NCBI RefSeq assembly: GCF_012932565.1 | Contig: NZ_JABBYJ010000003.1 | Location: forward strand, 248,001-312,000 | DNA from: Sneathiella limimaris | GTDB taxonomy: Bacteria > Pseudomonadota > Alphaproteobacteria > Sneathiellales > Sneathiellaceae | Direction of reading: 5' to 3' | DNA: 64,000 nt | In this document: in pieces, positions 1 to 64,000 of the stretch | How the letters are laid out: each line of letters opens with the position of its first letter | How positions within the stretch are numbered: the first letter of the stretch is position 1 | Made by a program: the position numbers and the translations under genes | Notes under the pieces: generated by a model | Seen by the model: only the letters and a program-made list of their open reading frames with translations | The model's database searches: none | What the model was told of the DNA's origin: nothing

Positions 1-210
1 ATGGCGCTTGCTCTGGGACTACTAGTCCCAATAATTTTGTTTGAACCATTTTTTGGATCTGCTGCTTTGCTAGCCGGTATGGGCGCTGCCTTGGTCACAG
101 GCTTCATTGCAATTCGTCAAATTGGCGGGCAAACGGGGGATGTCCTTGGCACCATCCAGCAGGTCAGTGAAATTGCTTTTCTGCTGACCTTATCTGCGAT
201 GATAGCCTGA
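1..210 (+). CDS. cobS: Adenosylcobinamide-GDP ribazoletransferase (cobalamin synthase), C-terminal fragment
   Basis: Only the last 69 codons are in the window; the frame is open from base 1, so the ATG there is probably internal. The peptide is very hydrophobic (two membrane segments) and carries the motif GGQTGDVLGTIQQ, typical of the end of CobS, the inner-membrane enzyme that joins adenosylcobinamide-GDP to alpha-ribazole in the last steps of vitamin B12 assembly. It ends with TGA five bases before the stop of the convergent hrpB gene, leaving no room for a separate terminator. The identification rests on this one motif and the hydrophobic pattern. Confidence 0.8.
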   Translation: MALALGLLVPIILFEPFFGSAALLAGMGAALVTGFIAIRQIGGQTGDVLGTIQQVSEIAFLLTLSAMIA

Positions 211-215
211 TCACT

Positions 216-2747
216 TCAGGATTTTCTGGGTTTAGCCCTGGCGGTTGGCTCTGCCTGCATCGGATCATCCGGCCAATAATGTTTTGGATATTGGCCCTTC
301 AGGTCCTTTTTTACTGCTTCATAACTGTTGCTCCAAAACCCGGCCAGATCTGTTGTAATTTGCGCGGGTCTTCCAGCGGGGCTCAATAAATGAACTGTAA
401 TCGGCACCTTTCCTCCTGCCAAACGGGGCAGGTCAGCTTGTCCAAATAGTTCCTGCAGACGAACGGCGAGCACTGGACTTGCCGGGTCGCTATAATCCAG
501 TCGGATATTTGACCCTGTTGGCACGCGCAGGCGGGCAGGCGCTTCTTTTTCCAACAGTTGCTGCAAATCCCAGCTTAAGAGCGACGTCAACATTTGTAAA
601 AGATCCAGTTTTTGCAAATCAGCCAGACTACTGCAACCCGCCAGATATGGCTTTAACCATTGGGCCAGATTACTCTTCAGCCAATCCTTGCTCAAATGCT
701 CAAGTTCGTCAGCGCCTTCTGGCAAACTATCTCCAAAATGTTCAAGCAAAAACCTGGCGCGACCCAAAAGGCCTTCGACGTCTTTTGTCCAGGGAAGTGG
801 CCGTAAATCCTTAGCGGCAATTACCTCCAGCAACACATCAGCAACAGCCTCTGGATCGGGGGATTTCACTCTCTTTCGATCAAGCACCAGCGCACCGATA
901 CAGGTTTCCTCATCAGCAATAACCCTGTCCCTCTCTTCCTCCCATCGGATATTAATCCGATCCGTCAGATGATCTGCGAACTGTTCAGTTAATTGCTGAT
1001 AGGTAATAGATACAGCCAATCTAATCTCCGCATCCCGCCCTTTTCCTTCAAGCTCAGCAACCACCAAATAGGGCTCACCAATCAAGCGATCCCCGGGTTT
1101 TAAAGCGGCACCGCGGCCACCGGACAACCTGTAGGCTTTTGGATTTGATTTACGTTGTTCACCAATCCGGTCAGGATAGGCACGAGCCACTATAGGACCC
1201 AACGGCATATCCGAAGCATATGTTCCCTTGCATTTAAATCGCCGGCGTAAGTCTTTTGCGTTCCGAAGGACTGCCCCCATTGCAGGAGCCGATCCGCCCG
1301 ATTTAAAAGCCCGATGCAGAAGTTCTATTCTACTTTTCAAATCTGAATTAGGTGCGTCCCGATCCTTAGAAATGATATCCCTTTCGGATAACAGCGCAGA
1401 AAGGTCACAGGCCAACGCTCTTTCCGTATCCGTCTCAGCTTGCAAGATCATGACGGCAAGTCTTGGATGAAGTGGTAACTTCACCATCTGCTCCCCAAGC
1501 GCCGTAATCTGCCCCTTTCGATCAAGAGCGCCGAGTGAAATCAGCAAATCCTTCGCTTGTGCCAGCAGGCCTTCTGGCGGGGCTGTCATCCAGGTTAGCT
1601 CACTTGCATCCTCCACTCCCCATTTAGCAAGTTCAAGCGCTAGCGAACATAAATCCACAGTAGCAATCTCAGGCTCCCCATGAGGGATGAGCCCTTTATC
1701 TTCTGCCGCCGCCCACATGCGATAGCAAACGCCAGGGCCCATTCGGCCGGCACGGCCGCGGCGTTGGTCTGCTGATGCCCTGGAAATCCGTTTCAGTTCC
1801 AGTCGGCTCATGCCGCTATTTGGATCAAATCGGGGCTTACGGCTAAGCCCCGTATCCACGACTATGCGAACCCCATCAATAGTCAAACTGGTTTCCGCGA
1901 TATCGGTTGAAAGGATGATCTTTCGCTTGCCATCAGGTCGGGGGCGCAAGGCTTGATCTTGCTCTTTCTGGGGTAAATTGCCATAGAGTGAATGAACCGA
2001 TATGTCTGCAAAAGCCTTCTTATTCTTTACTAAATTATTTAACCGGTTAATTTCCCCTGATCCCGGAAGGAACACTAAAATATCCCCTTCTGGTTCCTCA
2101 CCAATAATCAGTTCGATCCAATCGGCAAGGACAGCCTCATAGCGACCTTTCGGCGCTCGATCGATAAACCGGGTCTCAACGGGATATATCTGCCCCTCTG
2201 ACGTGACAACAGGCGCATCCCCCAACAATTTGGCAACGCCTCCCGCATCTAACGTCGCGGACATAACAACAATCTTCAAATCTTCCCGAAGAAACTCCTG
2301 TGCCTGCCGGGTCAGAGCCAGCCCCAAATCCGAATTCAGGTTCCGCTCATGAAACTCATCAAAAATCACAACAGCAGTATCAACCAGTTCCGGATCCTGC
2401 TGCAATTTTCGGGTCAAAATTCCTTCGGTAACAACTTCAATGCAGGTCTTATCGCTCACCTTCGTGTCCAGCCTGACCCTATATCCAACTGTCTCGCCCA
2501 CTTCTTCACCGAGTAAATCCGACATCCGACGTGCGGCGGCCCGGGCAGCAAGACGCCGCGGCTCCAGCATCAGGATCTTTCGCCCTTCAAGCCCTGAAAG
2601 CTTCATCAACCACAAAGGGACAAGCGTGGTTTTACCGGCCCCAGGCGGGGCTTGCAACACGGCTACATTCCCTGTCTCCAGATGGGAGAGAAGCTCAGGC
2701 AACACATCCTCAACCGGTAGGCCCGTCAATTTGATCGATTTATCCAT
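216..2747 (-). CDS. hrpB: ATP-dependent helicase HrpB
   Basis: This 843-residue protein has the usual size and layout of HrpB, a DEAH/DExH RNA-helicase-like protein. The Walker A motif PPGAGKTT is at residues 34-41, the DEFH box (motif II) at 130-133, SAT (motif III) at 163-165 and QRRGRAGR (motif VI) at 328-335. A helicase-associated domain and the long HrpB-specific C-terminal region follow. The cellular substrate of HrpB is poorly defined even in E. coli. The ATG at 2747 has only a weak upstream ribosome site, but the protein begins as HrpB proteins usually do. It is a single gene, convergent with the cobS fragment. Family assignment is firm; physiological role is not. Confidence 0.95.
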   Translation of the reverse strand: MDKSIKLTGLPVEDVLPELLSHLETGNVAVLQAPPGAGKTTLVPLWLMKLSGLEGRKILMLEPRRLAARAAARRMSDLLGEEVGETVGYRVRLDTKVSDKTCIEVVTEGILTRKLQQDPELVDTAVVIFDEFHERNLNSDLGLALTRQAQEFLREDLKIVVMSATLDAGGVAKLLGDAPVVTSEGQIYPVETRFIDRAPKGRYEAVLADWIELIIGEEPEGDILVFLPGSGEINRLNNLVKNKKAFADISVHSLYGNLPQKEQDQALRPRPDGKRKIILSTDIAETSLTIDGVRIVVDTGLSRKPRFDPNSGMSRLELKRISRASADQRRGRAGRMGPGVCYRMWAAAEDKGLIPHGEPEIATVDLCSLALELAKWGVEDASELTWMTAPPEGLLAQAKDLLISLGALDRKGQITALGEQMVKLPLHPRLAVMILQAETDTERALACDLSALLSERDIISKDRDAPNSDLKSRIELLHRAFKSGGSAPAMGAVLRNAKDLRRRFKCKGTYASDMPLGPIVARAYPDRIGEQRKSNPKAYRLSGGRGAALKPGDRLIGEPYLVVAELEGKGRDAEIRLAVSITYQQLTEQFADHLTDRINIRWEEERDRVIADEETCIGALVLDRKRVKSPDPEAVADVLLEVIAAKDLRPLPWTKDVEGLLGRARFLLEHFGDSLPEGADELEHLSKDWLKSNLAQWLKPYLAGCSSLADLQKLDLLQMLTSLLSWDLQQLLEKEAPARLRVPTGSNIRLDYSDPASPVLAVRLQELFGQADLPRLAGGKVPITVHLLSPAGRPAQITTDLAGFWSNSYEAVKKDLKGQYPKHYWPDDPMQAEPTARAKPRKS

Positions 2748-2789
2748 GGTGTCTTGATATCTGTGAGTGGAACCCCTGTACAGTCCATT

Positions 2790-4922
2790 TTAGGAACGGT
2801 AATTTCGCTGTTTCGAAAAAAGCTCTGCCAGTAGTGGAAAGAGTACGGTGGATGCTGGCAGGGCAATGAGCGCACCCACTACAATCATGCCGCCAAATCG
2901 CACAGTTGGGGGAAATTCTGATAAGGTAAATATCATAAAACCCAGGGCTAACAATCCATTTGCGACGAGTATTCCCCGCCCTTGTTCTGCCAAGGCAGTC
3001 TTCAATCGCTCTGCTACAGCAAGCCTGTTATCAGAGCGAACTACAGCCATTGCCAAATGAATGATGGCATCCACAGCAAGTCCAAAAGACACACTAATCG
3101 CCGGCGCTGATATGACATCAAGGGGGACAGACATTACCCCCGTCCCACCCAGTAGAAACAGCGGCATAACACCTGCAGCCAGAACCATCGCAAGAGATAA
3201 ACCTACCTGACGTGTCAGAAGCGCGGCAATACCGGCAAATATGCAAATAAGGGCGATCAGGCCGCTAACTAGGCTGCTTGCAACCAGATCCGACAATCTC
3301 GCTTGCAGAACATAAACCCCACCTGTCAGATCTGCATGAAATCCATTTTGGGATGCTATTTCTTCGATCTTGCTTATCACATCAAGGCGGTTTCCTTCGC
3401 GCAGCTCCTCCTTCATGCGGAGCAGAAACAGCGCTTCTTGGCGGTCTTCTGTCAGGAAGCTATCCACCACCTGCTGATTGGCTTCCAGCTGTAACAGCGA
3501 GACCATTTGCGGCCAGGGTATTAAAAAAGCAAGAGGATGGCGATTGGCCTCGGCTAAGAGAGCAGGCAGTGATAAGACAGTTCCAACCTCTCTCTCACCT
3601 GCAAGCTGATTATGCAGCTTCCAAAGTTTTTCATAACTATCCGCTGCATCCAATTGATCTCCAGTTTTGCGGGAGACAACCAGCAGCAAGGGGCTACTTC
3701 CCCCATTTTTGTCTATCTCTTGAAGGCTCCGACCGATCTCTCCCTCTTTAGAGAAATAAGCCATCAAACCCGGATCTGTCTCTAGGCGACTTATTCCTAA
3801 AATAGCGAAAACCAGCGCAGCCAACATACCAATGGCGACTAAAAACTGCCCTGTTTTTATAAGCTGACCATTAGCTTTCCCGTTCAGGGCAACCCGAGCG
3901 CGAGGGGTTTTAATCGGTGCCCTCATCAAGAACGCGGGATAAATGCCCAGCGCCACCAGAAGGGCGACCCCAACACCAATCGCTCCCCCGACACCCAGTT
4001 GCCGAAGGGGCTCAGCTGACACAAACAACAAACTGACAAAACCAAGCAAGGTTGTCACACCGCACCAAAAAGCAGGGACCGAAGTCATCTTTAATGCTCT
4101 GAAAACAGCTCGCTCACCATCCTTCTTTGAAAGTGAAATCCAGTTATTGGTGAGATACACGACCTGGGATTGGACAAGCACATAAATGATAATGGCAAGG
4201 TTGGCAGTCAAAATCCCCACTGGTTGGCCCGCAAAATGTTGAAGCACAAGCCCCGTCACAACCGCAAGAACACCACTAAATGCAGCACCTAAAACAATAA
4301 TAGCAGACCGATAAATCCAGAAAATCAACACACTGAAAATAACGATGCCAGCCAAACTGAAAAGCTGCGCATCATGGACAATGCTGCGTTTAATATGTTC
4401 TGCGATAAACGGCATTCCGGATATATCAATGCGGTCGACCGACCTGGCCGTTTCGATGGCGCTTGTGATTTCCTCCACTGCAGCGATCAGTCCATCAGGT
4501 GTTTCTCGAGGTAAAAAGGCCAATAGGAAAGAGGCATTTTCCTGCTCATCAATCAGAAGCGGCCTCCAAAAAGGGCTATTCGCTGCCTCTTCTACTGTTT
4601 CAGGTCCGCGGCTTAAACTCAGGATTCGGTGAAAGGCATTCAGATCCGAAAGACGCTCTGTCAATTTCTCGACTTCTCTCAGATACCCTTTATCAAATAT
4701 TGATTGCCCAGAAATCCGCAAAATCAGAAATTCTTCTGCCGGAAATTTTTCTGCAATTTCACGGGTATCCGCCATCTCCGGGTCATCAGATCCAAAAAAG
4801 AAATCAGGAGAGACCTGCGGCTTTAAATCAACAAAACCAACAAACAAACTGACCATCAATCCCATCAATAGCATTGCTATTGCCAGCCAGATCCTTGAAA
4901 CTGATTGTGGAACCGGTGTCAC
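2790..4922 (-). CDS. RND/MMPL superfamily exporter
   Basis: A 710-residue membrane protein with the internal duplication of RND permeases. Each half has one membrane helix, a large periplasmic loop, then a block of about five helices (helices near residues 12-30, about 190-330, about 355-376 and about 550-700). It resembles the 'predicted exporter of the RND superfamily' group that includes MMPL and hopanoid-transporter-like proteins. Substrate is unknown; no membrane-fusion or outer-membrane partner gene is adjacent. The start is GTG at 4922, with AGGA about 5 bases upstream. It ends 42 bases before hrpB and may be cotranscribed with it. It diverges from the acetyltransferase gene across 67 bases. 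Confidence 0.85.
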   Translation of the reverse strand: MTPVPQSVSRIWLAIAMLLMGLMVSLFVGFVDLKPQVSPDFFFGSDDPEMADTREIAEKFPAEEFLILRISGQSIFDKGYLREVEKLTERLSDLNAFHRILSLSRGPETVEEAANSPFWRPLLIDEQENASFLLAFLPRETPDGLIAAVEEITSAIETARSVDRIDISGMPFIAEHIKRSIVHDAQLFSLAGIVIFSVLIFWIYRSAIIVLGAAFSGVLAVVTGLVLQHFAGQPVGILTANLAIIIYVLVQSQVVYLTNNWISLSKKDGERAVFRALKMTSVPAFWCGVTTLLGFVSLLFVSAEPLRQLGVGGAIGVGVALLVALGIYPAFLMRAPIKTPRARVALNGKANGQLIKTGQFLVAIGMLAALVFAILGISRLETDPGLMAYFSKEGEIGRSLQEIDKNGGSSPLLLVVSRKTGDQLDAADSYEKLWKLHNQLAGEREVGTVLSLPALLAEANRHPLAFLIPWPQMVSLLQLEANQQVVDSFLTEDRQEALFLLRMKEELREGNRLDVISKIEEIASQNGFHADLTGGVYVLQARLSDLVASSLVSGLIALICIFAGIAALLTRQVGLSLAMVLAAGVMPLFLLGGTGVMSVPLDVISAPAISVSFGLAVDAIIHLAMAVVRSDNRLAVAERLKTALAEQGRGILVANGLLALGFMIFTLSEFPPTVRFGGMIVVGALIALPASTVLFPLLAELFSKQRNYRS

Positions 4923-4989
4923 AGTATCCTTTACCTTCTTAGTCAGTTTTAAACGGCTTTCGAGCTTAACCCATTCACTTCATCACGTC

Positions 4990-5727
4990 ATGATTGAACT
5001 TATTGAAAAGCATTCCTTTCAATCTTTACCCAGCGAAGGTGAAGAAGATTATGATGGCTGGTTGCTCAGGAAATCCAGACATCTTGCAAAACGGGCAAAT
5101 TCAGTCAACTTCCCCGGCAGAGTGAAAAGTCAGATCTCTTTGCCCGATAAGATCGACCATTGTGAGGCCGTCTATAGATCCTTAAACCAACCCGTTGTCT
5201 TTCGCATGACAAAGCTCGCAGATGACGGACTCGTGGAACTACTGAAAGACCGAGGATACAGATCCCTGGATGAAACCAGCATTCTAACTCGGGAGCTGGA
5301 AACAGCGCCTTCAGCGGATCCCACTGTCGTTCTAACGTCTCAACTAGATGACAAGCAATTTGCAGATTTGTGCCTCCTGACAAACAAACCGGTGGATAAG
5401 GCGCGGATCTATCAAGAAAACCTGAAGCGTATCCCCCATAAAACCCTGTTTGGCTTTATCTATGATGGTGACAAAGCGATTGCGGTCGGCATGGCAACTT
5501 ATGGGGATGGCCTGATGGGGCTGTTTGAATTTGCCACGGATCCATATTACCAACGGCAGGGGCTGGCCACTCGAATTTTGAACACCCTTGTAAATCAAGG
5601 GATCCAGAACGGGATCAGTACAGCCTATCTTCAGGTCGTCACGAAGAATGAAAAAGGGACCGGATTTTGGCAAACCCAAGGCTTTTCCGGTCCTCTGTAC
5701 AACTACATTTATTATCTGAAACGATAG
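4990..5727 (+). CDS. GNAT family N-acetyltransferase
   Basis: A 245-residue protein whose C-terminal half is a GNAT fold. The acetyl-CoA pyrophosphate loop appears as QRQGLA at residues 188-193, after the strand GLFEFATDP and before a long helix; the later FWQTQGF segment is the usual C-terminal GNAT motif. The N-terminal part (WLLRKSRHLAKRANSV) matches two-domain GNAT proteins in which a degenerate N-terminal domain precedes the catalytic one. The acceptor substrate cannot be read from the sequence. It is convergent with allA, with three bases between stops, so its link to purine catabolism is only positional. No strong ribosome site precedes the ATG. Confidence 0.85.
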   Translation: MIELIEKHSFQSLPSEGEEDYDGWLLRKSRHLAKRANSVNFPGRVKSQISLPDKIDHCEAVYRSLNQPVVFRMTKLADDGLVELLKDRGYRSLDETSILTRELETAPSADPTVVLTSQLDDKQFADLCLLTNKPVDKARIYQENLKRIPHKTLFGFIYDGDKAIAVGMATYGDGLMGLFEFATDPYYQRQGLATRILNTLVNQGIQNGISTAYLQVVTKNEKGTGFWQTQGFSGPLYNYIYYLKR

Positions 5728-5730
5728 ATA

Positions 5731-6225
5731 TCAGCTCCGATCGAGCAGGATTTCAAGATCTTCTGCAAAGAAGAACTCGTCACAGTTATGACCTTCCCCG
5801 CCGCGATCAACCACCAGAAAATCACTGACGCCATCGAGCGCAAGAACGGGATGGTGCCATGTTCCAGCGTGATAATTCACCCCTTGGTCAGAGGTTGCGA
5901 TAAACGCTTCCAGATCTTCAGGTGTGACATCTTCACCTGCTTTCGCGACCAAAACCAGATACGGATTTGACCCAAGCGGGATAAACGCCTGACTGCCATG
6001 CGGATGCCGCTCCACCATCTTGACTGCTAAGGGGTAGCTTAATGGGGTTGCCTGAAAGATATTTATAAGCGGGCGTCCCCCTTCCAATATCTCTATCTTT
6101 GCCAGATCATGATAGCGGCGGGTCGATCCATTATTGATCAGGAAATAGTCACTTCCCGATGTTTCAATAACATCGCCATAAGGGGCAAACGCCTCCTTGG
6201 TGAGTGGTTTTAAATCCAGTTTCAT
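5731..6225 (-). CDS. allA: Ureidoglycolate lyase (AllA type)
   Basis: This protein of about 164 residues belongs to the ureidoglycolate lyase (AllA) family, which splits ureidoglycolate to glyoxylate and urea, the last step after allantoicase. The PLAVKMVERHPHGSQAFIPL segment, with HPHGSQAF, and the downstream NYHAGTWHHPVLAL segment are AllA hallmarks of a small cupin-like barrel. I chose the ATG at 6225, preceded by AGGG; the frame is open upstream to 6252 but that part overlaps the end of alc. The gene begins 7 bases after alc and is the last of the minus-strand operon puuE-uraD-alc-allA. It makes glyoxylate available to central metabolism. No urease is present in the window to use the urea. 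Confidence 0.92.
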   Translation of the reverse strand: MKLDLKPLTKEAFAPYGDVIETSGSDYFLINNGSTRRYHDLAKIEILEGGRPLINIFQATPLSYPLAVKMVERHPHGSQAFIPLGSNPYLVLVAKAGEDVTPEDLEAFIATSDQGVNYHAGTWHHPVLALDGVSDFLVVDRGGEGHNCDEFFFAEDLEILLDRS

Positions 6226-6232
6226 CACGACC

Positions 6233-7237
6233 CTATTTCGAAATCTTGCCAAAAAGGCGCAAGCGGCTCACGCCGCCATCAGGAATGATATTCAGACGCA
6301 CATGTGTTACCGGTCCAATGTCCTGAACCTCTCCCTCAAATTTGTGGATTGCATCCATGCTGAGTTTCTGCTCCGGCAGCAAGGTTTTCCAGAACATACT
6401 CTGGGTGATAATTGATTGATCCGTTCCGCCAACCATATACGCACCTTGAATTGAGCACCGGTCGGGGAAGTTCCCTTTAAAATGGGCAGTATCAACTTCA
6501 ACGGCTGAAATCACACCCGCATGCCCCAACTCGATAATTGCCCAGTCATTGCCTGGCTCACGACGGCGGCGGGTTTCCCAGCCATCGCCCATATTGACAC
6601 CTCTGCCCGGTGCCAGAATTTTGGATGGTGATCCATAATGTTCGTTATTTGCCGCAACGGCGCGCGCGCCATTGAAAAGTGACGCAAGGTCTACAACCTC
6701 GTTTGGATCCCGATTGTCCCAATTGCAGTTTATCCGTCCATAAACCCGAAGACGGGCAACACCGCCATCTGGATAGATATTCAGCCGCAAATGGCTCCAG
6801 GTTCCGTCACTCTCAACTTTTAGATAGTGATGACTATCTGGCCCTAAGGATACAGAGGGCACAAGTTCCACCCATTCAGTTGTCGCATCCGGCTCCCCAT
6901 CCACATAGCAAGCATCGATGGAGGCTGCTGGTGGATAGTTTCCTGTGAAATGACTGGTATCAATATCAACACCTGCAATGACACCTGGAAGGCCCAAGCG
7001 GACAATGCAGTGATCATAGCCCTCGCCCCGTTTCCGGCGGCTTTCCCAGCCATCCATCCATTTTCCGTTCTCGTCATATTTGTCCGTGATGAATACAGGG
7101 TCAGCTGGATCAATTAAGCGGCTCTTATCTGCAAAGAAATCGTCAGTTGCGAAAGTTACTTCTGCGCCCAGCTGAGGTTGGGCCAGATTGACATATCCAT
7201 TTAAGAAATCAGCTTGGTCTGCTGAAAGGGGCTTCAT
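6233..7237 (-). CDS. alc: Allantoicase
   Basis: A 334-residue allantoicase, which hydrolyses allantoate to ureidoglycolate and urea. It shows the family's tandem duplication: two jelly-roll repeats with matching motifs, [19 protein letters not shown] near residue 65 and [19 protein letters not shown] in the second half, each followed by a V(D/E)xxHFxGN(Y/F)P motif and ending in RLNIxPDGGVxRLR. I chose ATG 7237, which has GGAG about 8 bases upstream; an in-frame TTG exists at 7252. It lies 36 bases downstream of uraD and 7 bases upstream of allA in the same operon. Choosing allantoicase over allantoate amidohydrolase means that nitrogen is released as urea rather than ammonia. Confidence 0.96.
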
Positions 7238-7272
7238 ACTCTTTATCTCCAATGAGGGCGGAATTTGAGGAT

Positions 7273-7785
7273 TTATAGATCCTGCAAACGGAACGCCGCG
7301 ATTTTATCAATTTCTTTAAGCGCAGTTGAAAACTCCGTATTGACGTCATTCTTCAAACGCTCTTCAAATCCTTTTAAGATCTCAAAACGGTTGCTGTTTC
7401 GAACCGCCTTGATGAAGGGAAAGCCAAACTTCTGTTTATAGGCTGCATTATATTCCTGAAACCGTGCAAACTCCTCTTCCGTACATTCAGACAAACCTGC
7501 ACGGGCTTGTTCAGATGTGCTTTCAGCGGTTAGCTCACCGCGCACAGCAGCTTTACCGGCAAGATCCGGATGAGCTTTAATTAAAGTCATTTTCCGGTCT
7601 GTATCAGCGGCGGCGACAATTGAACTCATCAAATCCGCCAAGGCTTCAGCATCATCATGGTCTTCCGTCAGTCCATGGTCCCATGCCCCTTCAGCAACCC
7701 AGGGGGAATGCTCATAAACACCGCCAAAAACGTCGATGAACTGCTCGCGGGTCATTTGGCTTGGCCTATGCTTCAGATTTGCCAT
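7273..7785 (-). CDS. uraD: 2-oxo-4-hydroxy-4-carboxy-5-ureidoimidazoline (OHCU) decarboxylase
   Basis: A protein of about 170 residues of the OHCU decarboxylase family, which decarboxylates OHCU to S-allantoin. The [10 protein letters not shown] segment near the N-terminus, the [10 protein letters not shown] motif (with the HPDLAGK signature) and [12 protein letters not shown] with a downstream RL repeat are characteristic. ATG 7785 is preceded by GGAGGG, and its first base is shared with the TGA of puuE (TGATG), so translation is probably coupled. A longer frame to 7818 exists but would run into puuE. It works directly after UraH, which is encoded on the other strand of this island. Confidence 0.95.
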
Positions 7786-8702
7786 CAACTTCCCTCCGCA
7801 GGCTGGGTTTTCTGCCAATGGCGGGCAATTTCAATGCGCCGGGCACACCAGACCTTGTCGTGGCTTTTCACATATTCCAAAAACCGTTTCAGCGCCGCAA
7901 TTCGGCCAGGCCGTCCGACCAATCGGCAATGCAGTCCGACAGACATCATCTTAGGGTTTGTCGCCCCCTCCTCATACAAGGTATCAAACGCGTCTTTCAG
8001 ATAGGCAAAATACTGATCGCCACTGTTAAACCCTTGCAGGGCAGCAAAGCGCATATCGTTGACATCCAGCGTATAAGGCACGATCAATTGCTGTCGTCCC
8101 CCCAGCTCCGTCCAGTATGGCAAGTCATCGTCATATGCATCTGCGTCATAGACGAAACCACCGTCTTCAATCACCAGCTTTCGCGTATTTGGGCTTGTCC
8201 GGCCGGTATACCAACCAAGGGGCCGCTCACCGGTCATGCGTTTGAAGATCTCGATCGCTTTTTCCATATGCTCCCGCTCGACATCTTCGGGCACATACTG
8301 GTAGTTGATCCAGCGATAACCATGGCTGCAAATCTCATGTCCGTCGCGAAGGAAAGCCTCAACCACAGCTGGGTTTCGCTCCATTGCCATGGCCACGCCG
8401 AAGATAGTCAGGGGGATGTCATATTCACGGAACAGGCGCAGCAGTCTCCAAACCCCTGCCCGGCTACCATATTCGTATATGGATTCCATACTGATATGGC
8501 GAACATCCGGTAACATGTCTGCCCCGACGATTTCTGACAAGAACGCTTCTGACGCGTCATCTCCATGCAGGATACAATTTTCGCCCCCTTCTTCATAATT
8601 GAGGACAAATTGAACAGCTATTCTTGCACCATCTGGCCATTTCGGATCGGGAGGATTTTCGCCATAACCAATGAGGTCTCTTGGATAGTCTTCCGTCATC
8701 AT
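7785..8702 (-). CDS. puuE: Allantoinase, polysaccharide-deacetylase type (PuuE)
   Basis: A 305-residue protein of the NodB-homology/polysaccharide deacetylase fold in its PuuE branch, a cofactor-independent allantoinase that opens allantoin to allantoate. The N-terminal YPRDLIGYGENPPDPKWP signature, the ALNYEEGGE-like segment (VLNYEEGGENC), HEICSHGYRW near residue 120 and GWYTGRTSPNTRKL are typical. It is unrelated to metal-dependent AllB. Two adjacent ATG codons (8702, 8699) could serve. It is the first enzyme gene of the operon, six bases after the GntR gene, and overlaps uraD by one base. Operon membership with uraD, alc and allA makes the assignment strong. Confidence 0.95.
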   Translation of the reverse strand: MMTEDYPRDLIGYGENPPDPKWPDGARIAVQFVLNYEEGGENCILHGDDASEAFLSEIVGADMLPDVRHISMESIYEYGSRAGVWRLLRLFREYDIPLTIFGVAMAMERNPAVVEAFLRDGHEICSHGYRWINYQYVPEDVEREHMEKAIEIFKRMTGERPLGWYTGRTSPNTRKLVIEDGGFVYDADAYDDDLPYWTELGGRQQLIVPYTLDVNDMRFAALQGFNSGDQYFAYLKDAFDTLYEEGATNPKMMSVGLHCRLVGRPGRIAALKRFLEYVKSHDKVWCARRIEIARHWQKTQPAEGS

Positions 8703-8708
8703 ATCCCG

Positions 8709-9449
8709 TTACCCTTCTTTCCCGGATTTGGCAGAAGCACCAAAAATTTCATAAAGATCACTGACCGACTGCCTTCCATCTAAATTCAGGGATTTCTCAA
8801 TCGCTTGAATATGTTCGCGCATCAAGGCTACAGCCTGATCTTCATCCTGCTCTCTGATTGCCTTGATAATATCTGCGTGCTCATCACAAGAGCAGGACGC
8901 CTGGTTTAACTTTCCGCTTTGATACTGCACATGGATCAGAGATGTTCGTGAAACAAGTTCTCGCAAAAATTCTGCTAGAGTTGCATTCCCAGCGATCTCC
9001 GCAAGCAGCATATGAAAATCACCTGACAAAGCGACCCAATCACTATGAAGCCCCTTATCAATACTGTTCGCTTCTGCTGCCAAATTTTGCTCCAACACCT
9101 GCAAGTCTTTTTCTTTGGCAGTGGAAACGACTTTTCGCATGATCGCTTCTTCAATGATCAGTCGTGACTCGAGAACTTCTCGTGCCTCTTCAGGAGTTGG
9201 CTCAGAGACAAACGCACCCCTATTCGGTAATATCTGGACGACTTTTTCATAGGCTAGCTTCTGAAGCACCTTACGAATAATGGTACGGCTTACCCCAAAA
9301 ATCTCACCCAGCGTATCCTCAGAAAGTTTGGTACCGGGCAAAAGCTTTTGCTCCAAGATAGCCAAAAACATCTGATCATATATTTGATCATCCTGCGAAA
9401 TTCTCTTCCCCTTGTCAGAAGAGGAATCAACGGAAACAGGGTGCAGCAT
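8709..9449 (-). CDS. GntR/FadR-family (FCD domain) transcriptional regulator
   Basis: A 246-residue regulator with an N-terminal winged helix (about residues 25-90; recognition region GEIFGVSRTIIRKVLQKL) and a C-terminal all-helical FCD domain with the usual metal/ligand residues (D...H in GDFHMLL, EH in CDEHADII and REH). FCD members bind small organic acids or related metabolites. It starts the minus-strand purine operon, six bases before puuE, and faces uraH-xdh across 347 bases that hold a FadR-type palindrome at 9510-9523. The likely role is a purine- or allantoin-responsive repressor of both arms; the ligand is inferred from context only. RBS-like AGAG precedes ATG 9449. Confidence 0.9.
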   Translation of the reverse strand: MLHPVSVDSSSDKGKRISQDDQIYDQMFLAILEQKLLPGTKLSEDTLGEIFGVSRTIIRKVLQKLAYEKVVQILPNRGAFVSEPTPEEAREVLESRLIIEEAIMRKVVSTAKEKDLQVLEQNLAAEANSIDKGLHSDWVALSGDFHMLLAEIAGNATLAEFLRELVSRTSLIHVQYQSGKLNQASCSCDEHADIIKAIREQDEDQAVALMREHIQAIEKSLNLDGRQSVSDLYEIFGASAKSGKEG

Positions 9450-9505
9450 TTCTCTGCCTTTAGCGAAAAGTGAAATATTGTTAGCGAATATTTTTACAAA
9501 TATTT

Positions 9506-9511
9506 ATTATA
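9506..9511 (-). promoter_or_regulatory. Probable -10 box for the GntR-puuE-uraD-alc-allA operon
   Basis: Read on the minus strand this is a consensus TATAAT, about 57 bases upstream of the GntR start codon. No good -35 hexamer is visible at 17 bases (AGGACT is there). The palindrome 9510-9523 covers the -10/-35 spacer, so a bound regulator would block polymerase. Confidence 0.5.
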
Positions 9512-9523
9512 TTGTATACAATA
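9510..9523. promoter_or_regulatory. Palindromic operator, FadR/GntR type
   Basis: TATTGTATACAATA is a perfect 14-bp palindrome containing TTGTATACAA, which fits the TNGTNNACNA pattern known for FadR-subfamily GntR proteins. It sits between the divergent genes and overlaps the edge of the TATAAT box of the GntR operon. Binding by the adjacent GntR protein, giving autoregulation and control of the divergent operon, is inferred. Confidence 0.7.
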
Positions 9524-9675
9524 AATAGAGTCCTCTTGGGCGATTTTTATAAAGTATTTTTCTTATATATCTTAAAAATCAGTATTTTTCGCAGGCGCAC
9601 ACAAAAAACAATATCAATAGTGCATCGCAACACAATCAAATTTACACTCTAATATTTCATACAAAGCGTACAATA

Positions 9676-9687
9676 ACTGTAGACAAT
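9676..9687. promoter_or_regulatory. Second, imperfect copy of the GntR operator
   Basis: ACTGTAGACAAT matches 10 of 12 positions of ATTGTATACAAT found at 9511-9522. It lies on the uraH side, about 110 bases before the uraH start, where it could act on the xdh operon promoter. This is weaker than the first site. Confidence 0.4.
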
Positions 9688-9796
9688 AATTCTAAATCCA
9701 TGCATCCTTTTTTGGTAAAGTTGACGGATCGGACAAGATTCACTCGCCAAGAAGTGAAATTTCTGGGCCGTCTGACTTCAGACAGGGAAAGCGTAA

Positions 9797-10150
9797 ATGG
9801 GAAAACTGACAACTCACATTCTGGATACGAGCGCAGGAAAGCCTGGAAAAGATGTGACCATTCAACTCTATTTTCTGAATGGTGACAGCTGGGATCTTGT
9901 CAAAGAAACTGTTTCCAATTCAGATGGACGGTGCGATGAGCCACTTCTAGAAGGAAGTGCCTTGAAAGCAGGTCAATATGAGCTTGTTTTCCATGCAGGT
10001 TCTTATTTCGATGCTGCTGGCATGGACCTACCAGAACCGAAGTTTTTGGATGAGATTGTCTTGCGGTTCGGTGTCCCAGATACGTCCGAACACTACCATG
10101 TCCCCCTTCTGATGTCGCCCTACAGTTACTCCACTTATCGGGGTAGCTGA
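9797..10150 (+). CDS. uraH: 5-hydroxyisourate hydrolase (transthyretin-like)
   Basis: A 117-residue HIU hydrolase of the transthyretin-related family, which hydrolyses 5-hydroxyisourate to OHCU. It has both family ends: THILDTSAGKPG near the N-terminus (His 7 region) and the C-terminal YHVPLLMSPYSYSTYRGS with the YRGS tetrapeptide at 114-117 that distinguishes hydrolases from vertebrate transthyretin. There is no signal peptide, so it is cytoplasmic. AGGG precedes ATG 9797 by 9 bases. It is the first gene of the plus-strand operon, 44 bases before xdhA, and supplies substrate to UraD from the opposite strand. Confidence 0.97.
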   Translation: MGKLTTHILDTSAGKPGKDVTIQLYFLNGDSWDLVKETVSNSDGRCDEPLLEGSALKAGQYELVFHAGSYFDAAGMDLPEPKFLDEIVLRFGVPDTSEHYHVPLLMSPYSYSTYRGS

Positions 10151-10194
10151 CCTATCTTTACAGATAGACGTTAAGAGAGCTTTTGAGGACACGT

Positions 10195-11661
10195 ATGCGC
10201 GATACAATCCGGTTCGTTTATAACGGCCAGATACAGGAACTGAAGGATTGGGATCCAACAGCAACCCTTTTAAACTACCTTCGCTATGAAAAAGCCCTAA
10301 CCGGCTCAAAGGAAGGCTGCGCGGAAGGTGACTGTGGGGCTTGCAGTGTTGTTCTCGGTGAACTTAAAGACGGTACGGTCAGATATCAGGCTGTAAATGC
10401 CTGCATCCAATTTCTGCCGATGCTGGATGGCAAGGAACTCATCACGGTCGAAAGCCTTAAATCTGCAGATGGGCATGTCCATCCAGTGCAGCAAGCAATG
10501 GTCGATGCAAACGCAACCCAATGCGGGTTCTGCACCCCTGGCTTTGTTATGTCGCTCTTTGCAGAACATCAGGGGGAAAACCGCTCTGACACCCAAAGCT
10601 TAAATGATGTCCTCGCCGGCAACCTCTGTCGCTGTACAGGCTATGGAACTATCATCGACGCGGCCAAAAAAGCCTCAACACAAGCCAATAGCGATCATCT
10701 TGCGACCCGCAGCAAACTGACTGCGGAACTACTGTCCACGCTCGCAGATGAAGAGATGCTGGGGATCGACAGAGGCGACAAAAAGTATTTTGCTCCAAAT
10801 AGCAAAGCAGAACTCGCCGGTCTTCTCAAAAAATATCCCGACGCCACGTTATTGGCTGGCGCAACTGATGTTGGGCTTTGGGTCACAAAGCTGCATAAAG
10901 AACTTCCGATCCTCATCTCCGTTGGCAAGGTTGCAGACATGCAATCCGTCGAGGATCAGGGCGATACGATCCTAATCAGCGCAGGTGTCACCTACTCAGA
11001 TGCATGGCCCGCACTTAAAAATTTGTCTCCCGACATGGGCGAACTGATCCGCCGGGTTGCCTCTACCCAGATCCGGAACTCAGGGACCATTGGCGGTAAC
11101 ATTGCAAACGGCTCCCCCATTGGGGATACACCACCTGCCTTAATTGCGCTTGGCGCGACATTGCACCTTCAATCTGAGGATGGCATCAGGTCTTTACCGC
11201 TTGAGGATTTCTTCATTGAATATGGCAAGCAAGACCTCGCGGCCGGGGAGTTTGTTGCAGCAGTTGAGATCCCCAAACTTCACCCTAATCATCAGTTCCG
11301 GACCTACAAAATCTCCAAACGGTTTGATCAGGATATCTCTGCACTTTGCGGGGCGTTTCGTCTGACATTAGACGGCAATGTTATAGATGAAATCCGCATT
11401 TGTTTTGGTGGCATGGCCGGAACACCTCTTCGCGCCGGTAAGACAGAAGCATTTCTGAAAGGAAAGGCCTGGACCCTAGAGGTTATCGAGCAAGCCGTTT
11501 TAATGCTGTCAGAAGATTACACACCGCTTAGCGATATGCGCGCAAGTCAATCCTACCGGATGCAAGCCGCCCAAAATCTGCTTCGCAAATTCCATCTGGA
11601 GACAACATCCCCAGATATTGAAACTCGACTTGTGGGAGAAGGGAGCATTGCCCATGCGTAA
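10195..11661 (+). CDS. xdhA: Xanthine dehydrogenase, iron-sulfur/FAD subunit
   Basis: About 488 residues; the small subunit of bacterial xanthine dehydrogenase, passing electrons from the molybdenum site to NAD+. The N-terminal plant-type 2Fe-2S cluster is visible as CAEGDCGACS, and the second 2Fe-2S domain as CGFCTPGF plus CRCTGY. The rest is the FAD domain (LLAGATDVGLW, STQIRNSGTIGGNIANGSPIGD) and the CO-dehydrogenase flavoprotein C-terminal domain. ATG 10195 has GAGG six bases upstream; the in-frame TTG at 10183 overlaps that ribosome site. Its stop overlaps xdhB by 8 bases. Together with XdhB it oxidises hypoxanthine to xanthine to urate. Confidence 0.96.
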   Translation: MRDTIRFVYNGQIQELKDWDPTATLLNYLRYEKALTGSKEGCAEGDCGACSVVLGELKDGTVRYQAVNACIQFLPMLDGKELITVESLKSADGHVHPVQQAMVDANATQCGFCTPGFVMSLFAEHQGENRSDTQSLNDVLAGNLCRCTGYGTIIDAAKKASTQANSDHLATRSKLTAELLSTLADEEMLGIDRGDKKYFAPNSKAELAGLLKKYPDATLLAGATDVGLWVTKLHKELPILISVGKVADMQSVEDQGDTILISAGVTYSDAWPALKNLSPDMGELIRRVASTQIRNSGTIGGNIANGSPIGDTPPALIALGATLHLQSEDGIRSLPLEDFFIEYGKQDLAAGEFVAAVEIPKLHPNHQFRTYKISKRFDQDISALCGAFRLTLDGNVIDEIRICFGGMAGTPLRAGKTEAFLKGKAWTLEVIEQAVLMLSEDYTPLSDMRASQSYRMQAAQNLLRKFHLETTSPDIETRLVGEGSIAHA

Positions 11662-13990
11662 TCCTCCTCTCAGCGAAACCGTCATTCGCGGCGCGGTTCA
11701 CAAGAAACTTCCCCATGACAGTGCGTTGAAACAGGTCTCTGGCGAAGCTGAATATATTGATGATATCGCGGAACCGAAAGATCTGCTGCATCTCTATGTA
11801 GCGCAAAGCAGCAAGGCACACGCCAAACTTCTGAACCTTGATGTGACAGCTGTTAAACAAGCTCCCGGGGTTGTTGCTGTTTACACGGCTAGCGATGTGC
11901 CTGGCGTTAATGATGCCTCTCCCGTCGCAGGAGATGATCCGGTTTTTGCTGAAGATGTTGTGGAATATGTTGGACAGGCGCTGTTTGTTGTCGCTGCTGA
12001 AACGATTGAGGCCGCAAGGGCTGCCGCCAAGCTGGCAACCATTGAATATGAAGACTTAGAAGCGCTGATCACTGTGGAACAAGCGATCGAAGCCGGATCC
12101 TTCGTGCTGCCTACAAAAACACTCCTTCGGGGGGATCCAGATGCAACCATTGCTACTGCTCCTCGAAAACTTGAAGGGCGGCTGGAGATTGGCGGGCAGG
12201 ACCACTTTTATCTGGAAGGTCATGTCGCCATGGCATATCCGGGTGAAGATGGGGATGTTCATGTCTTCAGCTCCACCCAGCATCCGACTGAGGTTCAGCA
12301 TAATGTTGCCAAGTTCCTCGACGTCCCTGATCATTCCGTAACCGTTGAAGTGCGCCGGATGGGCGGTGGGTTTGGCGGCAAGGAAACGCAAGGCGCTTGG
12401 TTTGCGGCCATGGCTGCCCTAACCGTGCAAAAAACCGGACGCCCAGCCAAGCTTAGGCTTGATCGGGACGATGATATGATCATGACCGGCAAGCGCCATG
12501 ATTTCGTGGTCAATTACACTGTCGGATTTGAAGAGGATGGCGCCATTAAGGGGATTGATTTCACCTTTGCCTCGCGCTGTGGACGATCCGCAGATCTATC
12601 TGCTGCGATTAACGATCGAACCATTTTCCATGCCGATAACTGCTATTACCTCAACAATATCCGCATTACATCTCATCGCTGCAAAACACATACGGTCTCA
12701 AATACAGCATTTCGGGGGTTCGGCGGACCTCAAGGCATGATAGCTATTGAGCGGGTCATGGATGCCATTGCCTTTGATTTAAAGTTAGATCCTTTAAATG
12801 TCCGCCAGCGCAACCTCTATGGCAAAACAGATCGCAACGTTACCCCTTATGACATGGTGATTGAGGATAACATCGCGGCTGAAATCATGGGCGAATTACA
12901 GGAAAGTGCGGACTATTCTGCACGGCGCGACGCCATAAAGGCGTTCAACGCACAAAGCCCTGTTTTAAAGAAAGGGATTGCCCTGACGCCAGTCAAGTTT
13001 GGCATTTCCTTCACCACTACCTTCCTGAACCAGGCAGGCGCCCTTCTCCATGTCTATACCGATGGCAGTGTCATGCTAAACCACGGCGGAACAGAAATGG
13101 GGCAAGGTCTCTTTATCAAAGTGGCTCAGGTTGTGGCAGAAACCCTGCAGATTGATATCGAACGGGTGAAAATCACCTCAACCCGGACGGACAAGGTCCC
13201 AAACACTTCAGCAACAGCGGCTTCTTCTGGCTCAGATATGAACGGTAAGGCGGCAGAAGCAGCGGCGCTTACCATCAAGGAACGGTTGACCCAATTTGCG
13301 GCTGATCATTATTCAGTTGATAAATCCGATATTGATTTTCTGCCGAACCGGGTCCGCGTTGGAAACGAAACCATCTCTTTCGCTGATCTCGTACAGCAGG
13401 CTTACTTTAACCGGATATCCCTTTCGGCAACCGGATATTACCGCACTCCCAAAATCCATTATGACGCCGAAAACTACAGTGGCCGTCCTTTCTATTATTT
13501 TGCTTATGGCGCTGCAGTTTCTGAAGCGATCATTGATACGCTCACTGGTGAATATAAAATCAGCCGTGTCGATATTCTTCATGACGCAGGCAAAAGCCTG
13601 AACCCCTCCATTGATCTTGGACAGATCGAAGGGGGCTTTATTCAGGGAATGGGCTGGCTCACCACTGAAGAACTTTTCTTCGATGCTGCTGGCAACCTGA
13701 AAACCCATGCGCCTTCAACCTACAAGATCCCGGCTTGCAGCGATCGGCCTGAAATCTTCAATATGAAGCTGTTCGACGGTGAGAATGTGGAAGACAGCAT
13801 CTATAAGTCAAAAGCTGTTGGGGAACCGCCGTTTATGCTGGCGATTTCGGCGTTTAACGCTCTGACCGATGCAGTTGCCAGCGCATCTGACTATCAGATT
13901 TTTCCAGAACTGGATGCTCCCGCAACACCAGAGCGGGTACTGAAAGCCGTCATGCATATGAAATCTGCTCAGGAAGGGGCTGCCTCTTGA
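11654..13990 (+). CDS. xdhB: Xanthine dehydrogenase, molybdenum-binding subunit
   Basis: About 778 residues; the large catalytic subunit that binds the molybdopterin cofactor and the purine. Visible motifs are the glycine-rich GGGFGGKE near residue 237, the AFRGFGGPQGM segment with the substrate arginine, GGTEMGQGL in the middle, and GEPPFML near the C-terminus with the catalytic glutamate. ATG 11654 lies within the end of xdhA, with GGGAG upstream; an earlier in-frame start at 11618 would overlap far more. It ends TTGA, shared with the start of xdhC. Subunit size and the two-subunit layout match the Rhodobacter-type XDH. Confidence 0.97.
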   Translation: MRNPPLSETVIRGAVHKKLPHDSALKQVSGEAEYIDDIAEPKDLLHLYVAQSSKAHAKLLNLDVTAVKQAPGVVAVYTASDVPGVNDASPVAGDDPVFAEDVVEYVGQALFVVAAETIEAARAAAKLATIEYEDLEALITVEQAIEAGSFVLPTKTLLRGDPDATIATAPRKLEGRLEIGGQDHFYLEGHVAMAYPGEDGDVHVFSSTQHPTEVQHNVAKFLDVPDHSVTVEVRRMGGGFGGKETQGAWFAAMAALTVQKTGRPAKLRLDRDDDMIMTGKRHDFVVNYTVGFEEDGAIKGIDFTFASRCGRSADLSAAINDRTIFHADNCYYLNNIRITSHRCKTHTVSNTAFRGFGGPQGMIAIERVMDAIAFDLKLDPLNVRQRNLYGKTDRNVTPYDMVIEDNIAAEIMGELQESADYSARRDAIKAFNAQSPVLKKGIALTPVKFGISFTTTFLNQAGALLHVYTDGSVMLNHGGTEMGQGLFIKVAQVVAETLQIDIERVKITSTRTDKVPNTSATAASSGSDMNGKAAEAAALTIKERLTQFAADHYSVDKSDIDFLPNRVRVGNETISFADLVQQAYFNRISLSATGYYRTPKIHYDAENYSGRPFYYFAYGAAVSEAIIDTLTGEYKISRVDILHDAGKSLNPSIDLGQIEGGFIQGMGWLTTEELFFDAAGNLKTHAPSTYKIPACSDRPEIFNMKLFDGENVEDSIYKSKAVGEPPFMLAISAFNALTDAVASASDYQIFPELDAPATPERVLKAVMHMKSAQEGAAS

Positions 13991-15051
13991 CCAACTGGAC
14001 CGCTATCCTCCAACAAGATGACTTGACCTCAGGCAACTGGGTTCTGGTCACGGTTGGCATTGCCCGGGGCTCAACCCCAAGGGAAAGCGGGACCCGGATG
14101 CTGGTTTCCAGCGAACAGATTGTTGGCACCATTGGGGGTGGTCAGCTTGAATGTCGGGCAATTGAAGTGGCGCGCAAACTCCTCCAGCCGCAGGCCACCT
14201 CGAAAACTGAGCTACTACAGCTCCCACTGGGGCCTGAACTTCTACAATGCTGCGGGGGATACGCAGAATTGATGTTGGAACGCCTGACCGCTTCGGATCA
14301 CAGCTGGCTGGATGATCTAAAAACTGCCCTTTCAGCGCCAGAAGATCATGTCTTCCTCACCGACTGGCAAGGGTCCGAAGTCAGCCATGAGACCGCGCGC
14401 CTCAGTGATCTTGAAGACACCTCTTGGTCCTTCTATCGGCCAGAAGAATTCGCCGCTCAAAACGTAGCTTTTGCGGAGCTCGAGAAATATTCCGGTCATT
14501 TTCAGATGGCCGAACCTATTCAAGCTGCAGCCTTTAATCTTTATGTTTTTGGGGCAGGACATGTAGGCCGGGCAATTGTCCAGACGTTGGCTCCATTGCC
14601 AATCAAGATCTCATGGATCGATCCTCGGGCAGAGGAATTTCCAGCCACAACTCTGCGCAATGTGGAGAAAATAGTCACTGAAGACCCGTTGGAAGAGGTT
14701 CACAAAGCCGCTTCATCAGGGTATTTTCTTGTGATGACCCACAGTCATCAGCTTGATTTTGATCTGACAGCAGAAATTCTCCAAAGAAGAGATGCTGCCT
14801 ATCTCGGACTAATTGGATCGAAAACCAAGCGAAACCGCTTCTTCAAACGGTTTGAAGCAGCCGGGTTCACAAAATTTGATCTGGAAAGGATCACCTGCCC
14901 GATTGGGATAGCAGGTACAGGGGGGAAACATCCAAGCGAGATTGCGATTTCTGTTGCTGCGGAAATCCTGCAATTGAGACAACGTCATCTGGAAAGCCTG
15001 ACAAGGCAAGCCAATGACAGTCTGTCAAGATTGTCTGTCGTCAATCGATAG
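13987..15051 (+). CDS. xdhC: Xanthine dehydrogenase accessory protein XdhC
   Basis: A 354-residue XdhC, the chaperone that binds and sulfurates the molybdenum cofactor and delivers it to XdhB. The N-terminal XdhC domain has GIARGSTPRESGTRMLV, GTIGGGQLE and a QCCGGYAELM cysteine segment. The C-terminal Rossmann-like domain has LYVFGAGHVGRAIV, MTHSHQLDF and LIGSKTKRNRF. The start is most likely TTG 13987, overlapping the xdhB stop by four bases (TTGA) with GGAAGGGG upstream. No ATG close by fits the family N-terminus. The gap to the next gene is 97 bases and contains only a weak hairpin, so transcription may continue into the importer genes. Confidence 0.93.
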   Translation: MTNWTAILQQDDLTSGNWVLVTVGIARGSTPRESGTRMLVSSEQIVGTIGGGQLECRAIEVARKLLQPQATSKTELLQLPLGPELLQCCGGYAELMLERLTASDHSWLDDLKTALSAPEDHVFLTDWQGSEVSHETARLSDLEDTSWSFYRPEEFAAQNVAFAELEKYSGHFQMAEPIQAAAFNLYVFGAGHVGRAIVQTLAPLPIKISWIDPRAEEFPATTLRNVEKIVTEDPLEEVHKAASSGYFLVMTHSHQLDFDLTAEILQRRDAAYLGLIGSKTKRNRFFKRFEAAGFTKFDLERITCPIGIAGTGGKHPSEIAISVAAEILQLRQRHLESLTRQANDSLSRLSVVNR

Positions 15052-15148
15052 ATGGATGAAAATAAGGCGTGCGATCAAAAGTGGCATGCCGTAAACAGGG
15101 ATCAGTCAACCGGATGAGATAGGTAAATCCGGGCGGGAGAGTTGATGG

Positions 15149-16702
15149 ATGAGTGAAACGGGGATGGTTCAGCCAAGACTGGAACTAAAGGGGATTACGA
15201 AACAGTATCCCGGCGTTCTGGCCAATGACAATATAGACCTGAAAATACTACCCGGTGAAATTCACGCACTGCTGGGAGAAAACGGCGCAGGGAAAAGTAC
15301 CCTGGTGAAAATCATCTATGGGGTTCTAAAAGCGGATAGCGGATCCATCAGCTGGAACGGTCAAGTGATGGATATTGCAAATCCACAAGCCGCCCGAAAA
15401 CTCGGTATTGGTATGATTTTTCAGCACTTTTCGCTTTTTGAAGCCATGACAGTGACTGAAAATATCGCCCTTGGCATGCCCGGACGCCAGAACATGAACG
15501 AGCTTGCCAAGCAAATTGTTGAAGTCTCCGAAAATTATGGTCTGCCGCTTAACCCGAACCGCTACGTGCATACTTTATCGGTGGGCGAAAAGCAGCGAAT
15601 TGAAATCGTCCGCTGCCTTTTGCAAAACCCCAAATTGCTGATCATGGATGAGCCGACCTCGGTCCTCACCCCTCAAGAAGCCGACAAGATGTTTGAAACC
15701 CTGCGGCGTCTCTCCGACGAAGGGGTTTCTATCCTCTATATCAGCCATAAATTGGATGAGATTAAAGCCCTCTGCCACAAGGCAACCATCCTTCGCGGTG
15801 GCAAATATGTTGCGGAATGCGATCCCACCCAGGAAACAGCTAAAAGCCTCGCGGAAATGATGATCGGGACCAATTTGACGGCTCCGGAACACAAAGAGGA
15901 TCCAAAACGCGGGCCGGTTCGCCTGAAAGCCCACAACCTATCACTCGAAAGTCCAGAACAGTTTGGGGTTGATCTGAACCTGATCAATTTTGAAGTCCGC
16001 GTCGGTGAGGTTTTCGGCATTGCAGGTGTTGCAGGTAACGGTCAGGTTGAGCTGCTTGAAGCGTTGAGCGGTGAAGTTCCCTGCCCTGATGCCAATCAAC
16101 TCATCCTGGAAGGCACGCCGATCGGCAAACTCAATCCCGTTGCTCGACGTAAACTTGGGATCGCCTTTGTTCCAGAAGACCGGCTCGGTCATGGATCAGT
16201 CCCGGACATGAGCCTGGTGAACAATGCTTTCTTGAGTGCATATTCCCAGAAAAACCTGATCAGCAATGGCTTAATCGATACGGGCAAAACCACCCAATTC
16301 GCCGAAGAAATTGTTGAGAAATTTGATGTTCGAACCGCGGGTGTCAGTCATACGGCCAGCAGTCTTTCCGGTGGTAACTTGCAAAAATTTATTGTCGGCC
16401 GGGAAATGCTGCAGGATCCGCAGCTCATTATCATTGCCCATCCGACCTGGGGGGTTGATGCGGGCGCCGCCGCTGCCATTCATCAGGCGATAATCAATCT
16501 GGCGGAAAGCGGTGCCGCCGTTCTTGTGGTCAGTCAGGATCTTGATGAACTATTCGCCATCAGCGATCGCATCGCTGTTATCGCTGAGGGTCGTCTTTCC
16601 GTTGCCCGCGACATTCAGGAAATCACAATCGAGGAAATCGGCCTGTTGATGGGCGGAACCCATGGCTCATCTTCGGGGGAGGGCGCTGAACATGTTGCCT
16701 AA
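15149..16702 (+). CDS. ABC transporter ATP-binding protein, duplicated (BMP-type nucleoside/purine importer)
   Basis: A 517-residue protein with two nucleotide-binding domains in one chain. The first has Walker A GENGAGKST (about residue 50), signature LSVGEKQRIE and Walker B LLIMDEPTS. The second has a degenerate Walker A (GVAGNGQVE), signature LSGGNLQKFIVGRE and a Walker B with AHPTWG. This is the RbsA/YufO (NupA) type that drives BMP-family importers. ATG 15149 is preceded by GGGAGA. The next permease gene overlaps its end by 11 bases. Its location after xdhABC argues for uptake of a purine base, nucleoside or urate; the exact substrate cannot be read from the sequence. Confidence 0.92.
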   Translation: MSETGMVQPRLELKGITKQYPGVLANDNIDLKILPGEIHALLGENGAGKSTLVKIIYGVLKADSGSISWNGQVMDIANPQAARKLGIGMIFQHFSLFEAMTVTENIALGMPGRQNMNELAKQIVEVSENYGLPLNPNRYVHTLSVGEKQRIEIVRCLLQNPKLLIMDEPTSVLTPQEADKMFETLRRLSDEGVSILYISHKLDEIKALCHKATILRGGKYVAECDPTQETAKSLAEMMIGTNLTAPEHKEDPKRGPVRLKAHNLSLESPEQFGVDLNLINFEVRVGEVFGIAGVAGNGQVELLEALSGEVPCPDANQLILEGTPIGKLNPVARRKLGIAFVPEDRLGHGSVPDMSLVNNAFLSAYSQKNLISNGLIDTGKTTQFAEEIVEKFDVRTAGVSHTASSLSGGNLQKFIVGREMLQDPQLIIIAHPTWGVDAGAAAAIHQAIINLAESGAAVLVVSQDLDELFAISDRIAVIAEGRLSVARDIQEITIEEIGLLMGGTHGSSSGEGAEHVA

Positions 16703-17768
16703 AATCGTTAAACGGCCAGAGCCATCACGCGCAATGGTCTATCTCACACCTATTTACGCCTTACTGCTTACCATTTTAACCAGCATGGTCGTTTTCACGG
16801 CACTCGGTGTTGATCCGATCGAAGCATTACGGAATTTCTTTATCGTTCCGATAAATAACGCCTACGGTGCTTCTGAATTACTGGTCAAGGCAACGCCTTT
16901 GATCCTCTGTGCAATCGGTCTTTCTGTCGGATTTCGGGCAAATGTCTGGAACATCGGGGCGGAGGGGCAGTTGACCCTTGGCGCCATTTTCGGCGGTGGC
17001 CTGTTTGTTTATCTTCATGATGTGGACAGCATCTTTCTGCTGCCTGCCATGATTATCCTTGGCGCTGTTGGCGGGGCTTTATGGGCCGGAATTCCAGCCT
17101 TCCTGAAAACAAAATTTAACGCCAATGAAATCCTGACGAGCCTGATGCTGGTTTATGTCGCAACCTTGCTTCTCAGCGTTTTGATCCACGGCCCCTGGCG
17201 GGATCCGGATGGCTTTAACTTCCCGGAATCCCGGATGTTCAGCGAAAGTGCCACAATGCCACTTATTCTGGAGGGAACACGTCTTCACTTTGGCTCAATC
17301 TTGGCCTTGCTTGCGGTTTTGGGAACCTGGCTGATGCTGGCAAAGACCCTCATCGGATTTCAGATTAAGGTCATTGGCGCGGCCCCAAAAGCGGGTGGTT
17401 ATGCAGGCTTTAGCCAAAAGAAAATCATTTGGTTCTCACTCCTTTTCGGGGGTGCAATGGCAGGTATCGCAGGTGTCTCTGAAGTTTCCGGACCTGTAGG
17501 ACAGCTTTTGCCATCCATTTCACCGGGCTACGGCTTCACCGCCATTATTGTCGCTTTTTTGGGGCGTCTCCATCCCGTTGGGATCATTTTTGCGGGACTC
17601 CTGATGGCGCTCACCTATCTTGGCGGCGAAACCGCGCAAATCAACCTAGGCCTTCCTGTTGCCGTCACCGGTGTGTTCCAGGGAATGGTCCTTTTCTACT
17701 TACTGGCCTGTGATGTGCTGGTCAATTATCGGTTCGAGTTTAAGTCTATGGGGAGGGCTGCAGGATGA
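16692..17768 (+). CDS. ABC transporter permease (BMP-type importer), first subunit
   Basis: About 358 residues, strongly hydrophobic with roughly nine to ten membrane helices; the BPD_transp_2 family permease found with BMP binding proteins (YufP/NupB type). The GFRANVWNIGAEGQLTLGA segment is the cytoplasmic coupling signature of this family (NIGxEGQ). ATG 16692 follows GGGAGGG and overlaps the ATPase gene; an upstream ATG at 16662 is less likely because it lies deeper in that gene. It overlaps the second permease by four bases (ATGA), indicating a coupled heterodimer. Confidence 0.92.
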   Translation: MLPKIVKRPEPSRAMVYLTPIYALLLTILTSMVVFTALGVDPIEALRNFFIVPINNAYGASELLVKATPLILCAIGLSVGFRANVWNIGAEGQLTLGAIFGGGLFVYLHDVDSIFLLPAMIILGAVGGALWAGIPAFLKTKFNANEILTSLMLVYVATLLLSVLIHGPWRDPDGFNFPESRMFSESATMPLILEGTRLHFGSILALLAVLGTWLMLAKTLIGFQIKVIGAAPKAGGYAGFSQKKIIWFSLLFGGAMAGIAGVSEVSGPVGQLLPSISPGYGFTAIIVAFLGRLHPVGIIFAGLLMALTYLGGETAQINLGLPVAVTGVFQGMVLFYLLACDVLVNYRFEFKSMGRAAG

Positions 17769-18691
17769 GTTACGAATGGTTGGTACCCGTAATCCTAACG
17801 GTAATCACCGCTGCAACCCCACTAGTTTTTGCTGGGATCGGAGAATTAATCACAGAGAAATCTGGCGTCCTCAACCTCGGGGTTGAAGGCATGATGCTGG
17901 TGGGTGCGGTCTCTGCCTTTGTTGCAGCAACAGTAACCGGCAGTTATTTCATCGCCATTCTCACGGGTGCCCTGGCCGGAATGTTTATGGCCTTTCTGTT
18001 TGGCATACTGACCTTGAGCCTCATGGCAAACCAGGTGGCGACAGGACTTGCTCTCACACTCTTTGGGGTGGGCTTAAGCTCGCTAATCGGGCAGGACTAT
18101 GTTGGAACTCCGGTAGCTGCCCTTGCCAAACTGAATATCAGTGGCCTTACTGACCTTCCAATCATCGGACCTATCCTGTTTGGTCAGGATGTACTTGTCT
18201 ATCTGTCCTTTGTTTCAGTGATCGGTGTCAGCTGGTTTTTATATAAAACAAAGGCGGGGCTCATCCTTCGCGCAGTCGGCGATTCTCACAATGCTGCCCA
18301 TTCCATTGGGTATTCAGTGATCGGCATACGGTATCTCGCCGTTATGTTTGGCGGTGCCATGTCTGGAATTGGCGGGGCTTATTTGTCACTTGCCTACACT
18401 CCTATGTGGGCTGAAAACATGACTGCCGGTCGGGGCTGGATCGCACTTGCCCTTATTGTATTTGCAACCTGGAAGCCAGGTCTAGTACTTGTCGGCGCCT
18501 ATATGTTCGGAGGCATAACAATCCTGCAGCTCCATGCACAGGCGGCTGGCCTGGATCTGCCATCGCAGATCCTTTCTATGCTGCCATATCTTGCAACCGT
18601 TATTGTTCTAGTTCTCATTTCCAAGGACGAGTCCAGAATTCGTAAACATGCACCTGCCTGCATCGGAAAAATCTTCCATCCGGCTGCATAA
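17765..18691 (+). CDS. ABC transporter permease (BMP-type importer), second subunit
   Basis: A 308-residue permease, YufQ/NupC-like, with about eight to nine membrane helices and the coupling signature GVLNLGVEGMMLVGA (NLGxEGMM) near residues 35-50. The pair NIGxEGQ/NLGxEGMM in consecutive permeases is typical of BMP-type nucleoside importers. Its ATG overlaps the stop of the first permease. The binding-protein gene follows 39 bases later. It would import the same purine-type substrate across the inner membrane. Confidence 0.92.
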   Translation: MSYEWLVPVILTVITAATPLVFAGIGELITEKSGVLNLGVEGMMLVGAVSAFVAATVTGSYFIAILTGALAGMFMAFLFGILTLSLMANQVATGLALTLFGVGLSSLIGQDYVGTPVAALAKLNISGLTDLPIIGPILFGQDVLVYLSFVSVIGVSWFLYKTKAGLILRAVGDSHNAAHSIGYSVIGIRYLAVMFGGAMSGIGGAYLSLAYTPMWAENMTAGRGWIALALIVFATWKPGLVLVGAYMFGGITILQLHAQAAGLDLPSQILSMLPYLATVIVLVLISKDESRIRKHAPACIGKIFHPAA

Positions 18692-18730
18692 TCAGGGCAT
18701 AATCAAATCACACGACAGAGGAGAAACTTT

Positions 18731-19810
18731 ATGAAATTAAAGACAATTGCATCCCTTCTTGGTGCTGTTGCTGTTGCCGGAACTGCCTTGATGGCAGGCA
18801 CAGCTTCCGCCGAAGATAAAGTGGGTTTTGTGTATGTGGGTCCTGTGGGCGACCATGGCTGGACTTACCGTCACGACATCGGCCGTCAGGCTGTTGAAAA
18901 AGCCCTCGGGGATAAAGTCAAAACCACTTATGTTGAAAGCGTCAAAGAAGGCCCAGACTCAGAACGGGTCATTCGTCAAATGGCAGCAGATGGTCACAAG
19001 ATCATCTTCACAACTTCATTTGGTTACATGAACCCAACACTTAAAGTCGCCAAGTCATTCCCGAATGTAAAATTCGAGCATGCAACAGGCTTTAAACGGG
19101 CAGACAATGTCAGCACATATTCCGGTCGCTTCTACGAAGGCCGCTATGTTGTTGGTAAAATTGCCGGCAAGATGACCAAATCTAACATCATCGGTTATGT
19201 TGGCTCTTTCCCAATTCCTGAAGTGGTTCGTGGCATCAACGCGACAATCCTTGCAGCACGCAGCGTCAACCCAGACGTTCAGGTTAAAGTCGCATGGGTC
19301 AACACTTGGTACGATCCAGGTAAAGAAGGTGATGCCGCCAAAGCTTTGATTGATCAGGGCGCAGACATCATCCTGCAGCACACTGACAGCCCTGCCCCAC
19401 TGCAGGTAGCTGAATCTCGTGGTGTCTGGGCTGTTGGCCAAGCATCTGACATGCATCATTTCGCACCTAAAGCACAGCTGACTGCAATCATCGACAACTG
19501 GGATCCATATTATGTGGCTCGCACTAAAGCCGCGCTTGATGGTTCTTGGAAGTCCATGGACACTTGGTCAGGTCTGAAAGATGGCATGGTTACTCTTGCT
19601 AAGTTTAACGAAGCGATCCCTGCGGACGTTATCAAACTAGCCGAAGAAACCCGTGATGGCATCATCGATGGTTCCATCCACCCATTTGCTGGTCCTATCA
19701 AGAAACAGGACGGCACCCTTGCTGTTAAAGAAGGGGAAACTCTGGATGATGGAACCCTATTGGGCATGGACTGGTATGTAGAAGGCGTACAGGGCAAACT
19801 GCCTAAGTAA
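18731..19810 (+). CDS. BMP family periplasmic substrate-binding protein
   Basis: A 359-residue BMP/Med-family binding protein. Residues 1-27 form a signal peptide (KLK, hydrophobic stretch, cleavage after ASA). There is no lipobox cysteine, so it is a soluble periplasmic protein rather than a lipoprotein. The KVGFVYVGPVGDHGWTYRHD start, the FTTSFGYMNPT segment and DIILQHTDSPAPLQVAE match BMP proteins of alphaproteobacteria, often annotated as purine/nucleoside-binding. GAGGAG precedes the ATG. Codon choice looks more biased than in neighbours, as expected for an abundant binding protein. A strong terminator follows, ending the uraH-to-BMP transcription unit. Confidence 0.93.
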   Translation: MKLKTIASLLGAVAVAGTALMAGTASAEDKVGFVYVGPVGDHGWTYRHDIGRQAVEKALGDKVKTTYVESVKEGPDSERVIRQMAADGHKIIFTTSFGYMNPTLKVAKSFPNVKFEHATGFKRADNVSTYSGRFYEGRYVVGKIAGKMTKSNIIGYVGSFPIPEVVRGINATILAARSVNPDVQVKVAWVNTWYDPGKEGDAAKALIDQGADIILQHTDSPAPLQVAESRGVWAVGQASDMHHFAPKAQLTAIIDNWDPYYVARTKAALDGSWKSMDTWSGLKDGMVTLAKFNEAIPADVIKLAEETRDGIIDGSIHPFAGPIKKQDGTLAVKEGETLDDGTLLGMDWYVEGVQGKLPK

Positions 19811-19830
19811 CGCATTCCAACAGAATGAAG

Positions 19831-19870
19831 CCCCCGTCGGACTTGAAGCTTCCGACGGGGGTTTTATTTT
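19831..19870 (+). terminator. Strong rho-independent terminator after the purine importer
   Basis: An 11-bp perfect stem, CCCCCGTCGGA (19831-19841) and TCCGACGGGGG (19851-19861), with a 9-base loop, is followed by TTTTATTTT. It lies 20 bases after the BMP stop and 34 bases before the adenine deaminase start, so that gene must have its own promoter or depend on read-through. Confidence 0.93.
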
Positions 19871-19894
19871 ATCTGTAAGGCAAGGAGAGAACTC

Positions 19895-20917
19895 ATGACA
19901 GAGATGCAGCGCTTTATTGAAGGCTTACCCAAGACAGAACTTCATATGCATATTGAAGGCAGTCTGGAACCGGAACTCATGTTTGAGCTGGCAAAGCGGA
20001 ACGATATCAAGCTGCCTTACGCGTCTGTCGAAGAGGTTCGAAAAGCCTATCAGTTCACGGAATTGCAGGATTTCCTGGACATTTACTATCAGGGGATGGG
20101 CGTACTTCAAACGGTTCAGGATTTCTATGACCTGACCATGGCTTATATGACCAAAATCCACGCTCAAAAAGTTCAACACACCGAAATCTTTTTTGACCCG
20201 CAAGGGCACACGGAACGCGGTGTCTCCTTCGAAACAGCCATCGACGGCATTACCCGCGCCCTAAAAGATGCGGAAACTGAATACGGGATCACCAGTAAGT
20301 TGATCATGTGCTTTTTGCGCCATCTCGATGAATTATCCGCGGAGCGTACCCTGGACACGGCGCTCAGCTTCAAGACCCGGATCGCTGGCGTGGGTCTCGA
20401 CAGCTCTGAATTAGGGCACCCTCCCTCCAAGTTCCAAAACGTTTTTGCACGGGCGAAATCCGAAGGCTTTTTGCTGGTTGCCCATGCCGGTGAGGAAGGT
20501 CCACCAGAATACGTCAAGGAAGCGCTCGATCTCTTACATGTAGACCGCCTTGATCATGGCAATCGCAGCCTTGAGGACGATGGCCTGACGGCCCGGTTGA
20601 TTAAGGAGCAGATGGCTCTCACCGTGTGTCCCCTGTCCAATTACAAACTTGCTGGGGTCACTGACATGACCAAGCATCCTCTTAAGAAAATGCTCGATCT
20701 TGGTCTGAAGGCGACGATTAACTCTGATGATCCAGCCTATTTCGGTGGCTATATGACCGAAAATTACCTGGCAGTTGCAGATGCACTGGACCTTACCAAA
20801 GAAGAGATTGCCACCCTCGCCCGCAATGGGATCGAAGCGAGCTTCTGCGATGAGGATGAAAAAATAGTCCTGATGGCCAAGCTGAACTCCTATCTGCAGA
20901 TGAACGGTGTCGCTTGA
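19895..20917 (+). CDS. Adenine deaminase (adenosine-deaminase superfamily)
   Basis: A 340-residue metal-dependent amidohydrolase of the ADA fold. The metal-binding HMH is at residues 17-19, HAGEE at 197-201 (catalytic Glu 200), the LDHG histidine at 221 and the DD pair at 278-279. The segment GLDSSELGHPPSKF (residues 167-180) and HAGEEGPPEYV are features I associate with adenine deaminases of the Aah1/PA0148 branch rather than true adenosine deaminases, which keep GxDLAGxE. Conversion of adenine to hypoxanthine would feed XDH directly. ATG 19895 follows AAGGAGAG. An adenosine deaminase activity cannot be excluded from sequence alone. Confidence 0.88.
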   Translation: MTEMQRFIEGLPKTELHMHIEGSLEPELMFELAKRNDIKLPYASVEEVRKAYQFTELQDFLDIYYQGMGVLQTVQDFYDLTMAYMTKIHAQKVQHTEIFFDPQGHTERGVSFETAIDGITRALKDAETEYGITSKLIMCFLRHLDELSAERTLDTALSFKTRIAGVGLDSSELGHPPSKFQNVFARAKSEGFLLVAHAGEEGPPEYVKEALDLLHVDRLDHGNRSLEDDGLTARLIKEQMALTVCPLSNYKLAGVTDMTKHPLKKMLDLGLKATINSDDPAYFGGYMTENYLAVADALDLTKEEIATLARNGIEASFCDEDEKIVLMAKLNSYLQMNGVA

Positions 20918-20991
20918 AGCGAGACCTTATGCCACATGGCGGGTGCATCTATTGCCGCATATAGTGGCGGCAGGTGGATGGAGGATAGGTG

Positions 20992-21417
20992 ATGCAGGAA
21001 AGAGTTGAGGGACAGCGGAAATCCCGCCCGGTTCGAATTCCCAATGACATGATCGTTCAGATGGTGGATCAATTCTACGAAAAGGTCCGAAGTCATGCGG
21101 AGCTCGGCCCCATTTTCAATGGTGCTATTCAGGAAAACTGGCCCCATCACCTGCAAAAAATGTATCGCTTCTGGTCCTCTGTTTTAAACAGCAGCGGGGT
21201 CTATAGCGGTAATCCTATGGCCGCCCACATGAACCTGCAACAAAACGTCGTACCAGAAAATTTCGGGCAGTGGCTGACCCTCTTTCAGGAGACACTTTCT
21301 GAGCTGTTTGAAGAGGAAGATCAGGCCTTCATTTATCAAAAAGCTGAGAATATTGCACAGAGCCTATCTCTAGGCATGTTCTATAATCCAGCTAGTACCC
21401 ATAGGATAAACCTATAG
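20992..21417 (+). CDS. Group 3 (class III) truncated haemoglobin
   Basis: About 141 residues with the 2-on-2 globin pattern of group 3: MVDQFYEKVRSHAELGPIFNG (B/C region with F-Y), then W(P)HHLQKMYRFWSSVL, and SGVYSGNPMAAHMNL with the proximal histidine (H of AAHM) after the GNP motif. Such proteins bind O2 or NO in the cytoplasm; function is seldom known. ATG 20992 has GGAGG upstream (a GTG three bases earlier is possible). It starts 75 bases after the adenine deaminase gene and is probably cotranscribed with it. It is convergent with the LysR gene. A globin among purine oxidation genes is unusual. Confidence 0.9.
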   Translation: MQERVEGQRKSRPVRIPNDMIVQMVDQFYEKVRSHAELGPIFNGAIQENWPHHLQKMYRFWSSVLNSSGVYSGNPMAAHMNLQQNVVPENFGQWLTLFQETLSELFEEEDQAFIYQKAENIAQSLSLGMFYNPASTHRINL

Positions 21418-21426
21418 ATAGAAATC

Positions 21427-22332
21427 TTACTGAGGTAACCCACGAGCGAAAACCCCAACCAGATAATCGAGGAGCAGACGCACTTTTGGCGGGTTGATAT
21501 TTCCAACGGGATAGAGGGCATAAATATCAACCGGGCTTGGCGTTAGACCCGCCAAATCAATTTCCATCAGACGCCCATCCGCTAATTCCGCCTCAACCTC
21601 CCAGCGGGATTTCAGACAAATCCCATATCCTGCCAGTGCCCATTCCCGGATCACATCTCCATTGTTGCTGTCAAGTGATCCCTTTACCGGGACAGTTTGG
21701 CGGTCTCCTTTCTGATTAACAAACTCCCACTGAAACTGGGTGGAGCCTGGAAATCGAAGAAGGAGACAATTGTGTTTCATCAATTCTTCTGGCGACTTAG
21801 GCAACCTAGCCTTTTCCAGATAGGCTGGTGCAGCACACAAAATTCGCGGACTATCACCCAGTTTTCGGGCGACGAGAGAAGAATCCGGCAAACGGGCGAT
21901 CCGAATGATCAGATCATACCCATCCTTCACCGGATCAACAAAACTATCGGATAGCTGCAACTGAACCTGTAAATCCGGGTAATCAGACTGAAACTGCGCC
22001 AGGAGCGGCGCAATATAGCGCCGACCAAACACCGTTGGCGCTGACAGCTTCAGACTACCGCTCGGGGATTGCTGACGGGAGGAAAGAGATGCCTCTGCCA
22101 CGGCAACTTCCGCCAGGATTTTCTTGCAATCCTCATAATACTGGATGGCTTCCTCAGTCGGCGCGACCTGCCGCGTGGTCCGGTTTAAAAGCCTTACCCC
22201 CAGATCCTTTTCCAACTTGGCCACGCGCGCGCTAACAACGGCTGTCGACACACGGAGTTCCCGTCCGGCCTGAGAGAAGCTTCCCTGCTCCACCACCGCA
22301 ACAAACGCGGCCATATCTGTTAAATTCGCCAT
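21427..22332 (-). CDS. LysR-family transcriptional regulator, probable regulator of puuD
   Basis: A 301-residue LysR protein: the winged HTH is at residues 1-60 (FVAVVEQGSFSQAGRELRVSTAVVSARVAKLEKDLG, ending LLNRTTRQV), followed by a periplasmic-binding-protein-like effector domain (about 90-295). The start is the ATG at 22332 (MANLTDMAAF); the frame is open to a TTG at 22344. It is divergent from the urate oxidase gene, and an inverted repeat (22339-22357) lies immediately upstream of its own start. The arrangement suggests control of puuD; the effector is unknown and could be urate or another purine. The style is the AaeR/DmlR-like group with 'TR' after the HTH. Confidence 0.9.
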   Translation of the reverse strand: MANLTDMAAFVAVVEQGSFSQAGRELRVSTAVVSARVAKLEKDLGVRLLNRTTRQVAPTEEAIQYYEDCKKILAEVAVAEASLSSRQQSPSGSLKLSAPTVFGRRYIAPLLAQFQSDYPDLQVQLQLSDSFVDPVKDGYDLIIRIARLPDSSLVARKLGDSPRILCAAPAYLEKARLPKSPEELMKHNCLLLRFPGSTQFQWEFVNQKGDRQTVPVKGSLDSNNGDVIREWALAGYGICLKSRWEVEAELADGRLMEIDLAGLTPSPVDIYALYPVGNINPPKVRLLLDYLVGVFARGLPQ

Positions 22333-22338
22333 CTCAAT

Positions 22339-22357
22339 TATCAAATTATTTTTGATA
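22339..22357. promoter_or_regulatory. Inverted repeat in the lysR-puuD intergenic region
   Basis: TATCAAA and TTTGATA form a perfect 7-bp inverted repeat around a 5-base spacer (TTATT), 6 bases upstream of the LysR ATG. Symmetry and spacing suit a LysR dimer site, though the canonical T-N11-A is here C-N11-G. Its position suggests autoregulation and, across 111 bases, control of puuD. Confidence 0.45.
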
Positions 22358-22467
22358 GTTTATATGTTATTATATGCCTATTCAGAAATCAAAAAATTCG
22401 CGACACTGTAAAGCTTGAGTAATAGGGAAAAGCGGGGGCTTTTCTGCCAGTTAAGCGGGATGGACTA

Positions 22468-23670
22468 ATGGCATTTGATTTTATGGAATGGCTTCAGCTG
22501 GGTATTCGCTGGATTCACGTTATTACCGGCATCGCCTGGATTGGCGCCTCCTTTTACTTTATCTGGCTGGATATGAACCTGACCCCACCGGAAAAAGGCG
22601 GGCGTAAAGATCAGGACGGCGTTGGGGGTGAGCTTTGGGCCATTCACGGCGGCGGATTTTATGAGGTCCAGAAATACCGGGTCGCCCCACCAGCCCTGCC
22701 ACCTCACCTGCACTGGTTCAAATATGAAGCCTACTTCACCTGGATCAGCGGTTTTGCCCTTCTCACTGTCCTCTATTATTTTGGAGCAGAAATTTACCTG
22801 ATTGATAAATCAGTTGCAGATATCTCAACAGACGCCGCCATTCTGATCGGGCTTGGAACCCTTATTGGCGGATGGGTCGTCTACGACTTCCTTTGCAAGA
22901 CGCCTTTAATTAACAATCAGGCCGTTTTTGGCGCTGTTCTTTTTATCCTGCTCACCCTTGCAGCATGGGGACTGTCCCATGTCTTCAGCGGTCGCGGCGC
23001 CTACATTCATGTTGGGGCCCTGATCGGCACCATAATGGCCGCCAACGTTCTAATGATCATCATGCCGGGTCAGCGGGCTCTTGTTAGCGCTGCCGAGCGG
23101 GGAGAGGCTCCGGATCCAGCCCCTGGCTTAAAAGCCAAGCAGCGATCTCTGCACAACAACTATTTCACGCTACCTGTCCTTTTTATCATGATCAGCAATC
23201 ACTACCCTGGGACCTTTGGACATGAATATGGCTGGGCGATTTTGGCTAGTCTTGCCATTGTCGGGATCATGGTTCGGCATTACTTCAATATGAAGAACCA
23301 GGGACGAGCCAAACAGGGTGCTTTTCTCCTGCCACTTGCCTTCGTGCTTTTCTTTGTCATTGCTTATCTTGCGGCACCTGAAAAAGTGGATTTGTCCGGC
23401 GGCCCCGCCGTATCCAGCGCAGAAGTCCAGTCCATTATCGAAGAGCGGTGCGTCAGCTGTCATGCGGCCAAACCATCAAACGAAGACTTCGAAACCGCCC
23501 CAAAAGCCGTGAAGCTGGAAACTCTGGCTGAGATCAAACGGGAAATTAACCGGATCCGTCAACAAGTCGTGGAAAGTGACGCCATGCCACTTGGCAACAT
23601 CACCGAGATGACCGAAGAGGAGAGGTTGACTATCGGTCGCTGGATTGCCCAAGGCGGCAAGATCGACTAG
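22468..23670 (+). CDS. puuD: Urate oxidase/hydroxylase PuuD with C-terminal cytochrome c domain
   Basis: A 400-residue inner-membrane protein. About eight helices fill residues 1-305 and begin with LGIRWIHVITGIAWIGASFYFIW, rich in histidines and typical of PuuD. A soluble cytochrome c domain follows, with heme motif CVSCH (C328, C331, H332) and a downstream methionine near AMPLGN as likely axial ligand. PuuD oxidises urate to 5-hydroxyisourate and passes electrons to the respiratory chain instead of making H2O2. It replaces soluble uricase and the flavoprotein HpxO, neither of which appears here. ATG 22468 follows AAGCGGGATGG. It is the only urate-consuming enzyme in the island. Confidence 0.95.
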   Translation: MAFDFMEWLQLGIRWIHVITGIAWIGASFYFIWLDMNLTPPEKGGRKDQDGVGGELWAIHGGGFYEVQKYRVAPPALPPHLHWFKYEAYFTWISGFALLTVLYYFGAEIYLIDKSVADISTDAAILIGLGTLIGGWVVYDFLCKTPLINNQAVFGAVLFILLTLAAWGLSHVFSGRGAYIHVGALIGTIMAANVLMIIMPGQRALVSAAERGEAPDPAPGLKAKQRSLHNNYFTLPVLFIMISNHYPGTFGHEYGWAILASLAIVGIMVRHYFNMKNQGRAKQGAFLLPLAFVLFFVIAYLAAPEKVDLSGGPAVSSAEVQSIIEERCVSCHAAKPSNEDFETAPKAVKLETLAEIKREINRIRQQVVESDAMPLGNITEMTEEERLTIGRWIAQGGKID

Positions 23671-23717
23671 CCATGCCAACAAGCTTCGCCTATAAGGTCT
23701 GAAAACAGAGGTTCTTT

Positions 23718-24743
23718 ATGAAACTAATGCAGGCCATCGGCGGAGCAGGTCACGGCGGCGCCGAAAATTTCTTCGTTCACCTAACGCAAGCCTTTCAGCG
23801 AAGCGGCCTTGACCAGCATGTGGTCACCAGATCCCATCCAGTTCGGGATGCAGCCTTAAAAGAAGCTGGCGTCTCTTTTGAGAACCTGAAGTTTGGGGGC
23901 GCCTTGGATCTTGTCACACCTTATCGGTTGAAACAGATTTCAAAACGCTACAAACCGGATGTTTATCTGAGTTGGATGAGCCGCGCCGCCTCCATGACCC
24001 CATCGGGTCCCTTTCCCAAACTGGCGCGGCTTGGGGGATATTATAACCTCAAATATTTTCAAAGATGCGATCATCTTGTTGGGGTAACTCCTGATCTTTG
24101 CGATTATATCGTGCGGCAAGGTTGGCCCGCAGCTCAGGTCCATCACATCCCAAATTTCCTGACTTATCACCCAAAACCCGCTCTTAATCGCGCCGATTTT
24201 GACACACCTAACGATGCGCCCCTCCTTCTGCTGCTGGGGCGGCTTCATCCTGTCAAAGGTATTGATACGGCGATCAAGGCGTTAAAAAATGTCCCTGATG
24301 CCTATCTCTGGATTGCCGGTGAAGGTCCCTTAAAGGCGGAACTTGAAGCCCTGACGGCAGAGCTGAAATTGACCGACAGGGTCAGGTTTCTGGGCTGGCG
24401 GACAGATAAGGAAGCCTTGCTAGCAACCGCTGACATCACTGTCTTCCCCTCAAGACAGGAAGGGTTCGGGAATGTCATTCTGGAGAGTTGGGCCTCAAAC
24501 ACCCCAATGGTCGCCACCCGTGCTGAAGGTCCGGTTTCCCTTATAGAACAAGGCAAAACCGGGCTATTGTCAGACATTGATGATGTTGACGCTTTGTCAG
24601 CCAATTTGTACCTGATCCTCAATGATAAAAGCTTGTATGCAGAGATCCAGGTGAACGGGCAAAACGAATTTAAATCCCGCTATACTGAAAACCGTGCTGT
24701 TCAAAACTGGCGAGAGCTTTTTAACCTAGTAACTGGTCAGTAA
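23718..24743 (+). CDS. Glycosyltransferase family 4 protein
   Basis: A 341-residue GT-B glycosyltransferase. The N-terminal half starts with GGAGHGGAENFFVHL, as in acceptor domains of GT4 enzymes. The C-terminal half has the nucleotide-sugar site: LLLLGRLHPVKGIDTAIKA, DRVRFLGWR and the E-x7-E motif in PSRQEGFGNVILESWASNTPMVAT. It would transfer a sugar from an NDP-sugar to a lipid or polysaccharide acceptor at the cytoplasmic face; the substrates are not readable. It lies 47 bases after puuD on the same strand, but no other surface-polysaccharide genes are near, so the neighbourhood does not help. Confidence 0.88.
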   Translation: MKLMQAIGGAGHGGAENFFVHLTQAFQRSGLDQHVVTRSHPVRDAALKEAGVSFENLKFGGALDLVTPYRLKQISKRYKPDVYLSWMSRAASMTPSGPFPKLARLGGYYNLKYFQRCDHLVGVTPDLCDYIVRQGWPAAQVHHIPNFLTYHPKPALNRADFDTPNDAPLLLLLGRLHPVKGIDTAIKALKNVPDAYLWIAGEGPLKAELEALTAELKLTDRVRFLGWRTDKEALLATADITVFPSRQEGFGNVILESWASNTPMVATRAEGPVSLIEQGKTGLLSDIDDVDALSANLYLILNDKSLYAEIQVNGQNEFKSRYTENRAVQNWRELFNLVTGQ

Positions 24744-24859
24744 TCAAAAAGCCCCCTTATCTGCGCAAAATAGATGCAATTTAAGACATATTAAAGAAAT
24801 TCTACTATAGTCTACATTAGAGAATTCCTTGGGCACAGGTATAGAAGTTAAGTTGACTT

Positions 24860-26800
24860 ATGCGGGATTGGATCCGAAGCAGCATAGCCTATCGGCAAGC
24901 AAAAATCGCTCTTGTTGCAGCGGTAGTAGTCGGTGTTGTTTTCAGCCTAGCCCAACTCAGCTATGAGCTGTTCGAGGAACGGGAAGGAACCGAGAAATCT
25001 GTCACCCATATCCTGAACAGCATGAAGGACCCAGCTGTGACGGCAAGCTACAATCTCAGCAATGATTTGGGTATGAAGGTATTGAACGGTATTTTTCAAA
25101 ATCCACAAATTCGGGAAGGGTACCTGTATGCAACCTTCAGCGGTGGAGAGAGAGAACTGCTGGCAAGGAAAGATCGAGAAATAAGCGATAAAGATATTTC
25201 CTGGCTCGCCCGCCTTCTATTTGATGACAATAAAATTTATGAACTTCCTCTGAGCCTCTCCGAAGAGACAGCGCCCATCGGCATTTTGCAGCTTCGGATC
25301 AATCCAAACTATCAATTGTCCAATTTTTTGGAACGAGCCTACGTGGTTCTGACGGTTGGCTTTGTCCGAAACATGATCCTGGCATTCGTCCTTGTTCTGA
25401 TTTTTTATCAGACGTTGACGCGTCCCATCTCACTTTTGGCACAGAAGGTTCGAACTATTAATCCGCTGAAACCACAGGAAGGATTACTGGACAAACCTGC
25501 TGGTCATGAAACCAATGAACTTGGCGTCCTCGTTGATGGATTTAATTCATCATTGACGGAACTTGGCAAAACGATCCACCAGCTACGTCAGGCTGAAATT
25601 GAAAAAGCTGATCAGTTGGAGCTGTTTAAATCCTTTGCCAGAACCAGTTCTGACATTTTTTGGCAAACAGAGGATGATTGTAAGATCATTCTGTCTTATC
25701 AAGATCCGAAGGCAGAAAAACTGGACACATTGATCAGTTTGAATGGAGCTTCACTTTTTGACTTGATTGCTGAGCATGCCATGGATCTTGAGGAAACAAA
25801 CCTCTTATCTCTGAAGGAAAATCCCTCCGACTTTAGAGATATCCAGCTCAAATTCATCTTAAATGAAGCCCCCCTTATTCTATCTTTTGATGGCACTGTC
25901 CGAGCGTTTGAGAATGGCGAGTTTAAAGGCTATCTTGGCACCGCAACGGATGTCACCCAGTCCTATTTGAAAGATCAAGAAATCGCAGATACGCAAGAGC
26001 GCTTACGCCAATCCCAGAAAATGGAAGCGGTTGGTCAGCTAACTGGCGGCATTGCCCATGATTTCAACAATCTTCTGGCCGTTATTATGGGCAATCTAGA
26101 AATGCTGAGAGAACAGTTGGAAGATAATCCGGCTTATCTCAAGATGCTCGACGCGGCACTCACGTCTAGTGAGAAGGGAGCAACCCTGACCCAACAATTG
26201 CTCGCTTTCTCACGTAAACAATCGCTAAATCCAACTTATATCAATTGTAATGAGTTAGTCTCTGAAATGGTAGAAATGCTAAAAAGAACGCTCGGCGAAA
26301 CAGTTGATATAGAAACAGATCTGGATAGCTCTCTCATTGAAAGCTATGTGGATCCGGCTCAATTTGAAAATGCCCTGTTGAACTTAGCGATCAATGCAAG
26401 GGATTCCATGTCCGATGGCGGGCACCTTAAGATCAAAACACAAAACTACACGCTAAAAAGGTCCATAGAGGGACTAGCCGGTATGATGCCATCCGGTACC
26501 TACACAGAGGTAACAGTTGCAGATACTGGATGTGGCATGGATCAAGAAACGCTTGAAAAAGCTATGGAACCATTTTTTACCACCAAGGACGTTGGTAAGG
26601 GTAGCGGTATGGGCCTGGCAATGGTGTACGGGTTTGTGGCGCAGTCCAACGGGAATATTCGCATTAAAAGTGAGCTTGGAAAGGGAACAGAGATAAGTCT
26701 CTATCTGCCCTCGAAGTCACCAAATGACTATCCCCGCCCCTCCAACGAGCAAACTTTCACTAATACGGAAACTTTAGAAACCTCTGAGAATATCAAGTAG
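24860..26800 (+). CDS. Membrane PAS sensor histidine kinase (orphan)
   Basis: A 646-residue kinase. Helices at about 15-35 and 163-185 flank a periplasmic sensor region of about 125 residues. A HAMP-like linker (about 185-240) and a PAS domain (about 255-370) follow, then the dimerisation/phosphotransfer domain with QKMEAVGQLTGGIAHDFNN (His 400). The ATPase domain has NALLNLAINARDSM (N box), DTGCGMD (G1) and GKGSGMGLAMVYG (G2). There is no receiver domain. Its TAG stop abuts the ATG of a second kinase with no spacing, so the two are translationally coupled. No response regulator gene is adjacent. Its signal is unknown. Confidence 0.93.
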   Translation: MRDWIRSSIAYRQAKIALVAAVVVGVVFSLAQLSYELFEEREGTEKSVTHILNSMKDPAVTASYNLSNDLGMKVLNGIFQNPQIREGYLYATFSGGERELLARKDREISDKDISWLARLLFDDNKIYELPLSLSEETAPIGILQLRINPNYQLSNFLERAYVVLTVGFVRNMILAFVLVLIFYQTLTRPISLLAQKVRTINPLKPQEGLLDKPAGHETNELGVLVDGFNSSLTELGKTIHQLRQAEIEKADQLELFKSFARTSSDIFWQTEDDCKIILSYQDPKAEKLDTLISLNGASLFDLIAEHAMDLEETNLLSLKENPSDFRDIQLKFILNEAPLILSFDGTVRAFENGEFKGYLGTATDVTQSYLKDQEIADTQERLRQSQKMEAVGQLTGGIAHDFNNLLAVIMGNLEMLREQLEDNPAYLKMLDAALTSSEKGATLTQQLLAFSRKQSLNPTYINCNELVSEMVEMLKRTLGETVDIETDLDSSLIESYVDPAQFENALLNLAINARDSMSDGGHLKIKTQNYTLKRSIEGLAGMMPSGTYTEVTVADTGCGMDQETLEKAMEPFFTTKDVGKGSGMGLAMVYGFVAQSNGNIRIKSELGKGTEISLYLPSKSPNDYPRPSNEQTFTNTETLETSENIK

Positions 26801-29800
26801 ATGTCACAGTCCCCAGTTCGCCCCCACTCTGGAATAGACCTTGAGCAAGTTCATAATTTGCTCCACCTAATCTCAAGCCCTGCCTGCCTGGTAACCCCCA
26901 ACTTGCAGATTGAAGCTGGAAACCTTGCGTTTGAAACACTCGTAAATTCAAATGGGCAAGGATTACAGAACCATTCTGTTCAAGAGTTCCTGGATCCGGA
27001 AACCTGCTCAAAAATCGACGCTTACCTTAAAAATAGGCAGCTCCACGCCCCTCTCACGGTGCAAAATGCCAAATTTACGGCCAAAACACAGACATGGGAT
27101 GTACGAGAAGCGTCACTGGCTGCTTTTCAGGAATTTTTCATCCTGAAATTGGATGTAGAAGCTGAAATCACAAAGGACATGTTTCGCGGGATTGGCTCTT
27201 CCGCCCTGGTCCATTCCTTATTGGAAACAATTCCCGCACCCGTGTTCTGTAAAGACGCAAATCATATCTATACAGCCTGCAATGAAGAGTTTCTTCAGTT
27301 CCATGGGTTCAAACGTGAAGATGTTATTGGGAAGAACGTTTTTGAGGTTGCACCGGAAAATATGGCAAAAGTTTTTCGAGAGGCAGATGAAGAACTGTTT
27401 GCGCGTGGTGGCCGACAAATATACGAGACCCAGACACAGCGAGTGGACGGTGTCGTTTGCGACGTGATGTTCCACAAGTCCGTTATCAATGACAGTGAGG
27501 GGAACCCACTTGGACTGATCGGAATTAGTCTGGATATCACTAAACGCAAAGATGTCGAGCGGCAGCTTGAAGAAACAAAGAACCTTCTAACGGCAGTCAT
27601 CGACCACAGTCCCGCCCATATTTTCATCAAAGATCTCAACGGTATCTATCAACTTGCCAGTGATGAACTGGTTGAAAAGCTCGATGTTGAAACTAAGGTC
27701 ATGGTTGGCCGAAATGATGACGAGTTGTTTCCTCCTGAAATCGCCAAAAGTTTCATAGAGAATGATAAGGAGGTTATAAGGTCCAAGAAACCAATCACAG
27801 AGCGAACTAACCTTCCTTATCAAGGCTCAACTATTCATTATTTGACCGTCAAATTTCCGCTTCTGGATCAAAATGATGAGATTATTGGTGTCGCCGGCAT
27901 CGCAACTGATATCACGGATCTCAAGAATGCCGAAGATCAACTGCAGCTAGCCGCTGATAATCTGGAAGAGCAGGTTAACCTGAGAACCAAGGAGCTCTCT
28001 GAAGAGGTCAAAACCCGTAAACAAGCGGAACAGAATATCCATGAAATCCTGTCCATTAGTCCCATTGGCGTAGGGGTTGCAGACCTGAAGTCCAGTGTCA
28101 TTACCATGGAAAACCAGGCTCTGGTAGATCAGTTCGGTGGAGGGGAAAATTCCCTAGTAGGTAAGCTCGCGACCGACCGATGGAAGAACATAGAAGATCA
28201 AAAAATCTTCGTTAAGAATATTCGAAAATATGGAAATTTTGAGTTCAGTGAAGTTGAACTTGTCCGATTTAACGGGGAAGTTTTCCCTGGCAAAATCTAT
28301 GGCAAAATCCTGGATCGCGAAGATGCGGAATATATCGTTTTCTGGGTCGTTGATCTGACAGAAGAAAAGCAGATCCTCGAAAAAATTGAAAACAGTGAAA
28401 AAGCTTTACGCGAAATGTTGGCCGTCAGCCCCGTTGCGTTGGGTATTTCAGATGTGCAATCCGGCGAAATTTCTCTCGTCAATGAAAGCCTTTGTCGTCT
28501 TCTGGGAATACCTGAGGCTGAACTGATTGGAAATACCACCTTCCAGTTCTGGAGAAACCAGGAAGACAGGGACGCTTTCGTCAAGGAATTTAGGGAAACA
28601 GGAAAAGTTAAGCCCCAGGAGATGCTAATCCAGCGCTATACTGGTGAACCTATCTGGGTTCTGATCAGCTGGACAGGGATCAAAATTGACAATCAAAAGA
28701 AGATTGTATTTTGGCTGAACGATATCTCTCAAATCAAAGAAGCGGAAGCCGTCTTGAGAGAATCTCATGAAATGCTGGAAAAACGGGTCCAGGAAAGAAC
28801 TGAAGAACTTGAGGCTGAAATTCAGGAAAGACGAAAGATCGAAACTGCCCTTCGGAAAAGCGAAGAACAGTTCGAAGCTTTTGCAACCTCTGCTTCAGAC
28901 TGGTTTTGGGGAACCGATGAAAACCTCCGATTTAACCATCTGTCCGATCGCTTTACTGAAATGACAGGCCTCAGCCGGGAGGAGGTTCTGGGACAACAGC
29001 GCTTCAGTGTAGTTGACAGAATTGGTCTTGATGGAGAGCTCGCTGATCACAAGGAAACTCTCCTTAAACATCTTCCATTCCGCGATTTCAGATACTCCAT
29101 TTCGCGTGAAGACGGGGAGATATTCTATGTCTCCATCAGTGGGATTCCCATACATGACCATCTCGGAAATTTTAAGGGATATCGGGGCGCTGGCCGAGAT
29201 ATCACCCATGAGAAGATGGCTGAAGAGCAAGCACGTGAGATGGAAGAAAAACTTCACCAATCCCAAAAGATGGAAGCTATCGGACAACTCACAGGTGGCG
29301 TTGCCCATGACTTCAACAACATTCTGGCTGTAATCCTTGGCAATGTGGAACTTGCCAATGAAAAACTGGAGAAAGACACCCAGCTGAACCGCCATCTCAG
29401 GGCAATTGAAAATTCTGCATTGAAGGGTGCCCAGCTTACAGAACGTCTGCTGGCCTATTCCCGAAAGCAGGAACTGCGGCCTGTCGAAATCCAACTGAAC
29501 TCGCTTGTTAAAGATATTCTGACGCTAATTGACCGGCTCCTCGGTGAAACCATCCGAATAAGCACTCATTTCTCCATTGATATTCCGCCAGTTTTTGCAG
29601 ACTCCCATCAATTGGAAAACGCCCTGATGAACCTTTGCATCAATTCCCGTGATGCTATGCCCGATGGCGGTTGGCTGGAAATCCGGACCGGTTCCATGAC
29701 CTTGACCGAAACCACCGCCGCAGAATATTCAGAACTGAAACCCGGCACCTATAGCTGGCTGGAAGTTGAGGACAGCGGTAAGGGTATGAGTGAGGAAACA

Positions 29801-29983
29801 CTTGAAAAAGTATTTGAGCCGTTTTTTACAACCAAAGAAGTAGGCAAAGGAACCGGCCTTGGCCTGAGCATGATTTATGGCTTTGCCCATCAATCAAATG
29901 GAACGGTCACGATGCAAAGTACACCCGGGAAAGGAACCCGTGCGCGGATTATCCTGCCCAGTTACCTGACTTTTACGAGCTAG
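26801..29983 (+). CDS. Soluble multi-PAS histidine kinase (orphan), coupled to the preceding kinase
   Basis: A 1060-residue protein without membrane helices. I count six PAS-like segments (roughly residues 10-125, 130-250, 260-375, 410-520, 525-640 and 690-805), with coiled coils after the third ([19 protein letters not shown]) and the fifth ([15 protein letters not shown]). Then come HisKA ([19 protein letters not shown], His 836) and HATPase ([32 protein letters not shown]). Close relatives of this C-terminus often carry a receiver domain; this one stops at the ATPase domain. Its ATG directly follows the TAG of the membrane kinase. The pair may form a heteromer or share a distant response regulator. 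The first PAS segment is the least certain. Confidence 0.92.
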
Positions 29984-29998
29984 AGATCGACGATCCGC

Positions 29999-31219
29999 TT
30001 AATCCACCATGGCCTGATAGACAAGAGCACGCAGCTCTTTTCGAAGTGGATAGAAGCTAGAGGGCAATAACTGCGTGGCAAAAAGCACCACGAGATCCTC
30101 AAGCGGATCAACCCAAAAAACCGTGCTTGCCATGCCACCCCAGCCAAAATCACCGGGAGAGCCCATCATCTGGGCTTTTGCGGGCTCCAGCATGACCCAA
30201 CCACCAAGGCCAAAACCAACGCCAGCAAATGAAACCTCTGAAAACACAGGTTGCCCCATAGACGCTAAATCACCCGGCATATGGTTGCTGGTGATGAAAT
30301 CAACAGTGCGACTACCCAGAATACGATCACTTCCAACTTGTCCACGGCGGCGGATCATATCGGCAAATTTCAGGTAATCTCCAACTGTTGAAAGCAGGCC
30401 ACCACCACCTGACAGGCAGGAAACCTTCCCAGACATATAAATGGAGTTTTCAGCTGCATCCACCAGCTTCATCTTACCGTTTTCATCAGGTGTATAACTA
30501 TTCGCAAGTCGCGCCTGTTTATCCGCACTGATGTCGAAAGATGTGTCTGTCATGCCCAAAGGATCCAGGATGACTGACTGCAAATACTGATCAAGACTTT
30601 GCCCAGAAATAACCTCGACCAGGCGCCCGACCACATCGGTGGAAACGCCATAGTTCCAACGTGAGCCAGGCTCAAACTTCAAGGGCATTTCAGCCAGGCG
30701 GTCTACCTGAGCAGCCAAGCCCCCTTTCGCCAGGGGCCCGAAATTCATTTTCTCTTCTGCGTAAAGGCTTTCCAAAACGCCTAGATTGAAATCATAGGTC
30801 AAGCCGGAGCAGTGAGTTAGCAAATGATGGATCGTCGGCGGTGTCTGGCAAGGCTCCGTATCCTCAACAGACTGAGCGTTTTTCCGAACAACCCGCATAT
30901 CCTTGAAGGAAGGGATAAAGGCTTCCACCGGATCATCCAGGTGGAAAAGCCCTTTTTCATACAAGGTCATCAGAGCAATGGAGGTAATCGGCTTAGTCAT
31001 GGAATAAAAGCGGGCAATAGTATTCCCTTGCCAAGGCTTTTGCCCCTCCACATCCCGATTACCGGTCCAGTTGAAATAGACAGTCTCCCCACCCCGGGCG
31101 ACCAGCGTTTGGGCACCGGGAAGTTTTCCCGCATCCACATATCGCTGCATCCAGTCAGTGATGTTTTCAAGCCGCGCACTTGAAAAGCCCAGTTTTTCTG
31201 GTTTGTCTGTCAATTCCAT
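29999..31219 (-). CDS. Serine hydrolase of the beta-lactamase/class C (PBP-like) family
   Basis: A 406-residue beta-lactamase-fold serine hydrolase. The nucleophile motif SMTK is in ARFYSMTKPITS near residue 70, and the second motif Y-x-x is in RWNYGVSTDVVGRLVE near residue 190. The HHLLTHCSGLTYDF segment between them is typical of the EstB/LovD-like 'class C beta-lactamase-related' esterases. No signal peptide is visible, so a cytoplasmic esterase or transesterase is more likely than an antibiotic-resistance enzyme. GGGGGACT precedes ATG 31219. It follows the FAH-family gene on the same strand by 37 bases and may share its operon. Substrate unknown. Confidence 0.87.
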   Translation of the reverse strand: MELTDKPEKLGFSSARLENITDWMQRYVDAGKLPGAQTLVARGGETVYFNWTGNRDVEGQKPWQGNTIARFYSMTKPITSIALMTLYEKGLFHLDDPVEAFIPSFKDMRVVRKNAQSVEDTEPCQTPPTIHHLLTHCSGLTYDFNLGVLESLYAEEKMNFGPLAKGGLAAQVDRLAEMPLKFEPGSRWNYGVSTDVVGRLVEVISGQSLDQYLQSVILDPLGMTDTSFDISADKQARLANSYTPDENGKMKLVDAAENSIYMSGKVSCLSGGGGLLSTVGDYLKFADMIRRRGQVGSDRILGSRTVDFITSNHMPGDLASMGQPVFSEVSFAGVGFGLGGWVMLEPAKAQMMGSPGDFGWGGMASTVFWVDPLEDLVVLFATQLLPSSFYPLRKELRALVYQAMVD

Positions 31220-31256
31220 CTGAAGTCCCCCTTTGTTTTTATTTTATTATGCCTTT

Positions 31257-32108
31257 TTACGGCTTCGCAGGAACTGTTTTCTGTGTTTGACGTCCAAGGC
31301 CTTCGACCTCAAGCGTCATTGTTTGACCCGGTTTCAGATATATTGGATCAGGCTTGATACCCATTCCCACACCAGGTGGTGTTCCTGTCGAGATAATGTC
31401 ACCTGGCTCCAAAGTCATAAACTCAGTCAAATGCGCAATAATTGTCGGAACGTCAAAAATCATCGTGGCAGTTGTTCCACTTTGATAGCGATGACCATCC
31501 ACTTCTAGCCACATTGGGATGTTGCTTGTATCACCAACCTCATCCTTGGTCACCATCCATGGGCCAATTGGACCGAATGTGTCATGGCTTTTACCCTTAA
31601 CCCATTGGCCGGACCGCTCTGATTGAAATGCCCGTTCAGAAACATCGTTGATGGTGCAATAGCCAGCCACGTAATCCAGCGCATCCTCTTTCGAGACATA
31701 TTTGGCCCGCTTGCCGATCACAACGCCAAGCTCAACTTCCCAGTCGGTTTTTTCTGAGTTGCGAGGAATTTCTACATCGTCATTCGGACCGCAAATGGCC
31801 GTTGTTGCCTTCATAAAGACGATTGGCTCATTCGGGATCGGGTTTCCGGTTTCTGCCGCATGGTCTGAATAATTCAATCCTATACAGATGAATTTCCCAA
31901 CACTGCCGACACAAGGACCGATACGAGGATCGCCGCTCACCTCTGGCAATGCAGCCACATCAACTGCTTTGAGCTTGGCCAGCCCTTCATCAGTCAATAC
32001 AGATCCGTCGATATCATCCACAATACCTTCCAGGCTCCGGATTACCCCATTTTCATCCAGCACACCAGGCTTTTCCGCGCCAACTGGCCCATATCGCAAT
32101 AACTTCAT
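31257..32108 (-). CDS. Fumarylacetoacetate hydrolase (FAH) family protein
   Basis: A 283-residue FAH-family protein. The C-terminal catalytic domain has FICIGLNYSDHAAETG, the metal-binding E...E pair in TDWEVELGVVIG and D in YCTINDVSERAFQ, and IISTGTPPGVGMG near the end. The N-terminus (MKLLRYGPVGAEKPGVLD) is that of the group often named 2,4-diketo-3-deoxy-L-fuconate hydrolase or, loosely, 'ureidoglycolate lyase'. The sequence supports hydrolysis or decarboxylation of a small 2-oxo or diketo acid with Mg2+; which one is open. AAGGAAG precedes the ATG. It probably heads a two-gene unit with the serine hydrolase. Confidence 0.88.
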   Translation of the reverse strand: MKLLRYGPVGAEKPGVLDENGVIRSLEGIVDDIDGSVLTDEGLAKLKAVDVAALPEVSGDPRIGPCVGSVGKFICIGLNYSDHAAETGNPIPNEPIVFMKATTAICGPNDDVEIPRNSEKTDWEVELGVVIGKRAKYVSKEDALDYVAGYCTINDVSERAFQSERSGQWVKGKSHDTFGPIGPWMVTKDEVGDTSNIPMWLEVDGHRYQSGTTATMIFDVPTIIAHLTEFMTLEPGDIISTGTPPGVGMGIKPDPIYLKPGQTMTLEVEGLGRQTQKTVPAKP

Positions 32109-32295
32109 CAGTTCTTCCTTTTCTTTGCAGGCCCCACCAAATTTTGTCCATCCGTTATAGCACTATTTCACGACAGCGTAAGATGCTCTCATCCCACCTT
32201 GTGAAAACTTCTGAGATTAAGACTGTTCAGAAGAGCAAAGTTTGGAGTAGGCTTCTGAGAAAAGAAAAGAACCAGCCTTAGGCGATACTGACCTC

Positions 32296-33066
32296 ATGAT
32301 CGATCAAATAATAAATGACTTTAATGTCTATCATTTCGGACTGATTTGCCTCGCTTTTAGTCTGGGCGGACTGGTCAAGGGGATCTCTTCCTTTGGTTTG
32401 CCGACGGTTTCAATTCCAATCTTGATTTTTGCCCTGCCCTTACCGACGGCTATTTCAATACTGGCTGTCCCGCTCGTCCTCAGCAACTTTTATCAAATGA
32501 TGATTTCAGGGAATATCAAAGGGTCAATCCAGCGGCACTGGAGCCTCTACTTGTCAGTACTGGCAACTCTGCCAATTGGCGTGTATTTCCTGTCCTCTGC
32601 AGATACAAACACGCTGTCCATTATTCTGGGTGCAGTTCTAATTCTTGTAACGTCTCTGGAACTTTTGGGCATCAGCCTTTCTTTTGTTAAGACCAAAGAA
32701 GCTTTTGTCGCCCCTGCAATTGGAGTCTTCTCCGGCATTATTGGCGGGATGACATCCCTATTTGCCATCATGCCAATCTTCTTCCTAGTGGCCCTTGGAA
32801 TTGAGAAAGACCGCTTCGTTTCTGCGGTTAGTGTGCTTTTATTCTCCGGCAGCACGTTGCTGGCAATCAGTCTACAACGGACGGATCACCTCGGCCTGTT
32901 GGAAGGGGTTTATGGGATATTGGGCATGATCCCTATTGTCATCGCCATCTGGGTGGGAACCCAGCTTCGTAAACGCGTTGATCAGGATCTCTTTCGGAAA
33001 GTTGTTCTTTCCCTGATCCTGTTAATTGGGATCTCAATGATTTATCGATCCACAATCGGCTTTTAA
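32296..33066 (+). CDS. TauE/SafE family membrane permease
   Basis: A 256-residue integral membrane protein with about eight helices in two repeats. The GGLVKGISSFGLPTVSIPIL segment near the start and SGIIGGMTSLFAIMPIFFLVALGIEK in the second half are the paired motifs of the TauE/SafE (DUF81) family, which includes sulfite/organosulfonate exporters. Actual cargo is unknown. It is preceded by a 187-base gap after the FAH gene start (divergent) and is convergent with the symporter-kinase gene with six bases between. No sulfur-metabolism gene is adjacent. Confidence 0.87.
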   Translation: MIDQIINDFNVYHFGLICLAFSLGGLVKGISSFGLPTVSIPILIFALPLPTAISILAVPLVLSNFYQMMISGNIKGSIQRHWSLYLSVLATLPIGVYFLSSADTNTLSIILGAVLILVTSLELLGISLSFVKTKEAFVAPAIGVFSGIIGGMTSLFAIMPIFFLVALGIEKDRFVSAVSVLLFSGSTLLAISLQRTDHLGLLEGVYGILGMIPIVIAIWVGTQLRKRVDQDLFRKVVLSLILLIGISMIYRSTIGF

Positions 33067-33072
33067 TCCGAT

Positions 33073-35829
33073 TTAGTCTCCGGTTTCCGCCAGAATTTCT
33101 GCCCGCTCGATGGGCAGCGTAAAGGTGAAAATAGCTCCGCCTTCATTGCTATTTTCTGCCCAAATCCGCCCCCCAAGATAGGTTACGATCTGCCGGCAAA
33201 TCGCAAGTCCGAGACCAGATCCTTGCGGTTTATGACCAATTGGTGAGACAGACTGATGAAAGCGTTCAAAGATTTTCTCTTTTAAGGGAGCCGGAACTCC
33301 AAGCCCATTATCCTGAACTGAAACCCAAACCTCCCCGTCCTGATGACCCGCTTTAAGTATGATTTCACCCTGGTTTTGATTGCAAAACTTGATGGCATTG
33401 GAAATCAGGTTAATGATCACTTGAATTAACTGATCCCGATCGGCCTGAATAGCCGGCAAATCTTCTTCCACCTCCATGTGAAGATCAATCCCCTTCTCCT
33501 TGATCAGGCCGTTAAGTGCAAAAACCGCCTCCTCAATGGTCGCGGAAAGATCCACATCCTCAAGGGACCAATCCATCCGGCCCGCTTCCATCTTGGCAAG
33601 GTCCAGCAACTGATCAATCAAGCGGGTTAGTCGCTCACTTTCGTTAATAATGATCCCCAGAAACCGGGTTCGATCCTCCACCGAGACTTGCGGATTATCG
33701 GACAGGATCTCCCCAAAGGCGCGAAGGCTGGTAAGCGGCGTTCGCAGTTCATGACTAACCATGGATAGAAAGTCATCCTTCAGGCTATCCAGCTCTTTCA
33801 AGCGGGCATTGGCTAACTGCAACTGCTGTGTTGCTTCCTCAAGCTCAGCAGATTTCTGTTCCAACTGATGGCTATATTCAATGACCTGACTGGTTTCATC
33901 GAGGATCTTGTAAACCTCATCAAGGCTAACAATGTCCCCCTTAACAATAGATCCGATCAACACCCTTGACGTCGCAGAACCAATCGACCCTGCCAATAAC
34001 CGTTCTGCGTATTCCAGAAGGGCAGGATCTACGACCTGGCTTTTACGCAAGTTCAGCATCCGATCGTCTGCAAACTCCCGAAAAGCTTCATCAACGCGGC
34101 CGACACCAACAAACCGCCCGACGAGGGCTTGCAGCTCTCCAACGGTTACCGTGCCTTTCCAATAACTGCTATCACCACTTTTTTCCGTTAGCTTGAACAC
34201 GTCCACAAACAATCGGGATTGAATGCGTTCAATGGTGCTCTGATGACTGAGGAGTGAGATCACCCAATAGGCCCCAATATTGAGGAACATGCTCCAGATC
34301 ATGGCATGTGTCAGTCGGTCAAATCCGTCCAGCCCAAAAAGGGTGTAGGGTTTTAGCCAACTAATCCCGAACGGTCCTTCCTCGATAAAGCTGATCGGCA
34401 ACCAACCAGATTGCGCCAATGAGGGAAGCAGCAAAGTATAGAGCCAGGCCAAAGTGCCAAGTGACAGACCGACAAGGGCCCCGCTAAAGGTGGCGTTTCG
34501 CCAGAAAATTCCGCCAATGATCACCGGTGCAAACTGCGCCGCAGCCGCAAAAGAGACGAGACCAATAGTCACGAGAGAATAGGACTCACTGGCAAATCGG
34601 TAATAGCCATAGCCAAGGATCAGGATCAGCAGAATACTGGCCCGGCGAATGCTGAGAAGCAGACCAGTCAGATCCGCATTTTTAGTCACATTCACCCAGC
34701 GCCATCTCAAAAGCAACGGCATCACAAGGTCATTACAAACCATTGTCGCAAGGGCGATTGCAGCCACAATCACCATGGAGGTTGCCGCGGACAATCCACC
34801 AAGGAAAGCGATCAGGGATATAATCCCCTTGTCATAGTAAAGCGGAACGGTCAGCACGAACATATCTGCATCCGCTGGAGCGCTTGAAAATGCTAGCCGA
34901 CCCCCGAGGGCAATTGGCAACACGAAGATATTTATGACCAACAGATAAGCCGGGAACAACCATGCGGCCTTTCGCAAATAGTCTTCATCGGGATTTTCCA
35001 CAGCAGTGATATAAAATTGCCGCGGCAAACAGATAATCGCGGCCATGGAGAGGATCGTCATGGTGATCCAAAGGCTGTAATCCGCATCATCCGATACCGT
35101 GAAAAGTGTCCTCAGCTCCGGGTTCACGGAAGCCCGTTGGAAAATATCGGCAAATCCATCAAAGATGCCATAAGTCACGAACACCCCAACGCAAAGAAAC
35201 GCCACCAACTTGACAACGGATTCAAATGCGATGGCTGCAACCAAGCCTTCATGATGCTCGCTGGCATCAATGTGGCGCGTGCCGAAAAGGATCGCAAACA
35301 GGGCTAGCGCAATCGCAACAATTAAAGTCGTATCAAGAAAGAAGATCGGTTCAATCGGAATTTCGGGAATAGTCCCCCCACCGGAATAGGTGATCAGGAT
35401 CCGAAAACTGGTCGCGATGGATTTCAGCTGCAGGGAAATATAGGGCATGGTTCCCACAACAGCGATAATAGTCACAAGCCCGCCAAGGGCTGAACGCTTG
35501 CCGTAGCGAGAAGCTATAAAGTCAGCGATTGAGGTAATGCGGTTCTGTTTACAAATCCGGATGATTTTGATCCAGACAAAGGACCAGAGCACAAATACCA
35601 GAGTAGGCCCTAAGTAAATCGGCAGGAAGTCCAGACCAGAGGTCGCAGCCCGCCCCACACTACCGTAATAGGTCCAGGATGTACAAAAGACAGCGATAGA
35701 GAGGGTATAAATATAAGGATTTCTAGAAAGGACGTTTTTTATGCTGCTCCGGCTATCCACATAATGCGCGATCGCAAACAACAAGCCCAGATAGAGGAAA
35801 GAGGCGGTAATAACGACACTACTGGACAT
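33073..35829 (-). CDS. Sodium/solute symporter-STAC-histidine kinase fusion (CrbS/MxtR-like)
   Basis: About 918 residues. The N-terminal ~510 residues are a sodium:solute symporter (SSS) domain with about 13 helices. A STAC-like linker follows (about 585-650; TVGELQALVGRFVGVGRVDE), then a coiled coil (ELEEATQQLQLANARLKELD), HisKA with SHELRTPLTS (His 693) and HATPase with NLISNAIKF, DNGLGVP and GSGLGLAICRQ. This is the layout of CrbS/MxtR, which senses or transports a small carboxylate and controls acs in other proteobacteria. ATG 35829 follows GGAG by 8 bases and overlaps the small upstream gene by 11 bases. Here it lies in the same direction as acs, three genes downstream. No receiver domain is present. 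Confidence 0.93.
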   Translation of the reverse strand: MSSSVVITASFLYLGLLFAIAHYVDSRSSIKNVLSRNPYIYTLSIAVFCTSWTYYGSVGRAATSGLDFLPIYLGPTLVFVLWSFVWIKIIRICKQNRITSIADFIASRYGKRSALGGLVTIIAVVGTMPYISLQLKSIATSFRILITYSGGGTIPEIPIEPIFFLDTTLIVAIALALFAILFGTRHIDASEHHEGLVAAIAFESVVKLVAFLCVGVFVTYGIFDGFADIFQRASVNPELRTLFTVSDDADYSLWITMTILSMAAIICLPRQFYITAVENPDEDYLRKAAWLFPAYLLVINIFVLPIALGGRLAFSSAPADADMFVLTVPLYYDKGIISLIAFLGGLSAATSMVIVAAIALATMVCNDLVMPLLLRWRWVNVTKNADLTGLLLSIRRASILLILILGYGYYRFASESYSLVTIGLVSFAAAAQFAPVIIGGIFWRNATFSGALVGLSLGTLAWLYTLLLPSLAQSGWLPISFIEEGPFGISWLKPYTLFGLDGFDRLTHAMIWSMFLNIGAYWVISLLSHQSTIERIQSRLFVDVFKLTEKSGDSSYWKGTVTVGELQALVGRFVGVGRVDEAFREFADDRMLNLRKSQVVDPALLEYAERLLAGSIGSATSRVLIGSIVKGDIVSLDEVYKILDETSQVIEYSHQLEQKSAELEEATQQLQLANARLKELDSLKDDFLSMVSHELRTPLTSLRAFGEILSDNPQVSVEDRTRFLGIIINESERLTRLIDQLLDLAKMEAGRMDWSLEDVDLSATIEEAVFALNGLIKEKGIDLHMEVEEDLPAIQADRDQLIQVIINLISNAIKFCNQNQGEIILKAGHQDGEVWVSVQDNGLGVPAPLKEKIFERFHQSVSPIGHKPQGSGLGLAICRQIVTYLGGRIWAENSNEGGAIFTFTLPIERAEILAETGD

Positions 35830-36097
35830 CCAGCTTCTCCGACTGCTGGTCCAATGTATCGTTAGAAGGGGTTGGCAAGACGACAGGGGTTGTAGGTTCT
35901 GGCTGGCGTCGCCGCGCACCAATGGCCACAAACAAAATCATCAAGGCCCAGAAGCCAAATAAATATAAAAAACTGAGGGGATAACTGAAAATCAGATCCG
36001 GAAGATCAAAGACCTTAATCAAGGGTGGGAAAATACCAAGCAGGAACAGGCAAAACACCAGAATGGCCCACTCCTTTTTGCGTCCCGTCCTTTGCAT
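35819..36097 (-). CDS. Small two-helix membrane protein linked to the symporter-kinase
   Basis: A 92-residue protein with two membrane helices (about residues 11-27 and 38-60) and a polar, proline- and glutamine-rich tail (RRRQPEPTTPVVLPTP). I do not recognise a named family with certainty. Small two-helix partners (DUF485/DUF4212 type) are known next to SSS transporters such as ActP, and position suggests that role here. It overlaps the start of the symporter-kinase gene by 11 bases and begins 29 bases after the response regulator, so all three are probably one operon. An accessory subunit of the SSS domain is the best guess. Confidence 0.7.
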   Translation of the reverse strand: MQRTGRKKEWAILVFCLFLLGIFPPLIKVFDLPDLIFSYPLSFLYLFGFWALMILFVAIGARRRQPEPTTPVVLPTPSNDTLDQQSEKLDVQ

Positions 36098-36126
36098 AAC
36101 TGTTTACTCCTGGTCCGGCCTCGCTG

Positions 36127-36504
36127 TCAGGAAAGTTCAACCTTCAACAGCTGTTTGGCCGTGTCTGCCAATTCACGCGTTGAAAACGGCTTCGTCACAA
36201 ACCGGTCAGCCCCCAGTTTCATTGCTTTGTCTCGATCAGCCTCTCTGCTCTTAGCCGAGAGCATGATGATTTTCACATTTTTACACGCTGGATTATTCCG
36301 GATTTCCTCACAAACAGCAAAGCCGTCCCGCTTGGGCAGCATAATATCCAAGAGAACGAGATCCGGAACATATTCCTCCACCGCCTTCAAGGCCTGCTCT
36401 CCATCAGACGCAACCCGCACAGTATATCCGGATTGGCGCATAATAAACTGCAGGGACAGGACGATATTTGGCTCATCCTCGACAACCAGCACTGTATTTG
36501 ACAT
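36127..36504 (-). CDS. Receiver-only (CheY-like) response regulator
   Basis: About 125 residues, a single receiver domain with no output. It has the acidic pair in VVEDEPN, the phosphorylation site aspartate in LVLLDIMLPKRDG, the switch serine in IIMLSAKS and the conserved lysine in VTKPFS. I chose ATG 36504 (MSNTVLVVEDE), with AGGGA upstream. It lies between acs and the symporter-kinase gene and is the obvious partner of that kinase. Its CrbR/ErdR counterparts carry a LuxR-type DNA-binding domain; this one ends right after the receiver (KQLLKVELS), so it must act through protein contacts or a phosphorelay. Confidence 0.93.
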   Translation of the reverse strand: MSNTVLVVEDEPNIVLSLQFIMRQSGYTVRVASDGEQALKAVEEYVPDLVLLDIMLPKRDGFAVCEEIRNNPACKNVKIIMLSAKSREADRDKAMKLGADRFVTKPFSTRELADTAKQLLKVELS

Positions 36505-36603
36505 TCTGTCGCGTTCCCTCCCAAGACACAGCGACATGACCCCCATCTGACCTCAATTTGTCATCCAATGGATTTTCTCAAATCATCGGTCAGCCAAAAG
36601 CCA

Positions 36604-36629
36604 CTACACTCACACGCGTGCGAGTGTAG
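36604..36629. repeat. 26-bp near-perfect palindrome between acs and the response regulator gene
   Basis: CTACACTC (36604-36611) and GAGTGTAG (36622-36629) flank CACGCGTG-like centre bases; only one symmetric base pair is mismatched. It lies about 75 bases after the acs stop and 100 bases before the regulator ATG on the minus strand. It has no T-run on either side, so it could be a processing hairpin, a weak terminator or a protein site. Confidence 0.55.
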
Positions 36630-36700
36630 CTCATTATCCAAGGTTTAGCCAAGCCCGATACAATCAGTATACATACAAGCTTGAATTTGAGCCGGAATTC

Positions 36701-38641
36701 TTAACGGTTCATCCGGTTCTCAATCAGTTCATCGACAACAGCAGGATCTGCAAGTGTTGATGTATCTCCTAGTGACTTATAGTCATTTTCTGCGACTTTC
36801 CGCAAAATCCGCCGCATAATTTTGCCCGACCGGGTTTTCGGCAGGCCAGGTGCCCACTGAATAAGATCTGGCGAGGCAATAGGTCCAATTTCCTGACGCA
36901 CCCAAGTTACCAGTTCTTTACGTAACTCTTCGCTTGGCTCCGCACCGACACCCAACGTGACATAGGCGTAAATACCTTGTCCCTTGATGTCATGTGGGTA
37001 TCCAACCACCGCTGCCTCCGAAACTTTCGGATGAGCGACAAGAGCACTTTCCACTTCAGCCGTTCCCATCCGGTGACCGGATACATTGATCACGTCATCC
37101 ACACGGCCGGTAATCCAGTAATAGCCATCGGCATCGCGGCGAGCCCCGTCACCGGAGAAATATTTACCAGGGAAGTTGGAGAAATATGTCTGGATAAACC
37201 GTTCATGGTCACCATAAACAGTCCGCATCTGACCTGGCCAGCTGTCCTTGATACACAGAACACCCTCGCATTCACCCTCGAGGACTTTGCCCTCATTATC
37301 CACCATCACGGGATCAACCCCGAAGAACGGCCGAGTGGCAGAGCCTGGTTTAAGGTCTGTCGCCCCTGGCAACGGCGTAATCAAAATGCCGCCAGTTTCG
37401 GTTTGCCACCAAGTATCAACAATTGGACAGCGTTTCTCACCAACGACCTCGTAATACCATCTCCAGGCTTCTGGGTTAATTGGCTCACCAACCGAACCCA
37501 ACAGGCGGATGGATTTTCGGGATGTCGCTTTAACAGGGTCATCACCGGCCTGCATCAAAGCCCGAATAGCTGTTGGCGCGGTGTAGAAAATATTGACTTT
37601 ATGCTTATCGCATACATCCCAGAAACGGGACATGTTCGGGTAATTGGGCACCCCTTCAAACATCAGGGTAGTTGCACCATTAGCGAGCGGACCATAGAGG
37701 ATATAGCTATGCCCGGTCACCCAGCCCACATCAGCTGTACACCAGTAGATATCCCCATCATGATAATCAAACACATACTGATGGGTCATGGACGCATAGA
37801 CCAGGTATCCACCGCTCGTATGCATCACCCCTTTAGGCTGACCTGTTGACCCTGAAGTATAAAGAATGAACAGCGGATCTTCGGCATTCATCTCTTCAGG
37901 TGGACAGTCGTCGGAGGCAGCTTCCATAATATCGTGATACCAGACGTCACGCCCCTCTACCCAGTTGATATCATTCCCGGTCCGTTTGACAACGATACAG
38001 GTCGTGCAATCAGGACAGCTTTTGAGGGCTTCATCCGTATTGACCTTGAGCGGAATAATGCGGCCACCGCGCACACCTTCATCAGCCGTGATGATGCAAT
38101 TGGATTCGCAGTCCTTAATCCGGCCAGCCAATGCATCCGGGGAGAAACCACCAAACACAACAGAATGAACGGCACCAATCCGGGTACAGGCCAGCATTGC
38201 GACAGCTGCCTCAATGATCATCGGCATATAGATGGTGACGCGATCGCCTTTCTTGACGCCTTGCGCTTTCATGGCGTTTGAAAGCTTGCAGACTTCCCGA
38301 TGCAGTTCCTTGTATGTCAGGGTCTTGTCATCGGTTGGCTCATCGCCCTCCCAAATGATCGCTGGCTGGTCCCCTTTGGTTGCTAGATGGCGGTCGATAC
38401 AGTTGGCACTGACATTCAACGTTCCATCATAAAACCAGCGAATATGGAGGTCCTTGGCATCATAGGACACATCCTTGACCTTCGTATAAGGCTTGATCCA
38501 GTCAATCCGCTTTCCGTGCTCGGCCCAGAAACCTTCCGGATCCTCAACGGATGCCTTGTACATTTCCTCATACTTAGCGTTGTCAATCCAGGCGGATTTG
38601 GCAACTTCGTCAGACACTGGATATACTTCGTTCGTGGACAT
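36701..38641 (-). CDS. acs: Acetyl-coenzyme A synthetase
   Basis: A 646-residue AMP-forming acetyl-CoA synthetase, full family length. Recognisable are the ATP-binding [17 protein letters not shown], the WWQTETGG segment typical of acetate-specific members, the hinge/adenylate motif [18 protein letters not shown], and [11 protein letters not shown] with the lysine at 607, the site normally controlled by reversible acetylation. It activates acetate to acetyl-CoA through acetyl-AMP in the cytoplasm. A possible -35 (TTGACA, minus strand 38746-38741) lies about 100 bases upstream without a convincing -10. Downstream on the same strand are the receiver protein and the CrbS-like kinase; upstream is an ABC importer. 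Confidence 0.97.
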
Positions 38642-38800
38642 TTCCTGTTTCCCTGATTCCCTATAACGCGCTTCAGGTTCTCCCTGATTTTCGCATTTTT
38701 AGACCTGTTAAGTGTCTATTCGTATCAATTCGAAATGGTTTGTCAAACTCTCCGGATTAATAATAGGATTATCTTCACCCTTGAAATTGCTGACAAATTG

Positions 38801-39517
38801 TCAAATTGCCAGATATTCATGGCGAAGTTCCTGATCATCCAGAACTTCTTTCGCTGTTCCTCTAAACGCGATCTTACCCATATCAAGAATAAGTGCCTTA
38901 TCCGCAAGCTGAAGAGCAGCGACCGCATTTTGCTCCACAATAATCGTGGTGATGCCCAATTTCCGCACTTCCATCAGGATGCGCTCAATTTCTTCCACGA
39001 TCACAGGCGCAAGTCCTTCATAGGGCTCATCCAGGAACAGAATTTTCACATCCCGAGCCAATGCCCGCGCGACGGCCAGCATCTGCTGCTCACCCCCGGA
39101 CATGGTTGTTGCTTCCTGGTTACGCCGCTCGCCGAGCCGAGGGAAATGATCGTAAATCTTCTCAATTTCCCAACCCTTAGGCTCTGACACCTGAGATAAG
39201 ATCAGGTTTTCCTCCACGGTAAGTCCGCCAATAATCCGGCGATCTTCAGGGACCAGCTGAATACCTGCCTGCGCGGCCTGATAGCTTTTCATCTCATGAA
39301 CAGCTTCTCCGTTCAGGTAAATCTCCCCCTTCGTCAGCTGAGGATCATCAACCCGGGCCAGAGCCCGCAATGTTGATGTCTTGCCCGCGCCATTTCGGCC
39401 AAGCAAGGCAACGATTTCGCCTTCTTCGACATCGAAGGAAACACCCTGAACGATATAGCTTTCGCCATAATAGGCATGAATATCGCGAACACTGAAAAAT
39501 GCAGAATTTTCGCTCAT
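38801..39517 (-). CDS. ABC transporter ATP-binding protein, LivF type
   Basis: A 238-residue ATPase of the LivF branch. It has Walker A GRNGAGKTS, signature MSGGEQQML, Walker B ILFLDEPYEGLAP and the switch histidine replaced by the LivF-typical IVEQNA. The LVPEDRRI segment is also characteristic. It pairs with the LivG-type ATPase, whose stop overlaps its start (one shared base). It is the last gene of the five-gene importer on the minus strand, 160 bases before acs. A HAAT-family importer can carry amino acids, amides, urea or short acids; its neighbours favour a carboxylate-related cargo here. Confidence 0.93.
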   Translation of the reverse strand: MSENSAFFSVRDIHAYYGESYIVQGVSFDVEEGEIVALLGRNGAGKTSTLRALARVDDPQLTKGEIYLNGEAVHEMKSYQAAQAGIQLVPEDRRIIGGLTVEENLILSQVSEPKGWEIEKIYDHFPRLGERRNQEATTMSGGEQQMLAVARALARDVKILFLDEPYEGLAPVIVEEIERILMEVRKLGITTIIVEQNAVAALQLADKALILDMGKIAFRGTAKEVLDDQELRHEYLAI

Positions 39518-40275
39518 CAGTGGGCTCCTCCCAAATAAGCCTCTTTAACTTTCGGATCTTCCCGAACATCTTCTGGCTTACCGCCAGCGATAATCTGACC
39601 CCGGGCCAGAACACTCACCTTGTCAGCAAGGCTGAAAACCACATGCATGTCATGTTCGATGATCACTTTGGTCATCCCCCGGCTCTTAATCTTCTTCAAC
39701 AGATCAATCGTCCGGTTTGTGTCATGCCGGGACATACCGGCTGTCGGCTCATCCAGCAAAAGAAGCTTCGGATGCAAGATTAGGCACATAGCCAGTTCCA
39801 GCCGTCGTTTGTCACCACGAGACAGACTACCAGCCTCCTGCATCATCTGTTCCTGCAAGCCCACATCCTCAAGAATGTGCTGAGCTTCATCGCGGATTTC
39901 AGTCTGTCCGGTGAGCTGGGCATAACCGTTCATCTTAAACGCCCCATCGCGTTTGGAAAACGCTGGCAACATTACATTTTCCAGAAGTGACATCTCCGGG
40001 AAAATCTCAGGTGTCTGGAACACACGGGCAACGCCAAGCTGTGCAATTTCATGAGGTTGGCGCCCCGTAAGCTCGGTTCCCTTGAAAGTCACATGACCGG
40101 AATCTGGCTTCAGTCGGCCGATACAGACATTCAGCAAGGTTGATTTGCCGGCACCGTTTGGACCAATGATGGCATGGGTCGTTCCCTCTTCCACTTGCAA
40201 ATTTACGTCGGAAAGGGCGCTCAAACCACCAAAACTCTTTTGGATATTATCCAGGTGAAGGACTAGATCATTCAT
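39517..40275 (-). CDS. ABC transporter ATP-binding protein, LivG type
   Basis: A 252-residue ATPase of the LivG branch. It has Walker A GPNGAGKST, signature LSRGDKRRLELAM, Walker B LLLLDEPTAGMS and the switch histidine in VIIEHDM. The RQPHEIAQLGVARVFQ segment is typical of this family. It sits between the LivM-type permease (12 bases upstream) and the LivF-type ATPase (one-base overlap). The signature LSRGDKR, rather than LSYGQQR, places it closer to the urea/short-amide type transporters than to strict leucine transporters, but this is only suggestive. Confidence 0.93.
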   Translation of the reverse strand: MNDLVLHLDNIQKSFGGLSALSDVNLQVEEGTTHAIIGPNGAGKSTLLNVCIGRLKPDSGHVTFKGTELTGRQPHEIAQLGVARVFQTPEIFPEMSLLENVMLPAFSKRDGAFKMNGYAQLTGQTEIRDEAQHILEDVGLQEQMMQEAGSLSRGDKRRLELAMCLILHPKLLLLDEPTAGMSRHDTNRTIDLLKKIKSRGMTKVIIEHDMHVVFSLADKVSVLARGQIIAGGKPEDVREDPKVKEAYLGGAH

Positions 40276-40287
40276 ACTCTTTACTCC

Positions 40288-41445
40288 CTATTCACCCGGC
40301 TGATCTTGCGGGGAGGCTGAACCGCCTACACTACCATTTTTACGAGCCCCACTGATCCAATTGACCAGTTTCGAGATCCCTTCAACTATGCCGCCCGGCA
40401 GGAAGATCACGATAACCATGAACAGCAGACCCAAGGTCAGATGCCAGCCACCACCGACGAACAATCCAACGATTGGAACCACAACTTCAGCGACCGCATC
40501 AGGCAAGAAGGAGAACATATCCATCAGCACGTTATTGTTAAAGGCTGAGAAGATATTTTCGAAATACTTGATCAACCCTGCTCCGAGCATTGGCCCCACA
40601 AGGGTTCCAACGCCGCCAAGGATGGTCATCAACACGACCTCACCAGAGGCTGTCCACTGCATCCGTTCCGCACCCGCAAGAGGGTCAGTTACTGCCAGAA
40701 GTGAACCTGCGAGACCTGCATACATGCCGGAGATTACAAAAGCGGTCAGCATATATGGCCGCGTGTTCAAGCCAGTGTACCGCATCCGGTTCTGGTTTGA
40801 TTTGATACCCCGAAGCATCAATCCAAAGGGTGAGCGAAAGATCCGCATTGAAATATAGAAGCAGATGATCAGTAGAACGGCACAGAAGTAAAACCCTGGA
40901 TAACCGCTCATTTTCAAGCCAAACAGATTGGTAGAAGGCAAGCCTGAACCCGCTTCAACAAAGAGACTGTCAATAATCCGTGGATCCTGCTGGGAAAGCT
41001 GCAACCCTGTTTCACCGTTGGTAATCGGTGTCAGCACCGAATAAGCCAGGTTATAGGACATCTGGGCAAACGCCAGCGTCAGGATCGAGAAGTAAATCCC
41101 TGTCCTTCGCAGGCTGAGGAACCCAATTGCAGCCGCCAAAAGACCCGCAAAGATCATTCCGAAAAATACAGCTGGGATCGCGTTCATTGTGAACAGCTTA
41201 AAGGACCAAACCGCTGCGTAGGAGCCAATTCCGAGGAATGCAGCATGACCGAAGGAGAGGTATCCTGTCAGGCCAAAAAGGATGTTAAAGCCAATTGCAA
41301 AAATCCCGTAAATTGCAAATTTCTGCAGCAGGTCCGGATAGTTTCCACCCAAGGGTTCAAGCCAAAGCGGCATCGCCAAGATAATGACCGCAAACAGCAC
41401 GAACCGGGTGATATCGTTCATTTGACCAAATTTCATCTTAATCAT
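40288..41445 (-). CDS. ABC transporter permease, LivM type
   Basis: A 385-residue permease with about ten membrane helices and the coupling segment [20 protein letters not shown] near residues 55-75 and [16 protein letters not shown] in the second half, both standard for LivM. A polar C-terminal tail ([21 protein letters not shown]) is unusual but short. ATG 41445 overlaps the LivH-type gene by eight bases; an ATG at 41436 is an alternative. It forms the membrane channel together with the LivH-type protein. Confidence 0.93.
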
Positions 41446-42454
41446 CCATCACACCGGCACGACCCATCAAACCGCGGGGCAGTACCAACAAAATAATAAC
41501 AGCAACCAGATAGATAATGATCTGGTCAATACCCGGCAGGATCGACTTCACTTCAGTCATCGAAGCAAAGGACTGGACAATACCGAGAAGAAAACCAGCA
41601 AGAACTGCGCCGCCAAGGGACCCCATTCCGCCAACAACAACAACGACAAAGGAAAGGACAAGGAAATCCATACCCATATGGTAATCAGGTGGCAGGATCG
41701 GCGTGTACATTACGCCTGCCAGACCAGCAACAACAGTTGCCATGGCAAACACAATCGTAAACCGCTTCTGAATATTAATCCCTAACAGCCCCACGGTCTC
41801 TCGATCTCTCATACCTGCGCGGACAACCATTCCGTAGGTCGTAAATTGCAGGAAGGAGAACACGGCGAGAATAATCACACCCGAGAACACCAGGTAAACC
41901 AGTCGCCACCAGGGATAGACAACAGCCTCACCCAAACCAATCCAACTACCAACAGAAGCACTGCCAGACAGAATATCAGGAGCGGTTTGTGGAATTGGGT
42001 TGGCTCCAAAGACAACTTTAATAATTTCCTGCAGAACAATCGCCAGACCAAATGTCACAAGGATTTGTTCTGCATGTGGCCGTTTATAGAAATGCTTGAT
42101 CAGGCCCCTTTCCATGACATATCCCACAAGGATCATCACGGGTATGGCCAGCAGAATAGACAGCGGCACTGAATACTGAATGAGTAACGGCCCCCAATCC
42201 GGGAACCAAATTTCCAGGTAAGGTTTCTCCTTGAACGCCTTAAACAGCGTCACATTGGTGTCTTCAACCTTGGTTGAGATCAACATCAATTTATTGAAAG
42301 AAACCGCACAAAAGGCACCGAGCATAAACAAGGCACCATGTGCGAAATTCACAATACCCAGGGTCCCGAACACAAGGGTCAGTCCCAGCGCAATCAGCGC
42401 ATAAGCCGCCCCCTTATCCAACCCATTCAGTATTTGAAGAACTACAGCATCCAT
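41438..42454 (-). CDS. ABC transporter permease, LivH type
   Basis: A 338-residue permease with about eight to nine helices. The N-terminal [38 protein letters not shown] segment and the [16 protein letters not shown] motif are LivH hallmarks. A polar insertion (about residues 60-85; [23 protein letters not shown]) lengthens the first periplasmic loop compared with E. coli LivH. It follows the binding-protein gene after 108 bases that contain a terminator-like hairpin, so the permease and ATPase genes are probably expressed at a lower level than the binding protein. Confidence 0.93.
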
Positions 42455-42508
42455 TACATCTATCCCACTGATGAAAAGGCCTGATCAAACGCCTTTCCCA
42501 AACTCTGG

Positions 42509-42556
42509 AAAAAAGGACGGGCCGGCATTCCGCAGCATCGCCGACCCGCCAAAAAA
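42509..42556 (-). terminator. Attenuator-like intrinsic terminator between binding-protein and permease genes
   Basis: On the minus strand an 11-12 bp GC-rich stem (GGCGGGTCGGC against GCCGGCCCGTCC, with one mismatch and one G-U) is followed by TTTTTT, and also preceded by TTTTTT. It lies just after the binding-protein stop. Partial termination here would raise binding protein over permease and ATPase. Confidence 0.8.
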
Positions 42557-42562
42557 GCTGAA

Positions 42563-43909
42563 TTAGACTTTATATGGGCCTAATTCGCCTCCAAAGATCT
42601 TCCAGTCATACTCAACCTGTGACCGAGGAACGATCTGTTCCACTTTCAGCAGGTCAAACTGGCTGGTTGGGTTCTCGTTACCGCGCACCACAAGCACATC
42701 TTTAAAGCACTGATGATCTTCTGCACGATATTCGGTAGCACCATTACCCATGCCATCAAATTTAAAGCCTTCAAGGGCTTTGATGACTTCTGGTGGATAG
42801 AAGGTTCCGGCCATTTCACAGGCATTTGCATAAAGCAATGTCTGAACATAGCAGGTGTGCGCTGCCATTGAAGGAGGCGCACCATATTCGGCACCGAAGG
42901 ATTTCACGAAGGCTTGTGAGCCTTCATCCTGCAGTGACCAGTTCCAGTTAGTTGTACCAAGGATACCTTTAATAGCTTCGCCAGCACCCTGCGCCATCAG
43001 ACGTGAGAACAGCGGCACAACGATTTCGAAGTTCTTGCCGTTGACCTGTTTCTCGCGAAGGCCAAACTGGACGGCCTGGCTCAGAGAGTTGATCATGTCT
43101 TTACCGTAGTGGTTCAGGATCAATACGTCTGCACCAGAGTTCAGAACTGGAGTGATATACTGTGAGAAGTCACCGGCACCCACAGGAGTTTTGACTGTTG
43201 CTGTTGTCTGCCAGCCCAGTTCCTCTGTAGTTGCTTTAATGGATTCTTCCTGTGTCCAGCCCCAAGTGTAGTCGGCTGTCAGATGGTAAGCACGGCGTTC
43301 CTTGCCATATTCTTTTTCAAGCACAGGACCCAGTGCACGACCGGACATATATGCATTAAAGAAGTGGCGGAAACCATACCGGCGCTTGTCTTTACCAGTG
43401 GTATCGTTCGAGTGAGTCAGACCCGCCATGAAGATAACGCCTTCTTCCTGGCAAAGAGACTGCACAGCAATAGCCACACCGGAAGATGAACCACCGGAGA
43501 CCATCAGAACCTGTTCTTTCTCGATCAAGCGCTTGGCTGATGCACGCGCGGCGTCAGACTTAGTCTGAGTATCACCTGTTGCATATTCCACTTTCTTGCC
43601 GAGAACACCGTTACCTTTCAAGCTTGATGGCTTAAAGGTGTTCAGCATACCGCCGTCGCCTTCACCGTTCAGATGCTTGACCGCTAGTTTAAAAGCGCGA
43701 AGTTCGTCTTTACCCTCTTCTGAGTAAGGACCGGTTTGTGGCACGTTAAAGCCCAGCTTAATAGAGCTGGCGTTACCTGGGTTGTTTCTGAATTCTTCTG
43801 CCCAGGCATTCTGCATAAAGAATGTAGGGGTAGCCGCAACGATACCGGCACCGGCACCGGCTTTCAGCAGACCACGTCGTGAGAAATCGAACTTACTCTT
43901 ATCCGTCAT
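42563..43909 (-). CDS. Periplasmic substrate-binding protein of a Liv/HAAT-type ABC importer (Tat-exported)
   Basis: About 448 residues. The N-terminus has a twin-arginine signal (SRRGLLKAGAGAGIV, cleavage after NAWA), so the protein is exported folded. The mature part is a type I periplasmic-binding fold of the LivK/UrtA/AmiC superfamily (SIKLGFNVPQTGPYSEEGKDE start; SGGSSSGVAIAVQSLCQEEGV). At over 400 residues it is longer than LivK, like other UrtA-type members. ATG 43909 follows GGAGG by 6 bases. It is divergent from the ScfR-type regulator and first in the importer operon upstream of acs. A short-chain acid, amide or related substrate is inferred from these neighbours. Confidence 0.9.
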   Translation of the reverse strand: MTDKSKFDFSRRGLLKAGAGAGIVAATPTFFMQNAWAEEFRNNPGNASSIKLGFNVPQTGPYSEEGKDELRAFKLAVKHLNGEGDGGMLNTFKPSSLKGNGVLGKKVEYATGDTQTKSDAARASAKRLIEKEQVLMVSGGSSSGVAIAVQSLCQEEGVIFMAGLTHSNDTTGKDKRRYGFRHFFNAYMSGRALGPVLEKEYGKERRAYHLTADYTWGWTQEESIKATTEELGWQTTATVKTPVGAGDFSQYITPVLNSGADVLILNHYGKDMINSLSQAVQFGLREKQVNGKNFEIVVPLFSRLMAQGAGEAIKGILGTTNWNWSLQDEGSQAFVKSFGAEYGAPPSMAAHTCYVQTLLYANACEMAGTFYPPEVIKALEGFKFDGMGNGATEYRAEDHQCFKDVLVVRGNENPTSQFDLLKVEQIVPRSQVEYDWKIFGGELGPYKV

Positions 43910-44074
43910 ATTGTTCCTCCCTAATTGTCCAGCGATCGCCTGCCTCCAACACACACAGGAGGAACAGCGTGATAATAATCGCTATGGAGGTGTAAAAATT
44001 TCACAATTTCATTAGGAATACCAATAAAACATTGTTTTTAATGGTTTTTTAATGTTAATATTGAAAATATAATT

Positions 44075-44099
44075 TTGTAAACTTGTAAAGGTTTGTAAA
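44075..44099. promoter_or_regulatory. Three TTGTAAA direct repeats before the ScfR-type regulator
   Basis: TTGTAAA occurs at 44075, 44083 and 44093, each on the plus strand, ending at the start codon; the first bases of the gene (TTGGCAAAA) make a fourth weak copy. The repeats resemble the TTTGCAAA core reported for RamB-family sites. Autoregulation and control of the divergent importer gene, whose start is about 170 bases away, are inferred. Confidence 0.45.
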
Positions 44100-44100
44100 T

Positions 44101-45717
44101 TTGGCAAAACAGACTTTCCTTGGAAACAAGCTACGACGCTTGCGAATTGACAAGCGGCTCTCGCAAGTCGATCTTGCTGCGGAGCTTGGAATATCAGCTA
44201 GTTACTTGAATCTGATTGAGCATGACCGGCGGGATTTGACGGTTCCACTGCTGCTCAAAATAAGTCAAACTTTGAAAGTTGATCCGCTTGTGTTCGCCAG
44301 CGAGCAAGATGGTCAGCTTCTCGCGGATATAGGTGAAATAATGCAAGATCCCCTGTTGGGATCTAGCCAGCCGCCCGAAGATTCCGTCTCTCGCTTCGTC
44401 TCTGAGCATCAGGATATCGCTCATGCTTTCACCAAGCTTTATCAAGGATACAAAACAGCATCAACGGATCTGCAATATCTGCGGGAACGCCTCTCTCAAG
44501 ACAGTGTCCTGGCGGATAGCTCCTTTCGCCTGAGAACCCTCGTCACCTCCATTATGTCGTTAACTGAGATCATGCGGGACAACGCCGATATGGATCAGAA
44601 GCAGCGCCAGGAATTTCTACAAATCGTTGTTAATGACAGCACGTCCCTGACGGAAACAATCAATGAGATGCTTGGTTTTGTCGGAATGGATAAAGAAGCC
44701 GGTTCAACGATCAATGTCTCCCCCGACGATGCAGTAACTGACTTTATCCAACAGAATAATAACTATTTTGAAGAAGTGGAGAGCGCCGCAAAAGATCTGA
44801 TCGCCCGGCTTGATATCCCTTTCACGCCAAATATCCCAGCATTAAGCGATTATCTTCTCAAACAACTGAACGTTACAGTCGAGTTTGCAGATAAGGAACG
44901 TCATGATACAGAAATTTCCTTGTATGATGAAGAACGCCGGCACCTGACATTGTCTCGCTCCCTTCCGCCCAGCAGCGTTAAATTTCACTTGGCATTGCTG
45001 ATCGGGCAACTGCAGTTTCAGGACTTGTTAAGTGGTCTGGTTGCGAAATCGGATCTCCTGCCTGATATGGCTAAGGAAAAAGGAATGGCGGCAATGTCGA
45101 ACTATTTTGCTGGCGCCTGCCTCCTTCCTTACGACATGTTCTATGAAGCGGCTGAAGAGCTGCGTTATGATATTGAACTTCTGCAGCAACAATTTGGTGC
45201 CAGTTACGAACAAATTTGTCATCGCCTCACGACCCTCCAGAAACCAGAGAAAAGTGGGGTTCCCTTTCATCTGATCCGGACAGATATCGCCGGAAATATC
45301 TCAAAACGCTTTAGCGCCTCAGGACTTCGTATCCCCCGATATGGGAGTGCCTGCCCGCGATGGGTTGTTCATTCATCAATACTGACACCAGGAACGCTAT
45401 GCACCCAAATTTCCGAGATGCCGGATGGAAACCAGTATTTCTCCATTGCGCGCACGGTCACAAAACCCAGTCTTGGCTTTAAATACCCGAAACGCCACTA
45501 TGCCATCAGTATTGGTTGCGAAATTTCTCATGCAAACCGCTTGATTTATGCAGACGGCATGAATATCGAGGCCCCCAAAACGGTCATGCCGGTTGGGATC
45601 ACCTGCCGGTTATGTGATCGGAAAAACTGCGCGCACCGGGCGGCACCTCCTCCTCAGCAATCAAGCCGCCCCACATCCACCAAGCGAAACATCTCTCCAG
45701 GTATTGGCGAGTGGTGA
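44101..45717 (+). CDS. ScfR/RamB-type transcriptional regulator (short-chain fatty-acyl regulator family) with a DHp-like insert
   Basis: A 538-residue regulator. Residues 8-62 are an XRE-type helix-turn-helix (SQVDLAAELGISASYLNLIEHDRR). A coiled coil (110-135) and a segment at 139-193 resembling a histidine-kinase dimerisation hairpin follow. Next comes a degenerate IrrE/ImmA-like domain (about 240-370) lacking HExxH, then the C-terminal short-chain fatty-acyl regulator domain (about 400-525) with its cysteine signature CRLCDRKNCAHRA. Relatives such as RamB control acetate and propionate genes. The start is TTG 44101, with AAAGG nine bases upstream. It is divergent from the Liv-type importer that precedes acs, supporting a role in short-chain acid use. 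Confidence 0.9.
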   Translation: MAKQTFLGNKLRRLRIDKRLSQVDLAAELGISASYLNLIEHDRRDLTVPLLLKISQTLKVDPLVFASEQDGQLLADIGEIMQDPLLGSSQPPEDSVSRFVSEHQDIAHAFTKLYQGYKTASTDLQYLRERLSQDSVLADSSFRLRTLVTSIMSLTEIMRDNADMDQKQRQEFLQIVVNDSTSLTETINEMLGFVGMDKEAGSTINVSPDDAVTDFIQQNNNYFEEVESAAKDLIARLDIPFTPNIPALSDYLLKQLNVTVEFADKERHDTEISLYDEERRHLTLSRSLPPSSVKFHLALLIGQLQFQDLLSGLVAKSDLLPDMAKEKGMAAMSNYFAGACLLPYDMFYEAAEELRYDIELLQQQFGASYEQICHRLTTLQKPEKSGVPFHLIRTDIAGNISKRFSASGLRIPRYGSACPRWVVHSSILTPGTLCTQISEMPDGNQYFSIARTVTKPSLGFKYPKRHYAISIGCEISHANRLIYADGMNIEAPKTVMPVGITCRLCDRKNCAHRAAPPPQQSSRPTSTKRNISPGIGEW

Positions 45718-46260
45718 TTATTTCCCTGTCTTGATTAATGTTCCCGTGACAGTCCGCCTTAGCTTGCCATTTCGAAAGGCTGAAAATTCCAGTTTCATAT
45801 TCAGGCCGGTCAATGTCCGTTTGTAAATCAGCATGTCATATGTGCCATTCTCGCGGATTGCCATGCTGTAAACGGTGAGCGTTTGCCCCGCCATCACGGC
45901 CCAGGACGTGTAATCACCCTTGAGCGGGTTACCGGACTTTTCCGCAGCCCAGTAGGATTTTCCAGGCTCAGGCACATAAACCCTTTCCGTCTCCCGAAGA
46001 ACTTCTGTTGGGTTATCAATGGCCCCTTTCTGCCGCTGGACCGTTCGCCATTTTAAGGCGAACTTCCCCTGATCTAGAAGCCGAACCTCCACATCCATAT
46101 CCCGGACAGAAACCGGAAACAGCTCGCTATTACTGTTTTCTGAAATGGCGCTGCCTTCCCAGACCCCCTCAAATGCCTTAATGGACAAATCAGCAAATGC
46201 CGGATTAGTGGACAAGCAAAACCCAAAGATCAGCCCGACGGCCGCAAACAACTTCTTCAT
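45718..46260 (-). CDS. Secreted protein of unknown function
   Basis: About 180 residues starting at ATG 46260 (MKKLFAAVGLIFGFCLSTNPAFA), a clear Sec signal peptide with cleavage after AFA; the mature protein of about 157 residues would be periplasmic. The remainder alternates hydrophobic and polar residues in short strands (GVWEGSAIS, GKFALKWRTVQR, TLTVYSMAIRENGTYDMLIYKRTL), suggesting a beta-barrel of lipocalin-like size. I do not recognise the family. Its stop abuts the stop of the ScfR-type gene with no bases between (TGA/TTA). The next gene upstream, olsB, is 92 bases away in the same direction. Confidence 0.75.
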   Translation of the reverse strand: MKKLFAAVGLIFGFCLSTNPAFADLSIKAFEGVWEGSAISENSNSELFPVSVRDMDVEVRLLDQGKFALKWRTVQRQKGAIDNPTEVLRETERVYVPEPGKSYWAAEKSGNPLKGDYTSWAVMAGQTLTVYSMAIRENGTYDMLIYKRTLTGLNMKLEFSAFRNGKLRRTVTGTLIKTGK

Positions 46261-46352
46261 TGGAGACCCCTTCCCCCTGTTTTCTGAAATCATAAGGGAG
46301 GCAAAAAAGGAGTTCCAGAACTTAATTCAGACGCACAAAATATAAACAGGGC

Positions 46353-47159
46353 TTAAGCAGATACCTGCTCTTCCAGTTTCTTAGGCGCTCCCATAAAGTG
46401 TTTTTGATAGCGACCGGTAATGTTGGAGGTCTCAACCAATAGACAGATATCTGTTGTGTTAAACTCATGATCAATGACAGCGCCGTCGCCAACCACACCG
46501 CCAACCCGCAAGTAACCCTTGATCAGGGCCGGCATTTCCCGCATGGCCTGACGCACATCAAGTTGATCTTTCTTTAGAATTTTCATGGGCACATATCTTT
46601 TCATTTGAGCCTTTGGTCTCCAGAAAGACGGCGCTTTGTGGAACCTGTTCAGGTAAGAAAGAGCAGATGAAAACTCCCGAACATCTGTTCCCGGAAAACT
46701 CGCGCAGCCAAACATCAGGCTGATGTCATGTGCCAAAAGATAATCCGCAATACCTCGCCAGAGAAGCTGCATGATCGCTTTGCCACGATAGTCTGGGTCT
46801 ACGCAGGATCTGCCAAGCTCAACATGCTCACCGGAATAATTTTTAAGCCGCGCCAGATCAAATTCAGAGGCGGAATAGTACCCACCAAATTGATCAGCAA
46901 CAGATTTTCGAAGTAATCGATAGGTGCCAACTACTTTGAGATCTTCAGCATTTAGGGAAAATTCATTTTCAATGACAATCAGATGGTCACAGATGTCATC
47001 AAAACCATCCATATCCCGGCCCAGTGCCCTGATTTCCTGAGAGGGCAAGGCCCCCATTCCTTCATAAAACACCCGATATCGCAACTCTTGTGCCTTGATA
47101 ATTTCTGTTCGTGTTCGTGCCAGGCGAACGGTCAGGTTAGTGGACGCCATCTGTTGCAT
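46353..47159 (-). CDS. olsB: L-ornithine N(alpha)-acyltransferase (OlsB-like)
   Basis: A 268-residue acyltransferase of the GNAT-like OlsB family (Acetyltransf_5). The family pattern is visible: LRYRVFYEGMGA near residue 30, DICDHLIVIE, VGTYRLLR, SEFDL, then VELGRSCVDPDYRGKAIMQLLWRGI with the acyl-donor loop, and GCASFPGTD. OlsB moves a 3-hydroxyacyl group from ACP to ornithine, making lyso-ornithine lipid, a phosphorus-free membrane lipid. The second enzyme, OlsA, is not adjacent. ATG 47159 follows GGAGAG by 6 bases. A related haemolysin-like annotation is possible, but the length and motifs fit OlsB. Confidence 0.87.
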   Translation of the reverse strand: MQQMASTNLTVRLARTRTEIIKAQELRYRVFYEGMGALPSQEIRALGRDMDGFDDICDHLIVIENEFSLNAEDLKVVGTYRLLRKSVADQFGGYYSASEFDLARLKNYSGEHVELGRSCVDPDYRGKAIMQLLWRGIADYLLAHDISLMFGCASFPGTDVREFSSALSYLNRFHKAPSFWRPKAQMKRYVPMKILKKDQLDVRQAMREMPALIKGYLRVGGVVGDGAVIDHEFNTTDICLLVETSNITGRYQKHFMGAPKKLEEQVSA

Positions 47160-47356
47160 TTAATCTCTCCAAATACCCAAGGCTGTGTTTGAAGAAAAAT
47201 ATGAAGTCGCGCCTACATCTTCTTTGCAATCCGGTGAAACTTTAGTGACAGGTCGAAAGACCCCAACTGGCAAGTCAGCGACGGCATCAGATTGACAAAA
47301 GCCATAGAAGTCTCCACTTTAGCGGAAGGGCGCTTTTAAGAAATACAAACCAGAAT

Positions 47357-48367
47357 ATGACCCAGATTAAACTTTCCGTACTTGATCAATCCCCTGTTCG
47401 ATCCGGCGCAACAGCGCAGGACGCACTTCGGGAAACAATTGAACTGGCCCGCCTGACTGACCGGCTTGGATTTCACCGCTATTGGGTGGCAGAGCATCAC
47501 GCCTCCAGTGGGCTGACGGGCTCCGCTCCAGAAATTTTGTTGGCTCGGCTGGGTGCGGAAACCTCTCGCATTCGCCTCGGCTCGGGCGGTGTCATGCTCT
47601 CCCATTACTCCCCCTTTAAGGTGGCGGAATGGTTCAATCTGCTGGAAAGTCTCTATCCCGGGCGGATTGATCTCGGAATAGGTCGCGCCCCCGGCAGCGA
47701 CCAGATTACTGCCCATGCACTTGCCTATGGAAATGCCCCGAGGGGACCCAGGGAATACCCAAGTCAGGTTCGGGACCTCATGAGCTTCCTAAGCGGCAAT
47801 TTTGAAGAAGGACACCCGCTCAAAAACGTTATCGCAACACCGGTTCCGCCGTCTCAGCCGCATCTTTGGATGCTCGGCAGCAGTGACCAATCGGCCCAGA
47901 TGGCAGCCCTCTTTGGCACGCCTTTTTCCTTTGCTCACTTCATCACCGATGAACAGGGCCCGGAAATCATGCAGATGTATCGAAGCATGTTTGAACCCTC
48001 GGACATTGCAGAAGTGCCTGAGGGTAATATCGGGATATTTGTGATCTGCGCCGAAACCGAGGAAGAAGCCAAACGCCTTGCCGCTAGCCGTGACTTGTGG
48101 CGAACCCGACTGGACACCGGCCATATTGGCCCTGTTCCAAGCGTGGAAGAGGCTTTAGCTTACGAATACTCACCTATTGAGGAACAGCGCCGCCAGTATC
48201 ATTCAAGGCGGAACATTATTGGCACACCTGCACAGGTCAAAGAAAAGCTGCTTCAAACGCTGGACAGGTACCAGGTCGATGAGGCGGTTATTGTAACTAT
48301 TACACATAGCCACGAGGCCCGCCTCAAATCCTACGAATTAATCGCCCAGGAATTTGGATTAAGCTGA
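47357..48367 (+). CDS. LLM-class (luciferase-like) flavin-dependent oxidoreductase
   Basis: A 336-residue TIM-barrel flavoprotein of the bacterial luciferase-like group (MsnO8-like). It begins KLSVLDQSPVRSGATAQDAL, has FHRYWVAEHHASSGLTGSAPE, GSGGVMLSHYSPFKVAEWF and GRIDLGIGRAPGSDQ, all typical of the FMN-dependent 'yajO/MsnO8' LLM enzymes encoded by many proteobacteria. It uses reduced FMN and O2; the substrate is unknown. Its stop at 48367 directly abuts that of the convergent aldo/keto reductase. There is no neighbouring flavin reductase. Confidence 0.9.
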   Translation: MTQIKLSVLDQSPVRSGATAQDALRETIELARLTDRLGFHRYWVAEHHASSGLTGSAPEILLARLGAETSRIRLGSGGVMLSHYSPFKVAEWFNLLESLYPGRIDLGIGRAPGSDQITAHALAYGNAPRGPREYPSQVRDLMSFLSGNFEEGHPLKNVIATPVPPSQPHLWMLGSSDQSAQMAALFGTPFSFAHFITDEQGPEIMQMYRSMFEPSDIAEVPEGNIGIFVICAETEEEAKRLAASRDLWRTRLDTGHIGPVPSVEEALAYEYSPIEEQRRQYHSRRNIIGTPAQVKEKLLQTLDRYQVDEAVIVTITHSHEARLKSYELIAQEFGLS

Positions 48368-49360
48368 TCAGGCAAACTGTTCCGTAAAAACAGTTGACTG
48401 GGCCTGGTCATTATAGCGCCCACCGATAACTGTATCCTGATTGATCAGTTTCTCCAGACACGCCATCACATCGTCGCTGATGGAAACCGCAGCGGCACCC
48501 GCATTTTCCTTCATATGCTCAATGACAGTTGTGCCGGGGATAGGAATAATATGGTCATCTTTATGTAGCAGCCAGGCAAGTGCAAGCTGCGCCATAGTAC
48601 AGCCTGTTTCCTGCGCCAGATTTGCATACTCCTCCAGCAATTCCAGGTTCTTTTCATAAGTGTCTGGCTGGAACCGTGGCATGGTCACCCGAATGTCATC
48701 TGGATGCAGTCCACTGACGTCCTGCAAGGTTCCGGTCAGGAATTTACGGGCAACTGGGCTAAAGGCGACAAAGGCTGCGCCAATATCCTTACAGGCTTGC
48801 AAAACGGCAATTTCCGGATTGCGGGTCCACAGGGAATATTCCGTCTGTACGGCAGCAATCGGGTGAATGGCATGCGCCCGCTTGATTTGTTCCGCTGATA
48901 CCTCAGACATGCCCACATATCGGATTTTACCCTCTGAAACCAGCTCTGACAGGGTACCAATCGTATCCTCAAGCGGTACGTTTGGGTCCGCCCGATGCAG
49001 ATAATAAAGATCAATAACATCCACCCCAAGGCGACTTAGGCTATCTTCGCAGGTTTCCCGAATTGCATCGGGGTGGCCATTAATTTCCTTAACGCCTTCC
49101 CGGTTCCGGCGAAGACCGCATTTACTGGCCAGTACAAATTCATCCCGCCTGGATTTCAGGGCCTTACCGACCAATTTCTCATTTTCACCGAACCCATAAA
49201 GGGCAGCTGTATCCATCAAAGTGTAACCGGCGTCTAACGCCTCATTCAAAAGACGGATACCATAGGCTTCGTCTGGCCCTGGTCCATATCCGTATGAAAG
49301 GTTCATACAACCAAGACCAATGGAAGAGACAGAGAGGTCGGCAATTTTACGTGTTTGCAT
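48368..49360 (-). CDS. Aldo/keto reductase
   Basis: A 330-residue aldo/keto reductase with the (beta/alpha)8 barrel. The catalytic tetrad can be seen: Asp and Tyr in LMDTAALYGFGENE (about 50-60), Lys in VLASKCG and His in DLYYLHRADP. The C-terminal NADPH-binding part has IPIPGTTVIEHMKENAGA. It matches the AKR13/YajO-like branch (SSIGLGCMNLS start) and reduces aldehydes or ketones with NADPH; the physiological substrate is unknown. Its start region is 192 bases from glpR, which is divergent. Confidence 0.9.
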   Translation of the reverse strand: MQTRKIADLSVSSIGLGCMNLSYGYGPGPDEAYGIRLLNEALDAGYTLMDTAALYGFGENEKLVGKALKSRRDEFVLASKCGLRRNREGVKEINGHPDAIRETCEDSLSRLGVDVIDLYYLHRADPNVPLEDTIGTLSELVSEGKIRYVGMSEVSAEQIKRAHAIHPIAAVQTEYSLWTRNPEIAVLQACKDIGAAFVAFSPVARKFLTGTLQDVSGLHPDDIRVTMPRFQPDTYEKNLELLEEYANLAQETGCTMAQLALAWLLHKDDHIIPIPGTTVIEHMKENAGAAAVSISDDVMACLEKLINQDTVIGGRYNDQAQSTVFTEQFA

Positions 49361-49461
49361 TTTTAGTTCTTGTCCTTGAAAGGGCGCCCCAGAATTTCAA
49401 AACTCAGGATAAAGGCTATCCGCTTTGGGGTAAACAATGAGCTGGAAAATTTATTTCTACC

Positions 49462-49477
49462 AAGGTCATATAACCTT
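49462..49477. promoter_or_regulatory. Near-palindrome upstream of glpR
   Basis: AAGGTCATATAACCTT is a 16-bp palindrome with one mismatched pair, in the 192-base gap between the aldo/keto reductase and glpR starts. It does not match the E. coli GlpR operator. It may be a regulator site for either divergent gene. Confidence 0.3.
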
Positions 49478-49564
49478 AACACTCGCCTGAAATTTATTGT
49501 ACTCCAGCGATCAATACGATAGCTTTTTCAAAGGTCGAGTATATAAAAATAAATGGGGAGTCGA

Positions 49565-50368
49565 ATGGAAGTCATCAGCCCTCGACAGACTGAAATAATG
49601 AATATGTTGCGTCAGGACGGACGTGTTGGCGTTGACGAATTGTCAGAGTTTTTCAATGTCTCCCCGCAAACAATCCGAAAAGACCTCAATGAACTGAGTG
49701 AACAGGACCTCCTTCAGCGGGTTCATGGTGGTGCTGTTCTTTCTTCCGGGGTGAAAAACTTCGAATATGAAGCCAGACGGCTTTTGGCTGTTGAGGAAAA
49801 ACGTCATATTGGCGTGCTTGCAGCAACCCTCATCCCTGACAACTGCACCCTGCTGATTAATATCGGGACCACAACCGAACAGGTTGCGATCGCTCTTCGC
49901 GGCAAAGAAGGGATGATGGCCATTACCAATAACATCAATGTGGTCAATATTCTCTCCGGCACACCGGGCTTCGAAGTGATTGTTGCAGGTGGTGTGGTTC
50001 GCCCAACCGATGGCGGTGTCATTGGGGAGGCCACGGTCGACTTTATCAAGCAGTTCAAGGTGGATTATGCGGTGATTGGCGCGTCTGCCATTGATGAAGA
50101 TGGCTCCCTGCTTGATTATGACTATCGGGAAGTAAAAGTCGCCCAAGCCATTATTGAAAATGCGCGTCAGACTATTCTCGTCGCCGATAGTATGAAGCTC
50201 GAACGATCCGCCCCAGTGCGCATCGGACATCTGACCCAGCTTGACTACATTGTCACAGACAAAAAACTGCCGAAACATCTGCAGGCCATCTGTGACGAGA
50301 ATGACGTCAAAGTCAAAGTCACCGAAGCCCACGGCTTCACCACAAACCGGGTAGAGAGCGCCTCATAA
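49565..50368 (+). CDS. glpR: DeoR-family glycerol-3-phosphate regulon repressor GlpR
   Basis: About 267 residues. The DeoR-type HTH occupies residues 1-60 (SPRQTEIMNMLRQDGRVGVDELSEFFNVSPQTIRKDLNELSEQDLLQRVHGGA). The C-terminal DeoR sugar-phosphate-binding domain carries INIGTTTEQVA, GGVVRPTDGGVIGEATVDFI and ILVADSMKLERSAPVRIG. GlpR is released from DNA by glycerol-3-phosphate. I chose ATG 49565 (MEVISPRQTE) with GGGGAG just upstream; an ATG at 49553 overlaps that ribosome site. glpK follows after 83 bases. It likely controls glpK and perhaps the ugp genes further right. Confidence 0.92.
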   Translation: MEVISPRQTEIMNMLRQDGRVGVDELSEFFNVSPQTIRKDLNELSEQDLLQRVHGGAVLSSGVKNFEYEARRLLAVEEKRHIGVLAATLIPDNCTLLINIGTTTEQVAIALRGKEGMMAITNNINVVNILSGTPGFEVIVAGGVVRPTDGGVIGEATVDFIKQFKVDYAVIGASAIDEDGSLLDYDYREVKVAQAIIENARQTILVADSMKLERSAPVRIGHLTQLDYIVTDKKLPKHLQAICDENDVKVKVTEAHGFTTNRVESAS

Positions 50369-50451
50369 ACACCTTCATTTACTTTCTTTTTTCTCTCGAT
50401 TACTGGTAAAGTCGAAACAATAAGAAAGTTAGTCAGGGAAGGAACTCCACT

Positions 50452-51942
50452 ATGTCAAAATATGTTCTGGCAATTGATCAGGGCACGACCTCGTCACGGG
50501 CCATTCTATTTGATCAGCAGACAAATATTGTCGCCGTTGGACAGCAGGAATTTGACCAGCACTTCCCCTCCTCCGGATGGGTGGAACATGAGCCGGAAGA
50601 CATCTGGAATTCGACAGTTGCGACCTGCCGCGAAGCCCTGCAAAAAGCTGGAGCTACGGCTTCAGATGTTGTTGCAATTGGCATCACCAACCAACGCGAA
50701 ACAACTATAGTCTGGGATCGGGATACGGGCGAAGCTATTCACCGTGCCATCGTCTGGCAGGACCGGCGAACCTCTGATTTTTGTCAAAGGCTCAAGATAA
50801 ATGGTTTGGAGCCGCTTTTCACCGAAAAAACCGGACTCCTGTTGGATCCCTATTTTTCCGGCACGAAAATCGCCTGGATCTTGGACAATGTGGAAGGCGC
50901 CCGGGAAAAAGCGGAGACAGGAAAGCTCGCCTTTGGAACGGTCGACACTTATCTTCTGTGGCGATTAACGAGTGGCAAAGTCCACAAAACGGATGCCACT
51001 AACGCCAGCCGCACCCTGATCTACAACATCAAGGAAGGCAAATGGGATGATGAGCTTCTGAAAATCCTCAACATCCCCGCGACACTTTTGCCTGATGTCG
51101 AAAGCTGCTCTGCAGAATTTGGGGAAACAAACGCCGATTTGTTTGGCGCCCCGATCCGCGTGACCGGTATCGCCGGGGATCAGCAGGCCGCCACCATCGG
51201 TCAGGCTTGTTTTGAGCCGGGCATGATGAAGTCGACTTATGGAACGGGTTGTTTTGCCCTTATTAACACCGGGGACAAACCGGTCCAGTCCACAAATAAG
51301 CTTTTAACCACAATCGCCTATCAATTGGATGGGAAGCCCACATACGCACTTGAGGGGTCCATCTTTGTGGCGGGATCTGCAGTTCAGTGGCTTCGCGACG
51401 GCCTTGGTATTATCGAACAGGCCAGCCAGTCAGGCGAACTTGCCGATCAGGCAGACCCGGAACAGCAGCTTATTATGGTTCCGGCATTTGTTGGACTTGG
51501 CGCACCTTACTGGGATGCGGATTGCCGCGGAGCGATCTTTGGCCTGACCCGCGGGACAGGCCCAAAAGAAATTTCCCGTGCAGCGCTAGAATCCGTCTGT
51601 TTCCAGACCCGCGACTTGCTGGAGGCAATGATGGGGGATATGGGCGCTAAAGCAGATACTGTTCTTCGGGTGGACGGGGGCATGGTTGCCTCCGACTGGA
51701 CCATGCAACGTCTTTCTGATCTGACAGGGGCCCCCGTTGATCGTCCTGAAATTCTAGAGACCACTGCCCTGGGCGCTGCCTATCTGGCTGGTCTTCAGGT
51801 TGGTTTCTATCCTGGACCGGAAGAGTTTGCTAAACTCTGGAAACAGGAGAAACGCTTTAGCCCAACGGTTGATAATCAATCCCGCGACAGTCATTATGAT
51901 CTGTGGAAGGACGCCGTTTCCCGAACTTTAAGCACCCGATAG
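50452..51942 (+). CDS. glpK: Glycerol kinase
   Basis: A 496-residue FGGY-family glycerol kinase of normal length. It has the N-terminal phosphate-binding loop [50 protein letters not shown], the ATP-site segment [14 protein letters not shown] and the FGGY-type C-terminal [27 protein letters not shown]. It phosphorylates glycerol to sn-glycerol-3-phosphate. AAGGA precedes the ATG. No glpD or glpF lies in the window. It follows glpR on the same strand and is followed 13 bases later by a thioredoxin-fold gene. Confidence 0.97.
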
Positions 51943-51955
51943 ACAGGTATTGAGA

Positions 51956-52582
51956 ATGAAAGTTGAGTATTTTTTTGCGTCTTATTCTGCGTTTGCCTAT
52001 ATCGGCAATGAAGAATTACACCGCATCGCCAGTCGCCATAATCTGGAAATTCGCTATGTCCCCTTTGATCTTCGGGCAACGCTTCCAGCTGCGGGTGCCA
52101 CACCAATGCCAGAGCGCAGTCAGGCGCATAAAGACTATTTCTTTGGCCGGGAAATATCCCGGACCGCAGAATATCGGGGGCTCGAAATCCTTGATTTTAT
52201 CCCGACACACCATGCCAACGACATCACCCTTTCCAACTGCCTGTTGATCGCAGCAGATCAGTCAGGTGCTGATATGCGGAAGCTGACAAATGTCATGATG
52301 CATGCCCACTGGGCGAAGGACGCCGACCTTGATGATGAACAGACGCTGCTGGACATCTGCGCCGAGGCTGATTTGGATGGTATGGCGTTGATGGAAACTG
52401 CCCGGACTGCTGATGTCTTGGCTCAATATGAAAAGAATACCAAGGAAGCCATTGAGCGTTCTGTCTTTGGATCTCCAACCTATTTCTTGGATGGGGATAT
52501 GTTCTATGGCCAGGACCGGCTGGAAATGATGGAGCGGGCGATCGAAAAACCCTACAAGGGAAGGTGGCCTATCCGAGGATAA
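51956..52582 (+). CDS. DsbA-fold protein, 2-hydroxychromene-2-carboxylate isomerase/kappa-GST-like
   Basis: About 208 residues of the DsbA-type thioredoxin fold in its HCCA-isomerase/kappa glutathione transferase branch. The N-terminal VEYFFASYSAFAYIGNEEL replaces the CxxC of DsbA with a serine motif, and the C-terminal VFGSPTYFLDGDMFYGQDRLEMMERAI is the family signature. Such enzymes use glutathione in isomerisation or transfer reactions, originally in naphthalene degradation; here no aromatic pathway is present. ATG 51956 lies 13 bases after glpK, so the two are likely cotranscribed. Its role in glycerol metabolism is unexplained. It is convergent with ugpC (27 bases). Confidence 0.88.
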   Translation: MKVEYFFASYSAFAYIGNEELHRIASRHNLEIRYVPFDLRATLPAAGATPMPERSQAHKDYFFGREISRTAEYRGLEILDFIPTHHANDITLSNCLLIAADQSGADMRKLTNVMMHAHWAKDADLDDEQTLLDICAEADLDGMALMETARTADVLAQYEKNTKEAIERSVFGSPTYFLDGDMFYGQDRLEMMERAIEKPYKGRWPIRG

Positions 52583-52609
52583 AACCTCCCCCCCTTGCAC
52601 CCCAAAACT

Positions 52610-53698
52610 TTAGATGTCGATCCGGCGGGTCGTGACCGGGTCAAACAGATGGATATGATCGGGCGTAATGGCGATCGGCAGGATTTCGCCGACCCTAACT
52701 GCCTGCGTCCCGCTGCAGCGAACTGTCAGATCATTTTGGTCTGAACCAAAATGCCCATGGATCAAGGTGTCTGCACCCAGATGTTCAACCAAAGTGACAG
52801 TGAGTGGCAGTGCCCCTGCCTCTGAACTTGCAATCTCCAGATGCTCTGGCCGAACGCCGAGCTTAATAGGCTTACCCGCCATAGATTTCAGGCCTTCGCC
52901 GCCAACTGGCAGATTGATCCCTTGAGCGATCGCGATTTCAGCGCCGCTATCGCTCACTTTCGTATCGACAATGTTCATAGCTGGCGAGCCAATGAACTCA
53001 GCCACAAACAGGGAGGCTGGCTTTTCATAAAGCTCAATTGGTGTTCCCAGCTGTTCCACATTCCCGCCATTGAGCACCATCAACCGGTGCCCAAGGGTCA
53101 TGGCTTCGACCTGATCATGGGTTACGTAGATGCTGGTAATGCCAAGGCGTTCCTGCAAGCGTTTAATCTCGACCCGCATTTGAACCCGAAGTTTAGCATC
53201 CAGATTGGAAAGCGGCTCATCGAACAGGAACACACTCGGTTCACGCACGATGGCCCGGCCCATGGCCACGCGCTGCCGCTGGCCACCGCTCAGTTCACGG
53301 GGTTTACGGGTCATCTGGTCTTCTGTCAGCTCAAGGATAGACGCCGCGTTCTGTACCCGCTCCGCAATTTCCTGTTTGCTCAAACCCATAATTTTCAGAC
53401 CATAGGCCATGTTGTTATAGACCGTCATATGCGGATAAAGCGCATAGTTCTGGAACACCATGGCGATATCCCGCTGGGATGGCTCAACATTGTTGACCTC
53501 GCGGTCCCCAATTTTGAGACTTCCTTCGGTCACCCCTTCAAGCCCTGCAATCATCCGAAGCAGTGTTGATTTACCACAGCCTGACGGACCCACCAGAACT
53601 AGGAACTCCCCATCCTTTACATCCACATTAACACCATGGATGGCCTTAAAGCCGTTTGGATAGGTTTTCTGAATATTCTCAAGCGTTACACTTGCCAT
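52610..53698 (-). CDS. ugpC: sn-Glycerol-3-phosphate ABC transporter ATP-binding protein
   Basis: A 362-residue MalK/UgpC-type ATPase: Walker [10 protein letters not shown] at about 38-46, Q loop [12 protein letters not shown], signature [14 protein letters not shown], Walker [16 protein letters not shown], switch histidine YVTHDQ, and a C-terminal TOBE/regulatory domain (about 240-355) with GVRPEHLEI. It energises the UgpAE permease. Placement after ugpB-ugpA-ugpE, in the order seen in many alphaproteobacteria, and the neighbouring glpK-glpR favour glycerol-3-phosphate or a related phosphodiester. It is the last gene of the operon, 16 bases after ugpE. Confidence 0.92.
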
Positions 53699-53714
53699 TT
53701 CATACCTTCACGTC

Positions 53715-54563
53715 TTACTTTTCTGTTTCCGTCAAGCCCTGTACAAACAGGCGCTGCATAAAGACAACCACCAATACAGGCGGAATAACTGACAGCAGGG
53801 TTGTCATCATAATCAAATGCCACTGAGGCGCCTCTTCACCGGCTTCCAACATCCGACCGATTTGCATGACAATGGTGTACATGCTCTGATCTGTTGTCAC
53901 CAACAAAGGCCAAAGATACTGGTTCCAGCCATAGATAAAGAGGATCACAAACAAAGCCGCAATATTAGTCCGCGACATGGGGATCAAGATATCCTTGAAG
54001 AACCGGAACGGTCCTGCCCCATCAATCCGCGCAGCCTCCAAAAGCTCATCCGGGATCGTCAGGAATACCTGCCGGAACATGAAGGTGGCTGTGGCTGAAG
54101 CAATCAGCGGAACTGATAGTCCCCAGTAATTATCCAGCATGCCAAGGTTCGCAACCACCTCATAGGTCGGCAAAATCCGAACTTCCACCGGCAACATCAA
54201 GGTGATGAAGATCAGCCAGAAGAAAAACATGCGGAAAGGGAACTTGAAATACACGATAGCAAAAGCTGACATCAGCGAGATGATGATCTTACCGATTGCA
54301 ATCATCAGGGCCATGATCAAACTGTTGACAAGCATGTAGCCAATACCAATTCCATCGCCCCCTTTGAGGCCACTATCTAAGAGCGTGTTCAGGTTCTCAA
54401 AAAAGTGGCTTCCGGGCAAAACCGGTAGCGGTAGCTCGGACATGCGTCCTGCATCATGGGTTGCGGCAACAAATGTCAACCACAGGGGGAACGCGACAAC
54501 GAGCACACCCAGGATAAGGACCAGATGCTCCATGAATTTGAGGAAGGGTCTATTTTCAATCAT
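53715..54563 (-). CDS. ugpE: sn-Glycerol-3-phosphate ABC transporter permease UgpE
   Basis: A 282-residue permease with six membrane helices. The EAA coupling loop is visible as [24 protein letters not shown], and [33 protein letters not shown] is typical of UgpE. It forms the transmembrane pore with UgpA. Its ATG overlaps the ugpA stop by four bases (ATGA), so the subunits are translationally coupled. The second-last gene of the ugpBAEC operon on the minus strand. Confidence 0.93.
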
Positions 54564-55444
54564 TGATAAGACACCTTTTTCTCAATAAAGCGGAACTGGA
54601 CAATAGTCAGCGCAACAACAATTGCCATGAGCACCACCGATTGCGCAGCCGAACCGCCAAGATCCAATCCAACAAAGCCATCATTATAAACTTTATACAC
54701 AAGGATCTGGGTGGAGTTTGCAGGTCCCCCCGCCGTCAGCGCATCAATAATCCCGAAGGTTTCAAAGAAGGCGTACACGACATTAACGACCAGCAGGAAG
54801 AAAGTCGTTGGCGACAATAGCGGGAACATAATCGTCCAAAACCGACGACCGGGTCCGGCGCCGTCAATGGCTGCCGCTTCAATCAAAGATTTTGGAATGG
54901 ACTGAAGTCCCGCCAGGAAGAATAGGAAGTTATAGGCAATCTGCTTCCAGGCAGCCGACAGGATCACCAGCGCCATGGCCTCATTGCCGTTTATCTTGTG
55001 GTTCCAGTCATACCCAATGAAGCTAAGGAGATACGGAAGTATTCCAAGCGATGGATTGAACATGAAAAACCACAGGGCACCTGCCGCAGCAGGAGCAACC
55101 GCATAGGGCCAAATCAAGAGAGTCCGGTAAACTCCAGATCCCTTTATGACCCGATCCGCCATCACAGCAAGCAATAGCGCAAAAGCCATTGCCGTGAAGG
55201 CGACGAGGAAAGAGAAAATGAATGTCCGCTCAAAGGCTTCCCAATACAGCGGATCACTGAATAACTCTTCAAAATTCTGGAACCAGACAAACTGGGTGGA
55301 AAGCCCAAAAGCATCCTCTACCAGCATGGACTGATAGAGAGCTTGACTGGCAGGCCAGATAAAAAACACCAGCGTGATTGCGATCTGCGGAAAGACCAAC
55401 AGAAAGGGCAAAGCCGATGGTGAGAAATGAACACGTTTTAACAT
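54560..55444 (-). CDS. ugpA: sn-Glycerol-3-phosphate ABC transporter permease UgpA
   Basis: A 294-residue permease with six helices. The family signatures [20 protein letters not shown] near the N-terminus, [10 protein letters not shown] and the EAA loop [25 protein letters not shown] are UgpA-like, as is [28 protein letters not shown]. It partners UgpE. The 73-base gap after ugpB holds a hairpin that may lower expression of the downstream genes relative to the binding protein. Confidence 0.93.
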
Positions 55445-55468
55445 CTAAATAATAACCTGTAAGACAAG

Positions 55469-55500
55469 TCCCGCCGCTGAGTTTAACTCAAGCGACGGGA
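55469..55500 (-). repeat. Hairpin between ugpB and ugpA
   Basis: TCCCGCCGCTGAGTT and AACTCAAGCGACGGGA pair as a long stem with one mismatch and one bulged base. There is no T-run after it on the minus strand, so it is more likely an mRNA-stabilising or partial-attenuation hairpin after the abundant binding-protein gene than a full terminator. Confidence 0.6.
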
Positions 55501-55517
55501 TTACGGAGGCAAAATAT

Positions 55518-56828
55518 TTAGTTTGCTTTTTCGAACTTGCGAAGAAGTGCGTTGCCGCGTTCTACAGCTGTTTCGAGACCAGCTTCTGGTGTTTTTTCAC
55601 CAGACCAGACAGCTTCCATTTCCTCGTTGATCACATCACGGATCTGAACGAAGTTACCGAAGCGAATACCGCGAGACGCAGGTGTTGGTGTGTTCAGAGA
55701 CAGCTGCTTAATCGCGGTGTCTGTTCCTGGGTTTTCGTTATAGAAACCCTGCTCTTTAGACAACTCATAAGCAGCTTTAGTGATCGGAACATAACCTGTT
55801 CCCTGATGCCACCAAGCCTGGATTTCAGGTGAAGACATGAATTTCAGGAACTCACCGACACCTTTATAGTCGCCCTGATCCTGACCTTTCAGAACCCAAA
55901 GTGTTGCACCACCAATGATGGAGTTCTGTGGTTTATCTGTCAGATCTTTGTAGTATGGCAGCATGGACTGACCGAACTCAAATTTTGCCTGTGATTTGAT
56001 GGAACCGTAGTAAGCGGAAGAGTTCATCCACATTCCGCATTCCTGGTTGATGAACATTGGAAGGCTGTCGCCGCGACGTCCGCCATAAGCAAATGTGCCG
56101 TCTTTTGACCAGTTGGCCAGGTTTGTCCAATGCTTCTTCATCGCATCGTTGTTAAACGTAAATTCTGTGTCGAAACCGGCAAAGCCGTTTTCTTTTGTGC
56201 CCATTGGGATGTTGTGCCATGCGCCGAAGTTTTCAACCATGACCCAAGACTGCCAACCAAATGAGAAGCCACATTTGTAACCAGCTGCCCGCAGCTTGTC
56301 AGAAGCATCTTTCATTTCTGACCAGGTTGCTGGAACTTCAGAAATGCCAGCTTTCTTGAAAGCATCTTTGTTGTACCACAGCACTGGTGTGGAGCTGTTG
56401 AAAGGCATGGACAGCAGATCACCTTCAGGTGTCTGGTAGTAACTGATCACTGCAGGCAGGTAGTCAGATTTGTCAAATGCAATGCCAGAATCTTTCATGA
56501 CATCTTCAACCGGATAAATGGCGCCTTTGGCAGCCATCATGGTTGCTGTACCCACTTCGAAAACCTGCACAATGTGTGGCTGCTTTTTCGCCCGGAAAGC
56601 GGCGATCGCAGATGTCATTGTTTCAGTGTAGTTTCCTTTAAAAGTCGGGATAACTTTATATTCTGATTGAGACTTGTTGAAATCGTCAGCAATCTTGTTC
56701 ACACGTTCACCGTTCGTGCCACCCATGGCGTGCCACCAGTGAATTTCCGTCGCAGCGTTGGCGATTGCCGTGCTGCCAGCCAGTGCCGCAAGTGTTGCAG
56801 GCACAACGAGTTTTTTCCAAATAGACAT
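55518..56828 (-). CDS. ugpB: sn-Glycerol-3-phosphate-binding periplasmic protein
   Basis: A 436-residue type I-importer binding protein. Residues 1-25 form a Sec signal peptide (cleavage after ANA). The mature start TEIHWWHAMGGTNGERVNKIADDFNKSQSEYKVIPTFKGNYTET closely follows UgpB, and WWHAMGG with the later GGATLWVLKGQ and WWHQGTGYVPITKAAYEL are characteristic. It captures glycerol-3-phosphate, possibly also glycerophosphodiesters, in the periplasm. It is first in the ugpBAEC operon and divergent from a LysR gene across 246 bases. Confidence 0.93.
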   Translation of the reverse strand: MSIWKKLVVPATLAALAGSTAIANAATEIHWWHAMGGTNGERVNKIADDFNKSQSEYKVIPTFKGNYTETMTSAIAAFRAKKQPHIVQVFEVGTATMMAAKGAIYPVEDVMKDSGIAFDKSDYLPAVISYYQTPEGDLLSMPFNSSTPVLWYNKDAFKKAGISEVPATWSEMKDASDKLRAAGYKCGFSFGWQSWVMVENFGAWHNIPMGTKENGFAGFDTEFTFNNDAMKKHWTNLANWSKDGTFAYGGRRGDSLPMFINQECGMWMNSSAYYGSIKSQAKFEFGQSMLPYYKDLTDKPQNSIIGGATLWVLKGQDQGDYKGVGEFLKFMSSPEIQAWWHQGTGYVPITKAAYELSKEQGFYNENPGTDTAIKQLSLNTPTPASRGIRFGNFVQIRDVINEEMEAVWSGEKTPEAGLETAVERGNALLRKFEKAN

Positions 56829-57028
56829 ATCGTTTCCCTATTGATCTACGTCATTTTGAGGCTCTTGGTGAGCCGCGGTTCATTGTTTGTCAACGGAGGT
56901 AATTATCCTCCCCCCGCTACACAATAGGGGGATTTAGACTTCCTTCAATGACCGTTTAATGACAAGTGCGAATTATTACCGTTTAGGGTTCATTTTTCTT
57001 CACTCTTGATAAAGGCTTTGAATTGAAC

Positions 57029-57045
57029 CATAACATGATGTTATG
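57029..57045. promoter_or_regulatory. LysR-type (LTTR) box in the ugpB-lysR intergenic region
   Basis: CATAACATGATGTTATG is a perfect 8-bp inverted repeat around one base. It contains ATAAC-N5-GTTAT, i.e. the classic T-N11-A of LysR sites (T57031, A57043). It lies 30 bases before the LysR start and about 200 bases before ugpB, a usual place for autoregulation and divergent control. Confidence 0.7.
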
Positions 57046-57074
57046 AACAGACCAATTTTATATGGACAACCTCT

Positions 57075-57983
57075 ATGATTCGTCTTCGTCAATTAGAAGC
57101 TTTCCGGGCTGTTATGTCGACTGGCGGCGTGACCTCCGCAGCTCGTATGCTCGGCATCTCACAACCGGCTGTAAGCCGCTTAATTGCTAGCCTTGAGGAG
57201 TCTATGGGCCTGTCTTTGTTTGACCGAAGACAAGGTCGTCTTTATCCATCTTATGAAGCCAAATTCCTTCTTGAGGAGGTTGATCGGGCCGTTTCGAATC
57301 TCGAACATCTTTCTCGCCTATCCGAAGATATTCGAAACCAAAAAGCTGGTCATCTGCGGTTAGCCTGCCTTTCTGGCTTCGCCACATCCCTGATGCCAAC
57401 CGTCATTGCTGAATTTTTAAAAGACCGTGATGACGTCACGCTCTCCATTCAAACCCGCTCTGGCCTTAGGGTTCGGGAATGGATTGCCGCTCAACAATAT
57501 GACATCGGAGTTGCGGACGAGTTTGAAGGGCATACTGCCGTTCAGAATGAACCTTTGGATATTCGAACCCTCTGCGTGATGTCACCGCAGCATCCGTTGG
57601 CGGGACAACGGGTCATTCAGGTCGGTGATTTACACAATATGCCCATGATCGTGCAAGATAGGGAAAATCGATTCTTTCATCGGGTAAAATCGGTATTCGA
57701 TAAAAACGGGGTCACCTTGAATGTGAAAGTAGAGGTGCGACAATTTGCAACCGCATGCCTTCTGGCTATGCAGGGGGTTGGCGCTGCGATCGTCAGCTCC
57801 ATTGATGCGGCGGAATATACCAATCGGGGACTGATCGCCCGACCGTTTGAGCCGGAGATCCTGTTCAGGCTTGATATCCTCTACCCCAAATTCCATCCCC
57901 GCTCACTTCTATTGCAGGATTTCATCACCCATTTCAAAACCAGGCTAGAGCCATTTATCCACCAGGCAGACTATTACCGGTGA
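57075..57983 (+). CDS. LysR-family transcriptional regulator divergent from ugpB
   Basis: A 302-residue LysR regulator: HTH at residues 1-60 (LRQLEAFRAVMSTGGVTSAARMLGISQPAVSRLIASLEESMGLSLFDRR), then an effector domain of the OccR/NocR-like group (HLRLACLSGFATSLMPTVI). That group answers to amino acids and related compounds; here the ligand is unknown. A palindromic T-N11-A site lies just upstream, so it is probably autoregulated and may control ugpBAEC. It is convergent with the carboxylase gene, with nine bases between stops. Confidence 0.9.
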   Translation: MIRLRQLEAFRAVMSTGGVTSAARMLGISQPAVSRLIASLEESMGLSLFDRRQGRLYPSYEAKFLLEEVDRAVSNLEHLSRLSEDIRNQKAGHLRLACLSGFATSLMPTVIAEFLKDRDDVTLSIQTRSGLRVREWIAAQQYDIGVADEFEGHTAVQNEPLDIRTLCVMSPQHPLAGQRVIQVGDLHNMPMIVQDRENRFFHRVKSVFDKNGVTLNVKVEVRQFATACLLAMQGVGAAIVSSIDAAEYTNRGLIARPFEPEILFRLDILYPKFHPRSLLLQDFITHFKTRLEPFIHQADYYR

Positions 57984-57992
57984 TCAACTCCC

Positions 57993-60900
57993 TTACCAGG
58001 TATCAACAAAGGTGCGCTTCTTACCAGTTCGTGGTGTAGGAGAATGGCTGGCCTTGATGGCCTGGATCAATCGCTCCCGACTGGTTGCCGGATCAATCAC
58101 ATCGTCAATTTCCATGAAGGCTGCTGCATTTGTTGCCTTGCCTCGCTTATAGGCCTTGGCGACCATGGCTTCAAACGTCTTTTGACGCTCCGCCTCATCC
58201 TCAATCGCTGCCAGCTCCTTCTTGAACCCGAGCCGAACCGCTCCTTCAAGGCCCATAGGTCCCATTTCACCTGTTGGCCAGGCCAGCGTTACAAAAGGAA
58301 CATGCATGGAGCCACCAGCCATAGCCTGCGCGCCAAGCCCGTATCCTTTCCGAAGGATCAAGGTATAGACTGGAACTGTAATACTGCCGGCCGCAGCGAA
58401 CAGGCGGGAGGTTTTACGAACCAATGCTGTTTTCTCAGCCTCAGGCCCCACCATAAAGCCGGGCGTATCACAAAGGCTAAGGATCGGGATATCAAAGGCA
58501 TCGCATAGCTGGATATGCCGGGCGGCCTTTTCTGAACCATCAGCGTCAATTGCACCGCCCAGATGTTTGGGGTTATTTGCAATATAGCCGACTGGCTGCC
58601 CCCCGATGCGCATAAAGCCGGTCAGCATGCCCTTGGCAAATTCCGGTCTGAGTTCGAGGACTGATCCCTTATCGCCCAGCAGATCAATCACAGTCCTAAT
58701 ATCATAGACCCTGAGCCGGTTCTCCGGGATAGCAAATCTGAGCTCCCGCTGATCATGTTCTTCAAACTCTGATACGCATCCCTGAAAATAGGAAAGGACC
58801 TTCTTGGCGACTTTCGTGGCTTCGGCTTCATCCTCAACCAGCACATCAATCACCCCGTTTGGTCCCTGCACCGATACCGGCCCCACTTCTTCAGGCGTAT
58901 AAACACCAAGGCCCCCGCCTTCGATCATGGCAGGCCCGCCCATTCCGATAGACGTATCCTTGGTTGCAATCAGAATATCGCTTACCCCCATCAAGGCTGC
59001 ATTTCCAGCAAAGCAACGGCCGGAGGCAATCGCGATCCGTGGGACAAGCCCTGACATCCGCGCATAAGTCTGAAAGGTCGGCACATCAAGGGTGGAGGCG
59101 GCGAATATATCTGTATCACCTGGCCGCCCGCCGCCACCTTCTCCGTAAAAAATAATCGGCAGCCGCCGTTCTTCAGCCAGATGCAGAATCCGGTCGGTTT
59201 TCTTGTGGTTCATACCGCCTTGCGTGCCCGCAAAAACGGTGTAGTCATATCCCAGGATCGCAACCGCCGAGGCCTCTTCTCCAAACTGATCCGAATTGAC
59301 AGAGCCGGTTCCACAAACCATACCATCAGCTGGACTGATTTTTTCAAGCACCTCAACACTGTGACGGGATCTTTGTGCCGCCAGGTTCAACCCGCCATAT
59401 TCAGAAAAACTCCCCTCATCCACCAGAAGACCAATATTCTCCCGGATCATGTTTTTGCCTTTGCTCCGCCGCTTGGCCACCGCTTCGGGCCGCGCCTCAT
59501 CCAGAAGCGCAAGTTTCTTCTCCAGCAAATCTGCGAGATCCGGTCGGATATGATCAAGATCCAGATCCTCAGTTACAGCCTCATCTTCCGCCTGATCCTC
59601 ACTCGGCTCCAGATGCAAAAGGCCACTGCCATCATTCAAGGTTTCCCCGGCCTTGAAGTGCAGACTGGTGACAGTGCCACTGTGGGGTGCCAGGATCAGA
59701 TGCTCCATCTTCATGGCTTCCAGAACCACAAGTTCCTGGCCTTTGCGAACCACATCTCCCGCAGCAACCAGGTAACTAACAACCGTGCCTGGCAGCGGGG
59801 CGAGAACAGCATTATCGGAAATCTCAGGGCTTTTTTGCGTCTCTAACCCGTCATCTTTGATTTCAGAGTGAATTGATTTCGGCTCCTCAATCCGCGTAAG
59901 AATATCAGGCAGATGGGCGTCGATGAAATTCGTCGTCACCGGACCTTTTCGAACGGCTTCCTGCTGGATCAAAGCCCGTAAAAACCCGATAGAGGTTTTA
60001 ACTCCCTCAATCTCATATTCGCCAAGGGCCTGATCCAGTTTTGATAATACATCCTGATAATCGCCCCGAGGATCACTCACGATCAGTTTGGCAAGCAGCG
60101 AGTCGTAGCGGGGGTTGGATTTCCAGCCAACGAAAGCCGCGCTATCAATACGAACCCCACGGCCCTGCGGCACTTCGTTTCGGCTGATTGCCCCACCCGA
60201 GGGCAAAAGCCGACCCTTTTTATTATAGTGCTCAGCATTGATCCGCGCCTGAATGGCATAACCTTGTGGCTCCCTGTCAGATAACCCTTGGGCTTTCAGG
60301 CTCTCTCCTGCAAACACCCGAAGCTGGGCCTCCACAAGATCCACACCCAGGATCTCTTCGGTGACTGTGTGTTCAACCTGGATGCGCGGGTTCGCTTCCA
60401 TAAAGGCGTAGCTGTCATCGTTGGCTGAGACCAAAAACTCAAAAGTCCCAAGCCCCTTATAAGACACACTGTCAGCCATCCGAAGCGCCGCTTCCAGTAG
60501 CGCCTTTTTAACAGACGCCACCAGATCGACTGCCGGGGCGATCTCCAGAACTTTTTGGTTTCGCCTTTGCAGGGAACATTCGCGCTCGTGGAAATGCATG
60601 ACGTCTGTCCCATCACCCAGGATTTGCACTTCAATATGGCGGGCATCAGGCATATAGCGTTCAACATAAAGATCGCTGTTTCCAAAAGATGCCTTGGCCT
60701 CGCGCGCCGCACTTTCATAGGCCTCTTCTATTTCCGAAGCCTCTGTCACCAGTCGCATACCCCGGCCACCGCCACCGGCAATCGCCTTGATGAACATTCC
60801 GCTGCCGCTCTCCAGATCTTCAAAAAACGCTTTCGCCGCTTCAAGGCTGGTGGCCTCATTCCGTCCGGCCAGAACCGGGACAGAAGCCTCAATCGCCAAT

Positions 60901-61262
60901 GACCGTGCTGAACTTTTATCTGACAACCTTTCCAGGGTCTTTGCATCGGGACCAATAAAAATCAGTCCCTCTTCCTGGCATCGTTTGGCAAAGGTCGCAT
61001 TTTCACTGAGAAACCCATAGCCCGGATGGATGGCATCAACACGATGCGCTTTGGCAAGGGTCAGAATATCCTCGATATCCAGATAAGCGGGTGTCCCTTC
61101 GCCGCTTAGTTCTGCAATTTGGGGGAGTTTTCGGGCATGCAGCGCATCCTGGTCATCTTTGGGGGCAATCCCGACCACTTCCATTCCCAGATTTCGTGCA
61201 GTTCGGAAAATTCGGATCGCAATCTCACCCCGATTTGCGATCATCAGACGTTTTATTGGCAT
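57993..61262 (-). CDS. Single-chain acyl-CoA carboxylase (biotin carboxylase-BCCP-carboxyltransferase fusion; long-chain acyl-CoA carboxylase type)
   Basis: About 1089 residues. The biotin carboxylase is at about 1-445 (KRLMIANRGEIAIRIFR, IHPGYGFLSEN, GGGGRGMR, EANPRIQVEHTVTEE). A short linker and biotinyl domain (about 485-555; biotin lysine 518 in EAMKMEH) follow, then both carboxyltransferase halves (about 580-1080; FYGEGGGGRPGDTD, GRCFAGNAALMG, DTPGFMVGPEAEKT, MGPMGLEGAVRLG). This one-chain order matches the LCC-type carboxylases described from Rhodopseudomonas and Mycobacterium, which carboxylate acyl-CoA with biotin and ATP. ATG 61262 has GGGGAAG upstream. Whether short- or long-chain acyl-CoA is used cannot be decided here. 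Confidence 0.93.
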   Translation of the reverse strand: MPIKRLMIANRGEIAIRIFRTARNLGMEVVGIAPKDDQDALHARKLPQIAELSGEGTPAYLDIEDILTLAKAHRVDAIHPGYGFLSENATFAKRCQEEGLIFIGPDAKTLERLSDKSSARSLAIEASVPVLAGRNEATSLEAAKAFFEDLESGSGMFIKAIAGGGGRGMRLVTEASEIEEAYESAAREAKASFGNSDLYVERYMPDARHIEVQILGDGTDVMHFHERECSLQRRNQKVLEIAPAVDLVASVKKALLEAALRMADSVSYKGLGTFEFLVSANDDSYAFMEANPRIQVEHTVTEEILGVDLVEAQLRVFAGESLKAQGLSDREPQGYAIQARINAEHYNKKGRLLPSGGAISRNEVPQGRGVRIDSAAFVGWKSNPRYDSLLAKLIVSDPRGDYQDVLSKLDQALGEYEIEGVKTSIGFLRALIQQEAVRKGPVTTNFIDAHLPDILTRIEEPKSIHSEIKDDGLETQKSPEISDNAVLAPLPGTVVSYLVAAGDVVRKGQELVVLEAMKMEHLILAPHSGTVTSLHFKAGETLNDGSGLLHLEPSEDQAEDEAVTEDLDLDHIRPDLADLLEKKLALLDEARPEAVAKRRSKGKNMIRENIGLLVDEGSFSEYGGLNLAAQRSRHSVEVLEKISPADGMVCGTGSVNSDQFGEEASAVAILGYDYTVFAGTQGGMNHKKTDRILHLAEERRLPIIFYGEGGGGRPGDTDIFAASTLDVPTFQTYARMSGLVPRIAIASGRCFAGNAALMGVSDILIATKDTSIGMGGPAMIEGGGLGVYTPEEVGPVSVQGPNGVIDVLVEDEAEATKVAKKVLSYFQGCVSEFEEHDQRELRFAIPENRLRVYDIRTVIDLLGDKGSVLELRPEFAKGMLTGFMRIGGQPVGYIANNPKHLGGAIDADGSEKAARHIQLCDAFDIPILSLCDTPGFMVGPEAEKTALVRKTSRLFAAAGSITVPVYTLILRKGYGLGAQAMAGGSMHVPFVTLAWPTGEMGPMGLEGAVRLGFKKELAAIEDEAERQKTFEAMVAKAYKRGKATNAAAFMEIDDVIDPATSRERLIQAIKASHSPTPRTGKKRTFVDTW

Positions 61263-61377
61263 AGCTTCCCCAGAGCACTTTTGTGCAGTTCTTTCTTGAT
61301 TGTCTCGCAATCTACACTGCCAAGATCAATCACGAAAGGCTTATTGCCATGGGAACAGAGGGGATTTAGATATCAGA

Positions 61378-61806
61378 CTAGCCTGCGTGCCGCTTGGCCG
61401 CCGCCATCACATGCTTGACCAAAGAATGAAGGCCATTGCTGCGTGAGGGCGACAGGTGTTTTTGAAGACCCAGCTCTTCCACGAAATCAGAGCCGGTATC
61501 TAAAATTTCCTGGGGTGTATGATTGTCATAAACGCCGAGGATCAGGGCGATCAGTCCGCTGACAATCATCGCATCGCTTGCCGCCTTAAACCGCAACCGA
61601 TCTCCTTCCATATAAGAAATCAGCCAAACCCGAGACTGGCAGCCCGGCATCAGGTTTTCATCCACCATCAACTCTTCTGGAAAAGGGGGCAGTTTCTTGC
61701 CAAGATCAATGATGTAGCCATAGCGATCGGTCCATTCCTCAAGGAATTCGAACGCGTCTTTAAAATCCTGAATAATCTCTTGGGTCGGGGCCACAGTTTC
61801 AGCCAT
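61378..61806 (-). CDS. sufE: SufE-family sulfur acceptor protein
   Basis: About 142 residues. The catalytic cysteine is C56 in NLMPGCQSRVWL, the SufE/CsdE motif, preceded by IIDLGKKLPPFPEEL and followed by SDAMIVSGLIALILGVY. The C-terminal SRSNGLHSLVKHVMAAA is also typical of SufE (SRxNG). SufE takes persulfide sulfur from SufS for Fe-S cluster assembly. ATG 61806 has GGAG four bases upstream; a GTG 12 bases earlier is possible. No other suf gene is adjacent. It lies between the sensor kinase (89 bases upstream) and the carboxylase gene (115 bases downstream). Confidence 0.94.
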   Translation of the reverse strand: MAETVAPTQEIIQDFKDAFEFLEEWTDRYGYIIDLGKKLPPFPEELMVDENLMPGCQSRVWLISYMEGDRLRFKAASDAMIVSGLIALILGVYDNHTPQEILDTGSDFVEELGLQKHLSPSRSNGLHSLVKHVMAAAKRHAG

Positions 61807-61894
61807 ATCACTCCACACCAGTCATTTCTCTTAAATGCTGGCTTGATCTAACAGGTTTTGACAGGAAAATAAATGGGGAGTTGCAGCAAAGTAA

Positions 61895-63841
61895 TTAGTC
61901 TTGAACTGCTTGCGTTTCACCTTGTGTCGCTCCGACGCTCTCAGCAACTGGCAGCAACAGACGGACTGTTGTTCCAATCCCTTCCTCTGAGTAAATAGAG
62001 AAATTCCCCTTGGATTGACGGGCGAACCCATAAACCATGCTAAGGCCTAATCCAGCGCCACTCCCCATATCCTTGGTGGTATAAAAGGGCTCAACCACGT
62101 GATGGAGTTTTTCAGGGGAAATGCCACAGCCTGTATCACTGATGATCAGGGAGACATATTTTCCTGGCTCAACCTCTTTTTCCATCAACGCATAAGTCTC
62201 ATCAACTTCCATGTTACGCGCTTCAAGAGTCAGCGTCCCGCCCTCGGGCATGGCGTCCTTTGCGTTCAGGCAAATATTGATCAAGGCGTTTTCAAGTTTC
62301 TTCGCATCGACTGAACACGGCCATAGCTGCCTGTCACATTCTGTTCGGATTGTGATATCAGCTCCCATAGTCTCCCGAATGGTCTCCAGCTCTGCCTTCA
62401 CAAATTGATCCAGATCCACAACCTTCGGATCCAGCTGCTGAATACGGGAGAAGGCGAGCATATTCTCTGTTAGGGTCGCACCCCGATCTGAGGCGCGCAT
62501 AATTGCCTTCAGATTATTGACCAATTCTGGATGACTTTGCTCAATCGCCTCCAGAACCATTTCCGCATTCCCCTGGATCACGGCCAGCATGTTGTTAAAA
62601 TCATGGGCAACGCCGCCGGTTAATTTTCCGACAGCTTCCAGCTTCTGGCTTTCCTTGATCCGTTCCTGCAGTTTGACCTGATCAGTGACATCTGCAGTAC
62701 ACCCGCGATAACCCGCAAACCGGCCATGCTCATCATAGAAAGGTAATCCGCTGACCCGCATCCAGCGTTTTTCCCCTGTCTTCGTATTAAAGCGATAGAC
62801 AACATGCTCGCGGAACGGCTTTTTATCAGTCATCAGCCCGAAAATATTGCGTAGCGCCGCCTGATTTCGCCCACTAGCGCCGAGCACATCCGCTACGGTT
62901 GACCCCAAATAATCTTTTGGAGAAATACCGGACGTTTCCTCAACATTTGGGGAGATGTAGGTGTAGCGTAACAGACAATCCGTCTCCCAATACCAGTCCG
63001 AACTGATATTGTTAAAATCAGAAAGCCGCTCACGGCTGAGAGACAGCTCAGTTTCTGTCTTCAGTTTCTCTGTAATGTCCCAACAAGAAATATACAGATA
63101 TTGCAGCCCATCGATCTCCAGAACCTCAGAGTTCATGATGATATCGATGTTCTGACCTTCTTTTCCAAGCACGGTGGTCCTGAAATCTCTCAGCTTTGGA
63201 TTTTCCCGGATCTGCTGCATGAAAATGTCGCGACCACCATGTCCAGCCCAAAGACCCAATTCATCAGCTGTCATGCCGACAACTTCTGATCGCTCGAACC
63301 CTATTGTTTTAAGCCAATTCTGATTGACGTCCAAAAACCGGCCTGTCTCCATTTCAGTCAGTGAGCAGATACTCGCATTCATGTTAAATGCAGATCGGAA
63401 TAGCTCCGCATTCCAGCGGGCTTCTTTCTCCTGGCTCTTCAGGTCCGTGACGTCTCTTTGAATACTGACAAGACTGCCATCGTCCAGTTCATATTCTGAA
63501 ATATGCAGCTGGGTCCCATCCGTCAGTTCAAGAAAATAGCTGGAGTAAGGTTCACCGTCGCTGACCTCACCTGTTTCGCGGTCCAGATTACGCATATAGC
63601 TAGTTTGATCCGGGTCGACGATACCAGTTTGCAGATCATGGCGAATAAGATCCACGATGGTCTTATCCTCGCTGCAAAATTCTTCAGGATATCGGTAAAG
63701 GTCACGGAATCTGCGGTTGCAGAACAGCACGTTGCCATCCTTACCGTAGATCACAATTGCATCTGTAGCCCGGTCAACAGCATCCCGAAGGACGGTATGT
63801 AAGTTGCCATCAGACGTCATAGCCGTGAAAGCCCTACCCAT
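61895..63841 (-). CDS. Soluble PAS sensor histidine kinase (orphan)
   Basis: A 648-residue kinase without membrane helices. Three PAS domains are visible (about 15-130, 140-260 and 270-390), the first starting DAIVIYGKDGNVLFCNRRF and the last with SSDWYWETDCLLRYTYISPNVEETSG. HisKA carries [19 protein letters not shown] (His 413); HATPase has LENALINICLNAKDAM, DTGCGIS and GSGAGLGLSMVYGFA. The kinase core closely resembles those at 24860-29983, and the ASDWFW/SSDWYW type of PAS recurs, so the three are paralogues. It has no receiver domain and no neighbouring response regulator. ATG 63841 is used; ATG 63820 is an alternative. Confidence 0.92.
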   Translation of the reverse strand: MGRAFTAMTSDGNLHTVLRDAVDRATDAIVIYGKDGNVLFCNRRFRDLYRYPEEFCSEDKTIVDLIRHDLQTGIVDPDQTSYMRNLDRETGEVSDGEPYSSYFLELTDGTQLHISEYELDDGSLVSIQRDVTDLKSQEKEARWNAELFRSAFNMNASICSLTEMETGRFLDVNQNWLKTIGFERSEVVGMTADELGLWAGHGGRDIFMQQIRENPKLRDFRTTVLGKEGQNIDIIMNSEVLEIDGLQYLYISCWDITEKLKTETELSLSRERLSDFNNISSDWYWETDCLLRYTYISPNVEETSGISPKDYLGSTVADVLGASGRNQAALRNIFGLMTDKKPFREHVVYRFNTKTGEKRWMRVSGLPFYDEHGRFAGYRGCTADVTDQVKLQERIKESQKLEAVGKLTGGVAHDFNNMLAVIQGNAEMVLEAIEQSHPELVNNLKAIMRASDRGATLTENMLAFSRIQQLDPKVVDLDQFVKAELETIRETMGADITIRTECDRQLWPCSVDAKKLENALINICLNAKDAMPEGGTLTLEARNMEVDETYALMEKEVEPGKYVSLIISDTGCGISPEKLHHVVEPFYTTKDMGSGAGLGLSMVYGFARQSKGNFSIYSEEGIGTTVRLLLPVAESVGATQGETQAVQD

Positions 63842-64000
63842 GAAAATAAGCCGCCATCCCCCTGCGGCTCAGAGAGAATATAATACCATAGTACTATTTC
63901 CCACTAAAAATTTGCAGTCGAACAAGCGCAGGCTTTCAGGTCTGATCTCGTTTGAACACAAACAGCAAAAGCATAATGCCCTGAGATGATAAAAGAGTCT
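63842..64000. other. Terminal intergenic stretch
   Basis: Upstream of the orphan kinase gene at the right window edge. On the minus strand TATTAT (63885-63880) could be a -10 box; the -35 (TTTAGT, 17 bases further) is poor. I see no supported gene here; a short open frame on the plus strand (from 63804) has no recognisable features. Confidence 0.4.

Follow-up and report, generated by a model that had tools for sequence, protein, structure and literature searches.

A histidine-kinase dimerisation hairpin within an ScfR-type regulator of Sneathiella limimaris and its genomic association with a bare receiver and an SSS transporter-kinase

The ScfR/RamB-type regulator encoded at 44101..45717 on the plus strand of the DNA analysed here (the window, 64,000 nucleotides of Sneathiella limimaris contig NZ_JABBYJ010000003.1, positions 248,001 to 312,000) contains a true histidine-kinase dimerisation (DHp, HisKA) hairpin at residues 135–193. 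Together with a bare receiver and an SLC5/SSS transporter-histidine kinase (SSS-HK), such regulators form a conserved module. The most plausible reading, to which we would give a probability of roughly 0.6, is that the SSS-HK phosphorylates the receiver and that the receiver then acts on the DHp of the regulator, by phosphotransfer to a histidine in most lineages and by docking only in the clade of the window, because the histidine is replaced there by phenylalanine.

The reading frame of the regulator has 538 codons and, as its first codon is TTG, its exact start is uncertain. From the N-terminus it consists of an HTH_3 DNA-binding domain (residues 11–63, 44131..44289; Pfam, 42.1 bits), a helix leading into the DHp (residues 104–132, 44410..44496, from the AlphaFold model), the hairpin itself (44503..44679), a Peptidase_M78/IrrE-like domain (residues 254–377, 44860..45231; Pfam) and a C-terminal ScfRs domain (residues 378–532, 45232..45696; Pfam), all on the plus strand. 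With the HTH, M78-like and ScfRs domains all found by Pfam, the protein belongs to the ScfR family (RamB, PrpR, MccR, PccR), and it also shares with that family a C-x2-C-x4-C motif (502, 505, 510) and a fourth cysteine, Cys418. It differs in having the DHp, of ~65 residues, between the HTH and the M78 domain. The three domains occur together in all 39 members of our regulator alignment A4, where the 4Fe-4S cysteines C418, C502, C505 and C510 are conserved at 90% or above; in alignment A1 they are invariant. RamB (NF038139) is the nearest NCBIfam model, and the score of 417 bits, below the curated cut-off of 700, does not make the protein a RamB equivalog. The best match of known structure is PrpR (phmmer, 2e-76), and PrpR, IrrE/PprI and HTH proteins are among the best 50 matches listed by Foldseek for the whole regulator model. 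The presence of the Fe-S cysteines and the ScfRs domain at the C-terminus suggests that the regulator may also sense acyl-CoA, as PrpR does, an assignment by homology to the ligand role described for PrpR in the available part of PMC6765138. After the DHp no match to the HATPase (ATP-binding CA) domain was returned by Pfam; the M78 and ScfRs domains are there instead.

A first-pass annotation made from the sequence had likened residues 139–193 (44515–44679) to a histidine-kinase dimerisation domain, in near-gapless register with that of the transporter-kinase in the window and with Phe for His. Profile search, profile-profile comparison and AlphaFold all uphold this. The Pfam HisKA model matches residues 137–193 at 22.0 bits (E=1.7e-4), which is below its cut-off of 26.9 bits, the NCBIfam model for the kinase PnpS matches residues 136–224 (5.7e-9), and hhalign, run against DHps of kinases from the same genome, returns a probability of 97.3 (E of 2.2e-11). 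BLASTP aligns residues 134–196 to the DHp of the transporter-kinase without a gap (E=1e-9, as a single comparison), and Phe142 (codon 44524..44526) occupies the histidine position of the H-box. Among known structures, those of HK853 match the regulator at 3.4e-5 (phmmer), and a family profile of 46 segments run against the PDB finds HK853 at 1.6e-5 and DivL at 0.002, its 13 matches at E≤0.1 including at least two non-kinases (7obi, 5e-4; 3m1t, 0.02). Taken singly, most members match HisKA weakly, with E≤0.01 in only 12 of 39 regulators; when four relatives were tested singly, L060 (38.8 bits) and L201 (32.4 bits) exceeded the cut-off.

The AlphaFold model of the whole regulator has a mean pLDDT of 86.7. 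As the annotation had anticipated, the segment is predicted to be a two-helix hairpin, with helices at 135–160 and 166–193 preceded by that at 104–132. The pLDDT over residues 131–190 is 67–88 (means per block of ten), and the same three helices are obtained when the segment is modelled alone. A Foldseek search with the segment returned no match at E≤0.001, HK853 being fourth with E=0.59, which may be expected for a bare pair of helices. A chance resemblance to a DHp is ruled out by the independent profile, structure-library and relative searches.

The presumed partners are encoded on the opposite strand. The receiver (36127..36504, minus strand) has 125 residues and by Pfam no output domain, so the locus does not have the DNA-binding response regulator beside the SSS-HK that typifies CrbS/R. 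It is separated from the kinase by a gene for a small protein of 92 residues (35819..36097, minus), judged by eye to be a membrane protein and with a counterpart in locus L025; such a reading frame lies between receiver and kinase at both places examined, L025 and the window. The reading frame of the SSS-HK spans 33073..35931 (minus), the true start probably being ~35 codons further in, and its DHp (SHELRTPLTS) is formed by residues 718–784 (33580..33780, minus). A Pfam search of this reading frame returned no match for the transporter half, which we named by eye and take to be such from its likeness to SSS-kinases. Upstream of the receiver, also on the minus strand, are acs, for acetate--CoA ligase (36701..38641, above the cut-offs of NF001208 and TIGR02188), and the genes of a branched-chain-type ABC transporter (38801..43915), which we take from their sequence to be livF, livG, livM, a livH-like gene and one for a substrate-binding protein; these are divergent from the regulator. 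The arrangement in the genus, which departs from that of most relatives, is substrate-binding protein, livHMGF, acs, receiver, small membrane protein and SSS-HK in one direction with the regulator in the other.

To follow the module outside the genus two sets of loci were assembled. A search of 385 genomes of the class found the insert-bearing regulator in at least 37 genomes outside the genus, with three more later. The 36 class-search loci come from 35 of these genomes and from G001 of the same family, taken from an order search; G311 and G282 of the class search are outside the 36. The named loci are the best 80 of 539 candidate relatives in one scan of GTDB genomes, the remainder of which may include kinases. 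In these relatives the usual order is regulator, bare receiver and transporter-kinase on the same strand, with the regulator divergent from the operon of the substrate-binding protein and livHMGF, which is present in 31 of the 36 class-search stretches. A receiver domain on the same strand, no more than 500 bp downstream and in a reading frame below 400 aa, follows the regulator in 98 of 113 loci (25/36 class-search and 73/77 named, three of the best 80 being cut off), compared with none of 20 ScfR paralogues lacking the insert that we chose as controls among the higher-scoring matches of the class search. Two cases beyond the limit deserve mention: in control L242 a 350-aa reading frame at 532 bp, just past it, encodes a receiver domain, and at regulator locus L060 the receiver lies 701 bp away.

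There were 11 exceptions in the class search. Six have a receiver elsewhere in the fetched stretch (L081 is doubtful), and the other five were searched genome-wide: in G388, G233, G140 and G244 the receiver is beside an SSS-HK at another place, and in G103 it is on another contig, with 60% identity to the query. An insert in a genome devoid of any receiver can be rejected for all five of these cases. The first-pass annotation had named three outcomes that would count against its proposal, namely no HisKA/DHp likeness by profile, a fold other than a two-helix hairpin and the insert in genomes without such a receiver; none was seen in the material examined, L184, L204, L167 and G087 lying outside the genome-wide search. 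The kinase shows a similar distribution. A non-hybrid SSS-HK was read from our tables for 53 of the 385 class genomes (that of G313 is cut by the contig), and among 37 listed insert-bearing genomes outside the genus, of which there are at least 37, it is present in 36, the exception being 68% complete.

The annotation had proposed as partner the receiver encoded near acs. The tie to the receiver and the transporter-kinase is borne out by the neighbourhood, whereas that to acs is mostly special to the genus, since acs is near the regulator in 4/4 stretches of the genus, in 0/36 class-search loci and in 3/80 of the named loci (the best 80 of 539).

The residues for phosphorylation of the receiver (Asp, the acidic pair, Lys and Thr/Ser) are kept in all 109 receiver rows, that of the window included, and the SHExxTP motif in all 29 complete neighbouring SSS kinases. 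Because kinase and receiver residues are canonical, phosphorylation of the receiver by the SSS-HK would be the expected first step. The second, from receiver to regulator, is proposed because of the module and the DHp.

Of 12 genomes with an SSS-HK and no listed insert-bearing regulator that were looked into, three do carry such a regulator, with the receiver adjoining. At least six have a DnaQ-like exonuclease (RNase_T) protein between receiver and SSS-HK, in the place of the regulator; gene assignment in the last three genomes (L266, L269 and L274) was left out of the count. A PAS domain was detected in five of the six RNase_T proteins, and all carry a DHp-like stretch without the histidine, the residue there being by eye Phe, Met or Trp. 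This stretch is picked up by the family profile in four of these proteins and, weakly, by HisKA in the other two. A docking role would lead one to expect such a second protein with a histidine-less DHp-like stretch beside a bare receiver, but these loci also weigh against the preferred reading, as the receiver is paired there with a DHp-like protein other than the regulator.

Among those compared, the DHps closest in sequence to that of the regulator are those of the SSS kinases. When it is set against the DHps extracted from its own genome, the SSS-HK of the window supplies the best match, at 46.2 bits, the next scoring 32.0 (one weak HisKA match, C1:1630378, was outside this comparison). The SSS-HK of a different genome scores higher still (58.9 bits). 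A wider set combined 30 SSS-HK DHps with 53 other DHps, the latter from genome G000 only, and there each of the 120 regulator DHps had its nearest counterpart among the 30. This likeness would fit a shared specificity for the receiver, a shared origin, or both. In a test for co-evolution over 65 non-redundant pairs the partial correlation of distances with the receiver is similar for the DHp (0.48), the HTH (0.40) and the C-terminus (0.41). By mutual information the HTH, used as control, is as enriched as the DHp at the docking face of the receiver in the top 25 and 50 pairs; only in the top 100 and 200 is the DHp slightly ahead. Neither measure clearly sets the DHp apart from the HTH, which counts against the preferred reading.

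The annotation had stressed that the histidine is missing. The genus is uniform in this respect, with Phe at position 142 in 23/23 readable orthologues from the 24 genomes sampled (one, ~70% complete, is without a match to the regulator). Outside the genus 112 of 115 relatives (36 class-search and 79 named loci) have His, two Gln and one Tyr, and these 115 are not independent because five records occur in both sets (L150/G025, L152/G052, L156/G119, L211/G233 and L219/G130) and many are close kin (Thalassospira, Devosia). The pattern used to find the named loci spares the histidine position, and the ranking was by likeness to a His-bearing query. Locus L219, left out of the 115 because it was in the wrong frame, and G311 were read separately and both have His. 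A histidine-less DHp as the usual state of the family is ruled out by these counts, which also make phosphotransfer across the family at least as likely as mere docking. When 116 regulators (five from the genus) were placed on a quick tree, a single clade with support of 100 united the Phe genus with the Tyr genome; the Gln pair lies elsewhere, and several branches of the tree are long. Two losses of the histidine therefore suffice, and the histidine-less state is derived.

In kinases the acidic residue that follows the histidine (+1) and the residue at +4 have roles in (auto)phosphorylation. The regulators have Thr, Ser or Asn at +4 in 112/115, and Glu at +1 in only 8/115, with six of the +1 residues not itemised. 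Judged from sequence, one would expect this combination, the acid at +1 lost and the histidine and the +4 residue retained, if the domain exchanges phosphate with a receiver and does not autophosphorylate.

A first alternative is that the DHp is no more than a dimerisation and spacing module that pairs two regulator subunits and never meets the receiver. DHps of kinases do form dimers. DivL is a dimer as well (PMC4211667, in the text available), ScfR regulators act as oligomers, with PrpR a tetramer (accessible portion of PMC6765138), and the histidine is missing in two lineages. A spacer, however, needs neither a near-invariant histidine nor a conserved +4 residue (each 112/115), and the special likeness to the SSS-HK DHp and the adjacency of the receiver (98/113 versus 0/20) would both be left unexplained. 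Moreover, the genus has ScfR paralogues that do without the insert. We regard this alternative as unlikely.

Within the genus the DHp appears to be under constraint although the histidine is lost. The mean pairwise identity is 90% for the H-box (139–152), 74% for the DHp and 76% for the HTH, compared with 52% and 46% for the flanking linkers. Of the nine stretches that we chose to compare, the H-box ranks first in conservation. Such values make purifying selection on the histidine-less DHp apparent at the level of sequence. The H-box stretch is absent from five ScfR paralogues in three genomes of the genus.

It could be argued that in the genus the DHp is a relic and that the regulator, having lost the histidine and become separated from the receiver gene, works by acyl-CoA sensing alone. 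Both lineages that have lost the histidine, the Phe/Tyr clade and the Gln pair, do have the regulator away from the receiver-kinase pair, and none of the 98 loci whose receiver follows no more than 500 bp downstream shows a loss. However, a relic would hardly have a DHp about as conserved as the HTH or an H-box better kept than any other stretch compared, in the window and in four stretches of the genus the receiver and the kinase have stayed at this locus, on the far side of the divergent operon, and other lineages with a separated regulator, such as G233 and L204, keep the histidine. On balance a relic seems improbable. A mixed four-helix bundle, in which the DHp of the SSS kinase would pair with that of the regulator, phosphorylating its histidine directly and/or tethering it to the membrane with the receiver as a phosphate sink, would agree with the SSS kinases being its nearest DHp relatives among those compared and with the two genes usually being neighbours, but the acid at +1, present in 29/29 kinases and as Glu in only 8/115 regulators, disfavours direct phosphorylation and the conserved adjacency of the receiver is left with little role, which makes it quite doubtful.

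Candidate binding sites for the regulator are found just before its start, where the region of the divergent promoter holds two TTTGTAAA boxes (44074-44081 and 44092-44099) whose starts are 18 bases apart. The box, as TTTGTAAA or TTTACAAA, occurs within 220 bases upstream of the regulator in 58 of 118 loci (118 of the 121 regulators were covered), these 58 not being independent because close kin are included; in 50 dinucleotide-preserving shuffles the mean was 2.4 and the maximum 7. The boxes would fit autoregulation and control of the transporter operon by the regulator.

The proposed interaction has partial precedents. DivL is not known to be a DNA-binding regulator. It has a kinase-like architecture with PAS, DHp and CA domains, whereas here the DHp is within a transcription factor; its DHp, with Tyr in place of the histidine, binds DivK~P, and the Y550F variant still binds DivK~P specifically (PMC4211667, in the sections available). 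The two systems have in common an aromatic residue in place of the histidine of the DHp and, as DivK is a free receiver, a partner of the same kind. They differ in that most relatives of the regulator keep the histidine. For these the closer parallel would be with DHp-type acceptors that take phosphate from a receiver, of which Spo0B is one. ChpT is another, as is PhyK of Caulobacter, which is phosphorylated on its DHp by the single-domain receiver MrrA and acts as a phosphotransferase (from the part of PMC5964349 available). Whereas PhyK, ChpT and Spo0B relay the phosphate to a response regulator, here the acceptor DHp is part of the DNA-binding protein. The sensor resembles those of CrbS/R, MxtR/ErdR and RpuS/R, which are also SLC5/SSS transporters fused to a kinase and are linked to the use of acetate or pyruvate (PMC9100948 and PMC5436829, in the portions available). 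In the S. fredii systems both CrbS and RpuS are of the hybrid type and work with a LuxR-type response regulator (same portion of PMC9100948); here, by contrast, the kinase lacks a receiver, the receiver lacks an output domain, and an ScfR regulator with a DHp would provide the output.

Returning to the reading that we prefer, the SSS-HK would autophosphorylate on its own DHp and pass the phosphoryl group to the free-standing receiver. The receiver would then bind the DHp hairpin of the regulator, between the DNA-binding domain and the presumed acyl-CoA/Fe-S sensing part. In most lineages it would probably hand the phosphoryl group to the conserved histidine, the regulator serving as an acceptor that has no kinase activity of its own. 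For the clade of the window, the phosphorylated receiver would only dock and shift the conformation of the regulator, as DivK~P does on DivL. Phosphotransfer cannot be indispensable, because on the quick tree the histidine has been lost at least twice while receiver and kinase stayed. The regulator would thereby integrate an outside signal with an acyl-CoA signal, acting on the divergent promoter of the operon for the ABC transporter, to which acs also belongs in the genus. A bolder form of the proposal, which we put forward tentatively and would not bet on, is that the usual output of a two-component system is reversed, the receiver phosphorylating a histidine of the transcription factor so that phosphohistidine is the final signal and is combined with acyl-CoA sensing, and that the clade of the window has turned this into a docking switch free of phosphate.

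The titles and abstract openings found in searches of the open-licence literature contain no account of an ScfR regulator with a built-in DHp; the founding description of the ScfR family is beyond that scope and may mention the subgroup. The nearest prior mention, in the part of PMC10370305 available, is that Pden_1785, an ScfR protein of Paracoccus, is encoded in a cluster with two-component genes. Steps from a receiver to a DHp are known as such, and the evidence points to one placed inside a one-component regulator, a placement that is apparently undescribed.

A bare receiver and an SSS-kinase with no obvious output are hard to place, and it would seem that the missing output is a one-component regulator with the docking domain of a kinase. 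The module is widespread, the insert-bearing regulator being present in at least 37 genomes outside the genus among 385 of the class and, among the best 80 of the 539 candidates, in Thalassospira, Devosia, Novispirillum and Burkholderiales. The natural changes of the histidine to Phe or Tyr and to Gln provide a ready-made contrast between phosphotransfer and docking. If the proposal is true, a family known for sensing acyl-CoA becomes a meeting point of an outside signal and the acyl-CoA state of the cell.

TTTGTAAA boxes precede the regulator gene in the window (44074-44099) and were found upstream of the regulator gene at 58 of the 118 loci compared, far more than in shuffled sequence. In G001, from the other genus of the family, the DHp of the regulator (locus L025, 760-2289, minus strand) has its His (IHEMLTEITAL), and a bare receiver (288-656, minus strand) lies about 100 bp downstream. 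Between the receiver and the transporter-histidine kinase (SSS-kinase) of the window is a small membrane protein of 92 amino acids (35819-36097, minus strand), whose L025 counterpart scored above cut-off against none of the families in Pfam or NCBIfam.

Twelve regulators of Burkholderiales or Burkholderiaceae-kin records, two of them named to phylum level only, form a single clade within the alphaproteobacterial tree (loci L189, L190, L192, L193, L195, L198, L199, L202, L207, L212, L216 and L224). Receivers adjoin these regulators too, a pattern that suggests lateral transfer.

At six further loci a DnaQ-like exonuclease gene lies between the bare receiver and the SSS-kinase. The proteins (L265, 2078-4780, L271, 6394-8664, L272, 2621-4726 and L273, 2514-4763, plus strand; L267, 8516-10996 and L268, 7936-10083, minus strand) all contain a DHp-like stretch without the His, and a PAS domain was detected in five of the six. 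It is possible that this DnaQ-like protein is a second output of the same bare receiver.
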